From assembly GCA_963575745.1 (NCBI GenBank), contig CAUYUJ010003392.1, positions 348,501 through 412,500 of the forward strand: a DNA stretch of 64,000 nt, in the 5' to 3' direction. A program made the position numbers and the translations under genes. The notes below the pieces were generated by a model, which was not told the DNA's origin, did no database searches, and worked only from the letters and a program-made list of their open reading frames with translations. Position 1 is the stretch's first letter. Each line of letters opens with the position of its first letter. This stretch comes from Prorocentrum cordatum. Lineage: Eukaryota > Sar > Dinophyceae > Prorocentrales > Prorocentraceae. Shown here in pieces: positions 1 to 64,000 of this stretch.

Positions 1-449
1 GCTCTCGCCAGCCAACCTCGAGATCCTCAGTCCCGAGAGTGTCAAGCCCAGGGAGATACGACAAGTAAGGGGGACGTTTCCTCAGGAACTGAGGGAATCC
101 TTGAGATCGGCCTCGAGACACCGCGATACCAATCTTAGAAACAAGGGTGTGGGCTCAAGCTGGCACGGTGAATGCGCCCGGCATCGGCGCGCGCAGAAGC
201 TTCTGACCCCGCGTCGATCGTCCAGCTTTGAACCAATCGCAGCGCCGACCGTTCAAGGTTAAGATCAGACGGATCAAAGGAGTCACCGTGTCCCTCGCTG
301 TTTCCACGTCGTTCTGTCATGCAGAGTTCAGCCTTGGACGCCTTCGCCGGCGTCGCCGGAGCGCCATCACCGCCTCAACCTACCATGAAGTGAGGCCAAT
401 CTCGGGGACAGGGATGTGCTTCAAGCTGGCAGCTCACCCTCCCCCATTC

Positions 450-660
450 TCGGGGAGACGCCAGACTCGGGTTCGGGGGACACGGGCTGACCTGTCGGGG
501 CCGTCGAGACAGCGACGAGGCCCTAATCTGGAACTTGACGCAAGCTCCCGCTGCAAACGCCCCACGAGCACCACACCGTCAGACTCCAGGATGGGCTCCT
601 CGAAAAAAAGCGTCGGCGAGCCCGAGCTGCGGCGCACTCGAGTCTTAGACGCTCCCCCGA
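450..660. mobile_element. TIR element family P, copy P1
   Basis: TCGGGGAGACGCCAGACTCG...CGAGTCTTAGACGCTCCCCC GA. TSD CATTC (445-449) and CCTTC (661-665), 4 of 5. Confidence 0.88.
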
Positions 661-816
661 CCTTCGGCCCTCTCCACGTCCTCGGCCAGGGCGGCCGGGC
701 CGGGGGCTCCGCCGCGGCCCGAAGGAGGTGCCGCAGCCGTCTGCTCGGCGCGAATTGTTGGCATGCGAGGGCGATACATGTGGGGGAGGGGCGAGAAAAG
801 GCACCCTTCTCTGGGC

Positions 817-1000
817 ATCGCTTCACCGGTCCCCTTCCCCAGCGGCGTGGCCTGGGCCCCACTTGCCGATGTACCCCCCTGGATGGGGACATGGGTCGTT
901 CCCTTCGGGCTTCGAGGGGCGTATCCCCAACTGGGGCGGAACTAAGTTTGGTGGGGGCCTCGAAGGGGATGGGGATGGAGGTGGGGATCGGTGAAGCGAT
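817..1000. mobile_element. TIR element family Q, copy Q1
   Basis: ATCGCTTCACCGGTCCCCTT...GGGGATCGGTGAAGCGAT. The core GGCGTGGCCTGGGCCCC is shared with Q2 and Q3. Confidence 0.85.
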
Positions 1001-1002
1001 CC

Positions 1003-1090
1003 CGATTCTCGGGCCCCGCAGGCCCGCCGCTGGGCCCTGAGAGGGCCCCTTGGCCTTGAGGAGCCCCTTTAAGAGGGCTCCCTCTTCGGC
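1003..1090. repeat. Repeat family Z, copy Z1
   Basis: CTCGGGCCCCGCAGGCCCGC, CGCTGGGCCCTG and TTGAGGAGCCCCTTT are shared with 1497-1600; the start is shared with 55607-55697. Confidence 0.6.
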
Positions 1091-1098
1091 ACCCTGTA

Positions 1099-1228
1099 GC
1101 GAAAACGGCCTGGGACCGAAACCGACGGACCTGGACCCGCAAAACATGACGGCCGCGACGCCCTCTCGCGAACCGAAAACGGCCAATGCGCTACTCGACG
1201 TGTCAGGGCAGGTCTACCAACCTCCGAT
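1099..1228. mobile_element. TIR element family C, copy C1, partial
   Basis: Shares the highly conserved core (GGACCGAAACCGACGGACCT, then CGCGACGCCCTCTCGCGAAC) with C2-C4. The left terminal repeat is replaced by other sequence. Confidence 0.75.
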
Positions 1229-1292
1229 CAATGGGAGGGCGATGCGTGGGGGGGGGGCGAGAATTGAGCAGGGACCTACCGTCCCGGCGTTC

Positions 1293-1468
1293 GTATAGTC
1301 CTACCATGAAATGTTCTTAGAACCCAAAAATGTTCTAAGAATAAAGACAACGTTCGTAGAACATTAACCCGATGTGTTAAACCAAGACAGTCCCAACCAA
1401 ACATGTTCTAATAACATTTCAGGGAAACCACAAAAGGTTCTTAGAACATTGTTTGGTAGGGCTACAGG
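1293..1468. mobile_element. TIR element family U, copy U1
   Basis: Inverted ends (TATAGTCCTACCATGAAATG; TTGTTTGGTAGGGCTACAGG) and several TGTTCTTAGAACA-like palindromes. Flanking sequence on both sides (GAGCAGGGACC; GCCAGGACGCTTCGCCACTG) is also shared with U2, so the repeat unit is larger. Confidence 0.8.
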
Positions 1469-1496
1469 CTAGCCAGGACGCTTCGCCACTGCTTGG

Positions 1497-1600
1497 GAGA
1501 AAAGGTGCCCTTCCCGGGCCCCGAAGGCCCGCCGCTGGGCCCTGCAGCGGGCCCCCTTGAGGAGCCCCCTTTGAGCGGGCCCCTTTCTCGGCAGCGCCCA
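1497..1600. repeat. Repeat family Z, copy Z2
   Basis: AAGGTGCCCTTCCCGGGCCC, AGGCCCGCCGCTGGGCCCTG and TTGAGGAGCCCCCTTTGAGC match Z1. Confidence 0.6.
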
Positions 1601-1604
1601 TCTC

Positions 1605-1770
1605 ATGGGGCCCAAGGACAGACACATAAATACACACCAATAGCAGGATTCCCCACATTTCCCCATATTTTTTGGGATGTTCGTCTTCCCCTCTACTTCC
1701 CATATTTTCCCATGTTTTTTCTGTTCTGGGGAATCGACGATCACTTGTGTCTGTGTGTATCTTCTCCTCC
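1605..1770. mobile_element. TIR element family D, copy D1
   Basis: GGGGCCCAAGGACA start, CA-rich left arm, TTCCCATATTTTCCCAT core, GGGGAATCGACGATCACTTG and GTGTCTGTGTG right arm. TSD not found. Confidence 0.8.
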
Positions 1771-1953
1771 TGACCCTCGCGGAGCGCCCCACGGGTGGGC
1801 ACCATCCGCCGCCCCTGGCGCCTATACGGTAGGCGCCCCTCTCGCCGCCCCCTGGCGTCTATACGGTAGGCGCCGCCTTCGCCGCCCCATGGCCGGCGGC
1901 CGCGCGCCCGCCTCCGGAAGGCGTCCTTGCCGATCGACCCCTTGCCCTCCTTT

Positions 1954-1973
1954 GGGGGGGGGGGGGGGGGGGG
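1954..1973. repeat. Poly(G) run, about 20 bp
   Basis: Uninterrupted G run; one of many G/C homopolymers in the window and prone to length error. Confidence 0.8.
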
Positions 1974-2555
1974 CCGGGCGGGCTCTCAGCGCCGGCCGCC
2001 TCCTCGCAGCCGGAGGGTTCTCCCAAGGGGTGTTCTTTCTCGCGGAGGGGGTCTCCCAGGAGGCGTCCCCCCAGGTTTGGCCGCCCGAAGTGGGCACGGC
2101 CGCGGCGGAGCGGACAGCGAGTCCTGTTCAAAATGAGCAGGAACTGCTGCTGGGCATCGTACCCATTCTTTCCGTACCCATTTCATTCGTGCAGACAGGG
2201 GCTCTTCGCACCCCCCCTGTGTTGGCGGGGCTCCGAGGCCCCTTGTTGGGGGCTCTCTGGAAGCCCCCCTCCCCCCCAAACCCCCCTTTCGAACCCTCCA
2301 GCCGTCGCACCGGCACGCGCCCCGGATCGGGCCGCACAGGCACGGCGGGCACCGATAAGCGCATCGGCCGCGCCGGGAGGCGCCGCAGCGCCGATGCCAG
2401 CCGGCATCGGGCCGCAGCGCCTCGCCAGAGCGTCGGCACCGATGCGGATCGGGACGGCGGGCTTCGACGTCGGGCCGGATCGATGGGATCGAGAGGGCCC
2501 GAGGGAGAGAGCGAGCCCTGCGCCGTTATGATCCTCCTTGTTTTCATGCGTCTCC

Positions 2556-2646
2556 TCCTTCTCCTCCTCCTCCCCCTCCTCCTCCTCCTCCGCCTCTTCC
2601 TCCTCCGCCTCCTCCTCCTCCTCCTCCTCCTCCTCCTTCTGTTCCT
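2556..2646. repeat. (CTC)n microsatellite
   Basis: About 90 bp of imperfect CTC/TCC trinucleotides. Confidence 0.9.
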
Positions 2647-3013
2647 CCTACTCGATGCCCCGATGCTGTGGATCCTTGGCTCCCGCCGGCTGCAGCCCTG
2701 GTCATCCTGCTGCTCCTCATGCTTGGAGCCATCTTGGCCACTCGCCCGAATCCTTCAAACAGATTGGATTGTCGCGCGTGCTCCTCGGCAAAAGACATTC
2801 AACACCCACCCAAGAAGCCCAGCAAATCAGTCGCGGCCCTCTTGATCCGCTCTGTGGGCGCTCGTGGGGGTCATTGGGGCCGTCTTTGAGCCGTGATGGG
2901 CCCATCTTGGGGCTCTCTCCAGCGACGTTTGAGCCATCCTGAGGCCTGCCTAGGTGTTTTAGCAAGCTTCCTCCTCTCAACCTGCTCATTCCCAGTCGGG
3001 TAAGGTTTACACG

Positions 3014-3200
3014 TTCCCCCTATAGTCAACCCGCAGAGTAAGGATGCGCGATGAGGATGCAAGGCCCTTGGACGCCCATTTCGAAGCGTTTCGAGCGGGG
3101 CGCGGCCAACGAAAGTGGCCAAGGATGGACCCAGGAGGCAAGGATGCAAGGGTACTCTTGGGAGGGATGCCTACCCTTACTCTGCGGGTCGACTGTACGC
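3014..3200. repeat. Single-copy foldback element
   Basis: AGTCAACCCGCAGAGTAAGG at about 3018 is inverted at about 3176-3196 as CCTTACTCTGCGGGTCGACT. About 187 bp. No second copy seen in this window. Confidence 0.6.
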
Positions 3201-3603
3201 CCTCCCCTGGTTCTGGAGAGAAGTGGCGGGGGGCTGGGTCTGGAGAATAGGTGGGGGGGTCGAAGATGGCCTCCAAGATGGTCAACACATGCGGTGATGG
3301 GGCCTCTGGATGGTCGTGTCGCTACCCGCCTCACCCTCCTCCTCCACCCCCTCTTCCTCCGCACTCACCTCCACCTCCACCTCCTCCACGAGCAGGCTGC
3401 CCGTGAAACGCACCATGGACCATGCCTATTCCCCCCCCCGCTCCTCGTGGAATCTCTCGAGTCGTCTTTCCGCCCCCCCCCAGAGTGCGGAAGCCAATAC
3501 AGATGAGGCGTCGTCCTCGTCAAAGGAAGCGAACAGCTGCTCGAGCTTGTCCTCGTCGACCTGGCCGCAGCCGCGCCGTCCCGGAGCCGGTGGGAAGGGT
3601 AAG

Positions 3604-3756
3604 TCGGCGTTGGACAAACCTCCCTTTGAAAACGGCCTGGGACCGAAACCGACGGACCTGGACCCGCAAAAATGACGGCCGCGACGCCCTCTCGCGAACC
3701 GAAAACGGCCAATTCTTTAACCGACGTGTAAGGGTAGGAGGTCTGTCCACCCCCGA
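3604..3756. mobile_element. TIR element family C, copy C2
   Basis: Starts TCGGCGTTGGACAAACCTCC and ends GGTCTGTCCACCCCCGA (inverted). TSD GTAAG (3599-3603) and GCAAG (3757-3761), 4 of 5. Confidence 0.85.
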
Positions 3757-3836
3757 GCAAGCAAAGCAGAGCAGAAACGAGGCGGAACGAAAGAGAGATC
3801 GCCACCCTCAGCGCGCTCCTGGTTCTAGAACAAGAG

Positions 3837-3963
3837 ACGCATGGCTCCGCGCGGACTTCTCGGATCGGCGCTGGGCCCCCCTGCCTGGCATGTCGAGCGC
3901 GCCAGGGGCGGCGCCAGAGGCGCCGCCAGGGGGGCCCAGCTCCGCTCAAAGAAATCCACGCCG
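3837..3963. mobile_element. Foldback element family F, copy F4, diverged
   Basis: GGCTCCGCGCGGACTTCTCG left part, GCGCCAGGGGCGGCGCC centre and GGGGGGCCCAGCTCC right part correspond to F1. Confidence 0.7.
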
Positions 3964-4476
3964 ACCTTAGAAAGGTCAGGCGAGGCAGCCAGGGGGTCTG
4001 GGCTCGATGGGCCCAGAGAAAATCTGTCAAGACGGGGGGATCAGGAAAAATGAGCTCAGAATCAGTACCCAGACCCCATCGAGGGGTCCATCTGGAGCAG
4101 CACCTCACTCCGGATCCGATTCTGACAGCCCTGCCGTCGCAGGAGGCCGCCAGAGACAAAGGGGAAAAACAAAAAACACAACCAACATCTTCTCGAAACC
4201 ACTCGAACCTCCACCTCTCCCCCCCCGCCTTCGTGCCGGCGGGGCCCAGGCTGGCCCACATCAGACCCCCAGCCGGCCCACAATTTCTCCTCCGAGCTCC
4301 CGCACACGGCCCTCGGCCCGACCCCCCCCCTTCCCGCGCCCGCCTCAGGACCTGAGCGGCCCCGGACTCCCGTGACACCCGCCCTGCCCGCGCCCTCTCG
4401 CACGCCGCCGCCCCCCGCGCACGTTCTGCAGGCGCGAAGAGGCCCTGTGGCACGGAGGGGGAAGAGGGAAGTGAAC

Positions 4477-4655
4477 ATCGTTGAACCGATCCCCATCCCC
4501 AGCGGCGTGGCCTGGGCCCCGCTGGCCGATTTAATTACCCCCCTAGCTGGGGAGATGGGCCGCTCCCTCCGGGGTTCGAGGGACGTATCTCCAACTGGGG
4601 GGGCAATGTGGTGGGGGTCACGAAGGGGATGGGGATCGGGCATCGGTTAAACGAT
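4477..4655. mobile_element. TIR element family Q, copy Q2
   Basis: ATCGTTGAACCGATCCCCAT...GGGCATCGGTTAAACGAT; 179 bp, equal to the Q3 core. Confidence 0.88.
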
Positions 4656-4669
4656 ACCGAGGAAGGGGC

Positions 4670-4862
4670 CAGGAGGAGGAGGAGGAGGAGGAGGAGGTGG
4701 AGGAGGAGAAGGAGGAGCAGGAGCAGGAGGAGGAGGATGAGGAGGGGGAGCAGGAGGAGGAGGAGGTGGAGGAGGAGAGGAGGAGGAGGAGGAGGAGGAG
4801 AGGGAGGAGCAGGATCAGGAGGAGGAGGAGGAGGAGGAGGAGGAGGAGGAGGGAGAGGGGGG
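4670..4862. repeat. (GGA)n microsatellite
   Basis: About 190 bp with AGGAGCAGGAGCAGG interruptions, starting just after Q2. Confidence 0.9.
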
Positions 4863-5142
4863 GATGAAACAGCAGCAGCAGCGCGGCCAGGCGCGCCACG
4901 GCCAGCGACGCGAGCCGCCCGGCGCAGCGCGGCGCGCCGATCCGGCGCCCCCCCCCCCCCCGGCCCACCGCGCACGCGCTGCACGCGCTGCACGCGGGCG
5001 TTCCGCGAGGCCCCCCCCGCTCCTACCACGAAAAGCGGCGCCCCATGCGCCGCGCCATGCTTCGGCTCTCCCTTCAGGCCCCCCTCCGTCGCGGTGCCGT
5101 GCCTAGCCCTTCGGCCCGGAGGGCCAAGCAACGAGTGCTCAC

Positions 5143-5230
5143 CGCACCGCCCCTGCGCGTCGAGGATTGACAGCGCCTCGGCGCGCGCCCACGCGGCACA
5201 ATGCACACAGGCGCCCGCGGATCGTTCCGT
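5143..5230 (-). CDS. Candidate coding exon, function unknown
   Basis: On the minus strand this reads a Cys-containing peptide (ACVHCAAWARAEALSILDAQ) with almost all third positions G or C, followed by a good donor (GTGAGC, 5142-5137). The upstream boundary is not clear because the sequence before it is a (GA)n purine tract rather than a pyrimidine tract. No family recognised. Confidence 0.3.
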
Positions 5231-5292
5231 CCCGGCGTCTTCCGCTCGCCCCGCCTGGCCGCTCCGCTGCTGCGGCGCCTCTTCCCTTCCCC

Positions 5293-5293
<1 letters not shown>

Positions 5294-5327
<34 letters not shown>
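5294..5327. repeat. (CT)n microsatellite
   Basis: About 17 CT units. Confidence 0.9.
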
Positions 5328-5328
<1 letters not shown>

Positions 5329-5436
5329 CTCCTGCTGGCTGCCCGTGCCCCACCCCCTCGCCCCGGCCTCCACAAGACACTCGTTCCCGAATTTCGCGAA
5401 CTGGCCCGATCTCAGCGGGACCCGCAGAACAATACT

Positions 5437-5815
5437 CCAAGACGAAGCCAGGACGAAGATGTAAATCCGGGTGGGGACAAGTCGGGAGTCTCTGAGAGTT
5501 TGCAGCTCTGGAGGATGTCTCGGGCGCCGCGGCCTTCTCAGAGCGTTCCGGAACACTCTGAGTTGGAGGCCTGGAAATGGGCACTCACACCAACACAGGG
5601 GGTTGCCTCCACAGGGGAAGATGATCCCAGATTTCGGTGTTGGCTGTAATCCTTCGGCCACCTTGGAAGCCTTAGTATTACCACCGTCGCCGAGATCGGA
5701 ATATTCTTCCCTCGGTGGAAGCACACCGCCGATATTGATGCTGGTGTCAACCTCCAGGCCTGCGACTGCGAGTGCTCTGGAACGCTCTGGAACGGATTCA
5801 TCCTCGTCCTGGCCC
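5437..5815. mobile_element. Repeat family W, copy W1
   Basis: CCAAGACGAAGCCAGGACGA start and ATCCTCGTCCTGGCCCCG end. Internally inverted (CACTCTGAGTTGGAGGCCTG versus CAACCTCCAGGCCTGCGAC). About the same length as W2. Confidence 0.65.
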
Positions 5816-5954
5816 CGTCCCGTACCCCTACAGGAGGATTTGGAAGGAAACAATAAAAAAATAGTCCAACATTTTCCCCAAAATATCCAAAAATCGTCCC
5901 CTGACGTTTTTTGACTATTTTTGAATATTCCTCCTGTAGAGGGAGAGGCCCGAC
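5808..5954. mobile_element. TIR element family A, copy A1
   Basis: Right end CCTGTAGAGGGAGAGGCCCGAC and an AT-rich core (ATAGTCC, GACTATTTTTGAATATTCC) match the other A copies. The left end is degenerate and abuts W1; no TSD found. Confidence 0.65.
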
Positions 5955-6549
5955 TTCATACTTAGCCTTGATTCCACGCGCCCTGGGGGGCAGAGCGGTG
6001 TCTGCAGGTCGCCCGCTGCCTCTGCCCGGCGCCGCCGTGGCGGCCTCCCATCGGGCCCCGGCTGCACCGCCCCCGGCCGACTGCTTCTCCCCAGACTGCA
6101 GGGGCGCCAGCTCGGCTCAGAGCCTCGGGCCCGAACTGCCCTCGCGCTGCCCGCGCGGCCCGCCCTCCCCCCCCGCCCCCTCCTTCGAGTGGCCAAGTCG
6201 TAGTACTCTCGCCCAGGAGCAGGAAGAGGCGGCACCACCGCCACCACCAGGGACCACCAGCGGGCGGTGTGCCCCCCCCCCCCCCGCTCGTCGCTCGGGA
6301 TCCACCCCCTGTCCCCAGCTCGGGAAGGCAACGTGGTCGCCTCGCCGCCCCCGACCAGGCTGCCCGGGGCCGCGGCAGGGCAGCTCGTGGCAGGGCCTGG
6401 GCGGGCCACCGGCTGGCCAGGCGGGCCGTCTGCCGACTGCAGACGGGGCCGGCGCGGCAGCTGGAGCCACGTGCTGGGGAGCTCTCTCTCCTGCCTTCCC
6501 CTGGTGCGGGGGGCCGGAAGGCGCAGGAGTCGTGCCGACGCCGCCCGCC

Positions 6550-6830
6550 CTCCTCCTCCTCCTCCTCCTCCTCCTCCTCCTCCTCCTCCTCCTGTATCCT
6601 CCTCCTGCTCCTCCTGCTCCTCCTCCTCCTCCTCCTCCTCCTCCTCCTCCTCCTCCTCCTGCTCCTCCTGCTCCTCCTCCTCCTCCTCCTCCTCCTCCTC
6701 CTCCTGCTCCTCCTTCTCCATGCCTCCATGCCTCCATGCCTCCATGCCTCCATGCCTCCTCCTCCTCCTCCTCCTCCTCCTCCTCCTCCTCCTCCTCCCT
6801 GCCTCCTCCTGCTCCTCCTCCTCCTGCGCA
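6550..6830. repeat. (TCC)n array with four CATGCCTC units
   Basis: About 280 bp of TCC with CTG interruptions; a 9-bp CCTCCATGC motif is repeated four times at about 6717-6755. Confidence 0.9.
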
Positions 6831-6982
6831 GCATCCCCCGGAGCCCTCCGTGTCTAGCGCGCCCGCCTCGAGGGCGCGCCGAGGGGGCGGGCGGCGCGCT
6901 GGGAGAAGCCGCCCCCCGCGGAGGGCGCGGCGCCGCGCCGCACCGCGCGCCGCGCGGGGCGCCGCTGCGAGCTCCAATGAGT

Positions 6983-7381
6983 ATCGTTTAACCGATCCCC
7001 ATCCCCAGCGTTATGTTGTTCCCATCCGACTTGAGGACCACATCCCAGAAATAGTTTCGAGAACCCGGAAACGTGTCAAAAGAGTGTCGAAACAGTGTCA
7101 AAACAGTGTCGGGCGAGTGTCTCCCAGGGCCCGACACGTGAAAACCCTTGAGTTTCGGTACTTTCTTTGGAGCTCGAAAGTCTTTCTGGCAATCAAGGCT
7201 AAAGTAGGCTGGAGCATCATAACCCCAGCGGCGTGGCCTGGACCTCAGTGGCCGATTTACCCCCCTGGGTGGGGATGTAGGTCGTTCCCTTCGAGTTTCG
7301 AGGGGTGTATCCCCGACTGGGGTGGCAATGTGGTTGGGGTCTCGAATGGGATGGGGATGGGGATGGGGATCGGTAAACGAT
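6983..7381. mobile_element. TIR element family Q, copy Q3, hosting B1
   Basis: ATCGTTTAACCGATCCCCAT...ATGGGGATCGGTAAACGAT. Without B1 and its duplicated 8 bp it is 179 bp, the length of Q2. Confidence 0.9.
7011..7222. mobile_element. TIR element family B, copy B1, nested in Q3
   Basis: Ends TTATGTTGTTCCC and GGAGCATCATAA with an exact 8-bp TSD CCCCAGCG (7003-7010, 7223-7230). Removing element plus one TSD restores family Q sequence exactly. The core holds repeated GTGTCAAAA/GTGTCGAAA. Confidence 0.92.
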
Positions 7382-7385
7382 ACCG

Positions 7386-7761
7386 ATCCAAGACGAAGCC
7401 AGGACGAGGGCAAAGGCAAAAGCGGGCGAAGATCAAAAGCGGGCGAGGGTCACCCTCCCAGTCATGCTTCCGAACCTTCCGCCCTGACCTACCACCCCTT
7501 GTTCGATACTATGATCTGCGTGGGGGTCCCCGGGTTGCGTCGTAAGGTTCCCGTGAATTTCGATGGATTCTCCCGCACCTTCCGCGGAGGTCCAGAGGTA
7601 TAGAAGTTGGAGGCGGAGGGAAGTCGAGAAGCTCTAAGGTCTGGCGGCTCTGGAGGGTGTCCGGAGTGCGCCGCGGCCTCCTCAGAGCGCTGCGGAGCGC
7701 TCCGAGAGCGTTCTGGAACGCTCCCGAGGCGGATTGATCCTCGTCCTGGACCCGTCCGAAT
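7386..7761. mobile_element. Repeat family W, copy W2
   Basis: CCAAGACGAAGCCAGGACGA start and ATCCTCGTCCTGGACCCGTC end; GGCTCTGGAGGGTGTCCG and AACGCTC parts match W1. It begins right after Q3. Confidence 0.65.
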
Positions 7762-7769
7762 CCTCTCTC

Positions 7770-8345
7770 CTCTCGTGGGGTCAGCGCGTGTATGCACCAA
7801 GGTGTCGGGGCTCCGCAGAAGCGCCGCGGGACATCGCATCGGGGATAATTGCCTGGCCCATTCTCCTGGCGACAGGTGTTCAATAGAGTCATCTTTGATC
7901 ATACATACGCTGTGGCTGGGCAGACACTTGCCACCAAGTGGTGGACAAACGTAGCATGGTAGAATGGACATGCTCCTCGCCCCGAACTCGTCCACCGAAT
8001 TGTTCTGAGCCCACCCAGGCATGCTCCGTGAGCTGTTGTACGTCTCGCCTGTCGTCCTCGTGCCTGGGCCTTCAACTCCCTGTGCTGGCATCGCCTTCGG
8101 CCTGAAACCAGTTCGCCGTTGCAATAAAGGTTGCTCGGATGTTCGAACCATCGCCGATGCGCGCGTCCGAAAGTTCATCCCATCCCTCGGATCGTCCGAT
8201 GGGTCAATCCCCGGCTGGCTCTGCTGCAGGCGGTGATTGAGCATGGGGTTGGCATCGCAACAGGCCGCGGACAAAGACTGTGGGTGGGTGTGTTGAGCCT
8301 GATATTGGCGTGGCGTGCAGCGGTCGATCACGTTCGGCATTAACT
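7770..8345 (-). CDS. Long coding-like open frame, function unknown
   Basis: About 190 codons of non-repetitive sequence with balanced amino acids (for example MLNHRLQQSQPGIDPSDD) and several cysteines near the C-terminal half (PCYVCPP, GGKC). An AG acceptor candidate (CCTCAG) lies just before the first codons at 8343. The downstream end runs into a family W repeat (7386-7761), so the real exon stops before or at about 7770. No homology recognised. It may be a terminal exon of the same minus-strand gene as the 8.8-10.3 kb exons; that is inference. Confidence 0.3.
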
Positions 8346-8780
8346 GAGGCTACCTGCATTGCTCGCGCTATCACAGAAAGTGGTCAACTCACTTAGAGCG
8401 TGTCCCACCGTGAGATTCCCTGAACCGCAACAATCCAGCGCGCTGGAGGAAAGTGCGTATCAGTGTGTCTGAGTGCGTGGTTTGAGTGTGCGTGTGTGCG
8501 TGACTGTGTATGCGTGATGTCGCGAAAGAAAGTCCACGGTGCTATTCACGCGCCCGCCGAGCCTGAAGACTGCTGAAGGTTAGAGATGGGTGCAGGGAGC
8601 TGGAGAAAAAAAGAGGGTGCATCGGAGGTGGCACCTCGGGGCGAGGGAGAGGACGGGTGCGGCATCATAATCATGAGTGCAGCAGGCAACGGGGTAAACA
8701 AGCAAGCAGAGGCTGCAGATCAAGGGGAATGAGGTGGAATGTGGAGGGCAAGGCTGCCTTGCACTTCTCGCAGCTCTTAC

Positions 8781-8841
8781 AGTGAGCGAGGAACTCGGCC
8801 TGGCTGACCGCACCGTCGCTGTCCTTGTCGACCTGAACGTT
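8781..8841 (-). CDS. Exon encoding an EF-hand calcium-binding loop
   Basis: The translation gives VQVDKDSDGAVSQAEFLAH. This is a canonical 12-residue EF-hand loop, with acidic residues at positions 1, 3 and 5, Gly at 6, a hydrophobic at 8 and Glu at 12. A pyrimidine-rich stretch ends in CCTCAG just upstream (acceptor at 8843-8842) and a GTAAGA donor follows (8780-8775). The frame also stays open to about 8745, so the exon may be longer. The host protein cannot be named from one loop. G1 and A2 lie upstream in what would be introns. Confidence 0.5.
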
Positions 8842-8978
8842 CTGAGGATAGAAAGAGGGAGGGAGAGGAAGAGAGAGAGAGAGAGAAAGAGAGGGAGGGA
8901 GAGAGACAAAAGAGGAAAGAGAGAGAGAGAGAGAGTAGACGAGCGTCATGTAACGAGCAAGACTGGCTTCGCATACGG

Positions 8979-9136
8979 TGATGGGCCTACTGTCCACCAC
9001 CACCACCATCACCACAAGTTGGAGGGGGAAGGGGGTCGAGGACGAAGAGGAGGAGGAGGAGGAGGAGGAGGAGGAGGAGGAGGAGGACCCCCCCCCACCC
9101 TCCAGCTCCTGGTGGTGGTGGGAAACAGGCCTGTCA
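8979..9136. mobile_element. Foldback element family G, copy G1
   Basis: TGATGGGCCTACTGTCCACC...(GGA)n...GGTGGGAAACAGGCCTGTCA. TSD TACGG (8974-8978) and TACAG (9137-9141), 4 of 5. (CCA)n arms close over a (GGA)n core at 9045-9085. Confidence 0.88.
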
Positions 9137-9272
9137 TACAGGACAAGGAGCACCACCATGTGCGTCGCGTGCACCGTGCGCAGGCCCCTCTGGGCGGCGC
9201 GCGGCCAAACAGGGGTTCTTCTGGGAGACGCGCGGCCGCCGGACCATTGCACGACTGCAGCTCGGCCCAGCC

Positions 9273-9602
9273 TTGGGTCGGGCGTGTCCCCCTACAGGCA
9301 GGTGCTGGACGAAGAATTCTAACTACCCCAAGAAATATTCGAACATATTCCAGAAATGCTCAAAGCGATAATCCCCAGACTATTGTTTGACTACTTTAGG
9401 ATACAGCCGGGCTGCTGAAATAAGGAACGCTGAATAAGGAACGAAGCCCTCTGTGGCTTCAAAAAAGCCTGGGTGCACGAGAAGGGCCAGAGGAACAACC
9501 ACGGAAGGACGTAAGGAGCATCGAGCCCCTTCCGAAGCCAAACTATTCTTTATTCCGGAGTCTTGGCTGTACTCCTCCTGCAGAGGGACAGGCCCGACTT
9601 GA
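9273..9602. mobile_element. TIR element family A, copy A2 with inserted sequence
   Basis: Ends GGTCGGGCGTGTCCCCCTAC and GGGACAGGCCCGAC are flanked by an exact 8-bp TSD GCCCAGCC (9265-9272, 9603-9610). The A core stops near 9405 and about 145 bp of unrelated sequence (ATAAGGAACG-containing) follows before the right end. It lies between candidate exons on the minus strand. Confidence 0.85.
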
Positions 9603-9647
9603 GCCCAGCCTGATCCTGCGCGTGGCGGCCGGGCGAAGAGGCACTGA

Positions 9648-9726
9648 CCAGCGCCGTGCAACTGGGCTGGCAGAGGCCTCCCCTCGGGGAGAGCTGCGCG
9701 CACAGCTGGCCGCGCGAGCTGGCGAG
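9648..9726 (-). CDS. Candidate 79-nt exon
   Basis: A pyrimidine-rich tract ends in CCGAG, followed by codons for LASSRGQLCAQLSPRGGLC and onward with high GC3, then a GTCAGT donor (9647-9642). No domain recognised. It is upstream of the EF-hand exon on the same strand. Confidence 0.3.
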
Positions 9727-9764
9727 CTCGGACACCAAGTGCAGGCAACAGAAGGAGAGGAAAC

Positions 9765-9931
9765 CACATGAACATAAACTTTTGGCGCTCCGCGCGGCCC
9801 GCTCCCCGGCGCTGGGCCCGCCTCCCTGGCGCGCGGAGCGCGCCAGGGGCGGCGCCGGAGGCGCCGCTGGGGGGGCCCAGGCGCGGATCCAAGAGATCCG
9901 CGCGGAGCGCCTAAAAGTTTATCTTTATGTG
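9765..9931. mobile_element. Foldback element family F, copy F1
   Basis: Near-complete palindrome: ATAAACTTTTGGCGCTCCGC at the left is inverted at the right as GCGGAGCGCCTAAAAGTTTA. The centre holds nested hairpins (GGCGCCGGAGGCGCC). Confidence 0.85.
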
Positions 9932-9964
9932 TTTGTGCTTCATCTTCGAGGCAGAGACCCTGAC

Positions 9965-10066
9965 TTGAAATGACCCAGACTGGACGTCCAGCCAAACACC
10001 CAGTACATCAGGACGGGGAACGCATGCGTGTCGCACAGGAGGCAGGAGCTGCGCAGGCCCTTCGTG
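9965..10066 (-). CDS. Candidate exon with a hydrophobic stretch
   Basis: Codons for KGLRSSCLLCDTHAFPVLMY followed by WVFGWTSSLG, strongly GC3-biased. An AG acceptor candidate (CAAGTAG) precedes it and GTCAGG (9964-9959) can serve as donor. The aromatic and aliphatic run may be part of a membrane segment. Function unknown. Confidence 0.35.
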
Positions 10067-10236
10067 CTACTTGAAAGGCCATCCCCATTCCATTGCCAGA
10101 GCGGTGTGTGCACACCAGGTTGTAGAGCGTGTGGAGGGGAAACATAGAGAGAGAGAGGGCGAGGAAAAAATAGCAATAACCAAAAACAGCACAACGACAT
10201 GCGCCCAATGCATGCGGCCCCAAAAAAGCAAGCGCG

Positions 10237-10330
10237 CCTCTGCGAAAAACTGGTCCGACGTCAGCTTCTTCTCGGCGACGCTCTCCCGCAGCGCCTCCCC
10301 CGGGGAGGGACCCGGGCGAGGGCGCAAGCA
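10237..10330 (-). CDS. Candidate exon, charged helical peptide
   Basis: Reads EALRESVAEKKLTSDQFFAE with nearly every third base G or C. It lies in the same orientation as, and just upstream of, the 9.97 kb candidate exon. Boundaries are approximate. No family recognised. Confidence 0.35.
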
Positions 10331-10416
10331 GACCCCTCGCCACGGCCTCCTCTCCAGGAGCCCTGCTCGCCACCTCCTCCCGACGGCTGGTCGCATCCTC
10401 CCTCTGAACTTATGCT

Positions 10417-10593
10417 ACAGTGGGAGCTCGACCACCGGAACCCTTCCACAAGAAACCCGACCCTGAGACCCCAGGCCGTCCATTGATTTTGGGTGTGGGA
10501 GCGTCGCGCTTTCCATGGCAAAACCATCGCAACCCAAGAAACACAGGGCACCCTGGAGGCAAGCAGGGTGTTTCTTGGCACGGGTTTCCACTT
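10417..10593. mobile_element. TIR element family J, copy J1
   Basis: ACAGTGGGAGCTCGACCACC start; GGGCACCCTGGAGGCAAGCA and CTTGGCACGGGTTTCCACTT at the end. Left flank ATGCT and right flank TAGCT, 3 of 5. Confidence 0.8.
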
Positions 10594-10627
10594 TAGCTCT
10601 TCTGCCAATCCTCCTGCACCTCTAGCC

Positions 10628-10820
10628 TTAAGTCGGGCCTGTCCCCCTACAGGGTGTTTTTCGACGAAAAATAAAAAATACCCCAAAAAATGACAACAAC
10701 CAAAAGAATTGTCCAAAAATGGTCTGGGGACTATCTTTTGAATATGTATTGACTTTTATGTTTGGGATATGTCTTATCTTTCGTCGAAGCTCCCCCTATA
10801 TGGGGACAGGCCCGACCTAA
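10628..10820. mobile_element. TIR element family A, copy A3
   Basis: Complete copy with long arms (GTCGGGCCTGTCCCCCTACA and its inverse) and TTTTTCGACGAAAAAT inside the arm. TSD CTCTAGCC (10620-10627) and CTCTGGCC (10821-10828), 7 of 8. Confidence 0.9.
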
Positions 10821-11012
10821 CTCTGGCCTCGGGCCCCCCTCCTGGCACCGCCCCCTCCCGACCCGTCGAGCTGCCCCCCCCCCCTGCACATCCCGCACAG
10901 GGGCGCCAGCCGGGGCAGCCCCTGGCGCACGCCTCCCCGCCGGAAGCCCTCCCCCCACGCTGCCCCGCAGGGTGCGCGACGCGAAGTGGCCCCAGGACGA
11001 GGAGGAGGAGGA

Positions 11013-11031
11013 GGAGAAGGAGGACGAGGAG
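11013..11031. repeat. LINE target-site duplication, 3' copy
   Basis: Exact 19-bp partner of 17550-17568, directly next to the poly(A) tail of the LINE (T-run 11032-11042 on the plus strand). Confidence 0.85.
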
Positions 11032-11203
11032 TTTTTTTTTTTGCATGCTCGGGCCATACGCACGAGGCTCTGGCCAGTCACCCTCCTGGTGGGGTGGCCC
11101 GACGGTGGCCAGGGGCGCCAGGCGCAGACCCAGGCCTACCGTCGGGCGGACAGCCCCTCGCAAGCGCACAGCACTGCCAGGTGGCAGTGGGCCTTGGACG
11201 GGC
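11032..11203 (-). other. LINE 3' UTR and poly(A) tail
   Basis: 161 nt follow the ORF2 stop (11206-11204, TAG). Then comes a run of 11 A on the minus strand, which ends at the target-site duplication. A homopolymer A tail rather than a short-repeat tail suggests that a polyadenylated transcript was copied. Confidence 0.8.
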
Positions 11204-14200
11204 CTAGTCCGACGATCCCGAGTCGTCCGAGCCGAAACCCACGGGAGGGATGGGTACCCCATCCTCCTCTGGGCGCCTGCTGACAAGCTGCTGGCGCCTC
11301 CGACCAGCCTCGGACCACTGTGGGCGAGGCTGCAGGCTCGGGTGCGACTGACTCGGGATGGGCATCGCGCGCGCAGCAGCACGTTCGCGCTGTGCCCGCT
11401 GCTGCCTTTGAATTTCTGCGGTGTTGTACCGCTCGGACTCTGAAACAAAATCTGAAAACCTTGGATGCTTGCCTGCCAGGAGACGATTCCTGATGTTCGC
11501 GCGGCCGCCACTCTTGGGAGGGCGACCTGGACAAATATCTGGCAAGCCTCTGAAAGCAAACTGGGCGTAGCGCCCGCAGACGAGACAAAAGACGACAGGC
11601 ACGGCAAAATGCGCTATTGCCATCTGGTGGCTGGCGTGAATGCCTTCGAGGCCGCGCCTGAACGCGCTGGCCAGTGGCTGACACGCTTGTCTCTCTCGTG
11701 CGACAGCTGCCTTATAAGATCGGGCGTACGTAAAACAAGCCCTGCACCTGTACGGTATCGGCCCTTGAAGAACCTCCCAGTCGTGAACGACGATGGTGGC
11801 CTGAACCTTACAGGGCAGGGCAGCTCTCTCGCTTTTGTGCCTGTTCCTCTGGCAAAGGGCGAGAACTCTGGGTGCATATAAACCTATCGCTCGAGCGGCC
11901 TCAATTTTGCGCTGCAGCTCCTGCAGCGCTGTCGGGTTGAAACTTGGGTGGCATTCCATTGCCGCCTTCGCCATCTTGTCCGCTGCTGTGTTGATCTCTG
12001 CAGCGAGCCTGGCCTCACCAGCCAGCTCATGAACATTCTGATGGCTCTTAACTTTGGAGGCCGTCTCTAGGAGGTGCCTGCTGTCCCGCGCAAGCGCTAG
12101 CTTGTGCAGGCCTGAATACTTTAGCTTGCTGCTGAGACGTGTCGGCAGTGGCCTAGCGTGCTGATCCAGGACCGCTTTGCAGTCCACCCAGGCCTTGGAA
12201 GGTTTGGTGAGGGCCTCCTGGAGGACCAGGAAGCCCATGTGCTCCCCAGCCTGAGAAGTCTGGGGAAGGCTGGCTGCCACAGCGCCATAAAATGAGGCCT
12301 CTGGGGCCCCGTCGGTACTGTAAGCCACTACCGAAAACGTCGCTCTGTCTAACTCCGCAATGCCTGTCTTGGTGCACGACCCGTCGGTTCCCGTGAGCCC
12401 CCCAAAGTGCGGAACCGTGTCTGGCTGTCCGTCGTGTCTGACAAATCGTACAATAGGCTTCTCCCTAGGCAGCGGAAAGTCATCGTGCTGCTCCCCTGGA
12501 TGCTCGAAAAGACCGACGCAGTACAGGGGGCTGTTCTCTGGCGCCTCCAGCGCGTCCTGCAAAACGTCTGGCGGCAGCAGCTCAGTCCTGAGGGCGACTA
12601 CCTCTGGATGCTGACAAGAGAAAAGACGGTGGTGTATGGTGTCCCCGAAGGCTTTACAAAGCGGGCATTCATTCGGCACATTGTAGCCTATATTGGCGAG
12701 TTTTTCCTCGGTCCACCAACCCTGGACCACAAGGGTCTGGAGGATCGCCTTAAACCTGGGGGGCAACTTCTTGCTTTTGGGGGAAAGCAGAGAACGGACA
12801 ATGTCGAAACAAACACGCTTCACGGGGGCTGGGCTGGGTATACTCTTAGCTGCCATGATTTCCCATCTCCTCAGACATCCTTGGTGAAGCAAATCAGAAA
12901 GCAGGCTCGGCGAGGTGTCAGTGAGCCTGACCGTCCTGCCGAAGTGGTCCTGCAGCGTAAATGCGGATGTGAAACTCCAGCCGATTCGTTGAAGCGCATG
13001 AGCTGCCGCGCTGAGTGGTCCTCGCACGGCGTTATAACTTGCATGTCCTGCTGGCTGCACATTACTAAAAATCTCCTTGAGCTCGAGAAGTCCGATGGTC
13101 CCTGGGGTCACATACTTGCCGAGCGTCGTGTTCCACACTTCCTGGGCCCACCTGAGGACTGGCCCGAGGGCCCAGCGATCGGCCCTGGACCCCGTGAGGG
13201 CGAAGGCCGCGCTTCTGGATTTCCTAGAGGAACACGGGGTAATCTGAGCAATCTCAAGAGATTGCAGCCTGTACAAGGACTTGTTGCTTAGCCCGTCGAT
13301 GGCGGCCCCGAAAGCCCCAGCGGGAAGGAGCCCAGTGGTGACAATCTTGCGACAACGCTGTCCCGCGGTCGCGGTGAGCTTACGCAGGCGTTGCCCCCTG
13401 ACTGTCGCAGTCCTGAGCCTGACCTTGCGCTTAGCAGCGGCGCCATTGCACCCGAAGGACTTGCCCGCCGTAAAGTCACAACCTAAATTGGTGGCAACCG
13501 CTTGGAGCTTGCCCCCTGAAGTCCCAAGGGCGGAGGTGAGAAGCCTGGCTAACGACACCGACGACGCAACGACAGCTCCTTTGTGAACCGCAATCCTGGC
13601 TTCTAAGTCAACCTCGATGAGTCGGACAAGCTCCTTGGCGGCACTGACCACACGCTTGAGCACCCTGAGCGTAGTGCCGTGACAGGTGATGGTCAGGTCA
13701 TCCAAATAGAAATCGAAATAGACTGCCGAGTGCAGCGACGTGATACGCAAGAAGGCTTCAAAACAATAAATCCTGACGTAGAGTATACAGAAAGAACAGC
13801 CTGCCACAATGCCGTTGGTGGCCGCCATAGGCTGGGCCACACAGCGCTTCCACGCTATGTGTCTCCAAGAGCCGTACCCTGCGAGATGATATGCTAGCAG
13901 AGTCTCAGGAAATCCTAAAGCCAGCGCACGGGCCCGCAACTTGCTTCTTTTGAAACGCTCAAAGAAGGCCTCCATGTCCCAGAGGACGCCCGCGGACGCC
14001 CCGCCTCCCGAGACGGCCCCTTCGGCTCTGAGACTCTGCCGCCATACCACGTCGACTGGCGATCTGCCAGCACCGCATGCAAACCAAGAGTGATCGTGCT
14101 TGGCAATCCAGTCCTGGGCGAAATGGAGGCGCAACTTGCCAGTGATTCTGTACATCATGGGAAAGATGCCGATGGGCCTGTAGCCTCCTGAAACCTTGCG

Positions 14201-16477
14201 AAGGAGGGCCACGAGGACCCACTGGAGCTGCCCAGGGAGCTCCCCCAGCACCTCGGAAACGTAGATGAGCTTGGCGAAGGCCTCTAGGGCCTCGTCCGTT
14301 AACATACTGAGATGCCTCATGTGGAACCCGTCGAGGGAGACCGCAGAGGACTTGGAGTAACTCTTGGAGATGTCCCTGAGAGCTTCTACTGAGGGGATCC
14401 CGATGGGCTCGTGACGGTCGTTGTCCCTGTGGAGGGGCTCCGCCGAGGGCTCCCAGAACTTCCCAAACTTGGCCTGGTAGGTGTCCAGGGTACTCTGAAT
14501 GGAGGCCGTGAGCTTACCCTCAATGACCACCGTGTCGGGCTCCCATTTGGTGCGCTCCTTAATGAACTTGTGAGCAGCCTTGGCCCCTTTGTCGAGGGCC
14601 TTGTCGACCCAATCCTTCCAGGAGCTGGCATTAGCTGACCGCACGTCTGAAATGACCTTCTTGGCACATGCGTCAGCTCTGGCCTTGAACGAGAGCAGCT
14701 GCGCGACAGTGGTGGCGATCTTGCTGCAGCAAAAAGCTTCGGCTTCAAAGTCAGCGTGCAAGGCCATGATATACTGCTGGATATCTCTCAGGATCACGCG
14801 TGTGCACTCGTTCTGCATCACGTGCTGGGGCCTGGCACGCAAAATTCTGGAAATGAGCTCGAAAATGGCTGGCCTAGAGGCTCTGCCAATAACCTCCCCT
14901 GCGTACCTTTCCTCCTCCACTTCCAAATAGCTGGCTAGTCGGTGCATGCGTGCAGCAATCCAGCTCGGCGCCGTGGGGAGGAGGCCAAACTGCTTGTGAG
15001 CTCTATCCTTGTTAGTTATAGACTTGAGTGTTGGCTGCGGGGCTCTTGCTCTCAAGCCAGTCGGCCTGCGCTCTCGAATCCTGGTATTGGTCCGCTGTGC
15101 GAGCTCGAGCTCGGCGGCGTTGGCCCAGTGCGCGTAGGCCGAGGCGAAGTTGTGACGTAACACAACCTTGTGACGGTTACCTAAAGAGGAAATGAGCTTA
15201 TTGATATGATATAAAACTTTATCCCATGAAACAGTGCTGTGATGCACTATGTCCTCTCCCTCCTCATCCTGATCGAATGAGGAGGGGAGGGGTGGTGTGG
15301 TGGGGAATTGAAGGACCTTGACCTCTCCAAAATCTGGTGGCAGATCCAGCATAACGGGGAAGTGCGGCCTAGCATCCCAGTCAAAATCGACGTCAACGCC
15401 CTGCACCGCGCAGGCGAGCTGTTGCTCGACGATGAACATGTCTATAACAGAACTGCTGGCCGTGCACGTGCCCATCGTGCAAACTGGTGCGAAGAGCTGA
15501 CCCTTGATATAGTTGCAGAACTCCGAATGCTCAAGCTGATCTTGAGTGACATTGAAATCTCCTGCTATGATGTACTGCAGCCCTGAGACCTTAACCAAGT
15601 CGGCTACGGCCTCGAGGATGGCAAGATTGTCTGGCGAGAGGCCCTGACTCACGTGCCCGTACAAGGAGAGGCAGAGGATGCCCGAGGTCTGGGGGAACTC
15701 CACAACGACTCCCAAGACGCGTTGTGGCACCAAAATACCTCCAGGGGGCCCAACGGGTTCCTCGAGAGTGTAGCACCCAAGATCTTCGGCAACGAAGATG
15801 GCGACCCCAGCTGACGAGCCTATGTCCCCTAGACCATTGGCCGAAGGGGCAAAGGCGGCAGTGGCAACCGACGGGGCCCAAAAACTCTTCCAGCCGTGCC
15901 TGGAGGCCCAGTCCGAGGCCTCGGCAATGCTTAAATCCGAGACGAGGTGCACCTCCTGAGCGAACAAAACTTTGGTGGGTCCCCACGCAAGCTCGAGGAG
16001 GCGCTTCTTGATGGAGCCCCAGGAGGACCCATTGAAAGTCTCGAAACGGGTGCACTGAGGAGAGGAGGGTGAGGAAGAAAATTTGGCCTTCCCAGCGCTG
16101 GCACACGCTGGCGAGACCTCTGATCCGAAAGACTGGCATTCACGACTCACCGTCGATGCCGTCGACGCTGTCCGCGCGCAGCCGTTACCCGTACGGGCGA
16201 TGGCCTCGCCCGCTGCCAGTCCCCTTGCTCGGCGCACCCAGCTGCCGCGCGGCCGCGGCCTGCTGGTCCTGATATGCGGCTCTGGCCTTCTGGATGGCCT
16301 CGAGCTCCTTCTTCGGCACGTGCTTAGCAAGGGACTCCATCTCAGTCTTGAAGAATTCGGAATCGAATATTGGCGTGTCCGTGGTAGATGGCACTGGTGA
16401 TGGTGGCGGCTCCGACCTCTCGGGCAATGTCTCCACCATGCTGGCCATGTCATTGATGAACTGCAGCATGTCTGCAT
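11204..16477 (-). CDS. LINE ORF2: endonuclease / reverse transcriptase / RNase H polyprotein
   Basis: Residue numbers count from the Met at 16477. An exonuclease-endonuclease-phosphatase domain spans about 145-380: N149 in FNGSSW, E175 in AQEV, D307 and N309 in AGDFN, D346 in VIDMF, H372 in RPHFP. The reverse transcriptase spans about 690-960: motif A D834 in WDMEAFF, motif B around TNGIVAG, catalytic D926-D927 in FYLDD (a YLDD variant). A CPLC...H...C knuckle follows at 1271-1288. RNase H spans about 1360-1505: D1365, E1412, D1432, H1479 and D1500. The C-terminus has CRAC (1578), CLVCG (1631) and an LLAGKHP tail, a Cys/His arrangement I associate with dinoflagellate LINE-like proteins. The product nicks target DNA and copies its own RNA. 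The true start is uncertain: the frame is open from about 16648, it overlaps ORF1 in the +1 frame, and residues up to about 97 are a shadow of ORF1. No Met occurs between residue 9 and M334, so +1 frameshifting or reinitiation is likely. Confidence 0.93.
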   Translation of the reverse strand: MQTCCSSSMTWPAWWRHCPRGRSRHHHQCHLPRTRQYSIPNSSRLRWSPLLSTCRRRSSRPSRRPEPHIRTSRPRPRGSWVRRARGLAAGEAIARTGNGCARTASTASTVSRECQSFGSEVSPACASAGKAKFSSSPSSPQCTRFETFNGSSWGSIKKRLLELAWGPTKVLFAQEVHLVSDLSIAEASDWASRHGWKSFWAPSVATAAFAPSANGLGDIGSSAGVAIFVAEDLGCYTLEEPVGPPGGILVPQRVLGVVVEFPQTSGILCLSLYGHVSQGLSPDNLAILEAVADLVKVSGLQYIIAGDFNVTQDQLEHSEFCNYIKGQLFAPVCTMGTCTASSSVIDMFIVEQQLACAVQGVDVDFDWDARPHFPVMLDLPPDFGEVKVLQFPTTPPLPSSFDQDEEGEDIVHHSTVSWDKVLYHINKLISSLGNRHKVVLRHNFASAYAHWANAAELELAQRTNTRIRERRPTGLRARAPQPTLKSITNKDRAHKQFGLLPTAPSWIAARMHRLASYLEVEEERYAGEVIGRASRPAIFELISRILRARPQHVMQNECTRVILRDIQQYIMALHADFEAEAFCCSKIATTVAQLLSFKARADACAKKVISDVRSANASSWKDWVDKALDKGAKAAHKFIKERTKWEPDTVVIEGKLTASIQSTLDTYQAKFGKFWEPSAEPLHRDNDRHEPIGIPSVEALRDISKSYSKSSAVSLDGFHMRHLSMLTDEALEAFAKLIYVSEVLGELPGQLQWVLVALLRKVSGGYRPIGIFPMMYRITGKLRLHFAQDWIAKHDHSWFACGAGRSPVDVVWRQSLRAEGAVSGGGASAGVLWDMEAFFERFKRSKLRARALALGFPETLLAYHLAGYGSWRHIAWKRCVAQPMAATNGIVAGCSFCILYVRIYCFEAFLRITSLHSAVYFDFYLDDLTITCHGTTLRVLKRVVSAAKELVRLIEVDLEARIAVHKGAVVASSVSLARLLTSALGTSGGKLQAVATNLGCDFTAGKSFGCNGAAAKRKVRLRTATVRGQRLRKLTATAGQRCRKIVTTGLLPAGAFGAAIDGLSNKSLYRLQSLEIAQITPCSSRKSRSAAFALTGSRADRWALGPVLRWAQEVWNTTLGKYVTPGTIGLLELKEIFSNVQPAGHASYNAVRGPLSAAAHALQRIGWSFTSAFTLQDHFGRTVRLTDTSPSLLSDLLHQGCLRRWEIMAAKSIPSPAPVKRVCFDIVRSLLSPKSKKLPPRFKAILQTLVVQGWWTEEKLANIGYNVPNECPLCKAFGDTIHHRLFSCQHPEVVALRTELLPPDVLQDALEAPENSPLYCVGLFEHPGEQHDDFPLPREKPIVRFVRHDGQPDTVPHFGGLTGTDGSCTKTGIAELDRATFSVVAYSTDGAPEASFYGAVAASLPQTSQAGEHMGFLVLQEALTKPSKAWVDCKAVLDQHARPLPTRLSSKLKYSGLHKLALARDSRHLLETASKVKSHQNVHELAGEARLAAEINTAADKMAKAAMECHPSFNPTALQELQRKIEAARAIGLYAPRVLALCQRNRHKSERAALPCKVQATIVVHDWEVLQGPIPYRCRACFTYARSYKAAVARERQACQPLASAFRRGLEGIHASHQMAIAHFAVPVVFCLVCGRYAQFAFRGLPDICPGRPPKSGGRANIRNRLLAGKHPRFSDFVSESERYNTAEIQRQQRAQRERAAARAMPIPSQSHPSLQPRPQWSEAGRRRQQLVSRRPEEDGVPIPPVGFGSDDSGSSD

Positions 16478-17363
16478 TGTCTGCGAACTTCTTCTTTGCC
16501 TCCTCGATCTTGGCCTTGGACGTCTTCGTGAACTCTGCGAGCGATACAGGAACCTCCTCTGGTGCCGTGTCGGCCCAGACGGACTTGGCGTTCTGCTCCT
16601 CGCGCTGCTGGTCGTCCATGGCCTGCTCGAGGCGCTTCTTCTGCTCGTCTATGGACTGGATGTTGGCGTCGAGCTGCTGCTGCAGCTCCTCCTGAACCTT
16701 CTCCAGCTCTGAAATCTGGTTCTTGATCTTCTCGACCTTCTCGGCCGCCCGCTGCACTCGGGTGTGGCAACGAGCCATGCGCTGCGCTGGCGGCAGGCTG
16801 GCAGCCTGCGCCGCGCGCGCCTCGACCAGGTCGGCCCTGGCCTGCTGCAGCTTGGCGGCGACGTCGGGCATGACGCTGGCGTCGAGCTGCTGGTAGGTGC
16901 TGACGAGAAGCTCGAGTTGCTCGATCTTCTTGTCCGTGTCGCTGGCGTCGGCCGCCTCGGGTGTGGGCGCTGACGCGTCCTTGCCCTTGCCGAGGCCGCG
17001 CGAGCCCTTCCCGCGGCCAGGGGCTGCGCCTGCGGGAGAGCTGCCAGCTGCTGGCGGCGGGCTGGCGCCAGCTGCCGCTGCCAAGGTGGAGACGCGCTTG
17101 GCGATGGCGTCGAGCTGCTGCTTGGAGAGCCCAGCGGCCCCGCCTGCACTGCCACCGCCCTTGCCACCGCCTGCGTTCTTGCCGCCGCCTGCGTTCTTGC
17201 CAGCGCCCTTGCGGCGATTGGCTCCACGCTGCGGCTGATCACCCTTGTCGTAGTAGAGCCCGCAAATATGACACCACAGCTTGCCGCTAGCCATAGGAGT
17301 CCAAGAGCGCGGGCCGCACTTCTTACACTGAACCCAAGCAGCAGGGCCTGCGGCCTTCGCCAT
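16185..17363 (-). CDS. LINE ORF1: zinc-ribbon and coiled-coil nucleic-acid-binding protein
   Basis: 392 residues. This is the first Met in the frame downstream of the spliced leader and 5' UTR; the frame also stays open upstream, but only through microsatellite sequence outside the element. Near the N-terminus is a four-cysteine module, C13-x2-C16-x14-C31-x2-C34 (CKKC...CHIC), then a Gly/Lys-rich basic linker (about 45-130) suited to RNA binding. A long coiled coil follows (about 143-260, heptads rich in E, K, Q and L), then a charged helical tail and a Gly/Arg C-terminus. The architecture matches the role of LINE ORF1 proteins, which coat the transcript and trimerise, but the fold differs from the mammalian type. 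It overlaps the ORF2 open frame (+1). Confidence 0.85.
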   Translation of the reverse strand: MAKAAGPAAWVQCKKCGPRSWTPMASGKLWCHICGLYYDKGDQPQRGANRRKGAGKNAGGGKNAGGGKGGGSAGGAAGLSKQQLDAIAKRVSTLAAAAGASPPPAAGSSPAGAAPGRGKGSRGLGKGKDASAPTPEAADASDTDKKIEQLELLVSTYQQLDASVMPDVAAKLQQARADLVEARAAQAASLPPAQRMARCHTRVQRAAEKVEKIKNQISELEKVQEELQQQLDANIQSIDEQKKRLEQAMDDQQREEQNAKSVWADTAPEEVPVSLAEFTKTSKAKIEEAKKKFADNADMLQFINDMASMVETLPERSEPPPSPVPSTTDTPIFDSEFFKTEMESLAKHVPKKELEAIQKARAAYQDQQAAAARQLGAPSKGTGSGRGHRPYG

Positions 17364-17530
17364 GGCTGAGACCGTGCCGTGCTGGCGAACTGCTCCTCTT
17401 GAGCGAGAATGATGAGTGCGAGAGGGCACCGTCCGGTGCACAAGCAAAGACTCACAGGCAGGCCCCTGGGACGCGGGCCGGGCCTGACCTGGAGTGCGCG
17501 CTGGCCCTGCGCCACCTCGAGAGATGGCAA
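17364..17530 (-). other. LINE 5' UTR
   Basis: 167 nt between the spliced leader and the ORF1 start. The boundary at 17530/17531 is the trans-splice junction of the parental RNA. Any promoter upstream of the parental splice acceptor would have been lost in this copy. Confidence 0.7.
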
Positions 17531-17552
17531 CTTGAGCCAAAATGGCTACGGA
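17531..17552 (-). other. Dinoflagellate spliced-leader sequence embedded in genomic DNA
   Basis: The minus strand reads T, CC, then GTAGCCATTTTGGCTCAAG, a match to all 22 positions of the published DinoSL consensus, whose first base is A, G or T. DinoSL is added to mRNA 5' ends by trans-splicing. Its presence at the LINE boundary shows that the reverse-transcribed RNA was a trans-spliced mRNA. It is not an SL RNA gene: no intron part with a GT donor and Sm site follows, and the sequence runs straight into the LINE 5' UTR. Confidence 0.93.
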
Positions 17553-17568
17553 GAAGGAGGACGAGGAG
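17550..17568. repeat. LINE target-site duplication, 5' copy
   Basis: GGAGAAGGAGGACGAGGAG, identical over 19 bp to 11013-11031. The bases beyond it differ (17569 g versus 11032 t; 17549 c versus 11012 a). The site is a GGA-rich microsatellite, but the internal gaagg and gacg interruptions make a chance match unlikely. Confidence 0.85.
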
Positions 17569-17760
17569 GCGGAGGAGGAGGAGGAGGAGGAGGAGGAGGA
17601 GGAGGAGGAGGAGGAGGAGGAGGAGGAGGAGGAGGAGGAGGGGGATGAGGATGAGGAGGAGGAGGAGGAGGAGGAGGAGGAGGAGGAGGAAGAGGACAAG
17701 GAGGAGGAAGAGGATGAGGAGGACGAGGAGAGGAGGAGGAGGAGGAGAGGAGGAGGAGCC
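17569..17760. repeat. (GGA)n microsatellite hosting the LINE
   Basis: Continues the GGA tract seen at 10996-11031, which the LINE split on insertion. Confidence 0.9.
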
Positions 17761-18195
17761 CAGGAGGAGGAGGGGGTGGCTCCAGCGGTGGAGAAAACAA
17801 GCCCGGCGACGAGCACCAAGCGCCCAGGGCGAGGGGGGGGGAGGCGTCCTCCCCCGGGGAGGCCAGGCAGGACGCCCCCGACTTGCAGAGGGGCGCGCCC
17901 CGCCTCCTGCGTGCCCTCCCGGCCCTGCCCCCTCCTGCCCGCCGCGCTCGGACCCCGCGAGCCCGCCCAAGACCGAAGCCCCTCCTGAGCCCGGAGCTGC
18001 CCTCGCCTCCGCAGCCGGACTGCGCCCCCCGAGGTCCGCCAGCCACGGCCTCGCCCCAGAAGGGCCCGTCGGCATCGGCGGCAGTACACGCGGTCAAAAA
18101 GTGCACCGACGCACAGCGGATCCGCGCCGCCGAGCCATGGGCGGAAGCTGCTCCCGCCAGGGCAGGCTGTGCCCGCCGCCAGTGGGGAAACCAAC

Positions 18196-18355
18196 AGGTA
18201 CTGATACCGCTACCCCCCTCGAACCTCTCCCGGGGTGCGTTCTGACCAGCACTTCGAGGCGAAGCCAGCGGTGGTGCCGAGGGCCGCCCCGGAGGCCCAA
18301 CGAGGGGACAGCGGGCGAGGGGGTCGAGGTAGGGGTGCCTCTTCCTCCTCGAAGC
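18196..18355. mobile_element. TIR element family R, copy R3
   Basis: ACAGGTACTGATACCGCTAC start, TTCTGACCAGCACTTCGAGG centre, GTAGGGGTGCCTCTTCC end (inverted). Confidence 0.75.
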
Positions 18356-18624
18356 CAAGCATCGGTCGAACCCGGCTCGCCCCCGAGCGCACCAGGCCGG
18401 GCGGCACGCCCCCGCCCCCCCCCCCCCCCGTGGGGGGGGCACCATGGCCACTTGGGCGCGCAGCGTGTCGACCTCGGCGGCCTCCAGCTTGGCCGCGTGG
18501 GAACGCGCCTGCGCAGCGGGTGCGGGCGGATCAGGGCGGGGAGGCGAGGAGCGAGGAGGAGGGGGAGGAGGATGGGGGGGCGCCAGGGGGGCCCAGCGCA
18601 GATCCGAGAAATGCAATGGACCTA

Positions 18625-18744
18625 TCATCGAGAGAGAGAGAGAGGGAGAGGCGGAGGGGAAGGGAGATGGAAACGTGGGGGGGGGCAAGATATCCGAGCG
18701 GACCGTCAAAAGAAGTTCTATGCTTGGGCGATCTGTCCGTCCTC

Positions 18745-18780
<36 letters not shown>
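18625..18780. repeat. Two (GA)n tracts in G-rich sequence
   Basis: GAGAGAGAGAG at 18629-18648 and 18749-18778. Confidence 0.8.
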
Positions 18781-18871
18781 GGGGGGGAGGATAAGGGGAT
18801 AGAAACGTTTGGGGGGCAAGAACTCCGCGCGGCCCGTCAAAAGTGCATGTTTAGGCGATGGTCGTGTTCGA

Positions 18872-19079
18872 TGGGAGGCGCAGAGACATGCTAGTCCTAT
18901 ATGTCCTCCCTGGAGGCGCGCGTCCGACCCGAACATATGGTATACCCATCTTGTGGTAGATCGTTTCCCGAGCGGTGCGGCCAGAACGCGCCCGCCACGA
19001 CGCTTCTCGGTGCGCGCGTCCCCCCGGGGGGGGGGGGGGGCGACGCAGGCATAGTATAAGGATGTTGGGGTGACGCCGA
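18872..19079. mobile_element. TIR element family L, copy L1
   Basis: TGGGAGGCGCAGAGACATGC...GGGGTGACGCCGA with an exact 5-bp TSD TTCGA (18867-18871, 19080-19084). A G run at 19026-19040 has expanded in the right arm. Confidence 0.9.
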
Positions 19080-19106
19080 TTCGAGAGAGAGGGAGAGAGA
19101 GGCATC

Positions 19107-19314
19107 CAGTGCGGGCGCGGCCGCAGGACACCCTCGCAAGAAGCCTGACCCTGAGAGCCCGTGCGCGAGGTGCACCAGAGGGGAACCCGGGAGCACCCCG
19201 AACGCAGCAGCCCCTTCAGCGGCCGCGGGAGGTCGCCGTGCAGCGCGAGGAGCGAAGAAGCCCGGAATACCCTGACGAAAAGCACATGCTTTCTGGATGC
19301 GCGCGCGCCCACGC
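19107..19314. mobile_element. TIR element family K, copy K1
   Basis: CAGTGCGGGCGCGGCCGCAG start, AACGCAGCAGCCCCTTCAGC centre and TTTCTGGATGCGCGCGCGCC end. The right terminus is degenerate. Confidence 0.75.
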
Positions 19315-19489
19315 ATAGGGAAAGGGGGGTGGGAACGTGGGTGGGGGGGGGGGGCGGGAGCGGGAGCGGGAAGTGGAGGGGTGGGGCGAGGGGCGGGCAC
19401 CGGGGGGAGAGAGAGGGAAGGCGCGCGGAGGGGGGCCACGCGGGGGGGGGGAGACGGGGCACCAACGAGGGAGGGCGGCATGGATGGGT

Positions 19490-19545
19490 CTCTCTCTCTC
19501 TCTCTAGAGAGAGAGAGAGAGAGACAGAGAGAGAGACAGAGAGAG
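19490..19545. repeat. (CT)n-(AG)n palindrome
   Basis: TCTCTCTCTCTCTCTC changes at CTAG into AGAGAGAGAGAG, a perfect dinucleotide hairpin. Confidence 0.85.
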
Positions 19546-19580
19546 GAGGGCTCGAGCAAGGACCGACCGCCCCGGCATTA

Positions 19581-19758
19581 CTATAGGCCTACCACGGAAC
19601 GTTCCTGTTTAACCCCAAGATGTTCTAAGAACAAGACCCATGTTCTTAGGACATACACTCTATGTTTTTGGAGAAGACAGAGTCAGCCCGAAGTGTTCTA
19701 AGAACAGTTCGAGCAGACCACAAATGGTTCTTAGAACAGTATTTGGTGGGCCTATAGG
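19581..19758. mobile_element. TIR element family U, copy U2
   Basis: CTATAGGCCTACCACGGAAC...AGTATTTGGTGGGCCTATAG, with the same internal palindromes and shared flanks as U1. Confidence 0.8.
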
Positions 19759-19984
19759 AGAGCCAGGACGCTTCGCCACTGCTTGCAGGTCGGGAGAGAG
19801 GATGCAGGGGGGATAGCAGAGGGGGAAGGCAGAGAGTCAACTCACGCCGCTGGTCCTCGCCTCTCTGGCGCCAGGAGGCGCCCATGTACATCGAGGAATG
19901 GGCCCAGCGGCGGGGCCGCAACCGGCTTCATGCAGCAAATGTCGTACCCCCCCATTCCACTGTGCTGCCCTTTCGTTCCGCCCC

Positions 19985-20145
19985 ACGAGAGAGAGAGAGG
20001 GAGAGAGAGAGAGTGAGAGAGGGAGAGAGGGAGAGAGAAACACAGGGAGACAGAGAAAGAGAGAGAGAGAGAAGACGCAGCATAAACCGAATAAGAACAA
20101 GAAAAAGGAGAAGAAGGAGAAGAAGGAGAAGAAGGCGAAGAAGGC
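19985..20145. repeat. (GA)n and (GAA/GAG)n purine tract
   Basis: About 160 bp of nearly pure purine. Confidence 0.85.
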
Positions 20146-20209
20146 AGGAGAGAGCATTGCAGGCCCCGGGTTGCCCCGGCCAGTGGCGGCGCAAGCGCAC
20201 ACGCACAGC

Positions 20210-20324
20210 CGGACGCCCTTCGAGAGGGCACCGGGGGCGGGGCGGCCGCAGCCGCGGCGGAGGGCGCCTTCTGGAGGGTCAGGGCCACGGCCCTGAGGCG
20301 GATGTCGAAGGTGTCGGCCTTCAC
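20210..20324 (-). CDS. Candidate exon
   Basis: An acceptor-like CGACGCCCAG (AG at 20326-20325) is followed by VKADTFDIRLRAVALTLQK and an Ala/Pro-rich continuation with very high GC3. The downstream boundary is uncertain (GTGCGT or GTCCGG near 20.21 kb). Function unknown. Confidence 0.35.
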
Positions 20325-20458
20325 CTGGGCGTCGGGCGGGAAGGCCGTGCATGGGGCCCCTCCCCCTTCCCGGCCCGCCCGCCCTGGTGGGTCCTCTGCT
20401 CTGCCTTCCCCGGGCAGACCTGCAGACAGCTCGAGCAGATCATGCCCCCTGCTCCTGG

Positions 20459-20535
20459 TCCGCCTCCTCCTCCTCCTCCTCCTCCTCCTCCTCCTCCTCC
20501 TCCTCCTCCTCCTCCTCCTCCCTCCTCCTTCTCCT
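20459..20535. repeat. (CTC)n microsatellite
   Basis: About 75 bp of CTC. Confidence 0.9.
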
Positions 20536-21204
20536 CCCTGGCTGGTGCTCAACATGGAGCCCACCTCCCCCAACAGGGAAGCCAGCAGCTTTCACCATAG
20601 CGACCTTCCAGAGGGCGCTCAAACAAAAACTCCAATGCGGACCTCGCTCTTCTGGGTTTGGGGCCTCCAGGGCCGTTGTTGGGGCCGCCGGGCTTTCTGA
20701 AAACGATCTGCGACGAACAACTTGTCCCAGCGACGGGGTGGAAAGCTCCGAGGGTATTCAGAAAACAAGGCGTCTGACGTTCGATTCTCCGACCTCCTCA
20801 GGCACTTCAAGAGGGGTACTCCTCCTCCTCCCCCTCCTCCTCCTCCTCCCTCACCCCCTCCACGCAACAGCGAGACGCACGAGCGGGCTTCGTGAAGCCC
20901 CCCCTGACAACGAGAGGCGAGAACCAGTCCACCGGCTCCTTGTCACTCGCCCCGCGAAACCCGTCAAACGCCTGAACCAGTTGGCCACGAACGTGGAAGG
21001 GGGCTGGCTCAGGAGGGGGTAACATCGAGCTGATACAGCGCCCATAGATCGCCGATAGATCCCCGATGGCGAGTCCGCACTCTCCACGGGGGGGTGGGCT
21101 GCCGACAGCGAATCGGCGATGAACGGGCGATGGGGGCTCGCTGTTTGCCCCCCTGAGCCTAAACCCCCCACTACGCTCCCCTTGACGAGCCCCTCCCCCA
21201 AGCA

Positions 21205-21362
21205 TTAAGCAGGGCCTGTCCCCCTACAGGCCGAATTTGTTGGACAAGAATTATTTGAAAAAATACGCCCAACTGGTCAAAACAATACAACAAAATGCTC
21301 TCCCGAAAAATTCTTCAACTCTTTTTGAAGATTCCTCCTGTAGAGGGACGGGCCAGACGTAA
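21205..21362. mobile_element. TIR element family A, copy A4
   Basis: Arms GCAGGGCCTGTCCCCCTACA and CCTGTAGAGGGACGGGCCAG. TSD CCCAAGCA (21197-21204) and CCCCAGCA (21363-21370), 7 of 8. Confidence 0.85.
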
Positions 21363-21998
21363 CCCCAGCAGCGTGCCCCCAAGGATGGGAGGGTGCAACT
21401 CCGCCCTCGGTCTATGCAAGAAGCCGAACCCTATACACCGACGCCCTTCTCTGGCCTCACACTGAATCTCGCACAGGAGAGCGGATCCTGGTGCAGACGG
21501 GATCCTGGTGTACACATTCTTCGTCGCTCCCCCAGGCATTTGGGGAAAAAGTATGCACCACACCGCCCCGACGTCGTCCACGACCCTCAAAAAAAGGCCT
21601 GGGATCGAAAGGGAGCCCGCCACTGGTAATGTAGATGTTCGAGTTTCCCACCATGGGCCAGCCGCTCAGGACAGCCCGACGATCGGGTCGGGCGAAAGGG
21701 GGGGGGATAGCCAACGGGGGGGGTTGAGACTCAGCTCACGTAGTTGATCTTCCTGGCGCCGCAGGCGGCTATGTATCGAGGAATGGGCCCCTCGGTGGGG
21801 CCGAAACCAGCTGCATGCCGCAAATTTCGTAACCCCCCCTTTCCCAATCCCCCCCTTTCGTCCGGCCCAAGACGACGGGCGCGGCACTCGGCCTCCGGCA
21901 GAACAACAGGCGCCCGAGGGCAGCCCGCGCCAGCGCCGCGCGGGCAGCCTCGGTGGGCCCAGACTCGGACCGCGGTGCACGACGGTGGCGCGCCCCTC

Positions 21999-22120
21999 GC
22001 CATCGCTCGGACGTGCATGTCCCGTGCATTTGTCGGTGTCGGGCGTGTGTTTTTGTTTGCTCGATGGATGGTTCTCGATGGTTCTCGACGAGAAAAAAAT
22101 GCACACGTCCGGGCGATGCC
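21999..22120. mobile_element. TIR element family M, copy M3
   Basis: GCCATCGCTCGGACGTGCAT...GCACACGTCCGGGCGATGCC, inverted ends of about 18 bp, with GATGGTTCTCGACGAGAAAA inside. Confidence 0.8.
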
Positions 22121-22173
22121 AATGCCCCTGCAGCTCTCGTGTCATCCAGGTGGCCGCCGAGCCCCAAGGTTTG

Positions 22174-22336
22174 GTCGTGCATGTCCTCCTACGGGCGGAC
22201 GTGCGAGGAAAAATGAGAAGTAGCAAAAAGAGATTAAAAAGAAAACAGAAAACATGCAACAACTGTCGAAAAATCGTCCCCAGCCTATTTTTGTTTCTAT
22301 GCTTGAACCCTCCTCCTGTAGAGGGGCATGCCCGAC
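22174..22336. mobile_element. TIR element family A, copy A5
   Basis: Arms GTCGTGCATGTCCTCCTACG and CCTGTAGAGGGGCATGCCCG; core with AAAAATCGTCCCCAG. Flanks CCCCAAGG and CCCTGAGA resemble a decayed 8-bp TSD only weakly. Adjacent to M3. Confidence 0.75.
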
Positions 22337-22441
22337 CTCACCCTGAGAGAGAGGTGGGGCACCCGGCACCCGGGCGCAGCCGAAGAGATGGCGGGTCGCT
22401 CGCCCGCCAGGGCGCGTCTCGATAGCTCCTGCAGCCTGCCT

Positions 22442-22629
22442 CCCCAGAGATCCGACGTCGTGATTTGTTCCCTGCGCGGTCCCCGGAAGCCTCGGCCCAT
22501 TCCTCAGGACCGGCTCTTCATCCTGAGGCGTTTCTTCACGGCCCCGGGGCCCGGCGAGGGCCCCTAGAGAGGCCTAACATTGGGGAAAAAACTCCGTCTG
22601 GATGTTTTCCATGCGTCGGATCTCTTCGG
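22442..22629. mobile_element. Repeat family Y, copy Y3
   Basis: CCCCAGAGATCCGACGTCGT...CCATGCGTCGGATCTCTTCG (inverted). The centre CAGGACCGGCTCTTCATCC is shared with Y1 and Y2. Confidence 0.78.
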
Positions 22630-22647
22630 CTATTCGCAAGAGCGTCC
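22595..22647 (-). CDS. Candidate exon downstream of the V1 element
   Basis: Begins after CCCAG at the other end of V1 and encodes TLLRIAEEIRRMENIQTE in the frame set by the preceding exon. Its 3' part overlaps the terminal repeat of Y3, so the real boundary may be earlier. Confidence 0.3.
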
Positions 22648-22648
22648 C

Positions 22649-22802
22649 TGGGTAAGAGTGACCTTTGGTGCGCGACTTTTGGGGGGGCCGCGGGGTGGAC
22701 CAAACCTGGGCGCGCAAGCAGCTGCTACTGCTTCGCTTTCAGCCATCTGGGGGCCCATCTGTGCCCGCACCAAAGGCCACTCCGGCGAAAGGTCACTCTT
22801 AC
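22649..22802. mobile_element. TIR element family V, copy V1, with splice-like ends
   Basis: GGTAAGAGTGACCTTTGGTG...GAAAGGTCACTCTTAC, flanked by an exact 5-bp direct repeat GTCCC (22644-22648, 22803-22807). On the minus strand it begins GTAAGAGTGACC and ends ...CTCTTACCCA, followed by G. Coding-like sequence lies on both sides. Confidence 0.75.
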
Positions 22803-22965
22803 GTCCCGTCGATCTCTGCCTCAGGGTCGAGGGGCCGGCGCAGCCCTGGCCGCGTCGCCGGCCCCCTCGCCGCGGGGCTGGGCGCTGGCCGGCCTCGAGC
22901 TTGCGCGACTCGAGCTTTGCGAGGGGCTTGAGCTCCTCCTCGGCCGCGGGGGAACCGCAGGGGGA
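22803..22965 (-). CDS. Candidate exon upstream of the V1 element
   Basis: Codons for AAEEELKPLAKLESRKLEAG and a basic Gly/Arg stretch, with strong GC3 bias, ending exactly at a GTAAGAG donor that is the terminus of inverted-repeat element V1. Joined to 22647 across V1 the frame continues as TLLRIAEEIRRMENIQTE. Function unknown; the first part looks like a charged helix. Confidence 0.4.
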
Positions 22966-22979
22966 GGGCGGAGGTATCT

Positions 22980-23160
22980 GGGAGGAGGAGAGGGGGGGGG
23001 GCGGAGGGGAAGGCGGGAGGAGGGGGGGAGAAGGGGACAGAGGGGGAGGGAGGGGGATTTGGGATGGCGCGCGTGAGGAACCGGAGGGAGGGGGAGGGAG
23101 GACGGAGAGCGGAGGGACGGGGGGGGAGGCTGCGGGAGGGGGGCACGGGGGGAGGACGCG
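22980..23160. repeat. G-rich low-complexity tract
   Basis: GGGGGAGGAGG-type purine sequence of about 180 bp; nothing else seen. Confidence 0.7.
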
Positions 23161-23657
23161 GCACTCGCCGGGGCCAGGGTGCCTCTCGGGCGGCGGTGTG
23201 GCGTCTGGCTGGCCCGCGTGCGTAGGGCCGATGACCGCCGTGCCTCCCTCGGGATCCGACGAGGAGGGGGCCAGCAGGAGGGGCACCGAAGGCCCTCCGA
23301 ATACCGAGATTCGCTGCATCGTCCCTGCTCCGTGGCTTCCCCAGCCCAGCGCCACTGCGTCCCAACGGCCGAGCCGTGCTCTTCCTGGCGACCGCCCGCC
23401 TACATCCGGGCGGCTGTGAATGGCACAGGGGCCGAATGGTACTGGGAACGGGTCTTACCAGAGAAGGCATCATCAGCGGTGTTACGCCGCGGCTTACGCG
23501 GGCCGCAAGCGTGGCGCGCCGCGTGGAAAGGCGGGCACTCGAGCGCGACCTCACGCGGGGAAGACTCCGCGCGAATGTCCCGGCAATCGACCCCGCTCTT
23601 TTCCGCCGCTCAGACGGACAAGGCGTGAAGGGGTGGAACATTCTTAACCTCGCGCCT

Positions 23658-23750
23658 ACTGCTCCTCCTCCTCCTGCTCCTCCTCCAACTCCTCCTCCTC
23701 CTCCTCCTCCTCCTCCTCCTCCTCCTCCTCCTCCTCCTCCTCCTCCTCCC
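23658..23750. repeat. (CTC)n microsatellite
   Basis: About 90 bp, abutting the 23.75-23.88 kb candidate exon. Confidence 0.9.
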
Positions 23751-23751
23751 A

Positions 23752-23875
23752 TCATGAGAGCAACTCCAAGCGGGGTGCCGGAGTCCTCCACATCCACCAC
23801 GAGCTCTGCGATCTTCTCTCGCGCCTGCCGCCCCCGCTCCAGCACGACCATACGACGGCGCAGATGCGGCGGCGC
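23752..23875 (-). CDS. Candidate exon
   Basis: Encodes MVVLERGRQAREKIAELVVD and then VEDSGTPLGVALMM with clear GC3 bias, next to a (TCC)n array at 23.66-23.75 kb. Looks like a helix followed by a turn; no family recognised. Splice sites were not resolved. Confidence 0.35.
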
Positions 23876-23934
23876 AGCGCAACGACAGCTGACTGACAAA
23901 GGGGACGCGCATGGGAATCTCATCCTCAGGAGGG

Positions 23935-24117
23935 CTACAGTCGGGGCGTTGACCTAAGGAGCCCCAAATATGGAGCGAGACCCCTTTTCCCATACGTTGA
24001 ACTTCGACTTCCCATGGAAAACCCAAGGCAAACTGTAAAACAATCAAGGAACACCGAGCCCTTCGCCAACGAGAAGGGTTCCTTCTTCTTCAGCGCCCCG
24101 ACTGCAGCTGGGACACC
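23935..24117. mobile_element. TIR element family T, copy T1
   Basis: ACAGTCGGGGCGTTGACCTA...TTCAGCGCCCCGACTGCAG. The core TTCCCATGGAAAACCCAAGG is shared with T2. Confidence 0.8.
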
Positions 24118-24464
24118 ATCGCCCTCTGTCTGCAGGGCTCCACGCTCGTCCTGGCGCGAGATGGGTTGAAATCCATGGGCACCCCCTCATCGACGGGTCA
24201 AGGTCGGCATGTCCGGCATCAGACCCGTGCGTCGATGTATAATCTCGCGCGGCAGAGACACTTGGAACCGAGAACTCAAGCAACGGAAAATACAGCAGGC
24301 GCGAACGGTAGGGACGAGGGAAGCGGATGGGACTACGACAGTGAGAGCGATAGAAGGAGAGGTGATGAAGGGGGGCTGAAGATGAACAGGAGAAGGGTGC
24401 GAAGGGAGAGGCATGGGGAGGGGATGCGGAGAAGCGACGACGAAGGCTGGCGAGGGAGGAATTA

Positions 24465-24587
24465 AGACAACGGCCACTCAAAATCGGTCCCCAGACCCCT
24501 CCAGGGGTCCGGACGCACCTGTCTTCCGAGCTGCGTCCAACACTGGCGACGAGGGGCCCCGCCGAATGCCAACTACCGTTGCCTCAA
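24465..24587. mobile_element. Repeat family S, copy S1
   Basis: AATCGGTCCCCAGACCCCTC and CGCACCTGTCTTCCGAGCTG are shared with S2; the ends ACAACGGCCACTCA and CCGTTGCCTC are inverted. Confidence 0.7.
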
Positions 24588-24844
24588 CCCGCCCTCCCTG
24601 GAGTGGAGAGGAGGGGCGAAAGGGAAGGGCAAGAGGAACCCGACTGCACGCAGCGCGCATCACGGCGGCTGGCTCGGGCTGCCACTGCTCTCGCGACCCG
24701 AGCTCTCACCGCGGGCCCGCCCGTCTCTCTCTCCCAAACTCTGGCCTCACGACGCGGACGGGAAGGAGGAGAAAACGGAGGGGCGTGAGGAGAGGAAAAT
24801 GGGGAGAGGAGAGGGGGTAGGAAGGGAACCCGGACGAGAGGGAA

Positions 24845-25045
24845 AAGGTGCAGAGGGAGGGGCAGGAGGAGGAGCAGGAGCAGGAGGAGGACCAGGAGGA
24901 GGAGGAGGAGCATGCGAGGAGGAGGAGGAGGAGGAGAAACGGAGGAGCAGGAGCAGGAGGAGGAGCAGGAGCAGGAGCAGGAGGGGGAGGAAGATACGAG
25001 GAGGAGGAGGAGGAGGAGGAGGAGGAGGAGGAGAAACGGAGAGCA
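24845..25045. repeat. (GGA/GCA)n microsatellite
   Basis: About 200 bp of GGA with AGCAGGAGCAGG interruptions. Confidence 0.9.
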
Positions 25046-25446
25046 TGAGGGGGGTGTGATGCGGCAGGGGGCTCGGCGCGCGGCACCGCGGCGTGGGGCG
25101 GCGGAGAGGAGAGGAGGGGGGGCCGTGGTGGGAGATGCTCGGGCGCGAACTATTGGGGGGGGGGGGCGATGACATCGGGGGAGGTGGGGGCGGGAAAGGG
25201 TGCCCCTGTCGGACCCGGAAGGCCCCCCTCCCAGGGGCCCCCCCAATGAGGGCCCCAGTTCGGCGGCCCCCGTTCGCCCCCCCCGCCTCCTCGATCTCGC
25301 CCCCCTCCTGGGGGGGTCCACGTGTGCAGGGCCCTGGGCATCTCCCGGGGCCGCCCGGGGCAACGCCCCGATGCTTCGGAGGGTCGGCGCCCTCTTCCTG
25401 CAGGGATCTCAGCTGGTGTCCGCGGCTCCTCCGGGGCCTCCCACTG

Positions 25447-25576
25447 GCCATCGCTCGGACGTCCATTCCCTGTGCTTGTTTCGGTGTCGTGCGTGGTTTC
25501 CTCGCCAGATGATATCGAGGATGCTCCTCGATGGTCTGCGCCGATAGAAGACAAGTGCACGCGTCCGAGCGACGCC
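25447..25576. mobile_element. TIR element family M, copy M1
   Basis: GCCATCGCTCGGACGTCCAT...GCACGCGTCCGAGCGACGCC, with GTGCGTGGTTTCCTCGCCAG inside as in M2. Confidence 0.82.
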
Positions 25577-25804
25577 AAAGTCCCGGGGCTCCGCGGGCCT
25601 GGGGGACGGCGGGGCCGACGGGGCCCATCGAGGTCCCACGCGTGCGCCAAGGGTGTCTCGCGGCTCCAAATTGGGCCCCCCGGGAGTCCCAGGAGCCCAC
25701 GGGCTCGGGGCATCGGCGGCCCCTGTGGGGCCCAGGGGCACCTCGGGCGGGCCCAGGGGAGTGCAGGGCGGGAGGGGGGGGGGGGGGGAAACGACGGGAG
25801 GGGG

Positions 25805-25832
25805 CGGCGAGAGAGAGAGAGAGAGAGAGAGC
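25805..25832. repeat. (GA)14 microsatellite
   Basis: Clean dinucleotide run. Confidence 0.9.
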
Positions 25833-26269
25833 CAGCGGGAGAGAATATTGGAAAGACTCCGCCTCAAAATCTCCTCATCTCAGTGGTGAGGGAAGGCACG
25901 GGCACGGAACTACGAGCAAGCGCGTCAGGTGCACCAAGGGGCAGGATCGATGTGCACCCCCCGTCGGATGGTCGTTCTGGGGACTCTCCTGGGGCCACTC
26001 GCTGCGCACCACTCGCGCCTCGATGCCGCGTCGAACGTCCGCCGACGTCGAACCTCAGCCGACCATGAGTCGAACCCGAACAATGCTGGAGTCGAGCAGA
26101 AAACCGAACCACACTCAAAGCGTAGTCGAACAGTCCCCGCCAGGTGGGCCCAAAGAACGGTCCCCGAAAACCGAACATCCGACCCACTTGATGGGTCAAT
26201 GTTCCACCACCGCTACCCTAGGCAGGACGGGGGTGAAGGGAGGACGGGGAGGTCCTCCTCCTAATCCTC

Positions 26270-26343
26270 CTTATCCTGCTCCTCCCCCTCCTCCTCCTCC
26301 TCCTCCTCCTCCTCCTCCTCCTCCTCCTCCTCCTCCTCCGGTC
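26270..26343. repeat. (CTC)n microsatellite
   Basis: About 70 bp. Confidence 0.9.
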
Positions 26344-26545
26344 CTCCCGTTCCCCTGTACGTGTGGCACCGGTGGTGGAAGATCGGCCCGTCACCCCCGG
26401 GTGCCTCGGCCACCTCCGCCTGCGCCGAGGACAGCCTGCACCCCGCGTCGCCGGCGGGGCGGGGGGCCGCGGGAGACGAGCCCGGGGGGGCCGCTCCCCG
26501 CCTCGCCCGAGCCCGTCCACCAGCCTGCCGAAGGCGGCTCCCCCT

Positions 26546-27091
26546 TCAGCTGTCGTCGTTTTCCTCCTCGCTCGCTCGCTCTCCAACGAAGGGCTCATAG
26601 CTCCGAAGCTCTAGAATCCAGGATGAAAGCAGGGCGAGGGCAGAACCCCCTGCCGTGCACATGCGGAGGAGGGGCGGGGTGACGATGACGGAGGAAGGGG
26701 CACGCCTCACAGGCCTGGCATGGGCAACGCTGGCCATGACACTGGATCTCGGCAAACCGCAGAGGAGGGCAACATACCAAGTCGTTTCTGGGCGCAAGGT
26801 GCCCACAAGGTCCTCGTCCTCCTCCTTCCCCTGATGGGGTGCACCGGCGTGAAGGCGGCGCGTCGGGGCCCCAGGGAATACGAATTCCGCCAAGCATTGA
26901 CCCGAGCGGCGGCGGCGCTGCGGTAGGAATGACAGGGTGTTGGTCCCGGGGTGGTGCAATGAGGACTTCGAGGCCTGGCTGCTCTCTGCCGTACGTGCCC
27001 CCCCCGTGTGCCCGCCAATGTTGGAAAGGATGTGGGGCCAGGGTCGCTCCGACCACTGGGGTGGCGGAGGAGGCTCGGGGGTGCGGGCCAC
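26546..27091 (-). CDS. Open frame of 181 codons, possibly coding
   Basis: Ends in TGA at 26546 after LRSYEPFVGERASEEENDDS. The C-terminal two thirds have balanced composition and moderate GC3. A competing frame (26595-27056) is also open and Cys-rich, so the choice of frame is not certain. No domain recognised. Confidence 0.3.
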   Translation of the reverse strand: MARTPEPPPPPQWSERPWPHILSNIGGHTGGARTAESSQASKSSLHHPGTNTLSFLPQRRRRSGQCLAEFVFPGAPTRRLHAGAPHQGKEEDEDLVGTLRPETTWYVALLCGLPRSSVMASVAHARPVRRAPSSVIVTPPLLRMCTAGGSALALLSSWILELRSYEPFVGERASEEENDDS

Positions 27092-27133
27092 CTGACTACG
27101 GGTGCCTCCAGGGCAGGTTTTAACACGTAGGAT

Positions 27134-27134
<1 letters not shown>

Positions 27135-27172
<38 letters not shown>
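27135..27172. repeat. (TA)n microsatellite in an AT-rich island
   Basis: TATATA run followed by about 120 bp of unusually AT-rich sequence up to 27290. Confidence 0.9.
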
Positions 27173-27177
<5 letters not shown>

Positions 27178-27664
27178 GTTTATACATGACTCGTGTATGA
27201 ATACATCGATGCATGAACTCGTCTTTGTATTTAGCACTAAATCCATGCATTTTTATACATGATCCGCACGCGGAGCATGTATTAAAAACAGCACCGTACG
27301 GGTGCCTACGGGCTATGGGGGTGGTGCTGGGCCCCGCTGCGTTTCGCACCGCGCTACCAACGCGGTGGCCGAGGGGGTTCCTGGTCGGGCGACATCCAAG
27401 CATTGGCGTCATTGTATGAGCGTGTCGCCAAAAGTGCGCCATGAATGAACCTTGATCATCTCGAAAGGCCTCGCAATGCAATCCCTGGCTATGTACATCC
27501 GCTACCTGAACGCAGCGCCTCCCCGCTGGGGTTGGCAGCTGCTGTGACGACGGCACAATCTCAAGCAAGTTTTCATCTAGGGAGCCACCCGTGTTGGATC
27601 GAGAATGGATTGTGCGACAGGGATTCCCCAAGGTTTTCCCAGGGTACTCCTCCTCCCCCCCCCT

Positions 27665-27912
27665 CCTTCGAGCTTCGAGCTTCGAGGTCATGGGCCTCGC
27701 CTTCTGGTGCGGCGAGGCCCTCGCTGAGAATGCCGGGAGAGCCAGAGTGGGCGGGCCAGCGCCTGCACCTCTGACGCGCCTGAAGCGGCGTCGGCGGCCC
27801 CGCCGCGCTCACAGAGGGGCCCAGCCCAGAGGTGTCTGCACCCCGAGCGGGGGAGGTCAGGTCCAGCGCCCGCCTCCTCCGATCGAACGCCCTCGTCCTC
27901 TCGTGCCTCAAC
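27665..27912 (-). CDS. Candidate exon, function unknown
   Basis: Starts after CATCTGAG followed by G, the AG|G acceptor context common in dinoflagellates, and reads RHERTRAFDRRRRALDLTSP and onward for about 80 codons with very high GC3. The end is unclear (it reads into a C-rich tract). Confidence 0.35.
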
Positions 27913-27978
27913 CTCAGATGCCGCCGCAGCACGCTGTCAACGCATCAGTGAAAGAAACACCAAGCATGAGCAGAAGAC

Positions 27979-28140
27979 AAAACGCCATAAACATTAACTA
28001 TTGGCGCTCCGCGCTGATTTCGTGGATCTGCGCCTGACCCCTCTCCCGCCAGAGGCGGCACCGGAAGTGCCGCTGGGAGGGCCCAGGCGCGGATCCAGGA
28101 AATCCACGCGCAGCGCCAAAAGTTTATGTTTACAGCGTTT
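27979..28140. mobile_element. Foldback element family F, copy F2
   Basis: Left arm ATTGGCGCTCCGCGC...GATCTGCGCCTG is inverted at the right (GGCGCGGATCC...GCGCCAAAAG). Confidence 0.85.
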
Positions 28141-28745
28141 TTCTTCTTCGAAGCATACCACGCCTCCCCACGGCTCCTCAGAAGTTCAAGTGAATGCACC
28201 AACTCGCTTAAAAAAACCCTAAAACGTGATTCACGACACTGGCATCAGGAAGCTTCACACAGGCAACCCGCCATGCCAGGCACATACAGCACCACATCTT
28301 GCTGACCCCAAGGTATTTCGCCACCAGCAGAACCCAAACGACCAAACGCGGCCCCCAATCGGGAACCCAAGGAACTGGCGCACGACCACGCCGAAGCAGA
28401 CTGGGGAAACCCCGCGGGCACCCACAAACAACGCGAGCGGAAGCCAGCACATCTCCCGCAGTACTGTGCTGGGGCGGCCCGTGGAGGCCGAGGTGCTGGC
28501 CCCGCGAACACGAACGGTAAGAACACAACGATAGAAGGAGGCCACCGCAGCATTGCGGACGGGACTGCTGCTTCGCATTACGGAAAAGTGTGTGACTACA
28601 GCGCAAGCACGTGGTAACCCAGAAGGCTTGAGTGAAAACGAGCCCAGTACAAGACGAACGCAGAAGCCCGCCGCCGCATCCCCTTTTCACTCCTGCCTCC
28701 TCCTCCTCCTCCTCCTCGATCGTTTCTGCTTCCTTTATTTGTCAA

Positions 28746-29463
28746 TTATCCCAGTGCGACCCTACCTAGGAGTTCGAGCATTTAGGAAAGCAACATCTAC
28801 ATCTACACCGACAGCTACATGTGCATCTACACCTGCATCTGCATCTACATCAACATCAACAGCGAAACTCACATCTACATCTACGTCTACACCTACATCT
28901 ACCCCGTCACCTACATCTACATCCACACCTACATCCACATCAACAGATACACCTACACCTACAGATACATCTACATTGTCGCATTGAGTTTGCTTTTGCT
29001 TTACATTGCCTTTGCTTTTGCGTGTGCCTTTGCTTTTGCCTGTGCCTTTACTTTTGCTGTTGTGTTTGATGTTGCTTTACCTCTTGCCAAGCTAAGCTAA
29101 GTTAAGCTAGGCTAGGCTAAGCTAAGGTAAGCCAAGCTAAGCTAAGCTAAACTAAGATAAGATGAGACATGCTAAGCTAAGCTAAGCTAAGCTAAGCTAA
29201 GCTACGCTGAGCTAAGTTAAGCTGAGCTAAGCTAGGCTAGGCCACGCAAAGCTAAGCTAAGCTAAGCTAAGCTAAGATGAGATATGCTAAGCTGAGCTAA
29301 GCTAAGCAAAGCTAAGCTTAGCTAAGCTAAGCTGGGTGAACCCAGGGGGCGCAACTAGGGGAACCGCGGGGCGGATTCTGGGGGAACCGCCCGGGGCCCG
29401 TTTCAACTCCCGGCCCCTTAAGCCTCAGAGTAAGAACCCTTCTAGGCAGAGCCTAGGTAGGGA
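28746..29463. repeat. Composite satellite-bearing element family H, copy H1
   Basis: Left end (TTATCCCAGTGCGACCCTAC, CTAGGAGTTCGAGC) and right end (GGGGAACCGCGGGGCGGAT, GGGGGAACCGCCCGGGGC, CTAGGCAGAGCCTAGGTAG) are shared with H2. The inside differs: an ACATCT-type repeat (28795-28975), TTTGCTTTTGC repeats (28988-29060) and about 240 bp of GCTAA-type pentamers (29090-29335). Confidence 0.8.
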
Positions 29464-30030
29464 AAAACCCACTGTGAGCGCCCGAAGACAAATTACCGTG
29501 TTCACTCATTGGCGGCTACGGCGCCGTAAAACCTGGCAACAAGTTTGGTATAGACGCCAACCAGACTACCCCCTCGAGCAAGACAATGCGACTGTGACGT
29601 TGCAAGCACGACAACCCTCCAGCGGCGGGCGGACTTTGGATTTCTTCGACAACGGTCCGTTGAATCAACCGTTAGTCTCGATTCGGATCAGATTCGAAGC
29701 TGGTCTAGAAGCACTTCCACCGCCGACTCGGCGCAGACAACTGGCGGAATAAAACCTGAACGAGCGCGGGACCTCCTGATAGACTGAGCAGCAGCTTGGG
29801 TCCCGCCAATCCTGCGGGCATGGGGTGGACCACGAGATGGCTCCCATGTGGCGTCCGAGCAGCCAAAAGCACCCCCGATATGCGACTGGCAAAGAAGACC
29901 CAAGGCTGCTCGATCACATCCGCTATGGTTGAACTTCTGTTCCGATGTGCCTGCAGGGGCTGAATGAAACATGATTCCGAAATTATTCATTACACCAAAA
30001 AAAAACCCAATCAGCGGATGGTTTCAACAT
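29464..30030. other. Unassigned sequence, no gene seen
   Basis: Moderate GC, non-repetitive, with short open frames on both strands and no recognisable domain, RNA gene or TIR element. Confidence 0.4.
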
Positions 30031-30034
30031 TAGT

Positions 30035-30275
30035 GATGTGGATCTTGAGATTGATTGTGAGATCGATCGTGGGATCGAAAAAGAGGACGATAGTAAGGTC
30101 GATCATGAGACCGACAGTGACATCGATTCAATGAGATCGATAATGAGATCGATCGTGAGATCGCTTGTGCGATCTATAAGGAAGTCGATTGTGAGATCGA
30201 TAATGAGATCGATAATGAGATCGATAGAGAGGTGGGTAATGAGATCGGTGGTGACACCGATCGATAAACAAATCG
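30035..30275. repeat. 12-bp GAGATCGATAAT-type minisatellite
   Basis: Runs of GTGAGATCGATC and GAGATCGATAAT with drift. It lies in the less GC-rich 29.5-30.5 kb stretch, where nothing else was identified. Confidence 0.8.
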
Positions 30276-30846
30276 ACCAAGAGCCCGAGAATCCGGAATC
30301 CCGTGAACTCCGCCGCCCACCAAAATCGGCCGGGAACCAGCAACTGGGAATCAGGAAACCAGAAGCCGGGAACCTGGGAAACCGGCCGCCTACCGAAATC
30401 GGCCGCAAACTTTCGCCAAATCCTTCAAGACCCGCTCGGGCCCTTTCCGAGAGCATTTCAAGAGAGTCCGAATAGGACGCTATCAGGCATTGGCTAATGC
30501 CCCACGGAGGGAAATGGCCAAGTGTCCCCTTCTGTAGTCACAGGCATCACGCATATCCCCAAGAGAGACCCGAACACGTCAACAAATTCCAAAATAATGT
30601 TCCAAAAATGTTACACATGTGCCCCGAACGACCCCCTAAAATGGTTCCAAAAATCTTCCGGAGAGCTCCTGATTCAGAGTGCACCCGGAATGCCTGGTCT
30701 GATCCCTTCTATGTTCTGACGGGTGTCTCCTCTTCTGTCACGCATCTGCTTCCCTTCTCACGACACTGCGCCATGCCAAGGCTGCTGCCAGCACCTTGGA
30801 CTTGCCTACTGACGACGTGCTCACCCCTGAGCGATTCAGTCTAGCC

Positions 30847-31006
30847 CCAAGTCCGGCGTGTCCCCCTGCAGGCGGATTTTCGACGAAAAATAAGAAATAG
30901 TCACAACACTTCCCCAAATTGATCAAAAATATTAGAAAAATCGTCCCTGGACTATTTGTGGACTATTTTTGAATATTCCTCCTGTAGAGGGAAAGGCCCG
31001 ACTCAA
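30847..31006. mobile_element. TIR element family A, copy A6
   Basis: Arms GTCCGGCGTGTCCCCCTGCA and TGTAGAGGGAAAGGCCCGAC. TSD GTCTAGCC (30839-30846) and GTCTAGCA (31007-31014), 7 of 8. Confidence 0.88.
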
Positions 31007-31270
31007 GTCTAGCAGCACGGCTGCCGCCCGCTTCTGCAGCGACGCCGCGCCACGACGGCACGCGCGCGGCGGCCGGCGGAGGAGCTGTCCACTGGCCTCG
31101 CGCGGGAGCGGCGCCGCAGGGACGGCACGGCAGCTCCAGAGGCGGGCGGACGCACAGGAAGCCCGTGCCGGAGGAAGAGGGGTATTCTGGGACCGAGGGG
31201 GAAGCACGCAGAGGGCGCACGGAGAACTGAGGGACGCAGCAGTCGGCGATGGGGCATGGGGTGACTGGGA

Positions 31271-31688
31271 TGGGACGCGCAGGGACATACAGTGCGGGCG
31301 CGGCCGCAAAAAACCCTCGCAAGAAACTCAACCCTGAGAACCCGTCCGCGAGGTACACCCGAGGGGAAGCCCGGAGCACCCTGAACGCAGCAGCTCCTTC
31401 AGCGGCTGCGGAAAGTTACCACGCAGCGCGAGGAGCGAAGAAACCCAGGAAACCCTGACGTAAAGCATTTGGTTTCTTGATGCGCGCCCACACTGTACTA
31501 CATGTCCTCCTTGCAGGGGCGCGTCCGACCAGGACATATCAAACAGCTATCTGGTAGTACATCGTTTCCCGAGCGGTGTGGCCAGAAAGCGCCCGCCACG
31601 ACGCATAGACTGTAAGATCGCTCGGTGCGCGCGTCGCCCCTGAGGGGGCGATGCACATGTAGTACAAGTATGTTAGGGGTGACGCCGA
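31271..31688. mobile_element. TIR element family L, copy L2, hosting K2
   Basis: TGGGACGCGCAGGGACATA [K2] TACTACATGTCCTCC ... GGGGTGACGCCGA. TSD TGGGA (31266-31270) and TAGGA (31689-31693), 4 of 5. Confidence 0.88.
31290..31495. mobile_element. TIR element family K, copy K2, nested in L2
   Basis: CAGTGCGGGCGCGGCCGCAA...GGTTTCTTGATGCGCGCCCA CACTG. Family L sequence flanks both sides (GGGACGCGCAGGGACATA and TACTACATGTCCTCC), so K2 entered an existing L copy. Confidence 0.85.
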
Positions 31689-31839
31689 TAGGAGAAGTAC
31701 AGAGAGGAGAGCAGAGCAAAACTCATCACGAGGATTGGAGGACGAGGTCGTGAGGGAAGCCGTGGCACCGTCGGATCGAAAACGGGGATGAGCACTCTAA
31801 CCGCATGCACGAAACACAGACTCGGGGAGAGCAATCGAT

Positions 31840-32045
31840 ATATACACATGTATATATGTATATATGTATGCATGCGTACATACATACATCTCTCTCTCTA
31901 TATATATATATATATATAAAAAAAAAATATATGTACTAGAACCACGCGCGCGCTTCGCGCGCGCTTAGGTTCTGTCGAGTCACAGACCCAGGAATCCTCC
32001 TCCTCCTCCTCCTCCTCCTCCTCCTCCTCGTCTTCCTCCTCATCC
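31840..32045. repeat. (TA)n and (TCC)n microsatellites
   Basis: TATA-rich tract 31840-31932, then (TCC)n 31997-32045, directly before the 343-bp tandem repeat. Confidence 0.85.
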
Positions 32046-32059
32046 TCGTCCTTTCCCGA

Positions 32060-33240
32060 GCGATACAATAACAACTTGCGTGGAACCCCTCTCGGGCCCA
32101 TCTTGGGGCTCTCTTGGGCCGCCTTTGGAGCCTCTTGGGGCGTCCTGGGTCTCTCGTGGGGGTTTCTTGGAGCTCTCTTGGCGCCTCCTGGAGCCTCTTG
32201 GGGCCGAACGCTCGGAATTCTACAATGGCTTTCTCCCTCTGGGACCCCTCTCGGGCACGCCTTGGGGCTCTCTTAGGCCATTTTGGAGTCCAATTTTGCC
32301 GTCCTGGGCGCCTCGTGAACCGTCTTGGAACTCTTTTGGGGGCCACCTAGGCCGTCTTGGGAGCCTCTTCGGACGTGTTGGACGCGGTGAAAACCCAACA
32401 AGCGACCATGCGAAAAGTATACGTTTTCCCATGGGAACGGGACCATTTTTGCTTCTTGGACCTCTCTTGGGGTGACTCTCGGAACGTCTTGGGCTGATTT
32501 TGGAAGCCTTTTGGCGCCTCTGGGCGGCGTTTTGGCGCCTCCTGGGATGTGTTGGGCCGGAAGCTCGGAATTCGAGAGTGGCTTTCTCCTTCTGGGACCC
32601 CTCTCGAAGTCGTCTTGGGGTTCTCTTGGGCCGTCTTGGGGCCGTCCTGAGCCACTCGTGCGCAGCCTTGGAGCGCTCCCGGAGGCCTCGTAGGCCGTCT
32701 TGGGCGCCTCTTGGGCCGTCTTGGACGCGGTGAAAGCCCAAGATGCGAACATGCGAAAAATATACGTTTTCCCATGGGAATGACACGATTTTTGCTTCTT
32801 GGACCTCTCTTGGGGTGCCTCTCGGAACGTCTTGGGGTGCTTTTGGGGGCCTTTTGGCGCCTCTTGGCGGCATTTTGGCGCCTCCTGGAGCCTCTTGGGC
32901 CGGAAGCTCGGAATTCGAGGTTGGCTTTCTCCGTCTGGGACCCCTCTCGAACTCGTCTTGGGGCTCTCTTGGGCCGTCTTGGGGCCGTCCTGGGCCACTC
33001 GTGCGCAGCCTTGGAGCGCTCCCGGAGGCCTCGTAGACCGTCTTGGGCGCCTCTTGGGCCGTCTTGGACGCGGTGAAAGCCCAAGAGGCGAACATGCGAA
33101 AAATATACGTTTTCCCATAGGAATGGCACGATTTTTGCTTCTTGGGCCTCTCTTGGGCTGCCTCTCGGAGCGTCTTGGAGGCTTCTGGGACCTTCTTGGT
33201 GTCATGACAGGCGTCTTGGAAGGCATCTGGAGCCATCGGA
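32060..33240. repeat. 343-bp tandem repeat, about 3.3 units
   Basis: The AACATGCGAAAAATATACGT segment recurs at 32405, 32748 and 33091 (343-bp spacing). Each unit is itself built from CTTGGGCCGTCTTGG-like short repeats plus a TTTTCCCATGGGAATG segment. No coding claim: all frames are open because of composition. Confidence 0.9.
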
Positions 33241-33249
33241 GCGCGTTCC

Positions 33250-34560
33250 GAAGCCGCCTGCGAACGATCTTGGACGGCGTCCGGCGGTCCGACGAGCCTC
33301 CGGGCCCCCCGGGGCCCACATTTGCGGTCGGGGTCCCGGCCCCGGGCCCCCAGACCCGGTGCGCCGTTATATGTATATATGCATCAAAGCCGAACTACAC
33401 ATAGTGCCCCTGGACCTGTCCTGTACAACTACATCGTGAGGACATGCATACAGTATCCCCTCATCCTCGCCCCGCTCGTGTTCCTTTTCATCGTCAATTT
33501 GCTGACTGTCCGCCGCTTCCGTTTGTGGCCGGTTGCGTTTGTTGCGTCACGACGCCAAGCGCTCAGGATAAGAAGGGCGACATACCCACGTGAACCGACT
33601 GTGCTTCGAAAAGAACAAAGCAAACAACGTAGGGCAAGGCAACGAATGGCGCGCAAGGAAACAAACGCGACCACACACATATGTTACGATGTGTTCTGCA
33701 ATCCCAGGATGGGGATGTGATCCCATAGCCGACGGCCCACACATGGCGGGACGCATCAAGAAATATGCTTGCTGACCGAATCATCGCTGAATGATCTACC
33801 ACCGTGAAACCCCGGCACGCTGAGGCGAGGCAGAATGCAAAATGCTGCCTGGCTGGCTTCAGTGATCTTCGAAGACACGCCCCCCACCCCCGTCGAGGAC
33901 TGACGCACGCATCGCTCGCTTCTCAAGGCCACAACTCCGTGTAAAAAAAAACTATGCGTCCGCGCCCTCGAGACCACGATCTCCCCTGGACCCTTGGTTA
34001 ACAATGACGGATCCACGCCCCCGACATCACGACCTCCAAACAAGAACAATGGACCTGCGCCCCCGAGTCCGGCCCTCAGTAAAAGCAGCCACAGACCGGA
34101 GCTCCCGCAGCCACGATCGGTAGAGAAACACAGTGGATCCGCGCTCCCGAGCTTCCAAGACCGCCGAAGCAGGCGACCAAGGCAGCCACGATGACCCAAA
34201 GATGCCTCCAAGAGGATCCCAGACGGCCTCCGAGCGGTCCAAGAGATGGCCCGAGCACGGCCCAAGAGACAAGCGGGGACCGACGGGGCCCACGTCGGTC
34301 ATGTTCCTGCGGGAGTTTGGGCAATTTGTTGGGGATATCGTCACCTGGTCAGGCTTCCGTCAACTCCATACGGCCCTAGAGGCCTCCAAGATGGCCCCGA
34401 GACTGCTCAGCGGGGGCACCAAAATTGCCCAGTAATCCTCCAACACGGCCTCAAGACAGCCCACGCGGGTCCAGGACGGCCCCAAGAGAGCCCCCACAAG
34501 CGGCCCAAGAGGGTCCAATTGTGGCCCAATGGGCCTTCAAGACCACGGAAGACACGGATG
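33250..34560. other. Unassigned stretch between the 343-bp repeat and 34.6 kb
   Basis: Mixed composition. 34.19-34.52 kb contains degenerate CCAAGAGGGCCC-type motifs similar in inverse orientation to the 343-bp repeat. Open frames on both strands lack recognisable domains. Confidence 0.35.
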
Positions 34561-35027
34561 AGGACGAAGACGATGAGAAGAGAACCCCCAAGACGACGTG
34601 GAAGGGCGTGTCACATGTTACGGCTCTCCCGAGCCTCGGGGCACCAGGTGTCGCACGCCGCGCCCTCTCGAACAGTCGACACCCAGCACACTGGACCTGC
34701 CACGGGCAGGCGGGTACATCCAAAGCCTCGAGATCGCCGGATACAGAGCGGATGCCAGAGAAGCACGGCGCCCGCACAGACCCGGCGCGAACCGAGGGGG
34801 TAGTCGTGGAAAGGGAGCATCGGTCCCCGGGGCCCTCCCCAGAACAACATGAGCGACGATCAGAACAGGGGTCTCACGCGAGATGGCATGGCGACCTTGC
34901 GCCGCGGCTTACGCGGGCCGCCAGCGCGGCATGCTACATGGGAGACGAGGGCGGTAAAGCAGAACCCTGTGTGGGCCGCGTGCGCGTCACTGTCGCTGCC
35001 GACGATCCCATTATTGAGCGTCGTTTG

Positions 35028-35205
35028 CAGTGCGGGCGCGCCCGCAAGAAACCCTCGCAAGAAACCCAACCCTGGAAATCCGAACGCAGCAGCTTCTCCG
35101 ACGGCCGCGGGAAGCCCCCATCGCAGCGCGCGCAGCGACGAAACCCAACGAGAGCGAGGATACCCTGACGAGAAACGTATGGCTTCTTGATGCGCGCTCC
35201 AACTG
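35028..35205. mobile_element. TIR element family K, copy K3
   Basis: CAGTGCGGGCGCGCCCGCAA...GGCTTCTTGATGCGCGCTCC AACTG; the centre (AACGCAGCAGCTTCTCCGAC) matches K1 and K2. Confidence 0.82.
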
Positions 35206-35497
35206 TACTTCTTCATCCATTTGGGTGACCCAAAGAGGGGTCCAGCTGAAAGGGAGTGGTGCAGTAGGTTTGGGGCAATTGTATCGCAAATGTATTGCGC
35301 CGGAAAACTGTCTTGCATTGTATTGCAAGTCATGCATTTCACGCGGACATCCCAGCATTACACTTGCGCCCCGGAATGTATGGCACGCCCCAGATGTATT
35401 GCAACCCAACAAAATCGATTGCCCCAAATCGGCTTCGGGGTGAAAGGGGGCCCTCCTGGAAAATGAAAGCGGGCGTGAACCAGTGAAACCTGTGCTA

Positions 35498-35602
35498 TCC
35501 TCCTCCTCCTCCTCCTCCTCATTATGTTCCTCCGTCTCCTTCTCCTCCTCCTCCTCCTCCTCCTCCTCCTCCTCCTCCTCCTCCTCCTCCTCCTCCTCCT
35601 CC
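35498..35602. repeat. (CTC)n microsatellite
   Basis: About 105 bp; the last half is uninterrupted. Confidence 0.9.
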
Positions 35603-35832
35603 CCCCTGTCGCTGGACTCCCTTTGGGTCACCCCGAATCCCGAGCCCGACTCCCAGGCGCGTGCGAGGCCGAGGCCGTCTCCAACGACGCCCCCCCCCCC
35701 CCGGGGGGGCCTCCTCGGAGACCTCGGCGATGGTGCCCCTGCACGCGCCGCGGCCGCCGCCCGAGCCTCTCCTGCCCCCCGTCCTCCTCTTTCCCCGCCG
35801 TTCGCTGGCACCGGCTGGAGGAGCGAGCCCAC

Positions 35833-35946
35833 CTGCAGAACGGTGTCGGGACGGATGTCGGCCGAGCTCGGAGGCTGCGTTGGCGAAAGGATGTGCCCGA
35901 CGATTGCTCTCGATGCCGAGTCGAACACGATCCTACTCCCCAAGTC
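35833..35946 (-). CDS. Candidate phase-0 exon of exactly 38 codons
   Basis: Bounded by GGCAG|G and CAG|GTGGGC; 114 nt, an exact codon multiple. Encodes DLGSRIVFDSASRAIVGHIL and then SPTQPPSSADIRPDTVLQ. Composition and GC3 are coding-like. The weakness is that the putative upstream intron ends in a purine (GGA)n tract, not pyrimidines. Function unknown. Confidence 0.4.
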
Positions 35947-36878
35947 CTGCCTCCTTCGACTGCTTCCTGTTCTCCTCCTCCTCCTCCTCCTTCTACATCC
36001 TTCTTTTCTTAGTTGTCCTCCACTTCCTCGCAATCTGTCTGTCCTCCGCATCCTACTTTTCCATTCCACCCCCCCGCCTCCCAAAAGCGCACTGGAAACG
36101 TGCGGCAACGTTTGCGACCCACCTACGGGCTAGAGAAAGCTGATGGGTCGATCCATCTTACCCACGAACTGCTCCTCCCCGTCGTACTACCAGACGCGAA
36201 GGTGGGACGGTGTGGGCGTTTCGCCTAGGACATCCTCACACAGAATGATCTGGACGATGGAATGCCCAACAGTTGCACGGTTGGACAGCGAGTCGTCTTC
36301 AAAAATTGTTCGCGCACATTCATCTTCAGTCCAGCAATTACACGGAAGGTGGGCGGGCGATTTTCAAAAACGACCCATGCATTTCAAACACGAATAATTT
36401 TCCAGGACGGCGGGCTTCAGGCTTGAAGCGCACCAGGGTTCCTTTGTTTGGGTGTCCAGACCCATGGCACGCAAACTGAACTGTGGGCAGCAGAGGGGCC
36501 GGGCGGGCGGACGGGGAGAAGTTGGGAGGCAACTTCTGGGAGGTCTTCGCACGAGCGAGTAAGGATTAGGGGCGACCAATCCCGATAGAACAGCCATTGA
36601 ACCCGATAAGCCCAGATTGAGCCCATATTAAAACACGAGGAGGCAAGATTGAGCAAGATTAAACGGGGTCAAGCGGGAATGGGCCAGATTCTGTAGCAGC
36701 GCCGATGCTGACTTGAACCTGCCCGGAGTTGCTTATTAAGAGACGGGGGCGAGAGGTGAGAGTCGGCGACGGGGGCGAGAGCGCTGACAGGGCGCCGCAC
36801 GATCGGCCCCTGGACAGCGGCGGAGCGGGACGACGGCGACCGAAGCCTCAGGGCAATCTGCCCACCGAGTGCCGTCTA

Positions 36879-37083
36879 TGATGGGAACGTTTTCCACCAC
36901 CACCACCACCACAATATATGAGTTGGAGGGGGGAGGAGGAGGACACCATCCTCCTCCATCTTATGGTGGTGGTGGTGGAAAACAGGCCCATCCCATCAGT
37001 TTAGTATGTGCTGTTTGTGGGAGGACCCCCTCCTCCTCCATCTTATGTTGGTGGTGGTCGTGGAAAACAGGCCCATTCCATCA
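36879..37083. mobile_element. Foldback element family G, copy G2 with duplicated right arm
   Basis: TGATGGGAACGTTTTCCACC left arm; two right arms end GGAAAACAGGCCCATCCCA and GGAAAACAGGCCCATTCCA, 88 bp apart. TSD GTCTA (36874-36878) and GTTTA (37084-37088), 4 of 5. Confidence 0.85.
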
Positions 37084-37348
37084 GTTTAGTTGTTTGCTCT
37101 CGAGGGGGCGACGAGCTCGTCGGCATGTGGGCAACCACGCGTGAAACCTACACCTGCAGTTCGGATGTCTGAAAAACTGGCCGGGGTTCAGAATGTCGGG
37201 GCGCGCAAAGATGAATTAGCGATCCATAGATTTGGCGCGCGGTCGCCGAATCCAGGGACCGGGGGAATGTGCCCTCCCCAAAATGCGCGGCCGGTGCCGC
37301 CTCGTGGGCGGAACTCCGCGACTTCCCACGGAGACGGGACCCGTCGCT

Positions 37349-37532
37349 GCCCAGAGATCTGATGTCGTGATTTTTGTCCATATGCGGTCCCCCGAACTCT
37401 CGACCCCTTCCCCAGGACCGGTTGTCCATCCCGAGTCGTTTTTTGAGGGTCCCGAGGCCTGGCGAGGGCCCCCCGGGGCCAAAAATGTACAAAAACCTCC
37501 CGCCCTGATTTGTTTTTACGACGCGATCATGT
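37349..37532. mobile_element. Repeat family Y, copy Y1 (first of a tandem pair)
   Basis: AGAGATCTGATGTCGTGATT, then GCGGTCCCCCGAACTCTCGA; repeats at 184-bp spacing in Y2. Inside E1. Confidence 0.78.
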
Positions 37533-37719
37533 CCCCAGAGATCCGACGTCGTGATTTTTGTCCACACGCGGTCCCCCGAACTCTCGACCCATTCCCCAGG
37601 ACCGGGTTTTCCCTCCCGACTCGTTCTCTGAAGGGTCCGGCGGCCCGGCGAGGGCCCCTGCAGGCCGAGAGTTGAGAAAAGCCTCCGTCCTGCTGTTTCC
37701 AACACGTTGGATCTCGGGG
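37533..37719. mobile_element. Repeat family Y, copy Y2 (second of a tandem pair)
   Basis: CCCCAGAGATCCGACGTCGT...CCAACACGTTGGATCTCGGG (inverted ends). Inside E1. Confidence 0.78.
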
Positions 37720-37804
37720 TAATCCACGCCCCCCCAATCCATGTCTGCGATCGCCCGACGTCCGAAGCCAGGGGAGCCCCGGGCGGGGGTGCCCGATCCC
37801 CTAG

Positions 37805-37962
37805 GGCTCCCAACTTCGCGCTTCGCGCTGCGCGAAGCGCGAAGCGCGAATAACTTCGCGCTCTCGCGCCGCCCTCCCAAAGGGAGAATAGGAGGACGAG
37901 GAGGAGGAGGAGGAGGAACGAGGACCGCGAAGCGCGAAGCGCGAATAACTTCGCGCCCTCCT
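37805..37962. repeat. GCGCTTCGCGC palindrome repeats
   Basis: Alternating CGCTTCGCG and GCGAAGCGC units around 37811-37865 and 37925-37960, with AATAACTTCGCGC ends, flank a short GGA tract. Strong cruciform potential. Confidence 0.6.
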
Positions 37963-38074
37963 GGGAGCCCTTGGATCCCCCAGCGTCGAGTGGGCCCGTC
38001 GGGGTAGGCCTCGCAAGCGGTTGCAGAGCCTGGGCATGGTGCCCCGGTCGGCCCCCATCGGGAACGGCCAAGAG

Positions 38075-38280
38075 TCGGGGAGACGTATGACACGGGTACG
38101 GGGGACTCGGAAATCCCCGACGAGGTCGTCAGAAAAATGACGAGGCCGAGCCTGCATTTTGACGAGGCCTCCCGCTGCAGACATCCCACGAAACTCCTCC
38201 TCGTCAAAATCCGAGGCGCGGTCGTCAAAAAACGATGGCGAACCCGAGTCCCGGCAAACCCGGGTCTTACGCTCCCCCGA
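38075..38280. mobile_element. TIR element family P, copy P2
   Basis: TCGGGGAGACGTATGACACG...CGGGTCTTACGCTCCCCCGA with an exact 5-bp TSD AAGAG (38070-38074, 38281-38285). Core GACGAGGTCGTCAGAAAAAT. Confidence 0.92.
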
Positions 38281-38464
38281 AAGAGGGGGGTGTCCAAGAG
38301 GGGGGGGTGCACCTCATGACCGGCGGCATGTGCGCGGCCCAGCGGGGGGGCCAGGGGCGTAATGAAGTAAGAAGAGGCGCCATAAAATCTGGGGATACAT
38401 CATGGCTCCCGCCATGATGTCCACCCCCCCTAGTCATCACCCCCCTCTTTGCCGCCCCCGACCC

Positions 38465-38630
38465 AAGCCCGACCCGAGCTGCTGGCCCAACGTGTCGAAG
38501 CCGTGCCCGCCGACTGCCCTCGCGGCGTGCACGGCGACGGCGGCTGCTCCGAAAACCGGGGCCGCCCATCCCGCCCCTCCCCTGACAGCTTCGGAGGGAG
38601 GTCTGCGCACGAACGACCGCAGTCGAGCAA
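38465..38630 (-). CDS. Candidate exon
   Basis: Reads DCGRSCADLPPKLSGEGRDG and onward with high GC3. No splice sites assigned and no family recognised; both strands are open here, so confidence is low. Confidence 0.2.
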
Positions 38631-39129
38631 GGGGCCACTGAACAGGATCAGTCCACGTTGAGTCCGGGATGAAGCCGGGCTACGGCAGATTCAGCAAACT
38701 TACCTGGAATCAGACGGGCATCTGCCGGATTAGGCCGGTTTTCGGGCACGGATACACCAGCGTCGAAGCTGAGTGAAGCCTCCCATGAATTGCATCCTAA
38801 GACAAGCTAGCGCCGCTTCCGACCTCTGAGGGCCGCCTCGGGGCCGACAATCGGAGGCGCCCAAGAGGGGGGGGGAGGGGGGCAAATCATGCCCCCAGGC
38901 ATATGCGCGGACGAGGAGGGGCAGAGAGCGTAGTGAAATAAAGGGCAAGTGGGCAGAGGGGGCAACAAATTCCAGGGGGCCCAGCAATGAGATCCACACA
39001 CCCCACGCCGTCATCCCCCTCTTGGATGCCCCCGAATTAACCTAATGTCCTGGCTCGTCTATCCAGAAGTACATGTAAATTGAGCGTCTGTGTGAGAACG
39101 AGTCCCTCGCTCGAGACATCCTTGGAGTC

Positions 39130-39390
39130 TGCAATTCTAAGTGCGAGGGAGTCGCAAGTTTGTGTGCGAGTGAGTCTGAGTGAGAGCGAATCTGAATGCG
39201 AGTGAGCCTGATGTTGAATGGGTCTGAGTGTGAGTAAGTCTGAGAGTGAGTAAGTCTGAGGGTGAGTGTGTCTGAGTGTGAATGGGCCTGAGTCTCAGCG
39301 AGTCTGAGTGTGAGCGAGACGAGTTCGAGTGAATATCGGCACGATTGAACTGAGTGTGAGTGAGACTGAGTGTGAGCCTGGGTGTGCGTG
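39130..39390. repeat. GAGTGTGAGTCT-type minisatellite
   Basis: Degenerate short repeats of GAGTCTGAGTGTGAGT type. Confidence 0.8.
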
Positions 39391-39479
39391 AGCCTCCTGT
39401 TCCCTCCCTCCTCCCGTTCCGTCATCATCCCCCCTCCTCGTCCGTCTCCCTCCTCCTCCTCCTCCTCCTCCTCCTCCTC

Positions 39480-39640
39480 CGCCTCCTTATCCTGCCAGCG
39501 CCTCGCACGTCCCCACGCTTTGCTATAAAGCAGCGCCTCGCTCGAGACATCCTCACAACCGCCCCTGGCTGCTTGGCGGCCGCGCGCGGCCGCCGTGTCC
39601 CGGACGCCGCAGGCGCACATCGTCCCCACGGCGTGACATG
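39480..39640 (-). CDS. Candidate exon running into a Glu-repeat tract
   Basis: Encodes MCACGVRDTAAARGRQAARG and then GCEDVSSEALLYSKAWG with strong GC3 before a GAG repeat that would read as poly-Glu. It lies between two GGA/TCC arrays (39453-39482 and 39648-40000). Function unknown. Confidence 0.3.
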
Positions 39641-39647
39641 GGGACAA

Positions 39648-40000
39648 AAAGGAGGAGGAGGAGGAGGAGGAGGAGGAGGAGGAGGAGGAGGATGAGGAGG
39701 AGGAGGAGGAGGAGGAGGAGGAGGAGGAGGGGAGGAGAGGAGGAGGAGGAGGGGAGGAGGAGGAGGAGGAGAGGAGGAGGAGGAGGAGGAGGAAGAGGAG
39801 GAGGAGGGGGAGGAGGGGGAGGAGGAGGATTAGGAGGAGGACGGAGGAGGAAGAGGAGGAGGAGGAGGAGGAGGAGGAGGAGGAGGAGGAGGAGGAGGAG
39901 GAGGAGAGGGAGGGGGAGGTAGAAGAGGAGGAGGAGGATGAGGAGGAGGAGGAGGAGGAGGACGGGGAAGGAAGAGGAGGAGGACGAGGAGGAACGGGAG
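39648..40000. repeat. Very long (GGA)n microsatellite
   Basis: About 350 bp of GGA with occasional TGA and GAA. It makes long false frames on both strands. Confidence 0.92.
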
Positions 40001-40210
40001 AAACTCCAGCACTACGACCCTCACGCGCCGTAGTCTCCGTGTTCAGCATGGGGGACGACGGGATCGAAAGGAAACGGTTACTGGACCCCCAGACCTTTCC
40101 CCCAAGAAGAGAGCCTCCTCCTGAGTCGTTTTTTCGGATAGTCCCGGGGCCCGTGGAGAGCTCCGAGATCCCGAGGACGGCGAAACACCTCAGGGCCGTT
40201 TCCCCCATGG

Positions 40211-40373
40211 CGACCAACCAGAGCCGATACCACTACTCCCCAGACCTCTCCTGGGGCGCGCTCTGACCAGGATTCCGAAGCGAATCCACCGGTGGCGACG
40301 AGGGCCTCCCAGGAGGCCCAAACAGGGGAAAACAAGGCAGGGGTAGCGGTATGAATAACTGTTCCTCCTCGGA
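40211..40373. mobile_element. TIR element family R, copy R1
   Basis: AGCCGATACCACTACTCCCC...GGGGTAGCGGTATGAATAAC. Flanked by an imperfect 27-bp direct repeat (CCTCAGG..CCGTTTCCCCC and onward) at about 40188-40215 and 40379-40406. Confidence 0.78.
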
Positions 40374-40485
40374 GCTTCCCTCAGGACCCGTTTCCCCCAT
40401 GGCGGCCGTGTGGGCCGCCGGGGGACCGAGCGCCAGCGCGCAAGACGCCACCATCGCATCGCGTTCGGCGACACGGGGACCCCCA

Positions 40486-40530
40486 ATGGCCCGCACCAAA
40501 AGGTCGCTCCGGCGAGGGGTCACTCTTACG
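40486..40530. mobile_element. TIR element family V, fragment V2
   Basis: CCGCACCAAAAGGTCGCTCC and GGGGTCACTCTTACG match the right end of V1. The other end is not found; J2 follows. Confidence 0.55.
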
Positions 40531-40533
40531 TGT

Positions 40534-40897
40534 CCACTGGGGGGGGCCCGACCACAGGAGACCCTCCACAAGAATGAAGGGGACCTGTGACGCACAAATA
40601 AACACACACACACACACACAAAGAACAGGATTCCCCACATCTTCCCATATGTTCTGGGTTTTTGTCTTCCCCCCCACTTCCCATATTTTCCCATACTTTC
40701 TGGGGAATCGACGATGACTTGTGTCTGTGTGTGTTTTTCCCCTCCTGGAAGAAGCCCCACCCTGAGACTCCAGGACGTCCACGGATTCCTGGTGTGGGCG
40801 CGCCGCGCTCTCCACGGCAAGACCATCGACACCCAAAAAAAAAGCCCAGGGCACCCTGGAGGCAAGCAGGGTGTTCCTTGGCATGGGCCCCCACTGC
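40534..40897. mobile_element. TIR element family J, copy J2, hosting D2
   Basis: Left part CCACTGGGGGGGGCCCGACC and right part from GAAGCCCCACCCTGAGAC to GGCATGGGCCCCCACTG match J4 once D2 (40575-40748) is removed. E2 is inserted at its right edge. Confidence 0.8.
40575..40748. mobile_element. TIR element family D, copy D2, nested in J2
   Basis: TGAAGGGGACC...TTTTTCCCCTCCTGG with an exact 5-bp TSD AAGAA (40570-40574, 40749-40753). It splits the J2 element between CCACAAGAA and GCCCC. Confidence 0.9.
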
Positions 40898-40899
40898 AC

Positions 40900-41264
40900 T
40901 CGGGGGCGCGCAAGCATGGTTTAGCGATCCCATGGATTTTGAAGGGGCCCAAGGACACACACACACAAACACATACACACAAATAAAAGGATTCCCCATG
41001 TGTTCCATAGTTTCTCGATGTTTATATTCCCCCCACTTCCCATATTTTCCGATATTTCTTGGGGATCGACGAATACTTGTGTCTGTGTGTTTTTTCCCCT
41101 CCGGAGATTTGGCGCGCGGTCGCCAAATCCATGGATCGGAGGAGGTGCCCTCCCCAAAAGGCGGCCCGTGCCGCCTCGCTCGGCGGGGGAACTCCGCGAT
41201 GTCCCATGGAGACGGGGCCCGTCGCCAATCCACGCCCCCCTGATCCGTGTTTGCGATCGCCCGA
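40900..41264. mobile_element. TIR element family E, copy E2, hosting D3
   Basis: TCGGGGGCGCGCAAGCATGG...TTGCGATCGCCCGA. TSD TGCAC (40895-40899) and TGTAC (41265-41269), 4 of 5. It is inserted at the right end of J2; about 199 bp without D3. Confidence 0.82.
40940..41105. mobile_element. TIR element family D, copy D3, nested in E2
   Basis: TGAAGGGGCCC...CCCCTCCGGA with an exact 5-bp TSD GATTT (40935-40939, 41106-41110). The interrupted E2 sequence matches E1 across the site. Confidence 0.92.
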
Positions 41265-41359
41265 TGTACGTGCAGCCTCGTCCTGTTTCGCCTCCTCCTC
41301 CTCCCTCCCTCCCCCTGTTCTCCGCGTTTGTTTTCGCCAAGGGGCTCGCTTGCGCTTAG

Positions 41360-41512
41360 TATTATTATTATTACTACTAATATTAGTATTAGTGTTATTG
41401 TTATTGATGTTATTATTATGTATTATTATTGTTATTATTATTAGTATTATTATTACTATTAGTATTATTAATATCATTCTTATTATTATTAGTTATATAT
41501 ATATACACCAAA
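41360..41512. repeat. (ATT)n microsatellite
   Basis: About 150 bp of ATT/TTA trinucleotides, a strong departure from local GC content. Confidence 0.9.
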
Positions 41513-41747
41513 AAGAGAAATAAACAACAACAACAAAAAAAACAGAACAAAGAAAACGCTTCCTCCGTGGCGCCCGCGTGGGCCCCCCGCCGCGCGGCGC
41601 CGGCCGCGCGGCGGCCTCGCGACCGTGGCGAGGCCCGCGGGCTGCAGCGGCCTGGACGATTCCTCGGCGGGCGCGCGGGGGGGCGCAGCGCGCCGCCCGC
41701 GAGGGGCCGGCCGGCGGCGGCGAGAGGCCCGGCGAGCTGCCCGTGCT

Positions 41748-41929
41748 TGAAGGGGCCCCAGGACACATACACATACACACACACACACATAAATACACAC
41801 AGATAAAAAGATTCCCCCTATTTTTCCTATATTTTTGGAGGTTTTCGTCTTCCCCCCCACTTCCCATACTTTCCTATATTTTCTTGGGAATCGACGCTCA
41901 ATTATGTCTGTGTGTTTTTCCCCCCTCGA
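41748..41929. mobile_element. TIR element family D, copy D4
   Basis: TGAAGGGGCCCC...CCCCCTCGA with an exact 5-bp TSD GTGCT (41743-41747, 41930-41934). Confidence 0.9.
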
Positions 41930-42621
41930 GTGCTGCCGGACAGCCTTCCCGAGGGCGGCGGGGGAAAGTTGATCCCCCCGCGGTGGCACGCCGGAGCAGA
42001 GCTGTCCAGCCGCCCTGGGGCAGGCGCCCGCGGGTGGAAACGAAGGTGTTCTACCGTTCTTCGCCCCCGCTAAGTCGTGAGGGAGGCTCGCAGGCTGCTG
42101 TGGCCCGAAAACGCGTGCGCGCACCGGGGGGGGGGGGGCGGGCCAGGGAGCGTGTTGAGGTACATGGAGGGGCCATGGCATCCAGGGAGATACCATGGCC
42201 CTGGCCACGATCAGGCGGCGACACCCGAGCCCAGCCCCCACCAACCATCGGTTCTCTGGACTCTATGGGAAGCGGGGGTAGGGTTCGGCTTTCGCCACGT
42301 GGTCGACGCATTCCCAACCCTGCCCCCCCGCCGCCCCTCGAGTGGCCTGCATCGTTGGTCGGCGAGGGTAGGGTTCGGATTCCGCTGCCGAATGCTACCC
42401 GATATCCCCCCCAACAAAAAAGAAAGAAATCATTGGCCCCCTCGCGGACGCCCCCGAGAAACGTTAATCACGACGGCAGGCGCTCGGCCGTCCTCGACAG
42501 CTGTGGGGGGGGCGGCCCTCGCGAGGCACCGGGGCCGCGGAGGAAACGACTCGGGGGGCCGATCCCCGGGGGAGGGGCCCAGTCCTCGGGGGGGGGGCCA
42601 GGCCGTGACAAACATCACGAC

Positions 42622-42793
42622 TGATGGGCCTGCTCTCCACCACCACCACCACCACCACCAGAAGTTGGAGGGGGGAAGGAGGTGGAGGAGGAGGAGGAGG
42701 ACGAGGAGGAGGAGGAGGAGGAGGAGGAGGAGGAGGAGGAGGACCCCCTCCCCCTCCAACTTGTGGTGGTGGTGGTGGAAGACAAGCCCATCA
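42622..42793. mobile_element. Foldback element family G, copy G3
   Basis: TGATGGGCCTGCTCTCCACC...GGTGGAAGACAAGCCCATCA with an exact 5-bp TSD ACGAC (42617-42621, 42794-42798) and a (GGA)n core at 42670-42742. Confidence 0.92.
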
Positions 42794-42947
42794 ACGACGT
42801 CGGATGTCTGGGCCGTGCGCCCAAAGCACCATCCTGCACCGCCCGGCCATACATGCCTCTGTGCTTCCCGGCCTCTGCCGACCTCGCCCGTCCCGCCACG
42901 TATCCGTCCAGTCCCCCAGTAACGAAGCACAGGGTCTCCGCGCAGGG
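42793..42947 (-). CDS. Candidate exon with a weak WD40-like stretch
   Basis: A pyrimidine-rich tract ends in GGGACTGCAG (acceptor AG at 42949-42948), then codons read PCAETLCFVTGGLDGYVAG. FVTGGLDGYV resembles the GG.D..V core of a WD40 blade, but one partial blade is not diagnostic. A donor-like GTGGCG follows GGATAC. G3 abuts it. Confidence 0.3.
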
Positions 42948-43278
42948 CTGCAGTCCCGAGGAGGGGGCTGGACCAGGGTAGGCGGCGGGAGCAGCCCAAG
43001 GTATACTCTGCACATGATGAGCCCTGGCCGCACGGGGCAATTGCCCTTATTCATCGTCCTCGTTACCTCCACCTTCTCCTCCTCCTCCTCCATCACAGCT
43101 GGGAGGAACCCTAGTCGCGAGGCTGTCGGAACTATAAGCTGGGAGTAATCCTACCAGGCGCAGCTGGGAGTAACAGTACCAGCCGCAACAACCATGATAG
43201 CAAGTAGCACGGCAAGCACCATCCTGGCATGTGAAGGCAGGGATCGTAGCGTCGGGAGGGAAGCGAGAGAGAGGGAGA

Positions 43279-43287
43279 GATGATGAC

Positions 43288-43321
<34 letters not shown>

Positions 43322-43328
43322 CTGATGG

Positions 43329-43376
<48 letters not shown>

Positions 43377-43402
43377 GGATGATGATGATGATGCTGATGA
43401 TA

Positions 43403-43444
<42 letters not shown>

Positions 43445-43697
43445 GTGATGGTGGTGATGATGATGTTGTTGATGATGATGATGGTGCTGATGATGATGGT
43501 GATGCTAATGATGCTGATGCTGGTGATGCTGATGATGATGATGACAATGATGATGATGATGAGGATGATGATGCTGACGATGATGATGATGGTGATGGTG
43601 ATGATGATGCTGATGATGATGATGCTGATGATGACGATTCTGTTGATGATGATGCTGATGATGATGATGCTGATGATGATGCTGATGATGATGGTGA
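43279..43697. repeat. (GAT)n microsatellite, about 420 bp
   Basis: GATGAT with GCT, GGT and GAC variants. Open frames read poly-Asp, poly-Met or poly-Ile and are not credible genes. Confidence 0.93.
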
Positions 43698-44008
43698 TCA
43701 CGAGAAAGAGAGAGATAGAATACAAACAAATGAAACAGAGAAAGAGGGAGACGGAGAGATGAATAATAAAAAGACAAAACATAATAACAAAAGAGAGAGG
43801 GGGCACGGATAGAAAAAGAGAGAGAGAGAGAGAGCGAGAGGAAACAAAACCTTGAAGGACCACGCACGGTCCACCATCACATTGTCGGGCCCTTAAGAGT
43901 ACTCGAAGACCATAACATCCAGGACAGCGCGGTTGGCACTGGAAATGCAGGGCGGACAGCTTCGTACACGGACGCCCACCCCAACCACGCGGACATCACA
44001 CCGTGCTC

Positions 44009-44230
44009 TGGGACGCAGAAGGACATACTAGTACTACGTGTCCTCATTGGGGGCGCACGTCCCACCCGAACATGTCATACAGCACTGTGTGGTATATCGC
44101 TTCCCGAGCGGTACTGCCAGGCAGCGCGCGCCACGGAGCTCAGACTTTCAGATGCCTCGGCGCGCGCGCCGCCCCCGGGGTGCGGACACACGCGCACACA
44201 CACAGTATTGGTACGGGTGGGTGATGCCGA
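44009..44230. mobile_element. TIR element family L, copy L3
   Basis: TGGGACGCAGAAGGACATAC...GGGTGATGCCGA with an exact 5-bp TSD TGCTC (44004-44008, 44231-44235). Confidence 0.92.
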
Positions 44231-44239
44231 TGCTCCTCA

Positions 44240-46130
44240 GTTGGGGTCCCATGCCGCCTCTTCAACGTTGTGATTCAAGCGCCTGGCACGCTAGCACCTG
44301 TCGAATTTTCTCGGGCGAACATTAATGCGCATGGTGTGAAATGGGTCGATGCCACCACCCGGAAGAATGTTCACGTGCGTCGCGGTACTCCAGGAATGTT
44401 TCTGTGCAGCAGATGAGCGACGTGTCACCACATGACGGGCAACGCAGGTCCGCTCACGCACAACCATGCTGCAACGAGAGCACACGTTCCACGACACCCC
44501 CACGCGTGAAAACGTTGCCCCCAAGGACGAGCACCACGGCGGGTGAGCTGGAATAGCCTCTTGCGGAATGGTGGCACAAAGAAAGAATTCGGAGAAGCAC
44601 GGAGGCTCACAACTCCCCCCATTTGGCAGACAAGGACAGAATAGCCAGAGACACCACGCCACTTCCAAGAGCTGCCGCTGTCGAGCACCGCACGCCGCCA
44701 ACACATGCACGCTCAAAGAACGCCGCCGCTGCGGCATGGCGCAGACAGCACCACCGGGAGTGATCGCAGGTAGCAAGTGCCGAATACCCAGGGGCGGGGT
44801 GCGATTGCAAAGCAAGGGCTACTTCCTGACAGCAATAACGATTGCCATAGCACTAGCCTGGCGCTGTCTCTGTGATCCCACCAGCCCTTTGGACGCATGA
44901 GTTTAGCGGGTTCGCTCTTCCAACCTCCCTCCTCGGCTAGAAGAATGCCCCTCTCCGTACGTAAACCCCTCCCGTTGGTCTTGACGGAGGCGGCGGGGGG
45001 CGACGCGCTGAAGCCTCCAAGATAGCCTAATATAGATTGAAGCTGGCCTCCGCGATGGAACAAGAAGGCCCGACATGCCTCCACGAGGACCCAAGGTGGC
45101 TCCCAGACGGCTCAAAACGGCAACGAGGGGCCTCCCGGACGCCCTAAAGTTGTGCAAATCCGGTGCGCTGGCACTTGAACACCGAGCCAGGGGAGACGAC
45201 CCCGAGCCAGGAACTGCCAGGGGGCATTCACATAACGGCGACCCCAGAGCCCACTCGAAATGATCAAGCGGAACCAAGCCGCAGAGCACAGAACTCCGCA
45301 GGAAACACTCTCGATGAGGGTAAAATTCATCAAGCACCACGCGCTGCTCAATTAGTGAATATATGTCCGCCTGTTCGTTCCCAAGACGGCCAAAAATGTC
45401 CTACAGCATGCCTCCAAGGGGCCGCGGGAGGGCTCCGAGTGGCCGCGGAGCCTCTAAAATAAAGTCCTGGACACACCAAACCAATCAAGACACGTGGTGT
45501 TTGCATGTGTATTCTGTCCTTTTCGCTTGCGATAATTTTCTGGGCATGGCTCCGAAATGGCCTGAGATAGCCCCAAGAAGCGCAAAGAAGAGAGCCAGGA
45601 TGGCCGAAGCTGTCTCCCCCAGGAGCGCCCCCCAGTCGCCCAAAGAAGACACGGCGAATGCCCCCAAAGATTGCCCGAACAAGCCTTTGGGATACTCCTG
45701 AGTCTGCTCAGACTACCCCCTTGCTGTTCCCCTGCATGCTCATACACTAACCTGATCCAAGCAACTCGAGCGGCGTGTCTTACGTCGCATCCAGGGGGGG
45801 CTTGTCTGACACGCCGCCCCGCCTTCCGCGTCGAAGACGCATCCAACGCCGAAACCGCGCCAAAACCACCGTGAGCCCGCGTTGAATCCGAGCAAAAGCC
45901 GTGCAAGGCCCACATCAGGCACCAACCGCAGTTTACAATACTGACAAATTCCCCCGAAGACGCAGTGCAACGTTTATGGATGGGCCGGCGTGGTAAAACA
46001 CGCAAAGGATCAACAATATTCTCAACGACGCCACACACATAACAGCGGAGATCACGACACTCGCTCGCCCAAACTCTCACCTCACTCCCGTCTCGACTTG
46101 ACTGCTTCTCGCTTGTGAGTTGTATATACA
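44240..46130. other. Unassigned stretch, no gene asserted
   Basis: Non-repetitive, moderate GC. Minus-strand frames (44291-44815, 45454-46131) are open but show no domain and weak codon bias. Some CCAAGACGGCC-type motifs at 45.06-45.46 kb. Confidence 0.35.
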
Positions 46131-46250
46131 TATGTCTCTCGGTCTCTCCGTCCCTCTATGTCTCTCTCTCTCTCTCTCTCGTTTTCTGCACGTGTACACG
46201 TAACATACACATGTGTCACTCACGCTCTGCCACTATTTACACATATACCA

Positions 46251-48320
46251 TTATCCCAGCGCGACCCTACCTAGGAGTTGGAGCCCCTAGGAAAGCAGCA
46301 TTCGTAGTAACAATAAGCTAAGCTAAAGCTGAGCTAAAGCTAAGCTAAAGCTAAGCTAAAGCTAAGCTAAAGCTAAGCTAAAGATGGGCTAACGCTAAGC
46401 TACAGCTAAGCTGAAGCTAAGCTAAAGCTAAGCTAAAGCTAAGCTAAAGCTAAGCTAAAGCTAAGCTAAAGCTAAGCTAAAGTTAAGATGAAGCTAAGCT
46501 ACAGCTAAACAAAAGCTAAGCTAAACCTAAGCTAAAGCTAAGCTAAAGCTAAGCTAAAGCTAAGCTAAATATGGGCTAACGCTAGGCTACAGTTAAGCTG
46601 AAGCTAAGCTACAGCTAAGCTAAAGATAAGCTAAAGCTAAGCCAACGCTAAGCAAAAGTTAAGCTAACGCTAAGCTAAAGCTAAGCTAAAGCTAAGCTAA
46701 AGCTAAGCTAAATCTAAGGTAAAGCTAAGCTCAAGCTATCACACAAAGCTAAAGCTCAGCTACAGCTCAGCTACAGCTGAGCTAAAGCTAAGCTAAAGCT
46801 AAGCTAAAGCTAAGCTAAAGCTAAGCTACAGCTAAGCTAAAGCTAAGCTAAAGCTAAGCTAAAGCTAAGCTAAAGCTAAGCTAAAGCTAAGCTAAAGCTA
46901 AGCTGAAGCTAAGCTAAAACTAAGCTAAAGCTAAATTAGCCGGACGAAAGACCCAACCATGTGCAGTTGCGAATACCGCATTGTTGGTACCGGTTTCGGT
47001 GAAGCTCCTATGGGGCCACGAAACTGGTGAGGGGTGCGCCGAAATTGGTGGCGCGGACGCGTGTGGACACCGCCACTGGGGCCTTCGGTGTAGCTCCCTA
47101 TGGGGCCACGAAGCGCTGCCCTGGGCGAGGGAACCGCATGCGGGCTGTGCCACTGGGACCTTCGGTGGAGCTCCCTATGGGGCCACGAAGCGCTGCCCTG
47201 GGCGGGGGAGACGCATGCGAACTGCGCCTCTGGCGCCTTCGGTGGAGCTCCCTATGGGGCCACGAAGCGCTGTCCTGGGTGGGAGAGGCGCATGCGAACA
47301 CCCCGATTGAGGTCTTCGGTGGAGCTCCCTATGGGGCCACGAAGCGCTGTCCTGGGCAGGGGAAACCCATGCGAACACCCCCACTGGGGCCTTCAGTGGA
47401 GCTCCCTATTGGGCCATGAAGCGCTGCCCTGGGTGGGGGAACCGCATGCGCCTATCCCCACTGGGGCCTTCGGTGGAGCTCCCTATGGGGCCACGAAACG
47501 CTGCCATGGGTGGGGGAACCGCATGCGCCCACGCCCACTGGGGCCTTCGGTGGAACTCCCTATGGAGCCACAAAGCGCTGCCCTGGGTGAGGGAACCGCA
47601 TGCGCCCACCCCCACTGGGGCCTTCGGTGGAGCTCCCTATGGGGCCACGAAGCGCTGCCCTGGGTGGGGGAACCGCATACGCCCACCCCCACTGGGGCCT
47701 TCGGTGGAGCTCCCTGTGGGGACACGAAACGCTGCCCTGGGTGGGGGAACCGCATGCGCCCATCCCCACTGGAGCCTTCGGTGGAACTCCCTATGGGGCC
47801 ACGAAACGCTGTCCTGGGTGGGGGAACCGCATGCGCCCCCCCCCCCCCCTGGGACCTTCGGTGGAGCTCCCTATGGGGCCACGAAACGCTGCCCTGGGTG
47901 GGGGAACCGCATGCGCCCACCCCACTGGGACCTTCGGTGGAGCTCCCCATATATGGGGCTACGAAACGTGTGAGAGGTGTGCCGAGAGCAGAGGCAAGGA
48001 GGGGGAGGAGGGAGGAGGGGGAGGAGGGAAGGAAGGAGGAAGGAAGGAAGGAGGAACGCGGGGCACCGTCTCTTCAAAACGAGGAAAAAACAAAGTTAAA
48101 CTCAAATTAAGCTAAAGCTAAGCTAAAGGTAAGCAAAAGCTAAGCTACAGCTAAGCTAAAGCTAAGCTACAGCTAAGCTAAAGCTAAAGCTAAAGCTAAA
48201 GCTCCCAAGGGACTGGGGGAACCGCGGGGCGGATGCCGGGGGAACCGCCCGGGGCGGTTCCCGCTGCCCGGCCCTTTAATCATACACAGCAAGAACCCAT
48301 CTAGGCAAAGCCTAGATAGG
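46251..48320. repeat. Composite satellite-bearing element family H, copy H2
   Basis: Same ends as H1 (TTATCCCAGCGCGACCCTAC; GGGGAACCGCGGGGCGGAT; CTAGGCAAAGCCTAGATAG). The inside is an 11-bp CTAAGCTAAAG satellite (46313-46937), then a 77-bp minisatellite (46990-47975), a GGA-rich spacer and a second short 11-bp satellite block (48106-48200). Confidence 0.8.
46990..47975. repeat. 77-bp minisatellite, about 12-13 units
   Basis: Anchor GGTGGAGCTCCCTATGGGGC recurs at 47164, 47241, 47318 and onward every 77 bp. 77 is not a multiple of 3, so each unit changes frame; the long open frames here (for example 47100-48110) are a by-product. Confidence 0.9.
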
Positions 48321-49624
48321 GAATAAAGCTGTATACACATAGATGTAGGGGCGGGTGCTTAACGCGCTCGTGTATTACAATTCTATATTGCCACTTCAGA
48401 CTGTACCTTTCTCTCTGACACTGTGTATAGATAATGATGTCTCTCTCTCTCTCTCTTTCTCCATATCCCTAGGCACATGCCCGTAGACACGTGTATGTAT
48501 ACATGCCAACACTGTTCTTCGTCGCTTTCACTGACACGTCCGTTGGGTGCAATCCGTCAGAACCCGTCCCCCTTTGAAACGAGACTACACAAGAACAGTG
48601 AGCTGCCTTTCGCAGAACACATCTACACCACCCCACCTGCCGTTTTCCTCGTCTCCCTCCTCGTCATGCTCGTCCTCTTCCACGCCCCTGCACTCCTCCT
48701 CCTCGTCCTTCTCCTCCTCCTCCTTTGATGTCCATAGCTGAAGGCCAACCCCACCTCTGAATTGCAAACCCCACCTCACGCCATGGAAAAAAAAACGCTC
48801 GCTTGCGGATGCAATTCCGACGTCACCAGCACTCGCGACCTCGCCACCCCTTGGCTGCATTGCGCCTCGCCCTCCTCCGTCCTGCCTTCGTCCTGGCTTC
48901 GTCACCCCTGCTGCTGCTTCCCTTCAAAGAGCCCTCATTTTGCGTCTCTGTCCCTTGCCCCAGACTCTAAACCCGTGCTGATCAAGACGGGGGCCTCTTA
49001 TGAACAGAAGTTGCGGAAGGAAGGAGGCACAGTGAGAGTCCCCAGGGGTGCCTGGACCGCTGGTTACACGGGCACGGAAGCAATCGGAGAGAGAACATGA
49101 CTGGGGAATAATCGATGCCACATGGCCGCCACAAGCCCGCACCCCCATTCAGAAATACAAAGATGGTAATACCACGAACTAGAGAGGACAAGACAAAGTT
49201 TGACAAGATATTGATATCAAGGAGAGGCTGGAGGAAACTCATTCGAGGGTGAGACACTTGAGCAAAATAGAATCGCAGGCTCGAGCTGTAGGGGATGCGA
49301 AATTAGGGGGACCTACGCAATGTAGAGTAATACGATGCGTGTTGCGGACAAGCGAGAAGACAAGCAAAATCAGACATTGCCCTCAAGACCATGAAGACAA
49401 ACTCCAAATGGTTACGCAATCACACCACCTACATCGGCCAAACAAGCTCAGCACAGAGTGCGGACATGTCGGACATGGCTGCTGCCTAACACCGCCACCG
49501 CTGCTGCCGCCTCTCGAGCACAGCCAGAGAGCCACGCCTCGAGAAACAAACAACATAACCAACATGATCCCTCGGCGGTCCGCGAGGATTCCTTGGATCG
49601 GTGCCGCCAGACCCCCCTCCCTTG

Positions 49625-49779
49625 CTGGGCTTGTTTTCCACTACCACCACCACCGTAAGTTGGAGGGGAAGGGTGTCCTCCTCCTCCTCCTCCTCCTCCT
49701 CCTCCTCCTTCTCCTCTTCGTCCTCTTCCTCCTCCCCCCCTCCGACTTATGGTGTTGCTGGTGGAAACCAGACCCATCC
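49625..49779. mobile_element. Foldback element family G, copy G4, core inverted
   Basis: TGTTTTCCACTACCACCACC left arm and GGTGGAAACCAGACCCATCC right arm. The microsatellite core is (TCC)n on the plus strand, opposite to G1, G3 and G5. Confidence 0.78.
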
Positions 49780-49872
49780 ATCCCTGGCTCGCGGCGCGCG
49801 CCAGGAGCGGCGCCTGAGGCGCCGCCGGGAGGGCCGAGCGTCGCTCCCGGGAGTCCGCGCGGACCTCCGACA
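49776..49872. mobile_element. Foldback element family F, copy F5, partial
   Basis: GGCGCGCGCCAGGAGCGGCG, GGCGCCGCCGGGAGGGCC and TCCGCGCGGAC match the F centre and right arm. It abuts G4. Confidence 0.6.
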
Positions 49873-49956
49873 CGAGATGTTTTGTTATGCATATGTGTGC
49901 TCCTCGAACGCGTATGTGCATGCCGATCGTTCTGCTTCGAGGGGCAATTCGCCCAC

Positions 49957-50006
<50 letters not shown>
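49957..50006. repeat. (CTG)16 microsatellite
   Basis: Uninterrupted CTG run, the only sizeable CTG array seen. Confidence 0.9.
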
Positions 50007-50007
<1 letters not shown>

Positions 50008-50119
50008 CCTCCCGTGGCTCCACACACCCCTGCCGCGCCAGGCTGCGAGCCTCCCGTCGCTCCTGGCTCTCCTCCCCCCCTACATGGGGCAAACGCATGG
50101 GGCGTGAACAACGCCCCTG

Positions 50120-50250
50120 TGGGCTTCGGCTGGCTGGCCCGCGGGGGGCCCGCCTCCACCTTCTTGATCTCCTCCTCGGCCTCGCTGAGCCGCTCGGCCA
50201 GCTTCTCCACGTCCGACAGCAGGGCGTTCTTCTTCGCCTCCAGCGCTTTC
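50120..50250 (-). CDS. Candidate coiled-coil exon
   Basis: After CCCCGACAG|G (acceptor AG at 50252-50251) the minus strand encodes ALEAKKNALLSDVEKLAERL and SEAEEEIKKVEAG, a clear heptad coiled coil with very strong GC3. The donor is not obvious. The protein is unknown. Confidence 0.5.
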
Positions 50251-50428
50251 CTGTCGGGGGCAGGGTCGAGGAGGGGCTCGGCCGGAGGGGCGGATGCAGG
50301 AGCAACAGCAAAAGCAGGACGAGAAGAAGGGACAGAATGCGATGGATGCAGGACAGATATCTCTTCGAAAGGCCACAGTCGGGTTCCACCCGTGCTCTTT
50401 ATGGGCACCTCCTCCTCAAGGCGCGAAG

Positions 50429-50556
50429 TGAGGCAACGGCAGCTCAAACATCGGTCCCCAGACCCATCCCGGGGTCCAAACGCATCCGTCTTCCAAGCTG
50501 CCGCTGGCCGTGGCGGCGAGGGGACGCCCCGAAAGCCAAACACCGCGGCCTCAACT
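50429..50556. mobile_element. Repeat family S, copy S2
   Basis: TGAGGCAACGGCAGCTCAAA start, CATCGGTCCCCAGACCCATC and GCATCCGTCTTCCAAGCTGC, GCGGCCTCAAC end. Confidence 0.7.
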
Positions 50557-50608
50557 CGCCCTCCCCCCTGAGTCCAGCTCACGATCTGCCCCGGGGCCCT
50601 TGCCCTAG

Positions 50609-50717
50609 GTCTGGCATGTCCTCCTGCATGACAGCAAAATGCTTAAAAAAAATTAGAAACAAACCCTGAGAAATTCGTCCCCATACTATTGTTTTATGTA
50701 TGTTTGAACATTCCTCC
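50609..50717. mobile_element. TIR element family A, copy A7, right end missing
   Basis: Left arm GTCTGGCATGTCCTCCTGCA and core up to GTTTGAACATTCCTCC; the right arm is absent, and R2 begins shortly after. Confidence 0.65.
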
Positions 50718-50734
50718 AAACGATTGGGAATCCA

Positions 50735-50893
50735 AAAGGTACCAATACCGCTACTCCCTGGACCTCTCCCGGGGTGCGTTCTGACCAGGATTTCGAGGCG
50801 AATCCAGCGGTGGCGACGAGGGGGCCTCCCAGGAGGCCCAAACAGGGGGAAACGGGTGAAGGGTAGAGGCATGGGCACCTGTTCCTCCTCTGA
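50735..50893. mobile_element. TIR element family R, copy R2
   Basis: ACCAATACCGCTACTCCCTG...AAGGGTAGAGGCATGGGCAC. The centre CAGCGGTGGCGACGAGGG matches R1 and R3. Confidence 0.78.
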
Positions 50894-51046
50894 GTCTCTG
50901 CGTCGTGGGACCGGCCCGCCTTGACCTCTGCCGAGCTCCCGACCGGCCGGCGGCCTCGAGGCGGCCGTTTCCCCGCCGAAGGCAAGAGGGCCCCGCCCTG
51001 CCCTGCGCGGCCCCATGCGCAGCCCCCCCAGGGCGTGACGCTGGGG

Positions 51047-51179
51047 TGAAGTCGGGCCTGTCCCCCTACAGGGGGAGCTTGAACGAAAAACAAAGCATAC
51101 CCCAGAAACGTACACCAAAAATGCGCAAAAATAGTAAAAGAATAATCCCAAAACTATTGTTTGACTATATTTGACTTGA
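51047..51179. mobile_element. TIR element family A, copy A8 with deleted right arm
   Basis: Starts TGAAGTCGGGCCTGTCCCCC and ends ...ATATTTGACTTGA: most of the right arm is deleted but its last 7 bp remain, because an exact 8-bp TSD CGCTGGGG (51039-51046, 51180-51187) still brackets it. Confidence 0.85.
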
Positions 51180-51196
51180 CGCTGGGGGCCCACCGG

Positions 51197-51245
51197 GCCA
51201 GGCCCTTGCGGCTGGAGAGAGAGCCGACGTGCCCCACCTGTCGGA
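51197..51245. repeat. Repeat family X, copy 1 of 3 within 1 kb
   Basis: CCAGGCCCTTGCGGCTGGAG, then GTGCCCCACCTG. Further copies at 51618-51668 and 52074-52130. Confidence 0.65.
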
Positions 51246-51411
51246 GACTGGGCGCGAGCTGGCGAATCCGTGGCTGCTGAAACGGTCTCCCTGGCAGACA
51301 TCCTCTTTGAACCCCTGGAAAAAAAAACGCCGCGCACTAAAAAATAAACGGGCTGCTTCCCGGAAGAAAAAAACACCATTTCCCGGAGCTCCGTTTTAGC
51401 AGCCACGGGTG

Positions 51412-51565
51412 GTCGGGCATGTCCCCCTCCAGGCGGATTCTGGAGGAGAAAGAAGGAATGCCTAGAAATATTCAAAAAATAACCGAAAGATACCCCAAAA
51501 TCGTCCTCTGATTATTTGTTTCGACTATGTTTGAATGTTCCTCCTGTAGAGGGGACATGCCCGAC
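51412..51565. mobile_element. TIR element family A, copy A9
   Basis: Arms GTCGGGCATGTCCCCCTCCA and CCTGTAGAGGGGACATGCCC, with an A-type core. No clear TSD. Confidence 0.8.
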
Positions 51566-51617
51566 TTCAGTGTACGTCCTTCTTTCGCTGCTGGTGTTTA
51601 GGCCCTCCCGACGGAAG

Positions 51618-51668
51618 GGCAGGCCCTTGCGGCTGGAGAGAGCGCCACCGTGCCCCACCTGGCGCCTT
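51618..51668. repeat. Repeat family X, copy 2
   Basis: GCAGGCCCTTGCGGCTGGAG, AGAGCGCCACCGTGCCCCAC, CTGGCGC. Confidence 0.65.
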
Positions 51669-51736
51669 GGAGCGCGTTTCTTTCTTTTCGGCGATCGTGG
51701 GCATCACTGGAGGGGCGAGGGCCAGGGGGGGTATCA

Positions 51737-51894
51737 TGAAAGGGGCCCAGGGACACACAAATCAGTACACACAGATCCCAGGATTCCCCATATGTTTCCA
51801 TTGTTTCTGGTTTATCGTCTCCCCCCCCACTTCCCATGTTTCCCTGGGGGTAGACGATTGATTGTGTCTGTGTGTTTCTTCCTCTCTTGCAACA
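51737..51894. mobile_element. TIR element family D, copy D5
   Basis: TGAAAGGGGCCCAGGGACAC start, GATTCCCCATATG core and GATTGTGTCTGTGTG end. No TSD recognised. Confidence 0.8.
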
Positions 51895-52073
51895 TGTGAC
51901 GCCTCCCCCCCGCCGTGCGCACGGCGGCAGTGCCCGGAGCGCACTGGGGGGCAGGGTCTTCACGTTATAGGGCGAGGGGGGAGGAGGAGGAGGAGGAGGA
52001 GGAGGAGGAGGAGGTGTAGGAGGAGGTGGAAGAGCAGGAGCCGAAGCCCCAAGCAATAAAGAAACACGCTCAT

Positions 52074-52130
52074 GGCCAGGCCCTTGCGGCTGGAGAGAGC
52101 CCCCCCGTGCCCCACCCTGGCGCGCTGAGG
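52074..52130. repeat. Repeat family X, copy 3
   Basis: GCCAGGCCCTTGCGGCTGGA and CCGTGCCCCACCCTGGCGCG. Confidence 0.65.
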
Positions 52131-52139
52131 CGTGGCGGG

Positions 52140-52290
52140 GACTCTGTGGGACCCACAATGTGTGCCCCCTCTGTGTGGGCCTTCTGTGTGCCCCCTCTGT
52201 GTGGGCCCCCTCTGTGTGGGCCTACTGTGTGGGCCTCCGTGGGGGCTCACAGTGGGCCCACAGTGTGGGCCCACTGTGAGGGACACCCCC
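52140..52290. repeat. TGTGTGGGCCCCCTC minisatellite
   Basis: TGTGTGGGCC units at 10-25-bp spacing. Confidence 0.85.
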
Positions 52291-52851
52291 TCTGGTCACG
52301 CCCAGCCGTGTGCAACGCATCCCCCCTCCAGATGGTGTTTCCGGCGCCCCGACGCCTCTCTGGCCCGTCTCTGAGGCGGCCAAGACGCCCGACATGACCC
52401 CCAAGAAGGCCCTGCCCCCTGCCAGCAGGCCGGGATTCAAGTGCGCCAGGATGGCCGAGTATCGCCCCAAGATCGAAACAGCAGCTCCCAAGAAGACCCC
52501 GAGGGAGCCCAAAAGGACCCTAGAGCATTTCAAGACATCCCCAAGACGCTCTTTGGACGGGCCCGTGGAAGCCAAACGCATCGATTATCCTCACATGTGT
52601 TTTTCCACTGTCTGCGCTCTTTGGTCGAATATCGCTCCTCTTGCAGCCTTCGGAAGCCCATGAGGGCGCCACAAGACGACCCCACGACATTCTCAGGAGA
52701 CCCCCCCGACAACCAGACTGGCCCCAAGACAGCCCAAGAAGGCTCCGAAACGGCCACGATACGACCGGTGGGACCCTTAAGACCGCCGCACAGGAGGACA
52801 AGACGGCACAGATAAGCCTCCTGTGCGCTCCGCAATAGCTGAACACGAGAG

Positions 52852-53022
52852 TCGGCGGTGGATATACCTCCCTTCAATAAACTACCATTTAGTGAAAACG
52901 ACCTAGGACCGAAACCGACAGACCTGGACCCGCAAAAATGACGGCCGCGACGCCCTCTCTCCAACCGAAAACGGCCAATTCGCCAATCGACGTGTCAGGG
53001 CAGGAGGCCGATCAACCACCGA
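52852..53022. mobile_element. TIR element family C, copy C3
   Basis: TCGGCGGTGG...CCACCGA with an exact 5-bp TSD GAGAG (52847-52851, 53023-53027). Confidence 0.88.
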
Positions 53023-53432
53023 GAGAGGCGCCACATGTCACGGCCTGCGCGGCGGTGCTCGACACCTCGCCACACGGAGCGCTCGCTCTGGAGCGGTGCT
53101 GGAACTGCCGCGGGCACCCGACTACGAACGCACGACAAGTATGCGCCCGGATCCACCATCACGCGTCCGGCATGAAAGTGAGTCGTTCGATCGGGAAGCT
53201 TCCCCCCGATACTTCAGCTTGCCATCCAGGCAGGTGGTGCTGCGCGAACGGAGACGCACAATATCTGAAATGTGAAGGGCGATCTGATTTGATGATGCGT
53301 GTAAGACAGGTGTCATGGCGCGTGTACATGAAGACTAGGAGGACAGCGGGAATACCAGGATAGAGGCTACGTGCGCTTCGCAGGAACAGGGAACAAAGGC
53401 ACCAGCACCAGCACCAGCACCAGGATGGGGTC

Positions 53433-53580
53433 CTAACTGGCGGCGTGGCCCCCCCATTCGCAGCTCGAGACCTCCCCTGCGCATCCCCAGCTCGGGGAGG
53501 CCTCGTGGACCACCTCGCTGGAGGTGGCAACCCTTGGTGGTCGTGCCGCGCTTCTCTCCTCCGAGGCTCGATCGCAAGAA
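53433..53580 (-). CDS. Candidate terminal exon
   Basis: Codons for VATSSEVVHEASPSWGCAGE and then VSSCEWGGHAAS end at TAG (53433-53435). Composition is balanced, GC3 moderate to high. No domain recognised and the 5' boundary was not found. Confidence 0.25.
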
Positions 53581-53762
53581 CTGCTGCAAAATAAACGGCG
53601 GCATCCTCCAGCCAACAGCGCGGGCTGGAGCACGCGACCCCGAGGCCGGGCCGCGCTCTGTATACCTTACGAGTCTGCGCAGGAAGCAGGCCGGGCAGCA
53701 TACTTCTTGGCCCTGCACGACGTTCCCAGAGCCCCAGCGTCGCGATGTTCCCCATAACATGA

Positions 53763-53940
53763 ACCGTAGGTGCTCGACACAAAGAAACCTTCACCAAGAA
53801 GCCAGAACCCTGAGACCCCAGGACGTCCATTGACTCTTGGTGTGGGAGCGTCACGAATTCCGTAGCAAAACCATCGCAACCCAACAAGCCCAGGGCACCC
53901 TGGAGGCAAGCAGGGTGCTCATTGGCATGGGTTCCCGCTG
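53763..53940. mobile_element. TIR element family J, copy J3
   Basis: ACCGTAGGTGCTCGACACAA start; AGGGCACCCTGGAGGCAAGC and TTGGCATGGGTTCCCGCTG end. No TSD found. Confidence 0.78.
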
Positions 53941-54197
53941 CACCCCCACAGAAGTCCCGACCGGTTGCTTCGCAGCTCCTGGGCCCAGCAAAGGCGCACC
54001 GAAGGCGAGCCCTGCCAGAAGGCTCCCGTGGCGCTCTCCCCTCAACAACCTTGCAAGACGTACAGTCGGACTTGACTGGAGAGGGCACGCGAGAAGACCC
54101 TTCCGAGGGCCACGTTGCCACAGACATGCAGGAGGCATGGGTCGCAAGACACAGGACACGAAGGTACCCTTGATCTGGCAGGGTCGACCTACTAATC

Positions 54198-54385
54198 TTA
54201 GGTCGGGCCTGTCCCCCTACAGGGGGATTTTCGACGAAAAATATGTTTCAAAAAATGTTCCAAAAAGGTCAAAAAATACTCAAAAAATAGTCCCCACATT
54301 ACGTTTGGACTATGTTTTGACTATTTTGGGGGTATTCCGTATTTTTCGTCGAACGTCCCCCTGTATGGGGACAGGCCCGACTTCA
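54198..54385. mobile_element. TIR element family A, copy A10
   Basis: Complete long-arm copy: TTTTCGACGAAAAAT in the left arm and ATTTTTCGTCGAACG in the right arm. TSD TACTAATC (54190-54197) and TACCAATC (54386-54393), 7 of 8. Confidence 0.9.
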
Positions 54386-54564
54386 TACCAATCCGGGCCG
54401 CCTGTACGCGTTGTGCTTCCCGCGCCGGGCGAGGCAGCCCGGGCCCCCGAGCGCCACGACGCGGCGCGTGGCCCTCCCGGGCCCTCCGGGCCCCGAGGTC
54501 GGTGGCCCGGGGCCCGGGGCCCCTGCCGGGAAGCGCGCGAGGCTGCTCGAGGGAGCCCACGGAG

Positions 54565-54756
54565 TGATGGGCCTGGTGTCCACCATGCAGCACCACCAGA
54601 AGTTGGAGGGAGGGAAGGAGGAGGAGGAGGAGGAGGCGGAGGAGGAGGAGGCGGAGGAGGAGGAGGAGGAGGAGGAGGAGGCGGAGGAGGCGGAGGAGGA
54701 GGAGGACCCCCTCCCCCTCCTACTTCTTGTGGTGGTGGTGGAAAGCAGGCCCGTCA
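54565..54756. mobile_element. Foldback element family G, copy G5
   Basis: TGATGGGCCTGGTGTCCACC...GGTGGAAAGCAGGCCCGTCA enclosing a (GGA/GGC)n core (54618-54707). No clear TSD. Confidence 0.82.
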
Positions 54757-54913
54757 ACCCACAAAGGACGTGCGCGCCCAGCCACGCACACGAATAGCTA
54801 CGGCCCCCCAGAGTCCGCGAGGCCAGCCTCGTGGCGCGAGCGCGCGCCCCAGAGCGTGCCTTCGAAGCCAGCGCGACTCCGTGTGCACGTACGCCCGTCT
54901 CTCCTGCACGTGT

Positions 54914-55095
54914 ACATTGGGGGAGTTGACCTAAGGAACCCTAAATAAGGAACGGGGCCCCTTTTTCCCATAAGTCAAACTTCGATGTCCCATGGAAAAC
55001 CTAAGGAAAACCTCAGGCACGCTGTAAAACAATGAAGGAACACGGAGCCCCTCCCCAACGAGAAGGGTTCCTTCTTCAGCGCCCCCACTGTACAT
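54914..55095. mobile_element. TIR element family T, copy T2
   Basis: ACATTGGGGGAGTTGACCTA...TTCAGCGCCCCCACTGTACA. Flanked by an exact 25-bp direct repeat (54889-54913 and 55096-55120, starting GTACGCCCGTCTCTCCTGCA). Confidence 0.82.
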
Positions 55096-55345
55096 GTACG
55101 CCCGTCTCTCCTGCACGTGTGCGTCCTTCTTTGGCTCGATACCTGGGGCCTTCCGACGGCAGGGCGTAGCGCAACACTGCTCCACGGCGCCAAGAAGTCC
55201 TGAACTGCACGCCGTGGTCCCCAGAGCACGCCTTCCCCCCTCCACCGGCGGGGCGCCCGGCGCGGAGGGCAGAGAGGGCGGGCCTTCCCAGAAGAATCAG
55301 GAGGCCCCTGGCCTTCTGGGAAGCTTCCTGAGCCTCCTCCGAGGC

Positions 55346-55545
55346 TTATGTTGTTCCCGTCCTACTGAAGGACTGCATCCCAGAAATAATTTCGAGCACC
55401 CAGAAAAGTGTCAAAAGAGTGTCGAAAGAAGGTCGAAAGAATGTCTCCCAGGGCCCAGCACGTGAAAACCGTTGAGTTTCGGAACTTTTTGGGCGCTCGA
55501 CATTCTTCCTGGTGCTCAGGGCTGAAGTAGGCTGGAGCAGCATAA
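55346..55545. mobile_element. TIR element family B, copy B2
   Basis: TTATGTTGTTCCC...GGAGCAGCATAA. TSD TCCGAGGC (55338-55345) and CCCGAGGC (55546-55553), 7 of 8. Confidence 0.9.
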
Positions 55546-55606
55546 CCCGAGGCCACAATCGGGCGTCGCCCAGCTGTTCGGGGGGGCGACACATCGGGGG
55601 GGGGCA

Positions 55607-55697
55607 GGAAGGTGCCCTTCTCGGGCCCCGCAGGCCGCCCCCCTTTGGGACCCCAAGGAGCCCCCTTCGGGGGCCGGCGGGAAGGAAGGGCCCCTCG
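55607..55697. repeat. Repeat family Z, copy Z3
   Basis: AAGGTGCCCTTCTCGGGCCC, CAGGCC and AAGGAGCCCCCTTCG match Z2. Confidence 0.55.
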
Positions 55698-56283
55698 GCT
55701 GCAGCCCTCGCTGCCCCCCCCATGCATCGCCCCCAACATCACGCGACGCCCAGCACAGAGGGCTTCTCAGAAGGCCAGAAGGCTTCTGAGAAGAGCCGCC
55801 GGCTTCTGAGAAGGCCCAAGTATCTCATGTCATTTCCCACAGATCCGACGCTGCAAGACATGTGTAGCCTCGCAAAAATCACATATTTCTGCTGCAAGTC
55901 TCGAGCAGGATCCGTGGGCCTCGAAACCATGCGAACGCGCCCAGTCGGAAAAAATCGCAATGCCGGGATCTCAGGGTCCCCCCCTCGGCGTCCTCGAGGG
56001 CCGAGGAGGGTCGGGGACCGAGGAGGACCGAAGATCGAGGAGCATCGCAGAGCAGTGTCGAGGATCGAAGCTCGAGGAGGTGGGTCGAGGAGGAGGGCCG
56101 ATGGCCGAGGGGAAGGGCCGAGGAGGATCCAGGAGGCCGGCCCCGGAGGTTCCTCCCTCTTCGCGCGCCGCCCCCCCCCTCGACGCTAACAACGATCACA
56201 ACGATTAGTAACGACAACGATAACAACAGCAACGTCAACAGCGGTAACGATAACAACTACAACGATAAGAAGGATGACGGTAA

Positions 56284-56453
56284 GCGGCGGTGGACAAAAC
56301 TCCCTTTAGTAAACCTCCCCTGAGCGAAATCGGCCTGGGACCGAAACCGACGGGCCTGGACCCGCAAAAACGACGGCCGCGACGCCCTCTCGCGAACCGA
56401 AAACGGCCAATTCCTCAATCGACGTGTCAGGGCAATAGGTCTGTCAACCTCCG
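56284..56453. mobile_element. TIR element family C, copy C4
   Basis: Conserved C core with ends CGGCGGTGGACAAAACTCCC and TCTGTCAACCTCCG. It sits inside a CAACG-type repeat (56190-56515), so the TSD cannot be read. Confidence 0.82.
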
Positions 56454-56517
56454 AAACGGCAACGGCGACAACGGCAACAACGACAACGACGACAACGGCG
56501 ATAGCAACCATGACCGC

Positions 56518-56700
56518 CAGCAGCGCCCCGAGCGCGGCCGGGCTCCTCTTCTCCTCCGCGGCCTTCAGACGCAGGCGCGCGGCCTCCTCCTGGGGCCGCA
56601 ACGCGTTGGGCCGCGCCGGGCGGCGGGCGGGCTCGGGGCGCTCGGGGCTCGGGCGGCGCGGCATGGCTCGGGCGCGCCTTCCGCGTGCCCTGTTCGACAT
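56518..56700 (-). CDS. Candidate first exon, basic N-terminus leading to a hydrophobic segment
   Basis: From ATG at 56700 ([16 protein letters not shown]) through a Pro/Arg-rich region to [20 protein letters not shown] and GALLA, then a GTCATG donor candidate. If instead read through, an Ala/Val-rich stretch would form a membrane helix, but there the DNA becomes a CAACG repeat. Upstream, CAAAAAG gives an AG that could be a trans-splice acceptor. Function unknown. Confidence 0.35.
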
Positions 56701-56724
56701 CGTGCGCGCAGCTTTTTGCACACA

Positions 56725-56922
56725 CACACACACAGGCGCACACAGGCGCACACACAAAGAAACACACACACACACACACACACACACGCACGCACACAAA
56801 CACAAACGCACACGCACGCACGCACGCACGCACGGACACGCACACACACACGCACGCACACAAACACAAACACAAACACACACACACACACGCACACACA
56901 CACGCGAACACACACACACACA

Positions 56923-56959
<37 letters not shown>

Positions 56960-57027
56960 GCCCGCCCGCCCGCCCGCCCGCCCGCCCGCCCCCGCACGCA
57001 CGCACGCACGCACGCACGAACACACAG

Positions 57028-57103
<76 letters not shown>

Positions 57104-57120
57104 GCGCGCACACACACGCG
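56725..57120. repeat. Long (CA)n/(CGCA)n array
   Basis: About 395 bp of ACACAC with CGCACGCA and CCCGCCCG blocks; alternating purine-pyrimidine with Z-DNA potential. Confidence 0.92.
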
Positions 57121-57124
57121 CATT

Positions 57125-57190
57125 TCGCAGGGTGGTCCAAGGTGCTCCGCGGGTTTCCTCGCCAAGAGACAAGTGCACGCGCGCGAGGGA
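57125..57190. mobile_element. TIR element family M, fragment
   Basis: GGGTTTCCTCGCCAAGAGAC, AAGTGCACGCGCGCGAGGGA and TGCCAAG correspond to the M right half, next to the long CA array. Confidence 0.5.
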
Positions 57191-57737
57191 TGCCAAGAAG
57201 CGGGAGGGGAGGGCACGAGAAGGAGAGAGAGAGAGAGAGGGGAGGGCAAGAGAGGGAGAGGGAGAGAGGGAGATGAGCAGGAGGAGGGACTAGGCCACCT
57301 GACCTCGTGCACCGCGCATCGCGACAGATGCGCCCATCTTCGCGCAACCGCGCCCTCGCGCCACTCCTTTTGGAGCAGGGCAGCCGGTCTCTCGCCCAGA
57401 CCGCGGCGCGCGGGGGCGCGATTATTTCGGCGCCCCCGCGGGCGATCTTAAAGAACGCGGTGGCCACATGAGCAATGGTAGCGTGAGTCCAAGAATGAGA
57501 TTTATGAAGACAAAGCGCTTGGGGCCGAGAGAACGACATGCTCGAGCGGCTGTGGGTCGCCAGGGCGGCCTCTCGACATCACGCGAATCATAGCAGGCAA
57601 CAGAAGCCGAGACTCCGCAGCTCCGTAGCCGCCGCCTCTGCTGTGGAAGCATAGTGAACCTCTCGCCGCGGGCAGCGCTGCCCCCCTCACAAGACAGGAC
57701 GGGGGGGTCCTCCCTAAATAACTCCGGGGCTAACACT

Positions 57738-57909
57738 ACAGTAGGAGCTCGACCACAAGAAACCTTCCACAAGAAGCCCAACCCTGAGACCCCAGGACGT
57801 CGATTGATTTGTGGGAACGTCACGCTTTCCACCGCAAAACCGTCGAAACCCGAGAAACCCAGGGCACCCTGGAAGCAAGCAGGGTGTTTCTTGGCACGTG
57901 TTTCTACTC
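57738..57909. mobile_element. TIR element family J, copy J4
   Basis: ACAGTAGGAGCTCGACCACA...CACGTGTTTCTACTC with an exact 5-bp TSD ACACT (57733-57737, 57910-57914). M2 follows directly. Confidence 0.85.
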
Positions 57910-57915
57910 ACACTC

Positions 57916-58040
57916 GCCATCGCTCGGACGTCCATTCCGTGTGCTTTTTTGGGTTTCGTGCGTGGTTTTTTCGCCAAATGGTCAAGGGTGCTCCTCGATG
58001 GTCCTCGCCGAAGGAAAAATGCACACGTCCGAGCGATGCC
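57916..58040. mobile_element. TIR element family M, copy M2
   Basis: GCCATCGCTCGGACGTCCAT...GCACACGTCCGAGCGATGCC. It begins a few bases after J4. Confidence 0.85.
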
Positions 58041-58171
58041 AGGCACAGATCCGCCACCGTGCCTCGAAGCGCACCCTGAGGCTCGAACTTCTTACATCGG
58101 CGGGCAACTGCAAGGCAAAGACCGTCAAGCGCCGGGAGGGGCGGCCCGGCAAGAGTGGTGGCACTGAAAGA

Positions 58172-58376
58172 TCGGGGAGACGTAAGGCTCGGGTACGGGG
58201 GACTCGGGTTGGCCCGCCGGGGCCATCACAAAAATGACGAGACGCAATCTGAAATTTGACGCGAGCTCCCAATGCAAACATCCCACGAAAACTGGACCGT
58301 CAAAATCCAGGACGGGCTCGTCAAAAAACGTCGGCAAACCCGAGTTCCGGCTTACCCGAGTCTTACGTTCCCCCGA
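58172..58376. mobile_element. TIR element family P, copy P3
   Basis: TCGGGGAGACGTAAGGCTCG...CGAGTCTTACGTTCCCCCGA. TSD AAAGA (58167-58171) and AAACA (58377-58381), 4 of 5. Confidence 0.9.
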
Positions 58377-59094
58377 AAACACCCGGGTAAACAGGAGAGG
58401 CGGAAAAGACAGAGCCGAGGTCAGAGCATCATAAAGCCCTTCACGCGGGTGCAAGGGCTGCTCAACAAACACGCAGACCATGTCCGCGGCGAACAATGAA
58501 AGCACGAAGAGAAAGACGGTGACCGAGGAACTAGAACGGCCCTCCGCGACCCGGAAATCTGGGCACGTGTTCACGACTGTTGAAAGGAGCCACATAATAC
58601 AAGGCTCAAACACGTGCGAGCGTTAGACGTCAGAGGGATGGAGCAGGTTGTAGAATCCTGAAGAGCCCAGGTCAGCAATCTGCAGGTTTTGGAGGAGCTC
58701 CTAGGCGCTCAGGCCTCCAGAAGCCACCCACCCGCACATACCAACTCCGACACCCCCCAAGAGCATTCCAGAAGAGGCCCCCAAAAGGCTCAGGAACCCT
58801 CGAAAGGTCGCGAAAAGCCCCAAGGACACCTGAGAAGCCACAATAAGCCCAAAGAGAGTCTGAAATCCGCCGATGCCGTGTGTGAGTTTCTGAGAGCGTG
58901 GGCTTGAGCTCGCTCAAGCTTCGCTCTGCAAGGGGGGAGGGACGCCAACGACGAAAGAATTGACACGCAAGGCCTCCCCAATGCCGGGACCGACCCCACC
59001 CCCCTGCACCTTCCTCTCCGGCGCCCCCCCCCCCTCTTCCTGCACCCCCTCCCCCTTCCCCTGCAATCTCCTCTCCGCCCCCCACCCTCCTCCT

Positions 59095-59405
59095 GTGGAC
59101 GGGGGGGAGGGGGGGGGGGAGACAGGAGAGAGGGGGGGGGGGACAGAGAGAGGAGGGGGGGGGGACAGGAGAGAGGAGGGGGGGGACAGGAGTGAGGTGG
59201 GGGGGACCAGAGAGGGGGGGGGGGGACAGGAGAGAGGAGGGGGGGACAGGAGTGAGGTGGGGGGGACAGAGAGGGGGGGGGGGGACAGGAGAGAGGGGGG
59301 GGAGAGGGGGAGGTGGACAGGAGAGAGAGGGGGGAGGGGGAGAGGAGGGGGAGGGACAGGAGAGAGGGGAGGGGGGGGGAAGAAGAGAGGGGGGGGGGGG
59401 GGCAA
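59095..59405. repeat. GGGGGACAGGAGAGAGG minisatellite
   Basis: Repeats of GGGGGGACAGGAGAGAGG with variable G runs; a second block of the same type lies at 60065-60270. Confidence 0.85.
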
Positions 59406-59569
59406 GCTAGGTGCGCTCGCGTCATATCTGACGTCCTACCCCTCCCTCCCATCCCTTACCATGGCGCTGATTTTCTCTATCCGCGGACGCGTGTCGTAGC
59501 GGACCTGTGGCTCCGCGCGCGCGTGCGTAGTGGGTGGTGGTGCGCGTGCGTGCGTGCGTGCGTGTGTGC

Positions 59570-59658
59570 GTGGTTGTGGTGGTGGTGGTGGTGGTGGTGG
59601 TGGTGGTGGTGGTGGTGGTGGTGGTGGGTGGTGGTGGTGGTGGTGGTGGTGGTGGTGG

Positions 59659-59689
<31 letters not shown>

Positions 59690-59760
59690 GGTGGTTGTGG
59701 TGGTGGTGGTGCGGTGGTGGGTGGTGGTGGTGGTGGCGGTGGTGGTGGTGGTGGTGCGGC
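59570..59760. repeat. (TGG)n microsatellite
   Basis: About 190 bp of TGG with few interruptions. Confidence 0.92.
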
Positions 59761-60064
59761 GCGGTGGTGGCGGGCGGATGGCGCGCGAGAAAGAGGCCCG
59801 CGCTGGGGCGAGAACGCCATCCTGAACGACGGAGGCCAAACACCGATCCGAAAATGAGGCCCAAGCTGCAGCGGGAGCACGATTCGGAACGATTCGGGAG
59901 CAGAAATGAGGCCGGCGCCTCAGCGAGAGCAGCATTTTGAAAAAAACGCAGGCGAAACCCCAACTCCCGGGAATCCTGTGTGTAAACAAACAATACGCGG
60001 GGGGGGGGTCGGCCACTCCCAGCACGCCATCAGGGGAAGAGGGAGAGTAGTATTCATATTGAGT

Positions 60065-60270
60065 AATTGTACAGGAGGAGAGGAGGGGGGAGGAGGAGGA
60101 GGAGGGGACAGAGGGGGGGAGGACAGAGAGGGGGGGGGGGGAGGGGGGAGGGGACAGGAGAGAGTGGGGGGGGGAACAGGAGGGAGGGGGGAAAGGAGAA
60201 GAGGAGGGGGGGGACAGGTGAGAGGGGGGGGGGGGGACAGGAGAGAGGAGGGGGGGGGGGGGAGGGGCGG
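60065..60270. repeat. G-rich minisatellite, second block
   Basis: Same GGGGACAGGAGAGAG motif as 59095-59405. Confidence 0.85.
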
Positions 60271-60273
60271 GAT

Positions 60274-60324
60274 CATCACCATCTCCATCACCATCACCAT
60301 CACCATCACCATCGTCACCATCAC

Positions 60325-60386
<62 letters not shown>

Positions 60387-60387
60387 G

Positions 60388-60450
<63 letters not shown>
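60274..60450. repeat. (ATC)n microsatellite
   Basis: CATCACCATCAC changing to a pure CATCAT run. Confidence 0.92.
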
Positions 60451-60455
<5 letters not shown>

Positions 60456-61030
60456 GCGCCCCGGATCGGCGGCACTGGCCGGAGGCCACTACAATACGCT
60501 CCAAGCAGGGCCCAAGAGAGCCAAACCATGCCCAAACCGAACTGGCATCCCAACGCATTGAGCATGCCCGGCTTCTCGTTTGAACACGGCGTCAACACCG
60601 CTGTGCTGCAGAGCACCTCCAAGACCAACCGCAACGGCCAGGAAGCACCCCGAGGCGCATCGACGCGAGACGGCCCCCAGGCCCCCATTAGGCAGGCCGC
60701 GAGGCCCCGGAGGCCTCGACCCCGTATATACGGGAGGCCAGCCTCTCATCCCCGGCGATGCTCGCGGCCGCACGACCCACGGGACACAGAGGGTGCCGCA
60801 CGACCCAGGGCGTCCCGTGGCGGCGTTGGCACGCACCGGCCCCCCGAGCGCGCCCGATGCCCCTCGGGAGCGCTCGTCGCCCGACGGCCCCCCCTCGGGC
60901 CGCCACGGGAACTAGGAGGACCAGCGCCAGGCCAAGCCGTGCAGCCGAGGTCGGGAGCGCCCCCAAGAGGCTGCCAATGAAGACCTCTCCCATGAAGAAG
61001 AAGAAGAAGAAGAAGAAGAAGAAAAAATAC

Positions 61031-61138
61031 CACATAAAAAGAAACGTTTGGCGCTTCGCGCGGATTTCTTGGATTCGAGCTGGACCCCCCTCCCTGGCGC
61101 GCGGAGCGCGCCAGGGGCGGCGCCGGAGGCGCCGCCGA
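61031..61138. mobile_element. Foldback element family F, copy F3, right arm missing
   Basis: Left arm GTTTGGCGCTTCGCGCGGAT and the central hairpins (CTGGCGCGCGGAGCGCGCCA, GGCGCCGGAGGCGCC) are present; the right arm is absent. Confidence 0.75.
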
Positions 61139-61243
61139 CTGATATTCTTCTTCGACTGATCTGGCGCTGCGAAAAGGCTGCAGCAACGGGGGACGTCACG
61201 GGCGGAGCCCCAGCAGACCCCGTCTTTCCGCTGCAAGTCTCGA

Positions 61244-61255
61244 GCAAGGGGCCCT

Positions 61256-61313
<58 letters not shown>

Positions 61314-61449
61314 TACACACAAATCCCAGGATTCCCCATATTTTCCCATATTCTCTGGATGTTCGTCTTCCCCCCCATTGTCATTAGTTTCCCAGATTTT
61401 CCTGGGGATCGACGACTAATTGTGTCTGTGTGCTTTTATCCCCTCCTGA
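61244..61449. mobile_element. TIR element family D, copy D6
   Basis: GCAAGGGGCCC start with an expanded (CA)n arm (61260-61312) and CCCTCCTGA end; exact 5-bp TSD CTCGA (61239-61243, 61450-61454). Confidence 0.9.
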
Positions 61450-61574
61450 CTCGAGCTGGATCCGCCCGTGCTGGCCCCGGGCCCCGAGACCAGGCGGGCG
61501 CGCCCGGTCACGGAAAAAAACGCTAAAAATGCCGGGATCTCGGGCCCCGCCCCCCCCCCCAGCGTCCCCGAGGG

Positions 61575-61765
61575 TTATGTTGCTCCCACCGTACTTGACA
61601 ACCACATCCCAGAGATAAGTTTGAGCACCCGGGAAAGTGTCGAAACGGCGTTGCACAAGCGTCTCCCAGGGACCGACACGCGAAGACCCTCGAGCTTCGG
61701 CATTTCCTTGGTGCTGGAAAGCCTTTTCTGGTGATAAAGGGCTAAAGTAGGTTGGAACATCAGAA
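61575..61765. mobile_element. TIR element family B, copy B3
   Basis: TTATGTTGCTCCC...GGAACATCAGAA with an exact 8-bp TSD CCCGAGGG (61567-61574, 61766-61773). Confidence 0.92.
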
Positions 61766-62005
61766 CCCGAGGGCCGAGGAGGATCGGGGATCGAAGAGGG
61801 CCGAAGATCGAGGAGGAGCGCAGAGCGAGGCCGAGGATCGAAGCTCGCGGAGGGGTGTCGAGGGGGAGGGGCCGAGGATCGAGGGGCCCCCAACCCCCGA
61901 AAACGTCGCAGCGCCTGGTGCTCAGGGTCCGCCGCGACGTGTCCACGACGCGCGGGGAGCGAGAGAGAGAGAGAGAGAGAGAGCGCGTAATGCTAGAGGA
62001 AAAAA

Positions 62006-62148
62006 AACTATGCACATACACCGATTCTGGCCAGGCCCATCCTGAGCCCAGGATCGATGCATACGCCCTCCTACCTTGGCCAGGAAGGCGTATGCACCGA
62101 TCCTGGGTCAAGGATGGGCCTTGCCAGGATCGGTGCATGTGCATAGTT
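62006..62148. repeat. Long palindrome with 62-bp arms
   Basis: Left arm AACTATGCACATACACCGAT...GATGCATACGCC and right arm GGCGTATGCACCGATCCTGG...GTGCATAGTT are inverted with only a few mismatches around a loop of about 19 bp. Confidence 0.85.
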
Positions 62149-62266
62149 CTCCTCGCCTGCAATGCTTCGCATGAGCTTGATGCCGCTGCATGGTGGATTA
62201 GCTGGATCCGTCTGTGGACCAGTCCCTTGTACTGACGCAGAGGCCATGACTAGAGGCCTCCTGGAT

Positions 62267-62482
62267 GGGGTCGGAGCAGGTGGGGTCGGAGGATCGCGCC
62301 GCATCGCCGTCACATCGGCGATGCGCCCGCGATGCATCGGCGATGGACCGGCGATGCGCCGTCGACGTCGGCGATGCACCGGCGACGCCGACGTGAAGCA
62401 AGCGAGGCTGCACATCGAGCCGCATCAGCGATGCATCGGCGATGCGGCGCGATCCTCCGACCCCATCGACTCCGACCCCCCT
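62267..62482. repeat. Palindromic element with TCGGAGGATCGCGCCGCATC arms
   Basis: GGGGTCGGAGGATCGCGCCG at the left is inverted at the right (GCGGCGCGATCCTCCGACCC). The centre is a CGGCGATGCA-type repeat. It may truncate the candidate exon next to A11. Confidence 0.8.
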
Positions 62483-62590
62483 CGGCGCGCCCTCGCCTGG
62501 GAGCGGGGCGAGGCGGGCCCGGCCCCGTGGCGAGGAGAGGCCCCCGCCGCCCCCGGAGGCCCCCGCAGGGGGGAATCCCTGCGGCATGTC
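62430..62590 (-). CDS. Candidate exon downstream of the A11 element
   Basis: Joined after a 171-nt GT-AG intron (62761-62591), the frame continues as L R T C R R D S P L R G P P with high GC3 for about 50 codons, then runs into a TCGG-rich palindrome and meets TGA near 62.43 kb. The real 3' end may be earlier. Confidence 0.3.
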
Positions 62591-62597
62591 CTCAGGG

Positions 62598-62760
62598 TGA
62601 AGTCGGGCGTGTCCCCCTACAGGGGGGATTTTCGACGAAAAATTAAAAACATTCAAAACAATACCCCCAAATGGACAAACAAATACTTTGAAAATAGTCC
62701 CCCGACTATCTTTCGACTACTTTTGAGTTTTCGCCCTGTAGAGGGACAAGCCCGATTTAA
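62598..62760. mobile_element. TIR element family A, copy A11, candidate introner
   Basis: Arms TGAAGTCGGGCGTGTCCCCC and CCTGTAGAGGGACAAGCCCG. TSD CCTCAGGG (62590-62597) and CCTTAGGG (62761-62768), 7 of 8. On the minus strand the last TSD base plus the element form a GT donor and the second TSD copy supplies ...CCCTGAG|G, so a 171-nt intron equals element plus one TSD. Coding-like frames on both sides join in frame. Confidence 0.85.
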
Positions 62761-62761
62761 C

Positions 62762-62940
62762 CTTAGGGTGGAGGGCTCACGGTGAAATCCATATGAGCTC
62801 TTGCACCTGGAAGAGCAATCCGTCTCGTGATCCACCTCTTGCAGATTCAAGCCTCGAACATCCATTGAAACGGCTTCAGATGTCACCCTTTGCCCTCCAC
62901 CTGAAGAAAATGCTCGGTATTCGGCGTTTAGACATTGGGC
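62762..62940 (-). CDS. Candidate exon upstream of the A11 element
   Basis: Encodes NAEYRAFSSGGGQRVTSEAV, SMDVRGLNLQEVDHETDCSS and RCKSSYGFHREPSTL, then CTAAG at the A11 boundary. Non-repetitive with balanced composition, among the most protein-like segments in the window. The upstream edge is approximate. Function unknown. Confidence 0.45.
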
Positions 62941-63142
62941 GGAAGGGGAGGGGGACGGGGGGGGTCTGACTCCAGACCTCTGCCTAGTGCGGCTGTTTGC
63001 AGCAGCGGGGGGAGAGACTGCACCTGCTTGAAACAGGCGCCAAAGACAGCCAAGGTATACTCCAGGGGGGGGGGAGGGGGGGGGTGCGAGGGCCCGCGCC
63101 GATAGGCAAAACAATGAAAAAAAACGATCACCAGGATGGACA

Positions 63143-63236
63143 TGGGTCGCGTTTTCCGTCGTAGAACTGTCGAAACCCAGGAAACCCAGGGCGCCCTGGA
63201 GGCAAGCAGGTTGTTTCCTGGCATGGGCCTCCACTG
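63143..63236. mobile_element. TIR element family J, copy J5, right half only
   Basis: GGGTCGCGTTTTCCGTCGTA, AGGGCGCCCTGGAGGCAAGC and TGGCATGGGCCTCCACTG correspond to the J right half. Confidence 0.7.
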
Positions 63237-63502
63237 TGTCCCAGGCTTCGTGGGGTGTACGAGGAGGGGGGCGACCATCCACGACAGGAGTCGTCCGATC
63301 CACGACCATCCACGACAGGGGGGCAACCATCCGCGAGCCCCCCTTCTTGGGGTGTGTACCAAAGGTTCCCCCATTGTCGGAGCGGCCAACCTTTCCGGGC
63401 AGAATTCGGGAATGGGGGGAGAAACATCGCCTGCGAGGGAAAAGCGAAAAGACGCTCTGGATGCGAGGCGGGGCCTTGTGCGCATCCACCGCATGGGGAA
63501 GG

Positions 63503-63627
63503 AAGGAGCCTCGTCGTCGTCGTCGTCGGCAACGTCGGCGTCGTCGTCGTCGTCGTCCGTCGGCGTCGGCGTCGGCGCTGGCGGCATCCTCGTCGTCGTC
63601 GTCGACATCGTCGTCGTCGTCGTCGTC

Positions 63628-63664
<37 letters not shown>

Positions 63665-63870
63665 TCGGCGTCGGCGTCGGCGTCCACGTCCTCGCCGGCG
63701 TCGTCAAAGTCGACGGCGTCGGCGTCAGCGTCGGCGTCAGCGTCGGCGTCGTCATCGTCGCCGTCGTCGGCGTCGGCGTCGTCGGCGTTCGCGTAGACGT
63801 CGACGTCGTCGGCGTGCGGAGGCGTCGGAACGGCGTCGGCGTCGGCGTTGCCCTCCCCATCTCATCAGGG
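63503..63870. repeat. (GTC)n/(GTCGGC)n microsatellite
   Basis: About 360 bp of GTC and GGC trinucleotides. Confidence 0.9.
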
Positions 63871-63949
63871 GGGTTGGCCTGTGGTACCCTGGGACACATC
63901 CCATCTGGGCGGGGGCCTGTGATCCCTCTACCCCGGGCCATACACATGT

Positions 63950-63980
63950 GTATCTATATATATATATATAGATATATGTA
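63950..63980. repeat. (TA)n microsatellite
   Basis: TATATATA run near the window end, in the same kind of AT-rich context as 31.9 kb. Confidence 0.85.
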
Positions 63981-64000
63981 TGTATGCGCACATGCTATAA

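Follow-up and report, generated by a model that had tools for sequence, protein, structure and literature searches.

Can a LINE be copied from its own trans-spliced messenger RNA, and how would such a copy be expressed again? The question is raised by a two-ORF element of 6.5 kb on the minus strand of a 64-kb stretch of Prorocentrum cordatum DNA, hereafter the window. The element has a full dinoflagellate spliced leader (DinoSL) of 22 nt as its 5′ end and a run of 11 adenosines as its 3′ end (Table 1). Spliced-leader relics on retroposed cellular genes of dinoflagellates are reportedly known from the work of Slamovits and Keeling (2008) on processed cDNA recycling. We find that the window copy was, very nearly certainly, born from trans-spliced RNA, and that in all likelihood the leader start recurs among P. 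cordatum LINEs and leader-born copies are used again.

The window holds no other match to the 21-nt core of DinoSL at up to three mismatches, and none of 100 shuffled sequences contains one, which rules out a chance leader. A sequence-only reading of this DNA had fixed the 5′ boundary on the leader by a 19-bp target-site duplication (TSD), and this placement is confirmed. This 19-mer has no exact occurrence in the window beyond the two that flank the element. Pairing 19-mers of the left purine tract with those of the right gives 4,899 combinations, of which two are identical: the TSD, which touches both boundaries, and a pure GAG pair elsewhere. When the right boundary is shifted, the matching suffix drops from 19 to 14 and then to at most 6 nt. 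The duplication thus stands, and ordinary microsatellite similarity is ruled out as its source. The right TSD copy and the leader have 3 nt in common, the TCC at the leader's start, and from one copy these nucleotides can be assigned neither to leader nor to target; the earlier statement that the template was a trans-spliced, polyadenylated mRNA copied to its first nucleotide holds for this copy in the form 'to, or within 3 nt of, the first nucleotide'. Joining the flanks with a single TSD copy restores a single array of 81 GGA copies, as expected of the empty site, and this anatomy shows that the LINE inserted into a GGA/CCT microsatellite. The copy combines the TSD and 3′ A tail of a LINE with the TSD-defined leader boundary of a DinoSL-tagged retrocopy. 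A check for LTRs found no direct repeat of at least 30 nt connecting the element ends.

Table 1 Features of the leader-first LINE and its insertion site, in window coordinates
Feature	Position	Strand	Remark
GGA array on the + strand; read in the element's sense, an upstream pyrimidine tract	17550..17773	.	
TSD, copy at the 5′ end	17550..17568	.	GGAGAAGGAGGACGAGGAG; 3-nt overlap with the leader start
DinoSL, full 22 nt, element 5′ end	17531..17552	-	22/22 match, TCCGTAGCCATTTTGGCTCAAG
AG inside the leader	17546..17547	-	Same AG is the acceptor on relics of other dinoflagellate retrogenes
5′ UTR, 167 nt	17364..17530	-	Leader and UTR without ATG
Probable older, degenerate leader relic	17398..17412	-	12/15 to CCATTTTGGCTCAAG
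ORF1, 392 aa; CxxC pair near N-terminus (by eye)	16185..17363	-	No Pfam family above cut-off
ORF2 frame past the ORF1 stop, 1,656 codons and stop	11204..16174	-	Open from 16648, +1 to ORF1
Endonuclease domain, APE-like	15350..16045	-	Exo_endo_phos E 2.2e-4, below Pfam cut-off; bounds by eye from motifs
Reverse transcriptase domain with YLDD	13628..14200	-	RVT_1 E 1.1e-6, just below Pfam cut-off
zf-RVT zinc-binding domain	12608..12772	-	E 5.9e-7, above cut-off
Possible RNase H-like domain	11939..12415	-	Seen solely as motifs by eye; no hit in Pfam
Poly(A) tail, A11 (T11 on the + strand)	11032..11042	-	Read from sequence
TSD, copy at the 3′ end	11013..11031	.	GGAGAAGGAGGACGAGGAG
GGA array, remaining part, left of the element	10994..11031	.	

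The same reading had called the LINE intact, which is right insofar as both ORF frames are open, but the ORF2 frame, at +1 to ORF1, has no AUG before residue 234, and the ORF1/ORF2 overlap contains no slippery XXXYYYZ site (Y being A or T). Reverse transcriptase (RT) and endonuclease (EN) lie within one ORF, as in a LINE, although of the matches that identify it only zf-RVT passes its Pfam cut-off and RVT_1 and Exo_endo_phos fall below theirs. The ORF2 product shares 30.5% identity across 993 aa with an RT-bearing locus among the sampled leader sites described below (L050). ORF1 contains one family of 33-nt repeats. Structure prediction without an alignment gave mean pLDDT values of 42.3 for the RNase H region and 35.3 for the RT, and these uninformative models were set aside. 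Solved structures include no ORF2 relative at E ≤ 0.01, the 5 and 12 pattern matches in IMG/VR yielded none confirmed by tblastn, and phage records gave no match to the RT. The remainder of the window shows no RT, EN or RNase H homology, ten of its other ORFs of at least 300 aa match no Pfam family at E ≤ 0.01, and Rfam gives no hits to the window at gathering thresholds. Further copies in the 64 kb are represented by short matches only, three of 31–36 nt by blastn (E 0.35) and one of 27 aa to ORF1 by tblastn (E 0.081).

Beyond the window, the exact leader occurs 14,218 times in the 4.13-Gb host assembly and not once in the reversed-sequence control; as the search took exact matches, the exactness of these outer leaders carries no evidential weight. 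We sampled 30 of the sites and extended 20 of them by about 8.8 kb for homology. LINE homology (RT, EN or RNase H) lies downstream of the leader on the sense strand at 15 of the 20 and on the antisense strand at none, the matches being weak or short at L046 (1.2e-16) and L053 (1.5e-7); five sites (L035, L037, L044, L048 and L052) are LINE-negative. The families are diverse, with best hits at 26–34% protein identity, except that L038 and L049 form one family, 91% identical across about 5.7 kb, whose shared sequence begins at the leader, the CCT repeat aside. CCT/GGA tracts surround 22 of the 30 sampled leaders. For this sample, then, it is shown that the leader forms the start of LINEs from many families, most of them located in CCT/GGA microsatellites; the recurrence refers to sampled sites of diverse families, the window copy being the only member of its own family compared.

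Directly behind the leader, nine of the 30 sampled sites carry a second relic (p<0.01), which in four is exactly CCATTTTGGCTCAAG. Seven of the nine are among the extended sites: L041, L046, L050 and L053 are LINE-positive, L037, L048 and L052 LINE-negative, and the exact relics are found at two of each kind (L041 and L046; L037 and L048). Dinoflagellate leader relics are described as losing their first 7 nt (PMC12014239). At the LINE-positive sites, second relics imply that leader-born copies were transcribed, trans-spliced and copied again. The window copy has its own candidate for an older relic, the sole match of at least 12/15 in the 64 kb besides the leader (P 0.0028 against dinucleotide shuffles, 0.028 as a 22-mer and 0.010 with gaps; 3 of 5,000 motif permutations); this match was picked out post hoc and its statistics are moderate; a relic within the first 40 nt of its 5′ UTR is not significant (P 0.29).

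The proposal that the source of the enzyme itself uses the host leader is thus borne out, both by the window anatomy and by the LINE homology, in some cases with tandem relics, behind 15 of the 20 extended leaders. We consider it very likely that target-primed reverse transcription of leader-bearing LINE mRNA explains these observations as a wider habit, possibly with host-driven re-expression. A full-length LINE mRNA would gain the host leader by trans-splicing, together with a poly(A) tail, and target-primed reverse transcription would insert its copy into a GGA/CCT microsatellite. Host transcription, probably from a host promoter, would then read through the inserted copy, and trans-splicing would add the leader anew, often at the AG within the relic leader. 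The element would in this way retain a translatable, leader-capped RNA for copying, and an internal promoter might be dispensable. The sequence-only reading had asked how a promoter is supplied if everything upstream of the acceptor is lost at each cycle. The question is a real one; loss at each cycle would be an expectation of the model, and the tandem relics point to renewed transcription of leader-born copies. There is about an even chance that such copies have no internal promoter, in which case a host promoter would serve them, and the leader start shared by distantly related LINEs, mostly within CCT/GGA repeats, suggests that their reactivation may depend on the host.

A leader-bearing mRNA made for expression could instead have been copied by accident, while the normal cycle uses unspliced RNA from an internal promoter and such copies are sterile. 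Leader-relic cellular retrogenes are indeed common in dinoflagellates (PMC6050394), the trypanosomatid LINE promoter Pr77 yields unspliced RNA (PMC8190864), and the 8-kb Cer1 RNA of C. elegans was not found trans-spliced at its SL1 site, short mRNA occurring with and without SL1, in the excerpts of that report at hand (PMC3315495). Second relics are present, too, at three of the five extended sites without LINE homology, as would be the case for cellular retrogenes. Such sterility is nevertheless improbable, because four of the 15 leaders with LINE homology have a second relic, which argues that leader-born copies are fertile, and because two copies of one family, 9% diverged, both begin at the leader. 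We regard it as very improbable that the leader is hard-wired, inherited from copy to copy within the element as a form of mimicry. The structure of a single copy would be identical under either reading, and the leader of a dinoflagellate RNA virus has been termed possible mimicry (PMC10235124), but the 7-nt-trimmed second relics, four of them exact among 30 sites and two of these LINE-positive, are the expected product of re-splicing at the relic AG, and the leader is common to families as diverse as those sampled. That the pattern reflects an assembly chimera, cDNA contamination or chance has a next to negligible probability: the evidence comes from one assembly, but cDNA has neither a TSD nor a split microsatellite, the reversed control is empty and independent loci show like anatomy.

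The tracts themselves have an orientation. The sampled sites comprise 15 of pyrimidine type, 7 of purine type and 8 others, and genome-wide 4,110 of the 14,218 leaders have 12 pyrimidines directly upstream and 1,371 have 12 purines, against a background of 1.1–1.8% each. In the window, the AG inside the leader is the sole one of 8,378 AGs examined that is preceded by at least 234 nt free of AG and at least 94% pyrimidine. A functional trans-splice acceptor in this tract can be proposed tentatively. The bias might alternatively have nothing to do with expression, if the endonuclease cuts GGA/CCT and the 5′ TCC of the leader pairs with the CCT target when the second junction forms, so that one orientation is preferred. 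This is a serious contender, if somewhat short of even: TCC suits a CCT target, the window leader and TSD share 3 nt, and pairing could account for the 3:1 pyrimidine bias. Among the sampled sites, however, the base before CCGTAG is T in 14 of the 15 of pyrimidine type, in 6 of the 7 of purine type and in 7 of the 8 others, so that in most cases the leader supplied this first base and the target did not. The numerous purine-type insertions also speak against pairing, and they are common enough that a polypyrimidine tract as a fixed rule was rejected.

At their 3′ ends most sampled copies appear to differ from the window copy. The word 'polyadenylated' fits the latter, with its A11, but not as a general statement: a scripted search of the 17 extended sites (of 20) that are of tract type, which is blind to eroded tails and to ends beyond the fetched DNA, found at none of them a run of six or more adenosines leading into a 3′ tract of the same type. 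At these sites the template may have ended in something other than an ordinary mRNA tail. A poly(A)-primed appearance is confined to the window copy and L039 (A8 and a 15-bp repeat), the single site of 20 that a strict search of the sampled relatives for a TSD with an A-run returned.

A possible, if doubtful, extension is a guild of LINEs without promoters of their own that prefer CCT/GGA sites with the pyrimidine strand upstream. The tract and the relic AG would form a new acceptor, host polycistronic transcription and the leader would rebuild the 5′ end in each cycle, and leader-tagged retrogenes of dinoflagellates would likewise be products of this machinery. More broadly, these LINEs are candidates for the enzyme source behind the massive gene retroposition of dinoflagellates, with the leader as a tag of the LINE's own cycle; they suggest one way in which a LINE lacking a promoter of its own could persist, and their site preference may connect LINEs with the microsatellites of very large dinoflagellate genomes.

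Several known systems share parts of this arrangement. SymbioLINE and other dinoflagellate LINEs likewise have an ORF1 and an EN-RT ORF2 (PMC5890265); the term 'spliced leader' occurs 0 times in the main text of that paper, and the window ORF1 matches no methyltransferase family at E ≤ 1, which sets it apart from SymbioLINE-Dnmt. L1Tc/ingi elements with Pr77 also live in a polycistronic, trans-splicing host, but use an internal promoter/ribozyme and unspliced RNA where the window LINE had a trans-spliced template (PMC8190864). SART1Bm (PMC7265360) and Utopia (PMC4640811) similarly insert into repetitive DNA, telomeric repeats in the first case and U2 genes in the second, and the excerpts of these two papers at hand do not mention GGA/CCT targeting combined with a leader. 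Transposon transcripts in Hydra use host trans-splicing, with the leader on 30.9% and 29.7% of transposon Iso-Seq reads in two strains (PMC12220107); that evidence concerns transcripts, and the portion of the report at hand makes no mention of leader-first genomic copies. DinoSL-tagged retrogenes share with the LINEs described here a leader copied into DNA, 7-nt trimming of relics at an internal AG and tandem relics from repeated rounds (PMC6050394, PMC12014239), whereas the cargo described there is cellular genes; here LINEs of many families are their own cargo, and most sampled sites are CCT/GGA microsatellites. For endogenous dinoRNAV elements, the leader lies within 500 bp of retroposed viral RNA at 6 of 26 RdRp ORFs on S. 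microadriaticum chromosomes and LINEs are suspected as the agent (PMC10235124); there the cargo is viral, whereas here the suspected machine itself bears the leader.

The LINE in the window begins at a full 22-nt dinoflagellate spliced leader (DinoSL), the 21-nt core of which has a single match at ≤3 mismatches in the whole window. Exactly two copies of the flanking 19-mer exist in the 64 kb, one adjoining the A-run and the other overlapping the leader's first three bases, and the flanks joined with one repeat form a single 81-copy GGA array. Because of this repeat and the joined array, we conclude that a GGA/CCT microsatellite received the insertion and that the element's 5′ boundary is the leader. 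The sequence-only reading, which had placed the boundary on the DinoSL from a 19-bp TSD, is borne out, also against its own alternative of ordinary microsatellite similarity: among 4,899 left/right 19-mer pairs from the two purine tracts, 2 match exactly, the TSD pair and one pure GAG pair. The window copy was born from a trans-spliced, polyadenylated LINE RNA.

Position and coding features of the window element
Feature	Position	Strand	Support
TSD copy	11013-11031
TSD copy	17550-17568
Element: 22-nt DinoSL, 5′ UTR, ORF1, ORF2 frame, 3′ UTR, A11, in this order	17552 to 11032	minus
APE-like endonuclease	ORF2		E 2.2e-4, just below Pfam cut-off
Reverse transcriptase (RT) with YLDD	ORF2		E 1.1e-6, just below Pfam cut-off
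zf-RVT	ORF2		E 5.9e-7
RNase H-like stretch	ORF2		recognised by eye only

The 5′ UTR of 167 nt contains zero ATG and is followed by an ORF1 of 392 aa and an ORF2 frame of 1,656 codons, counted after the ORF1 stop. The ORF2 frame is +1 to ORF1, open from 16648 and overlapping ORF1 at 16185-16648, and its first Met past the ORF1 stop is residue 234, within the endonuclease. ORF2 can be expressed only through a frameshift, through re-initiation or from a non-AUG start, unless this copy carries a disturbed frame. The queries used revealed no further RT-like sequence in the window, the remainder of which has no LINE homology at E ≤ 1e-6. Single open frames lie behind the leader at two other loci of the assembly, one of 2,781 codons with RNase H and a weak RT (L051:1022-9364) and one of 2,334 codons without a Pfam family (L035:2837-9838).

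Exact 21-nt leaders occur 14,218 times (7,201 + 7,017) in the assembly of 4,128,499,153 bases that contains the window, at 348501-412500 of its contig, and a control search of the same assembly with the reversed pattern gave 0 matches; some of these leaders will belong to SL RNA genes or to cellular retrogenes. We sampled 30 loci (L004–L033) in contig order, content playing no part in the choice. Of the first 21 sites listed, 20 were extended by ~8.8 kb (L034–L053); the omitted site lies within L040. Sense-strand LINE homology (E ≤ 1e-6; Pfam plus tblastn among loci and from the window ORF2) is present in 15 of the 20 extended loci, with weak matches at L053 (1.5e-7) and L046 (1.2e-16), and antisense homology in none; the LINE-negative loci are L035, L037, L044, L048 and L052. 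Fifteen long ORFs, selected at 13 of the 20 loci, were compared with Pfam, which detects an RT, EN or RNase H domain at 11 of those 13 (exceptions L035 and L053). The families are diverse, with best matches at 26–34% protein identity, the L038/L049 pair aside; the window ORF2 matches L050 best (30.5% over 993 aa). L038 and L049 form a single family with 91% identity across about 5.7 kb, and their common sequence, a shared CCT repeat aside, starts at the leader. Leader-first LINEs are a common class within the sample, and the earlier claim that the leader sits on the LINE itself proves right and wider than stated.

Most of the sampled sites lie in microsatellites. The 50 nt upstream of the leader are ≥90% pyrimidine in 15/30 loci and ≤10% in 7/30; genome-wide, 12 pyrimidines directly precede 4,110 of the 14,218 leaders and 12 purines 1,371, against a background for each run of 1.8% of window positions and 1.1% in the extended loci. 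LINE-positive sites (n = 15) comprise 8 with a CCT-like tract directly upstream in element sense (pyrimidine-type), 5 with a GGA-like tract (purine-type) and 2 with neither; the LINE-negative sites (n = 5) divide 2, 2 and 1. The T before CCGTAG is present in 27/30 sampled sites, including 6/7 purine-type, so copying usually includes the first base of the leader itself. At L040, which has two full leaders, a LINE whose 3′ end lies in a CTC tract is followed by the second leader, apparently as insertions stacked within one microsatellite. The endonuclease may prefer GGA/CCT, host transcription may serve as promoter of leader-born copies, and a relic (an older leader copy in DNA) could contribute its AG, with the pyrimidine tract, as trans-splice acceptor. 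In a ranking designed post hoc, once the site had been seen, the leader-internal AG is the sole one of 8,378 window AGs examined with ≥234 AG-free nt and ≥94% pyrimidine upstream. The 3:1 pyrimidine bias may instead reflect pairing between the target and the TCC of the leader rather than expression.

The available text of PMC12014239 describes relics as leaders stripped of their first seven nt by a new leader, a loss that in our reading comes from splicing at the AG of the relic; its authors also propose TG as the acceptor where a form is truncated further. Right behind the outer leader, a second leader-like stretch is found in 9/30 loci (p < 0.01 versus 1,110 control positions), in 4 of the 9 as the exact 15-nt form. 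Seven of the nine are among the extended loci, LINE-positive at L041, L046, L050 and L053 and LINE-negative at L037, L048 and L052; two of the four exact forms are LINE-positive (L041, L046). Second relics at LINE-positive loci mean that some leader-born LINE copies were transcribed, trans-spliced and copied again, which argues against such copies being sterile dead ends. Second relics behind the outer leader likewise argue against a leader hard-wired as the element's own sequence. Leaders have been added repeatedly.

The window element may hold an older relic of its own: TCATTCTCGCTCAAG at 17412-17398 in the 5′ UTR matches the known form CCATTTTGGCTCAAG at 12/15, a score reached nowhere else on either strand of the 64 kb, the leader excepted. 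Shuffling gives P of 0.0028 (15-mer), 0.028 (22-mer ungapped) and 0.010 (gapped), and 3/5,000 permuted motifs score as well. If this relic is real, an ancestor of the window copy arose from leader-bearing RNA in its turn, and 118 nt of upstream sequence were taken up in a later round. A closer candidate, within the first 40 nt of the 5′ UTR, is not significant (P 0.29). The 5′ UTR of L046, behind leader and relic, begins TTGCCATATCCTCAAGG, similar to TTGCCATCTCTCGAGG in the window, as a distant relative or by chance.

The proposed polyadenylated template holds for the window copy, with its A11, but not as a general rule. Of the 20 extended loci, 17 are tract-type, and a script found an A-run of ≥6 leading into a same-type tract in none of these, a count blind to eroded tails and to ends beyond the fetched DNA; therefore the template there perhaps ended otherwise than in an ordinary mRNA tail. 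Window copy aside, L039 alone combines a strict TSD with an A-run (15 bp, A8). On inspection by eye, the ends of L038 and L049 read ...GTTACGTTCG immediately 5′ of CTCCTCC, and that of L040 ...ACGTTCA, then CTCCTCC. The last bases of these three (L038 at 6540-6760) are alike, ACGTTCG/ACGTTCA, running straight into CTC repeats with no A-run. Our guess is that at these tract-type insertions the RNA may have continued into the repeat downstream of it and annealed to the nicked repeat.

Leaders also occur in other collections. On a viral-collection contig (IMGVR_UViG_3300045993_001077), a gene of GC 0.49 (L001:1800-2913) between very AT-rich flanks (GC 0.14, 0.19) is immediately preceded by a full DinoSL, with another full one 147 bp further upstream. 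The gene has the appearance of a dinoflagellate mRNA that was copied into the genome of a large virus; no convincing TSD surrounds it, only one 8-mer being shared. Two contigs binned into Dehalococcoidia MAGs carry a DinoSL, at L003:4334-4354, followed by GTACGC as in an SL RNA gene, and at L002:32-52, beside a TCA repeat where the contig ends; both are probably binning or assembly contamination.

In the accessible text of the mainly open-access literature (PMC3229502, PMC12014239, PMC11453091, PMC8190864, PMC7245778, PMC8045281, PMC6050394, PMC5890265), and likewise in PMC10235124, PMC10666404, PMC9399869, PMC7557087, PMC3315495, PMC12220107 and PMC7789003, we found no genomic LINE with a spliced leader at its start, nor, in the same mainly open-access literature, a GGA/CCT preference of dinoflagellate LINEs. 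The window element is at once a LINE and a leader-tagged retrocopy, both of known kinds.
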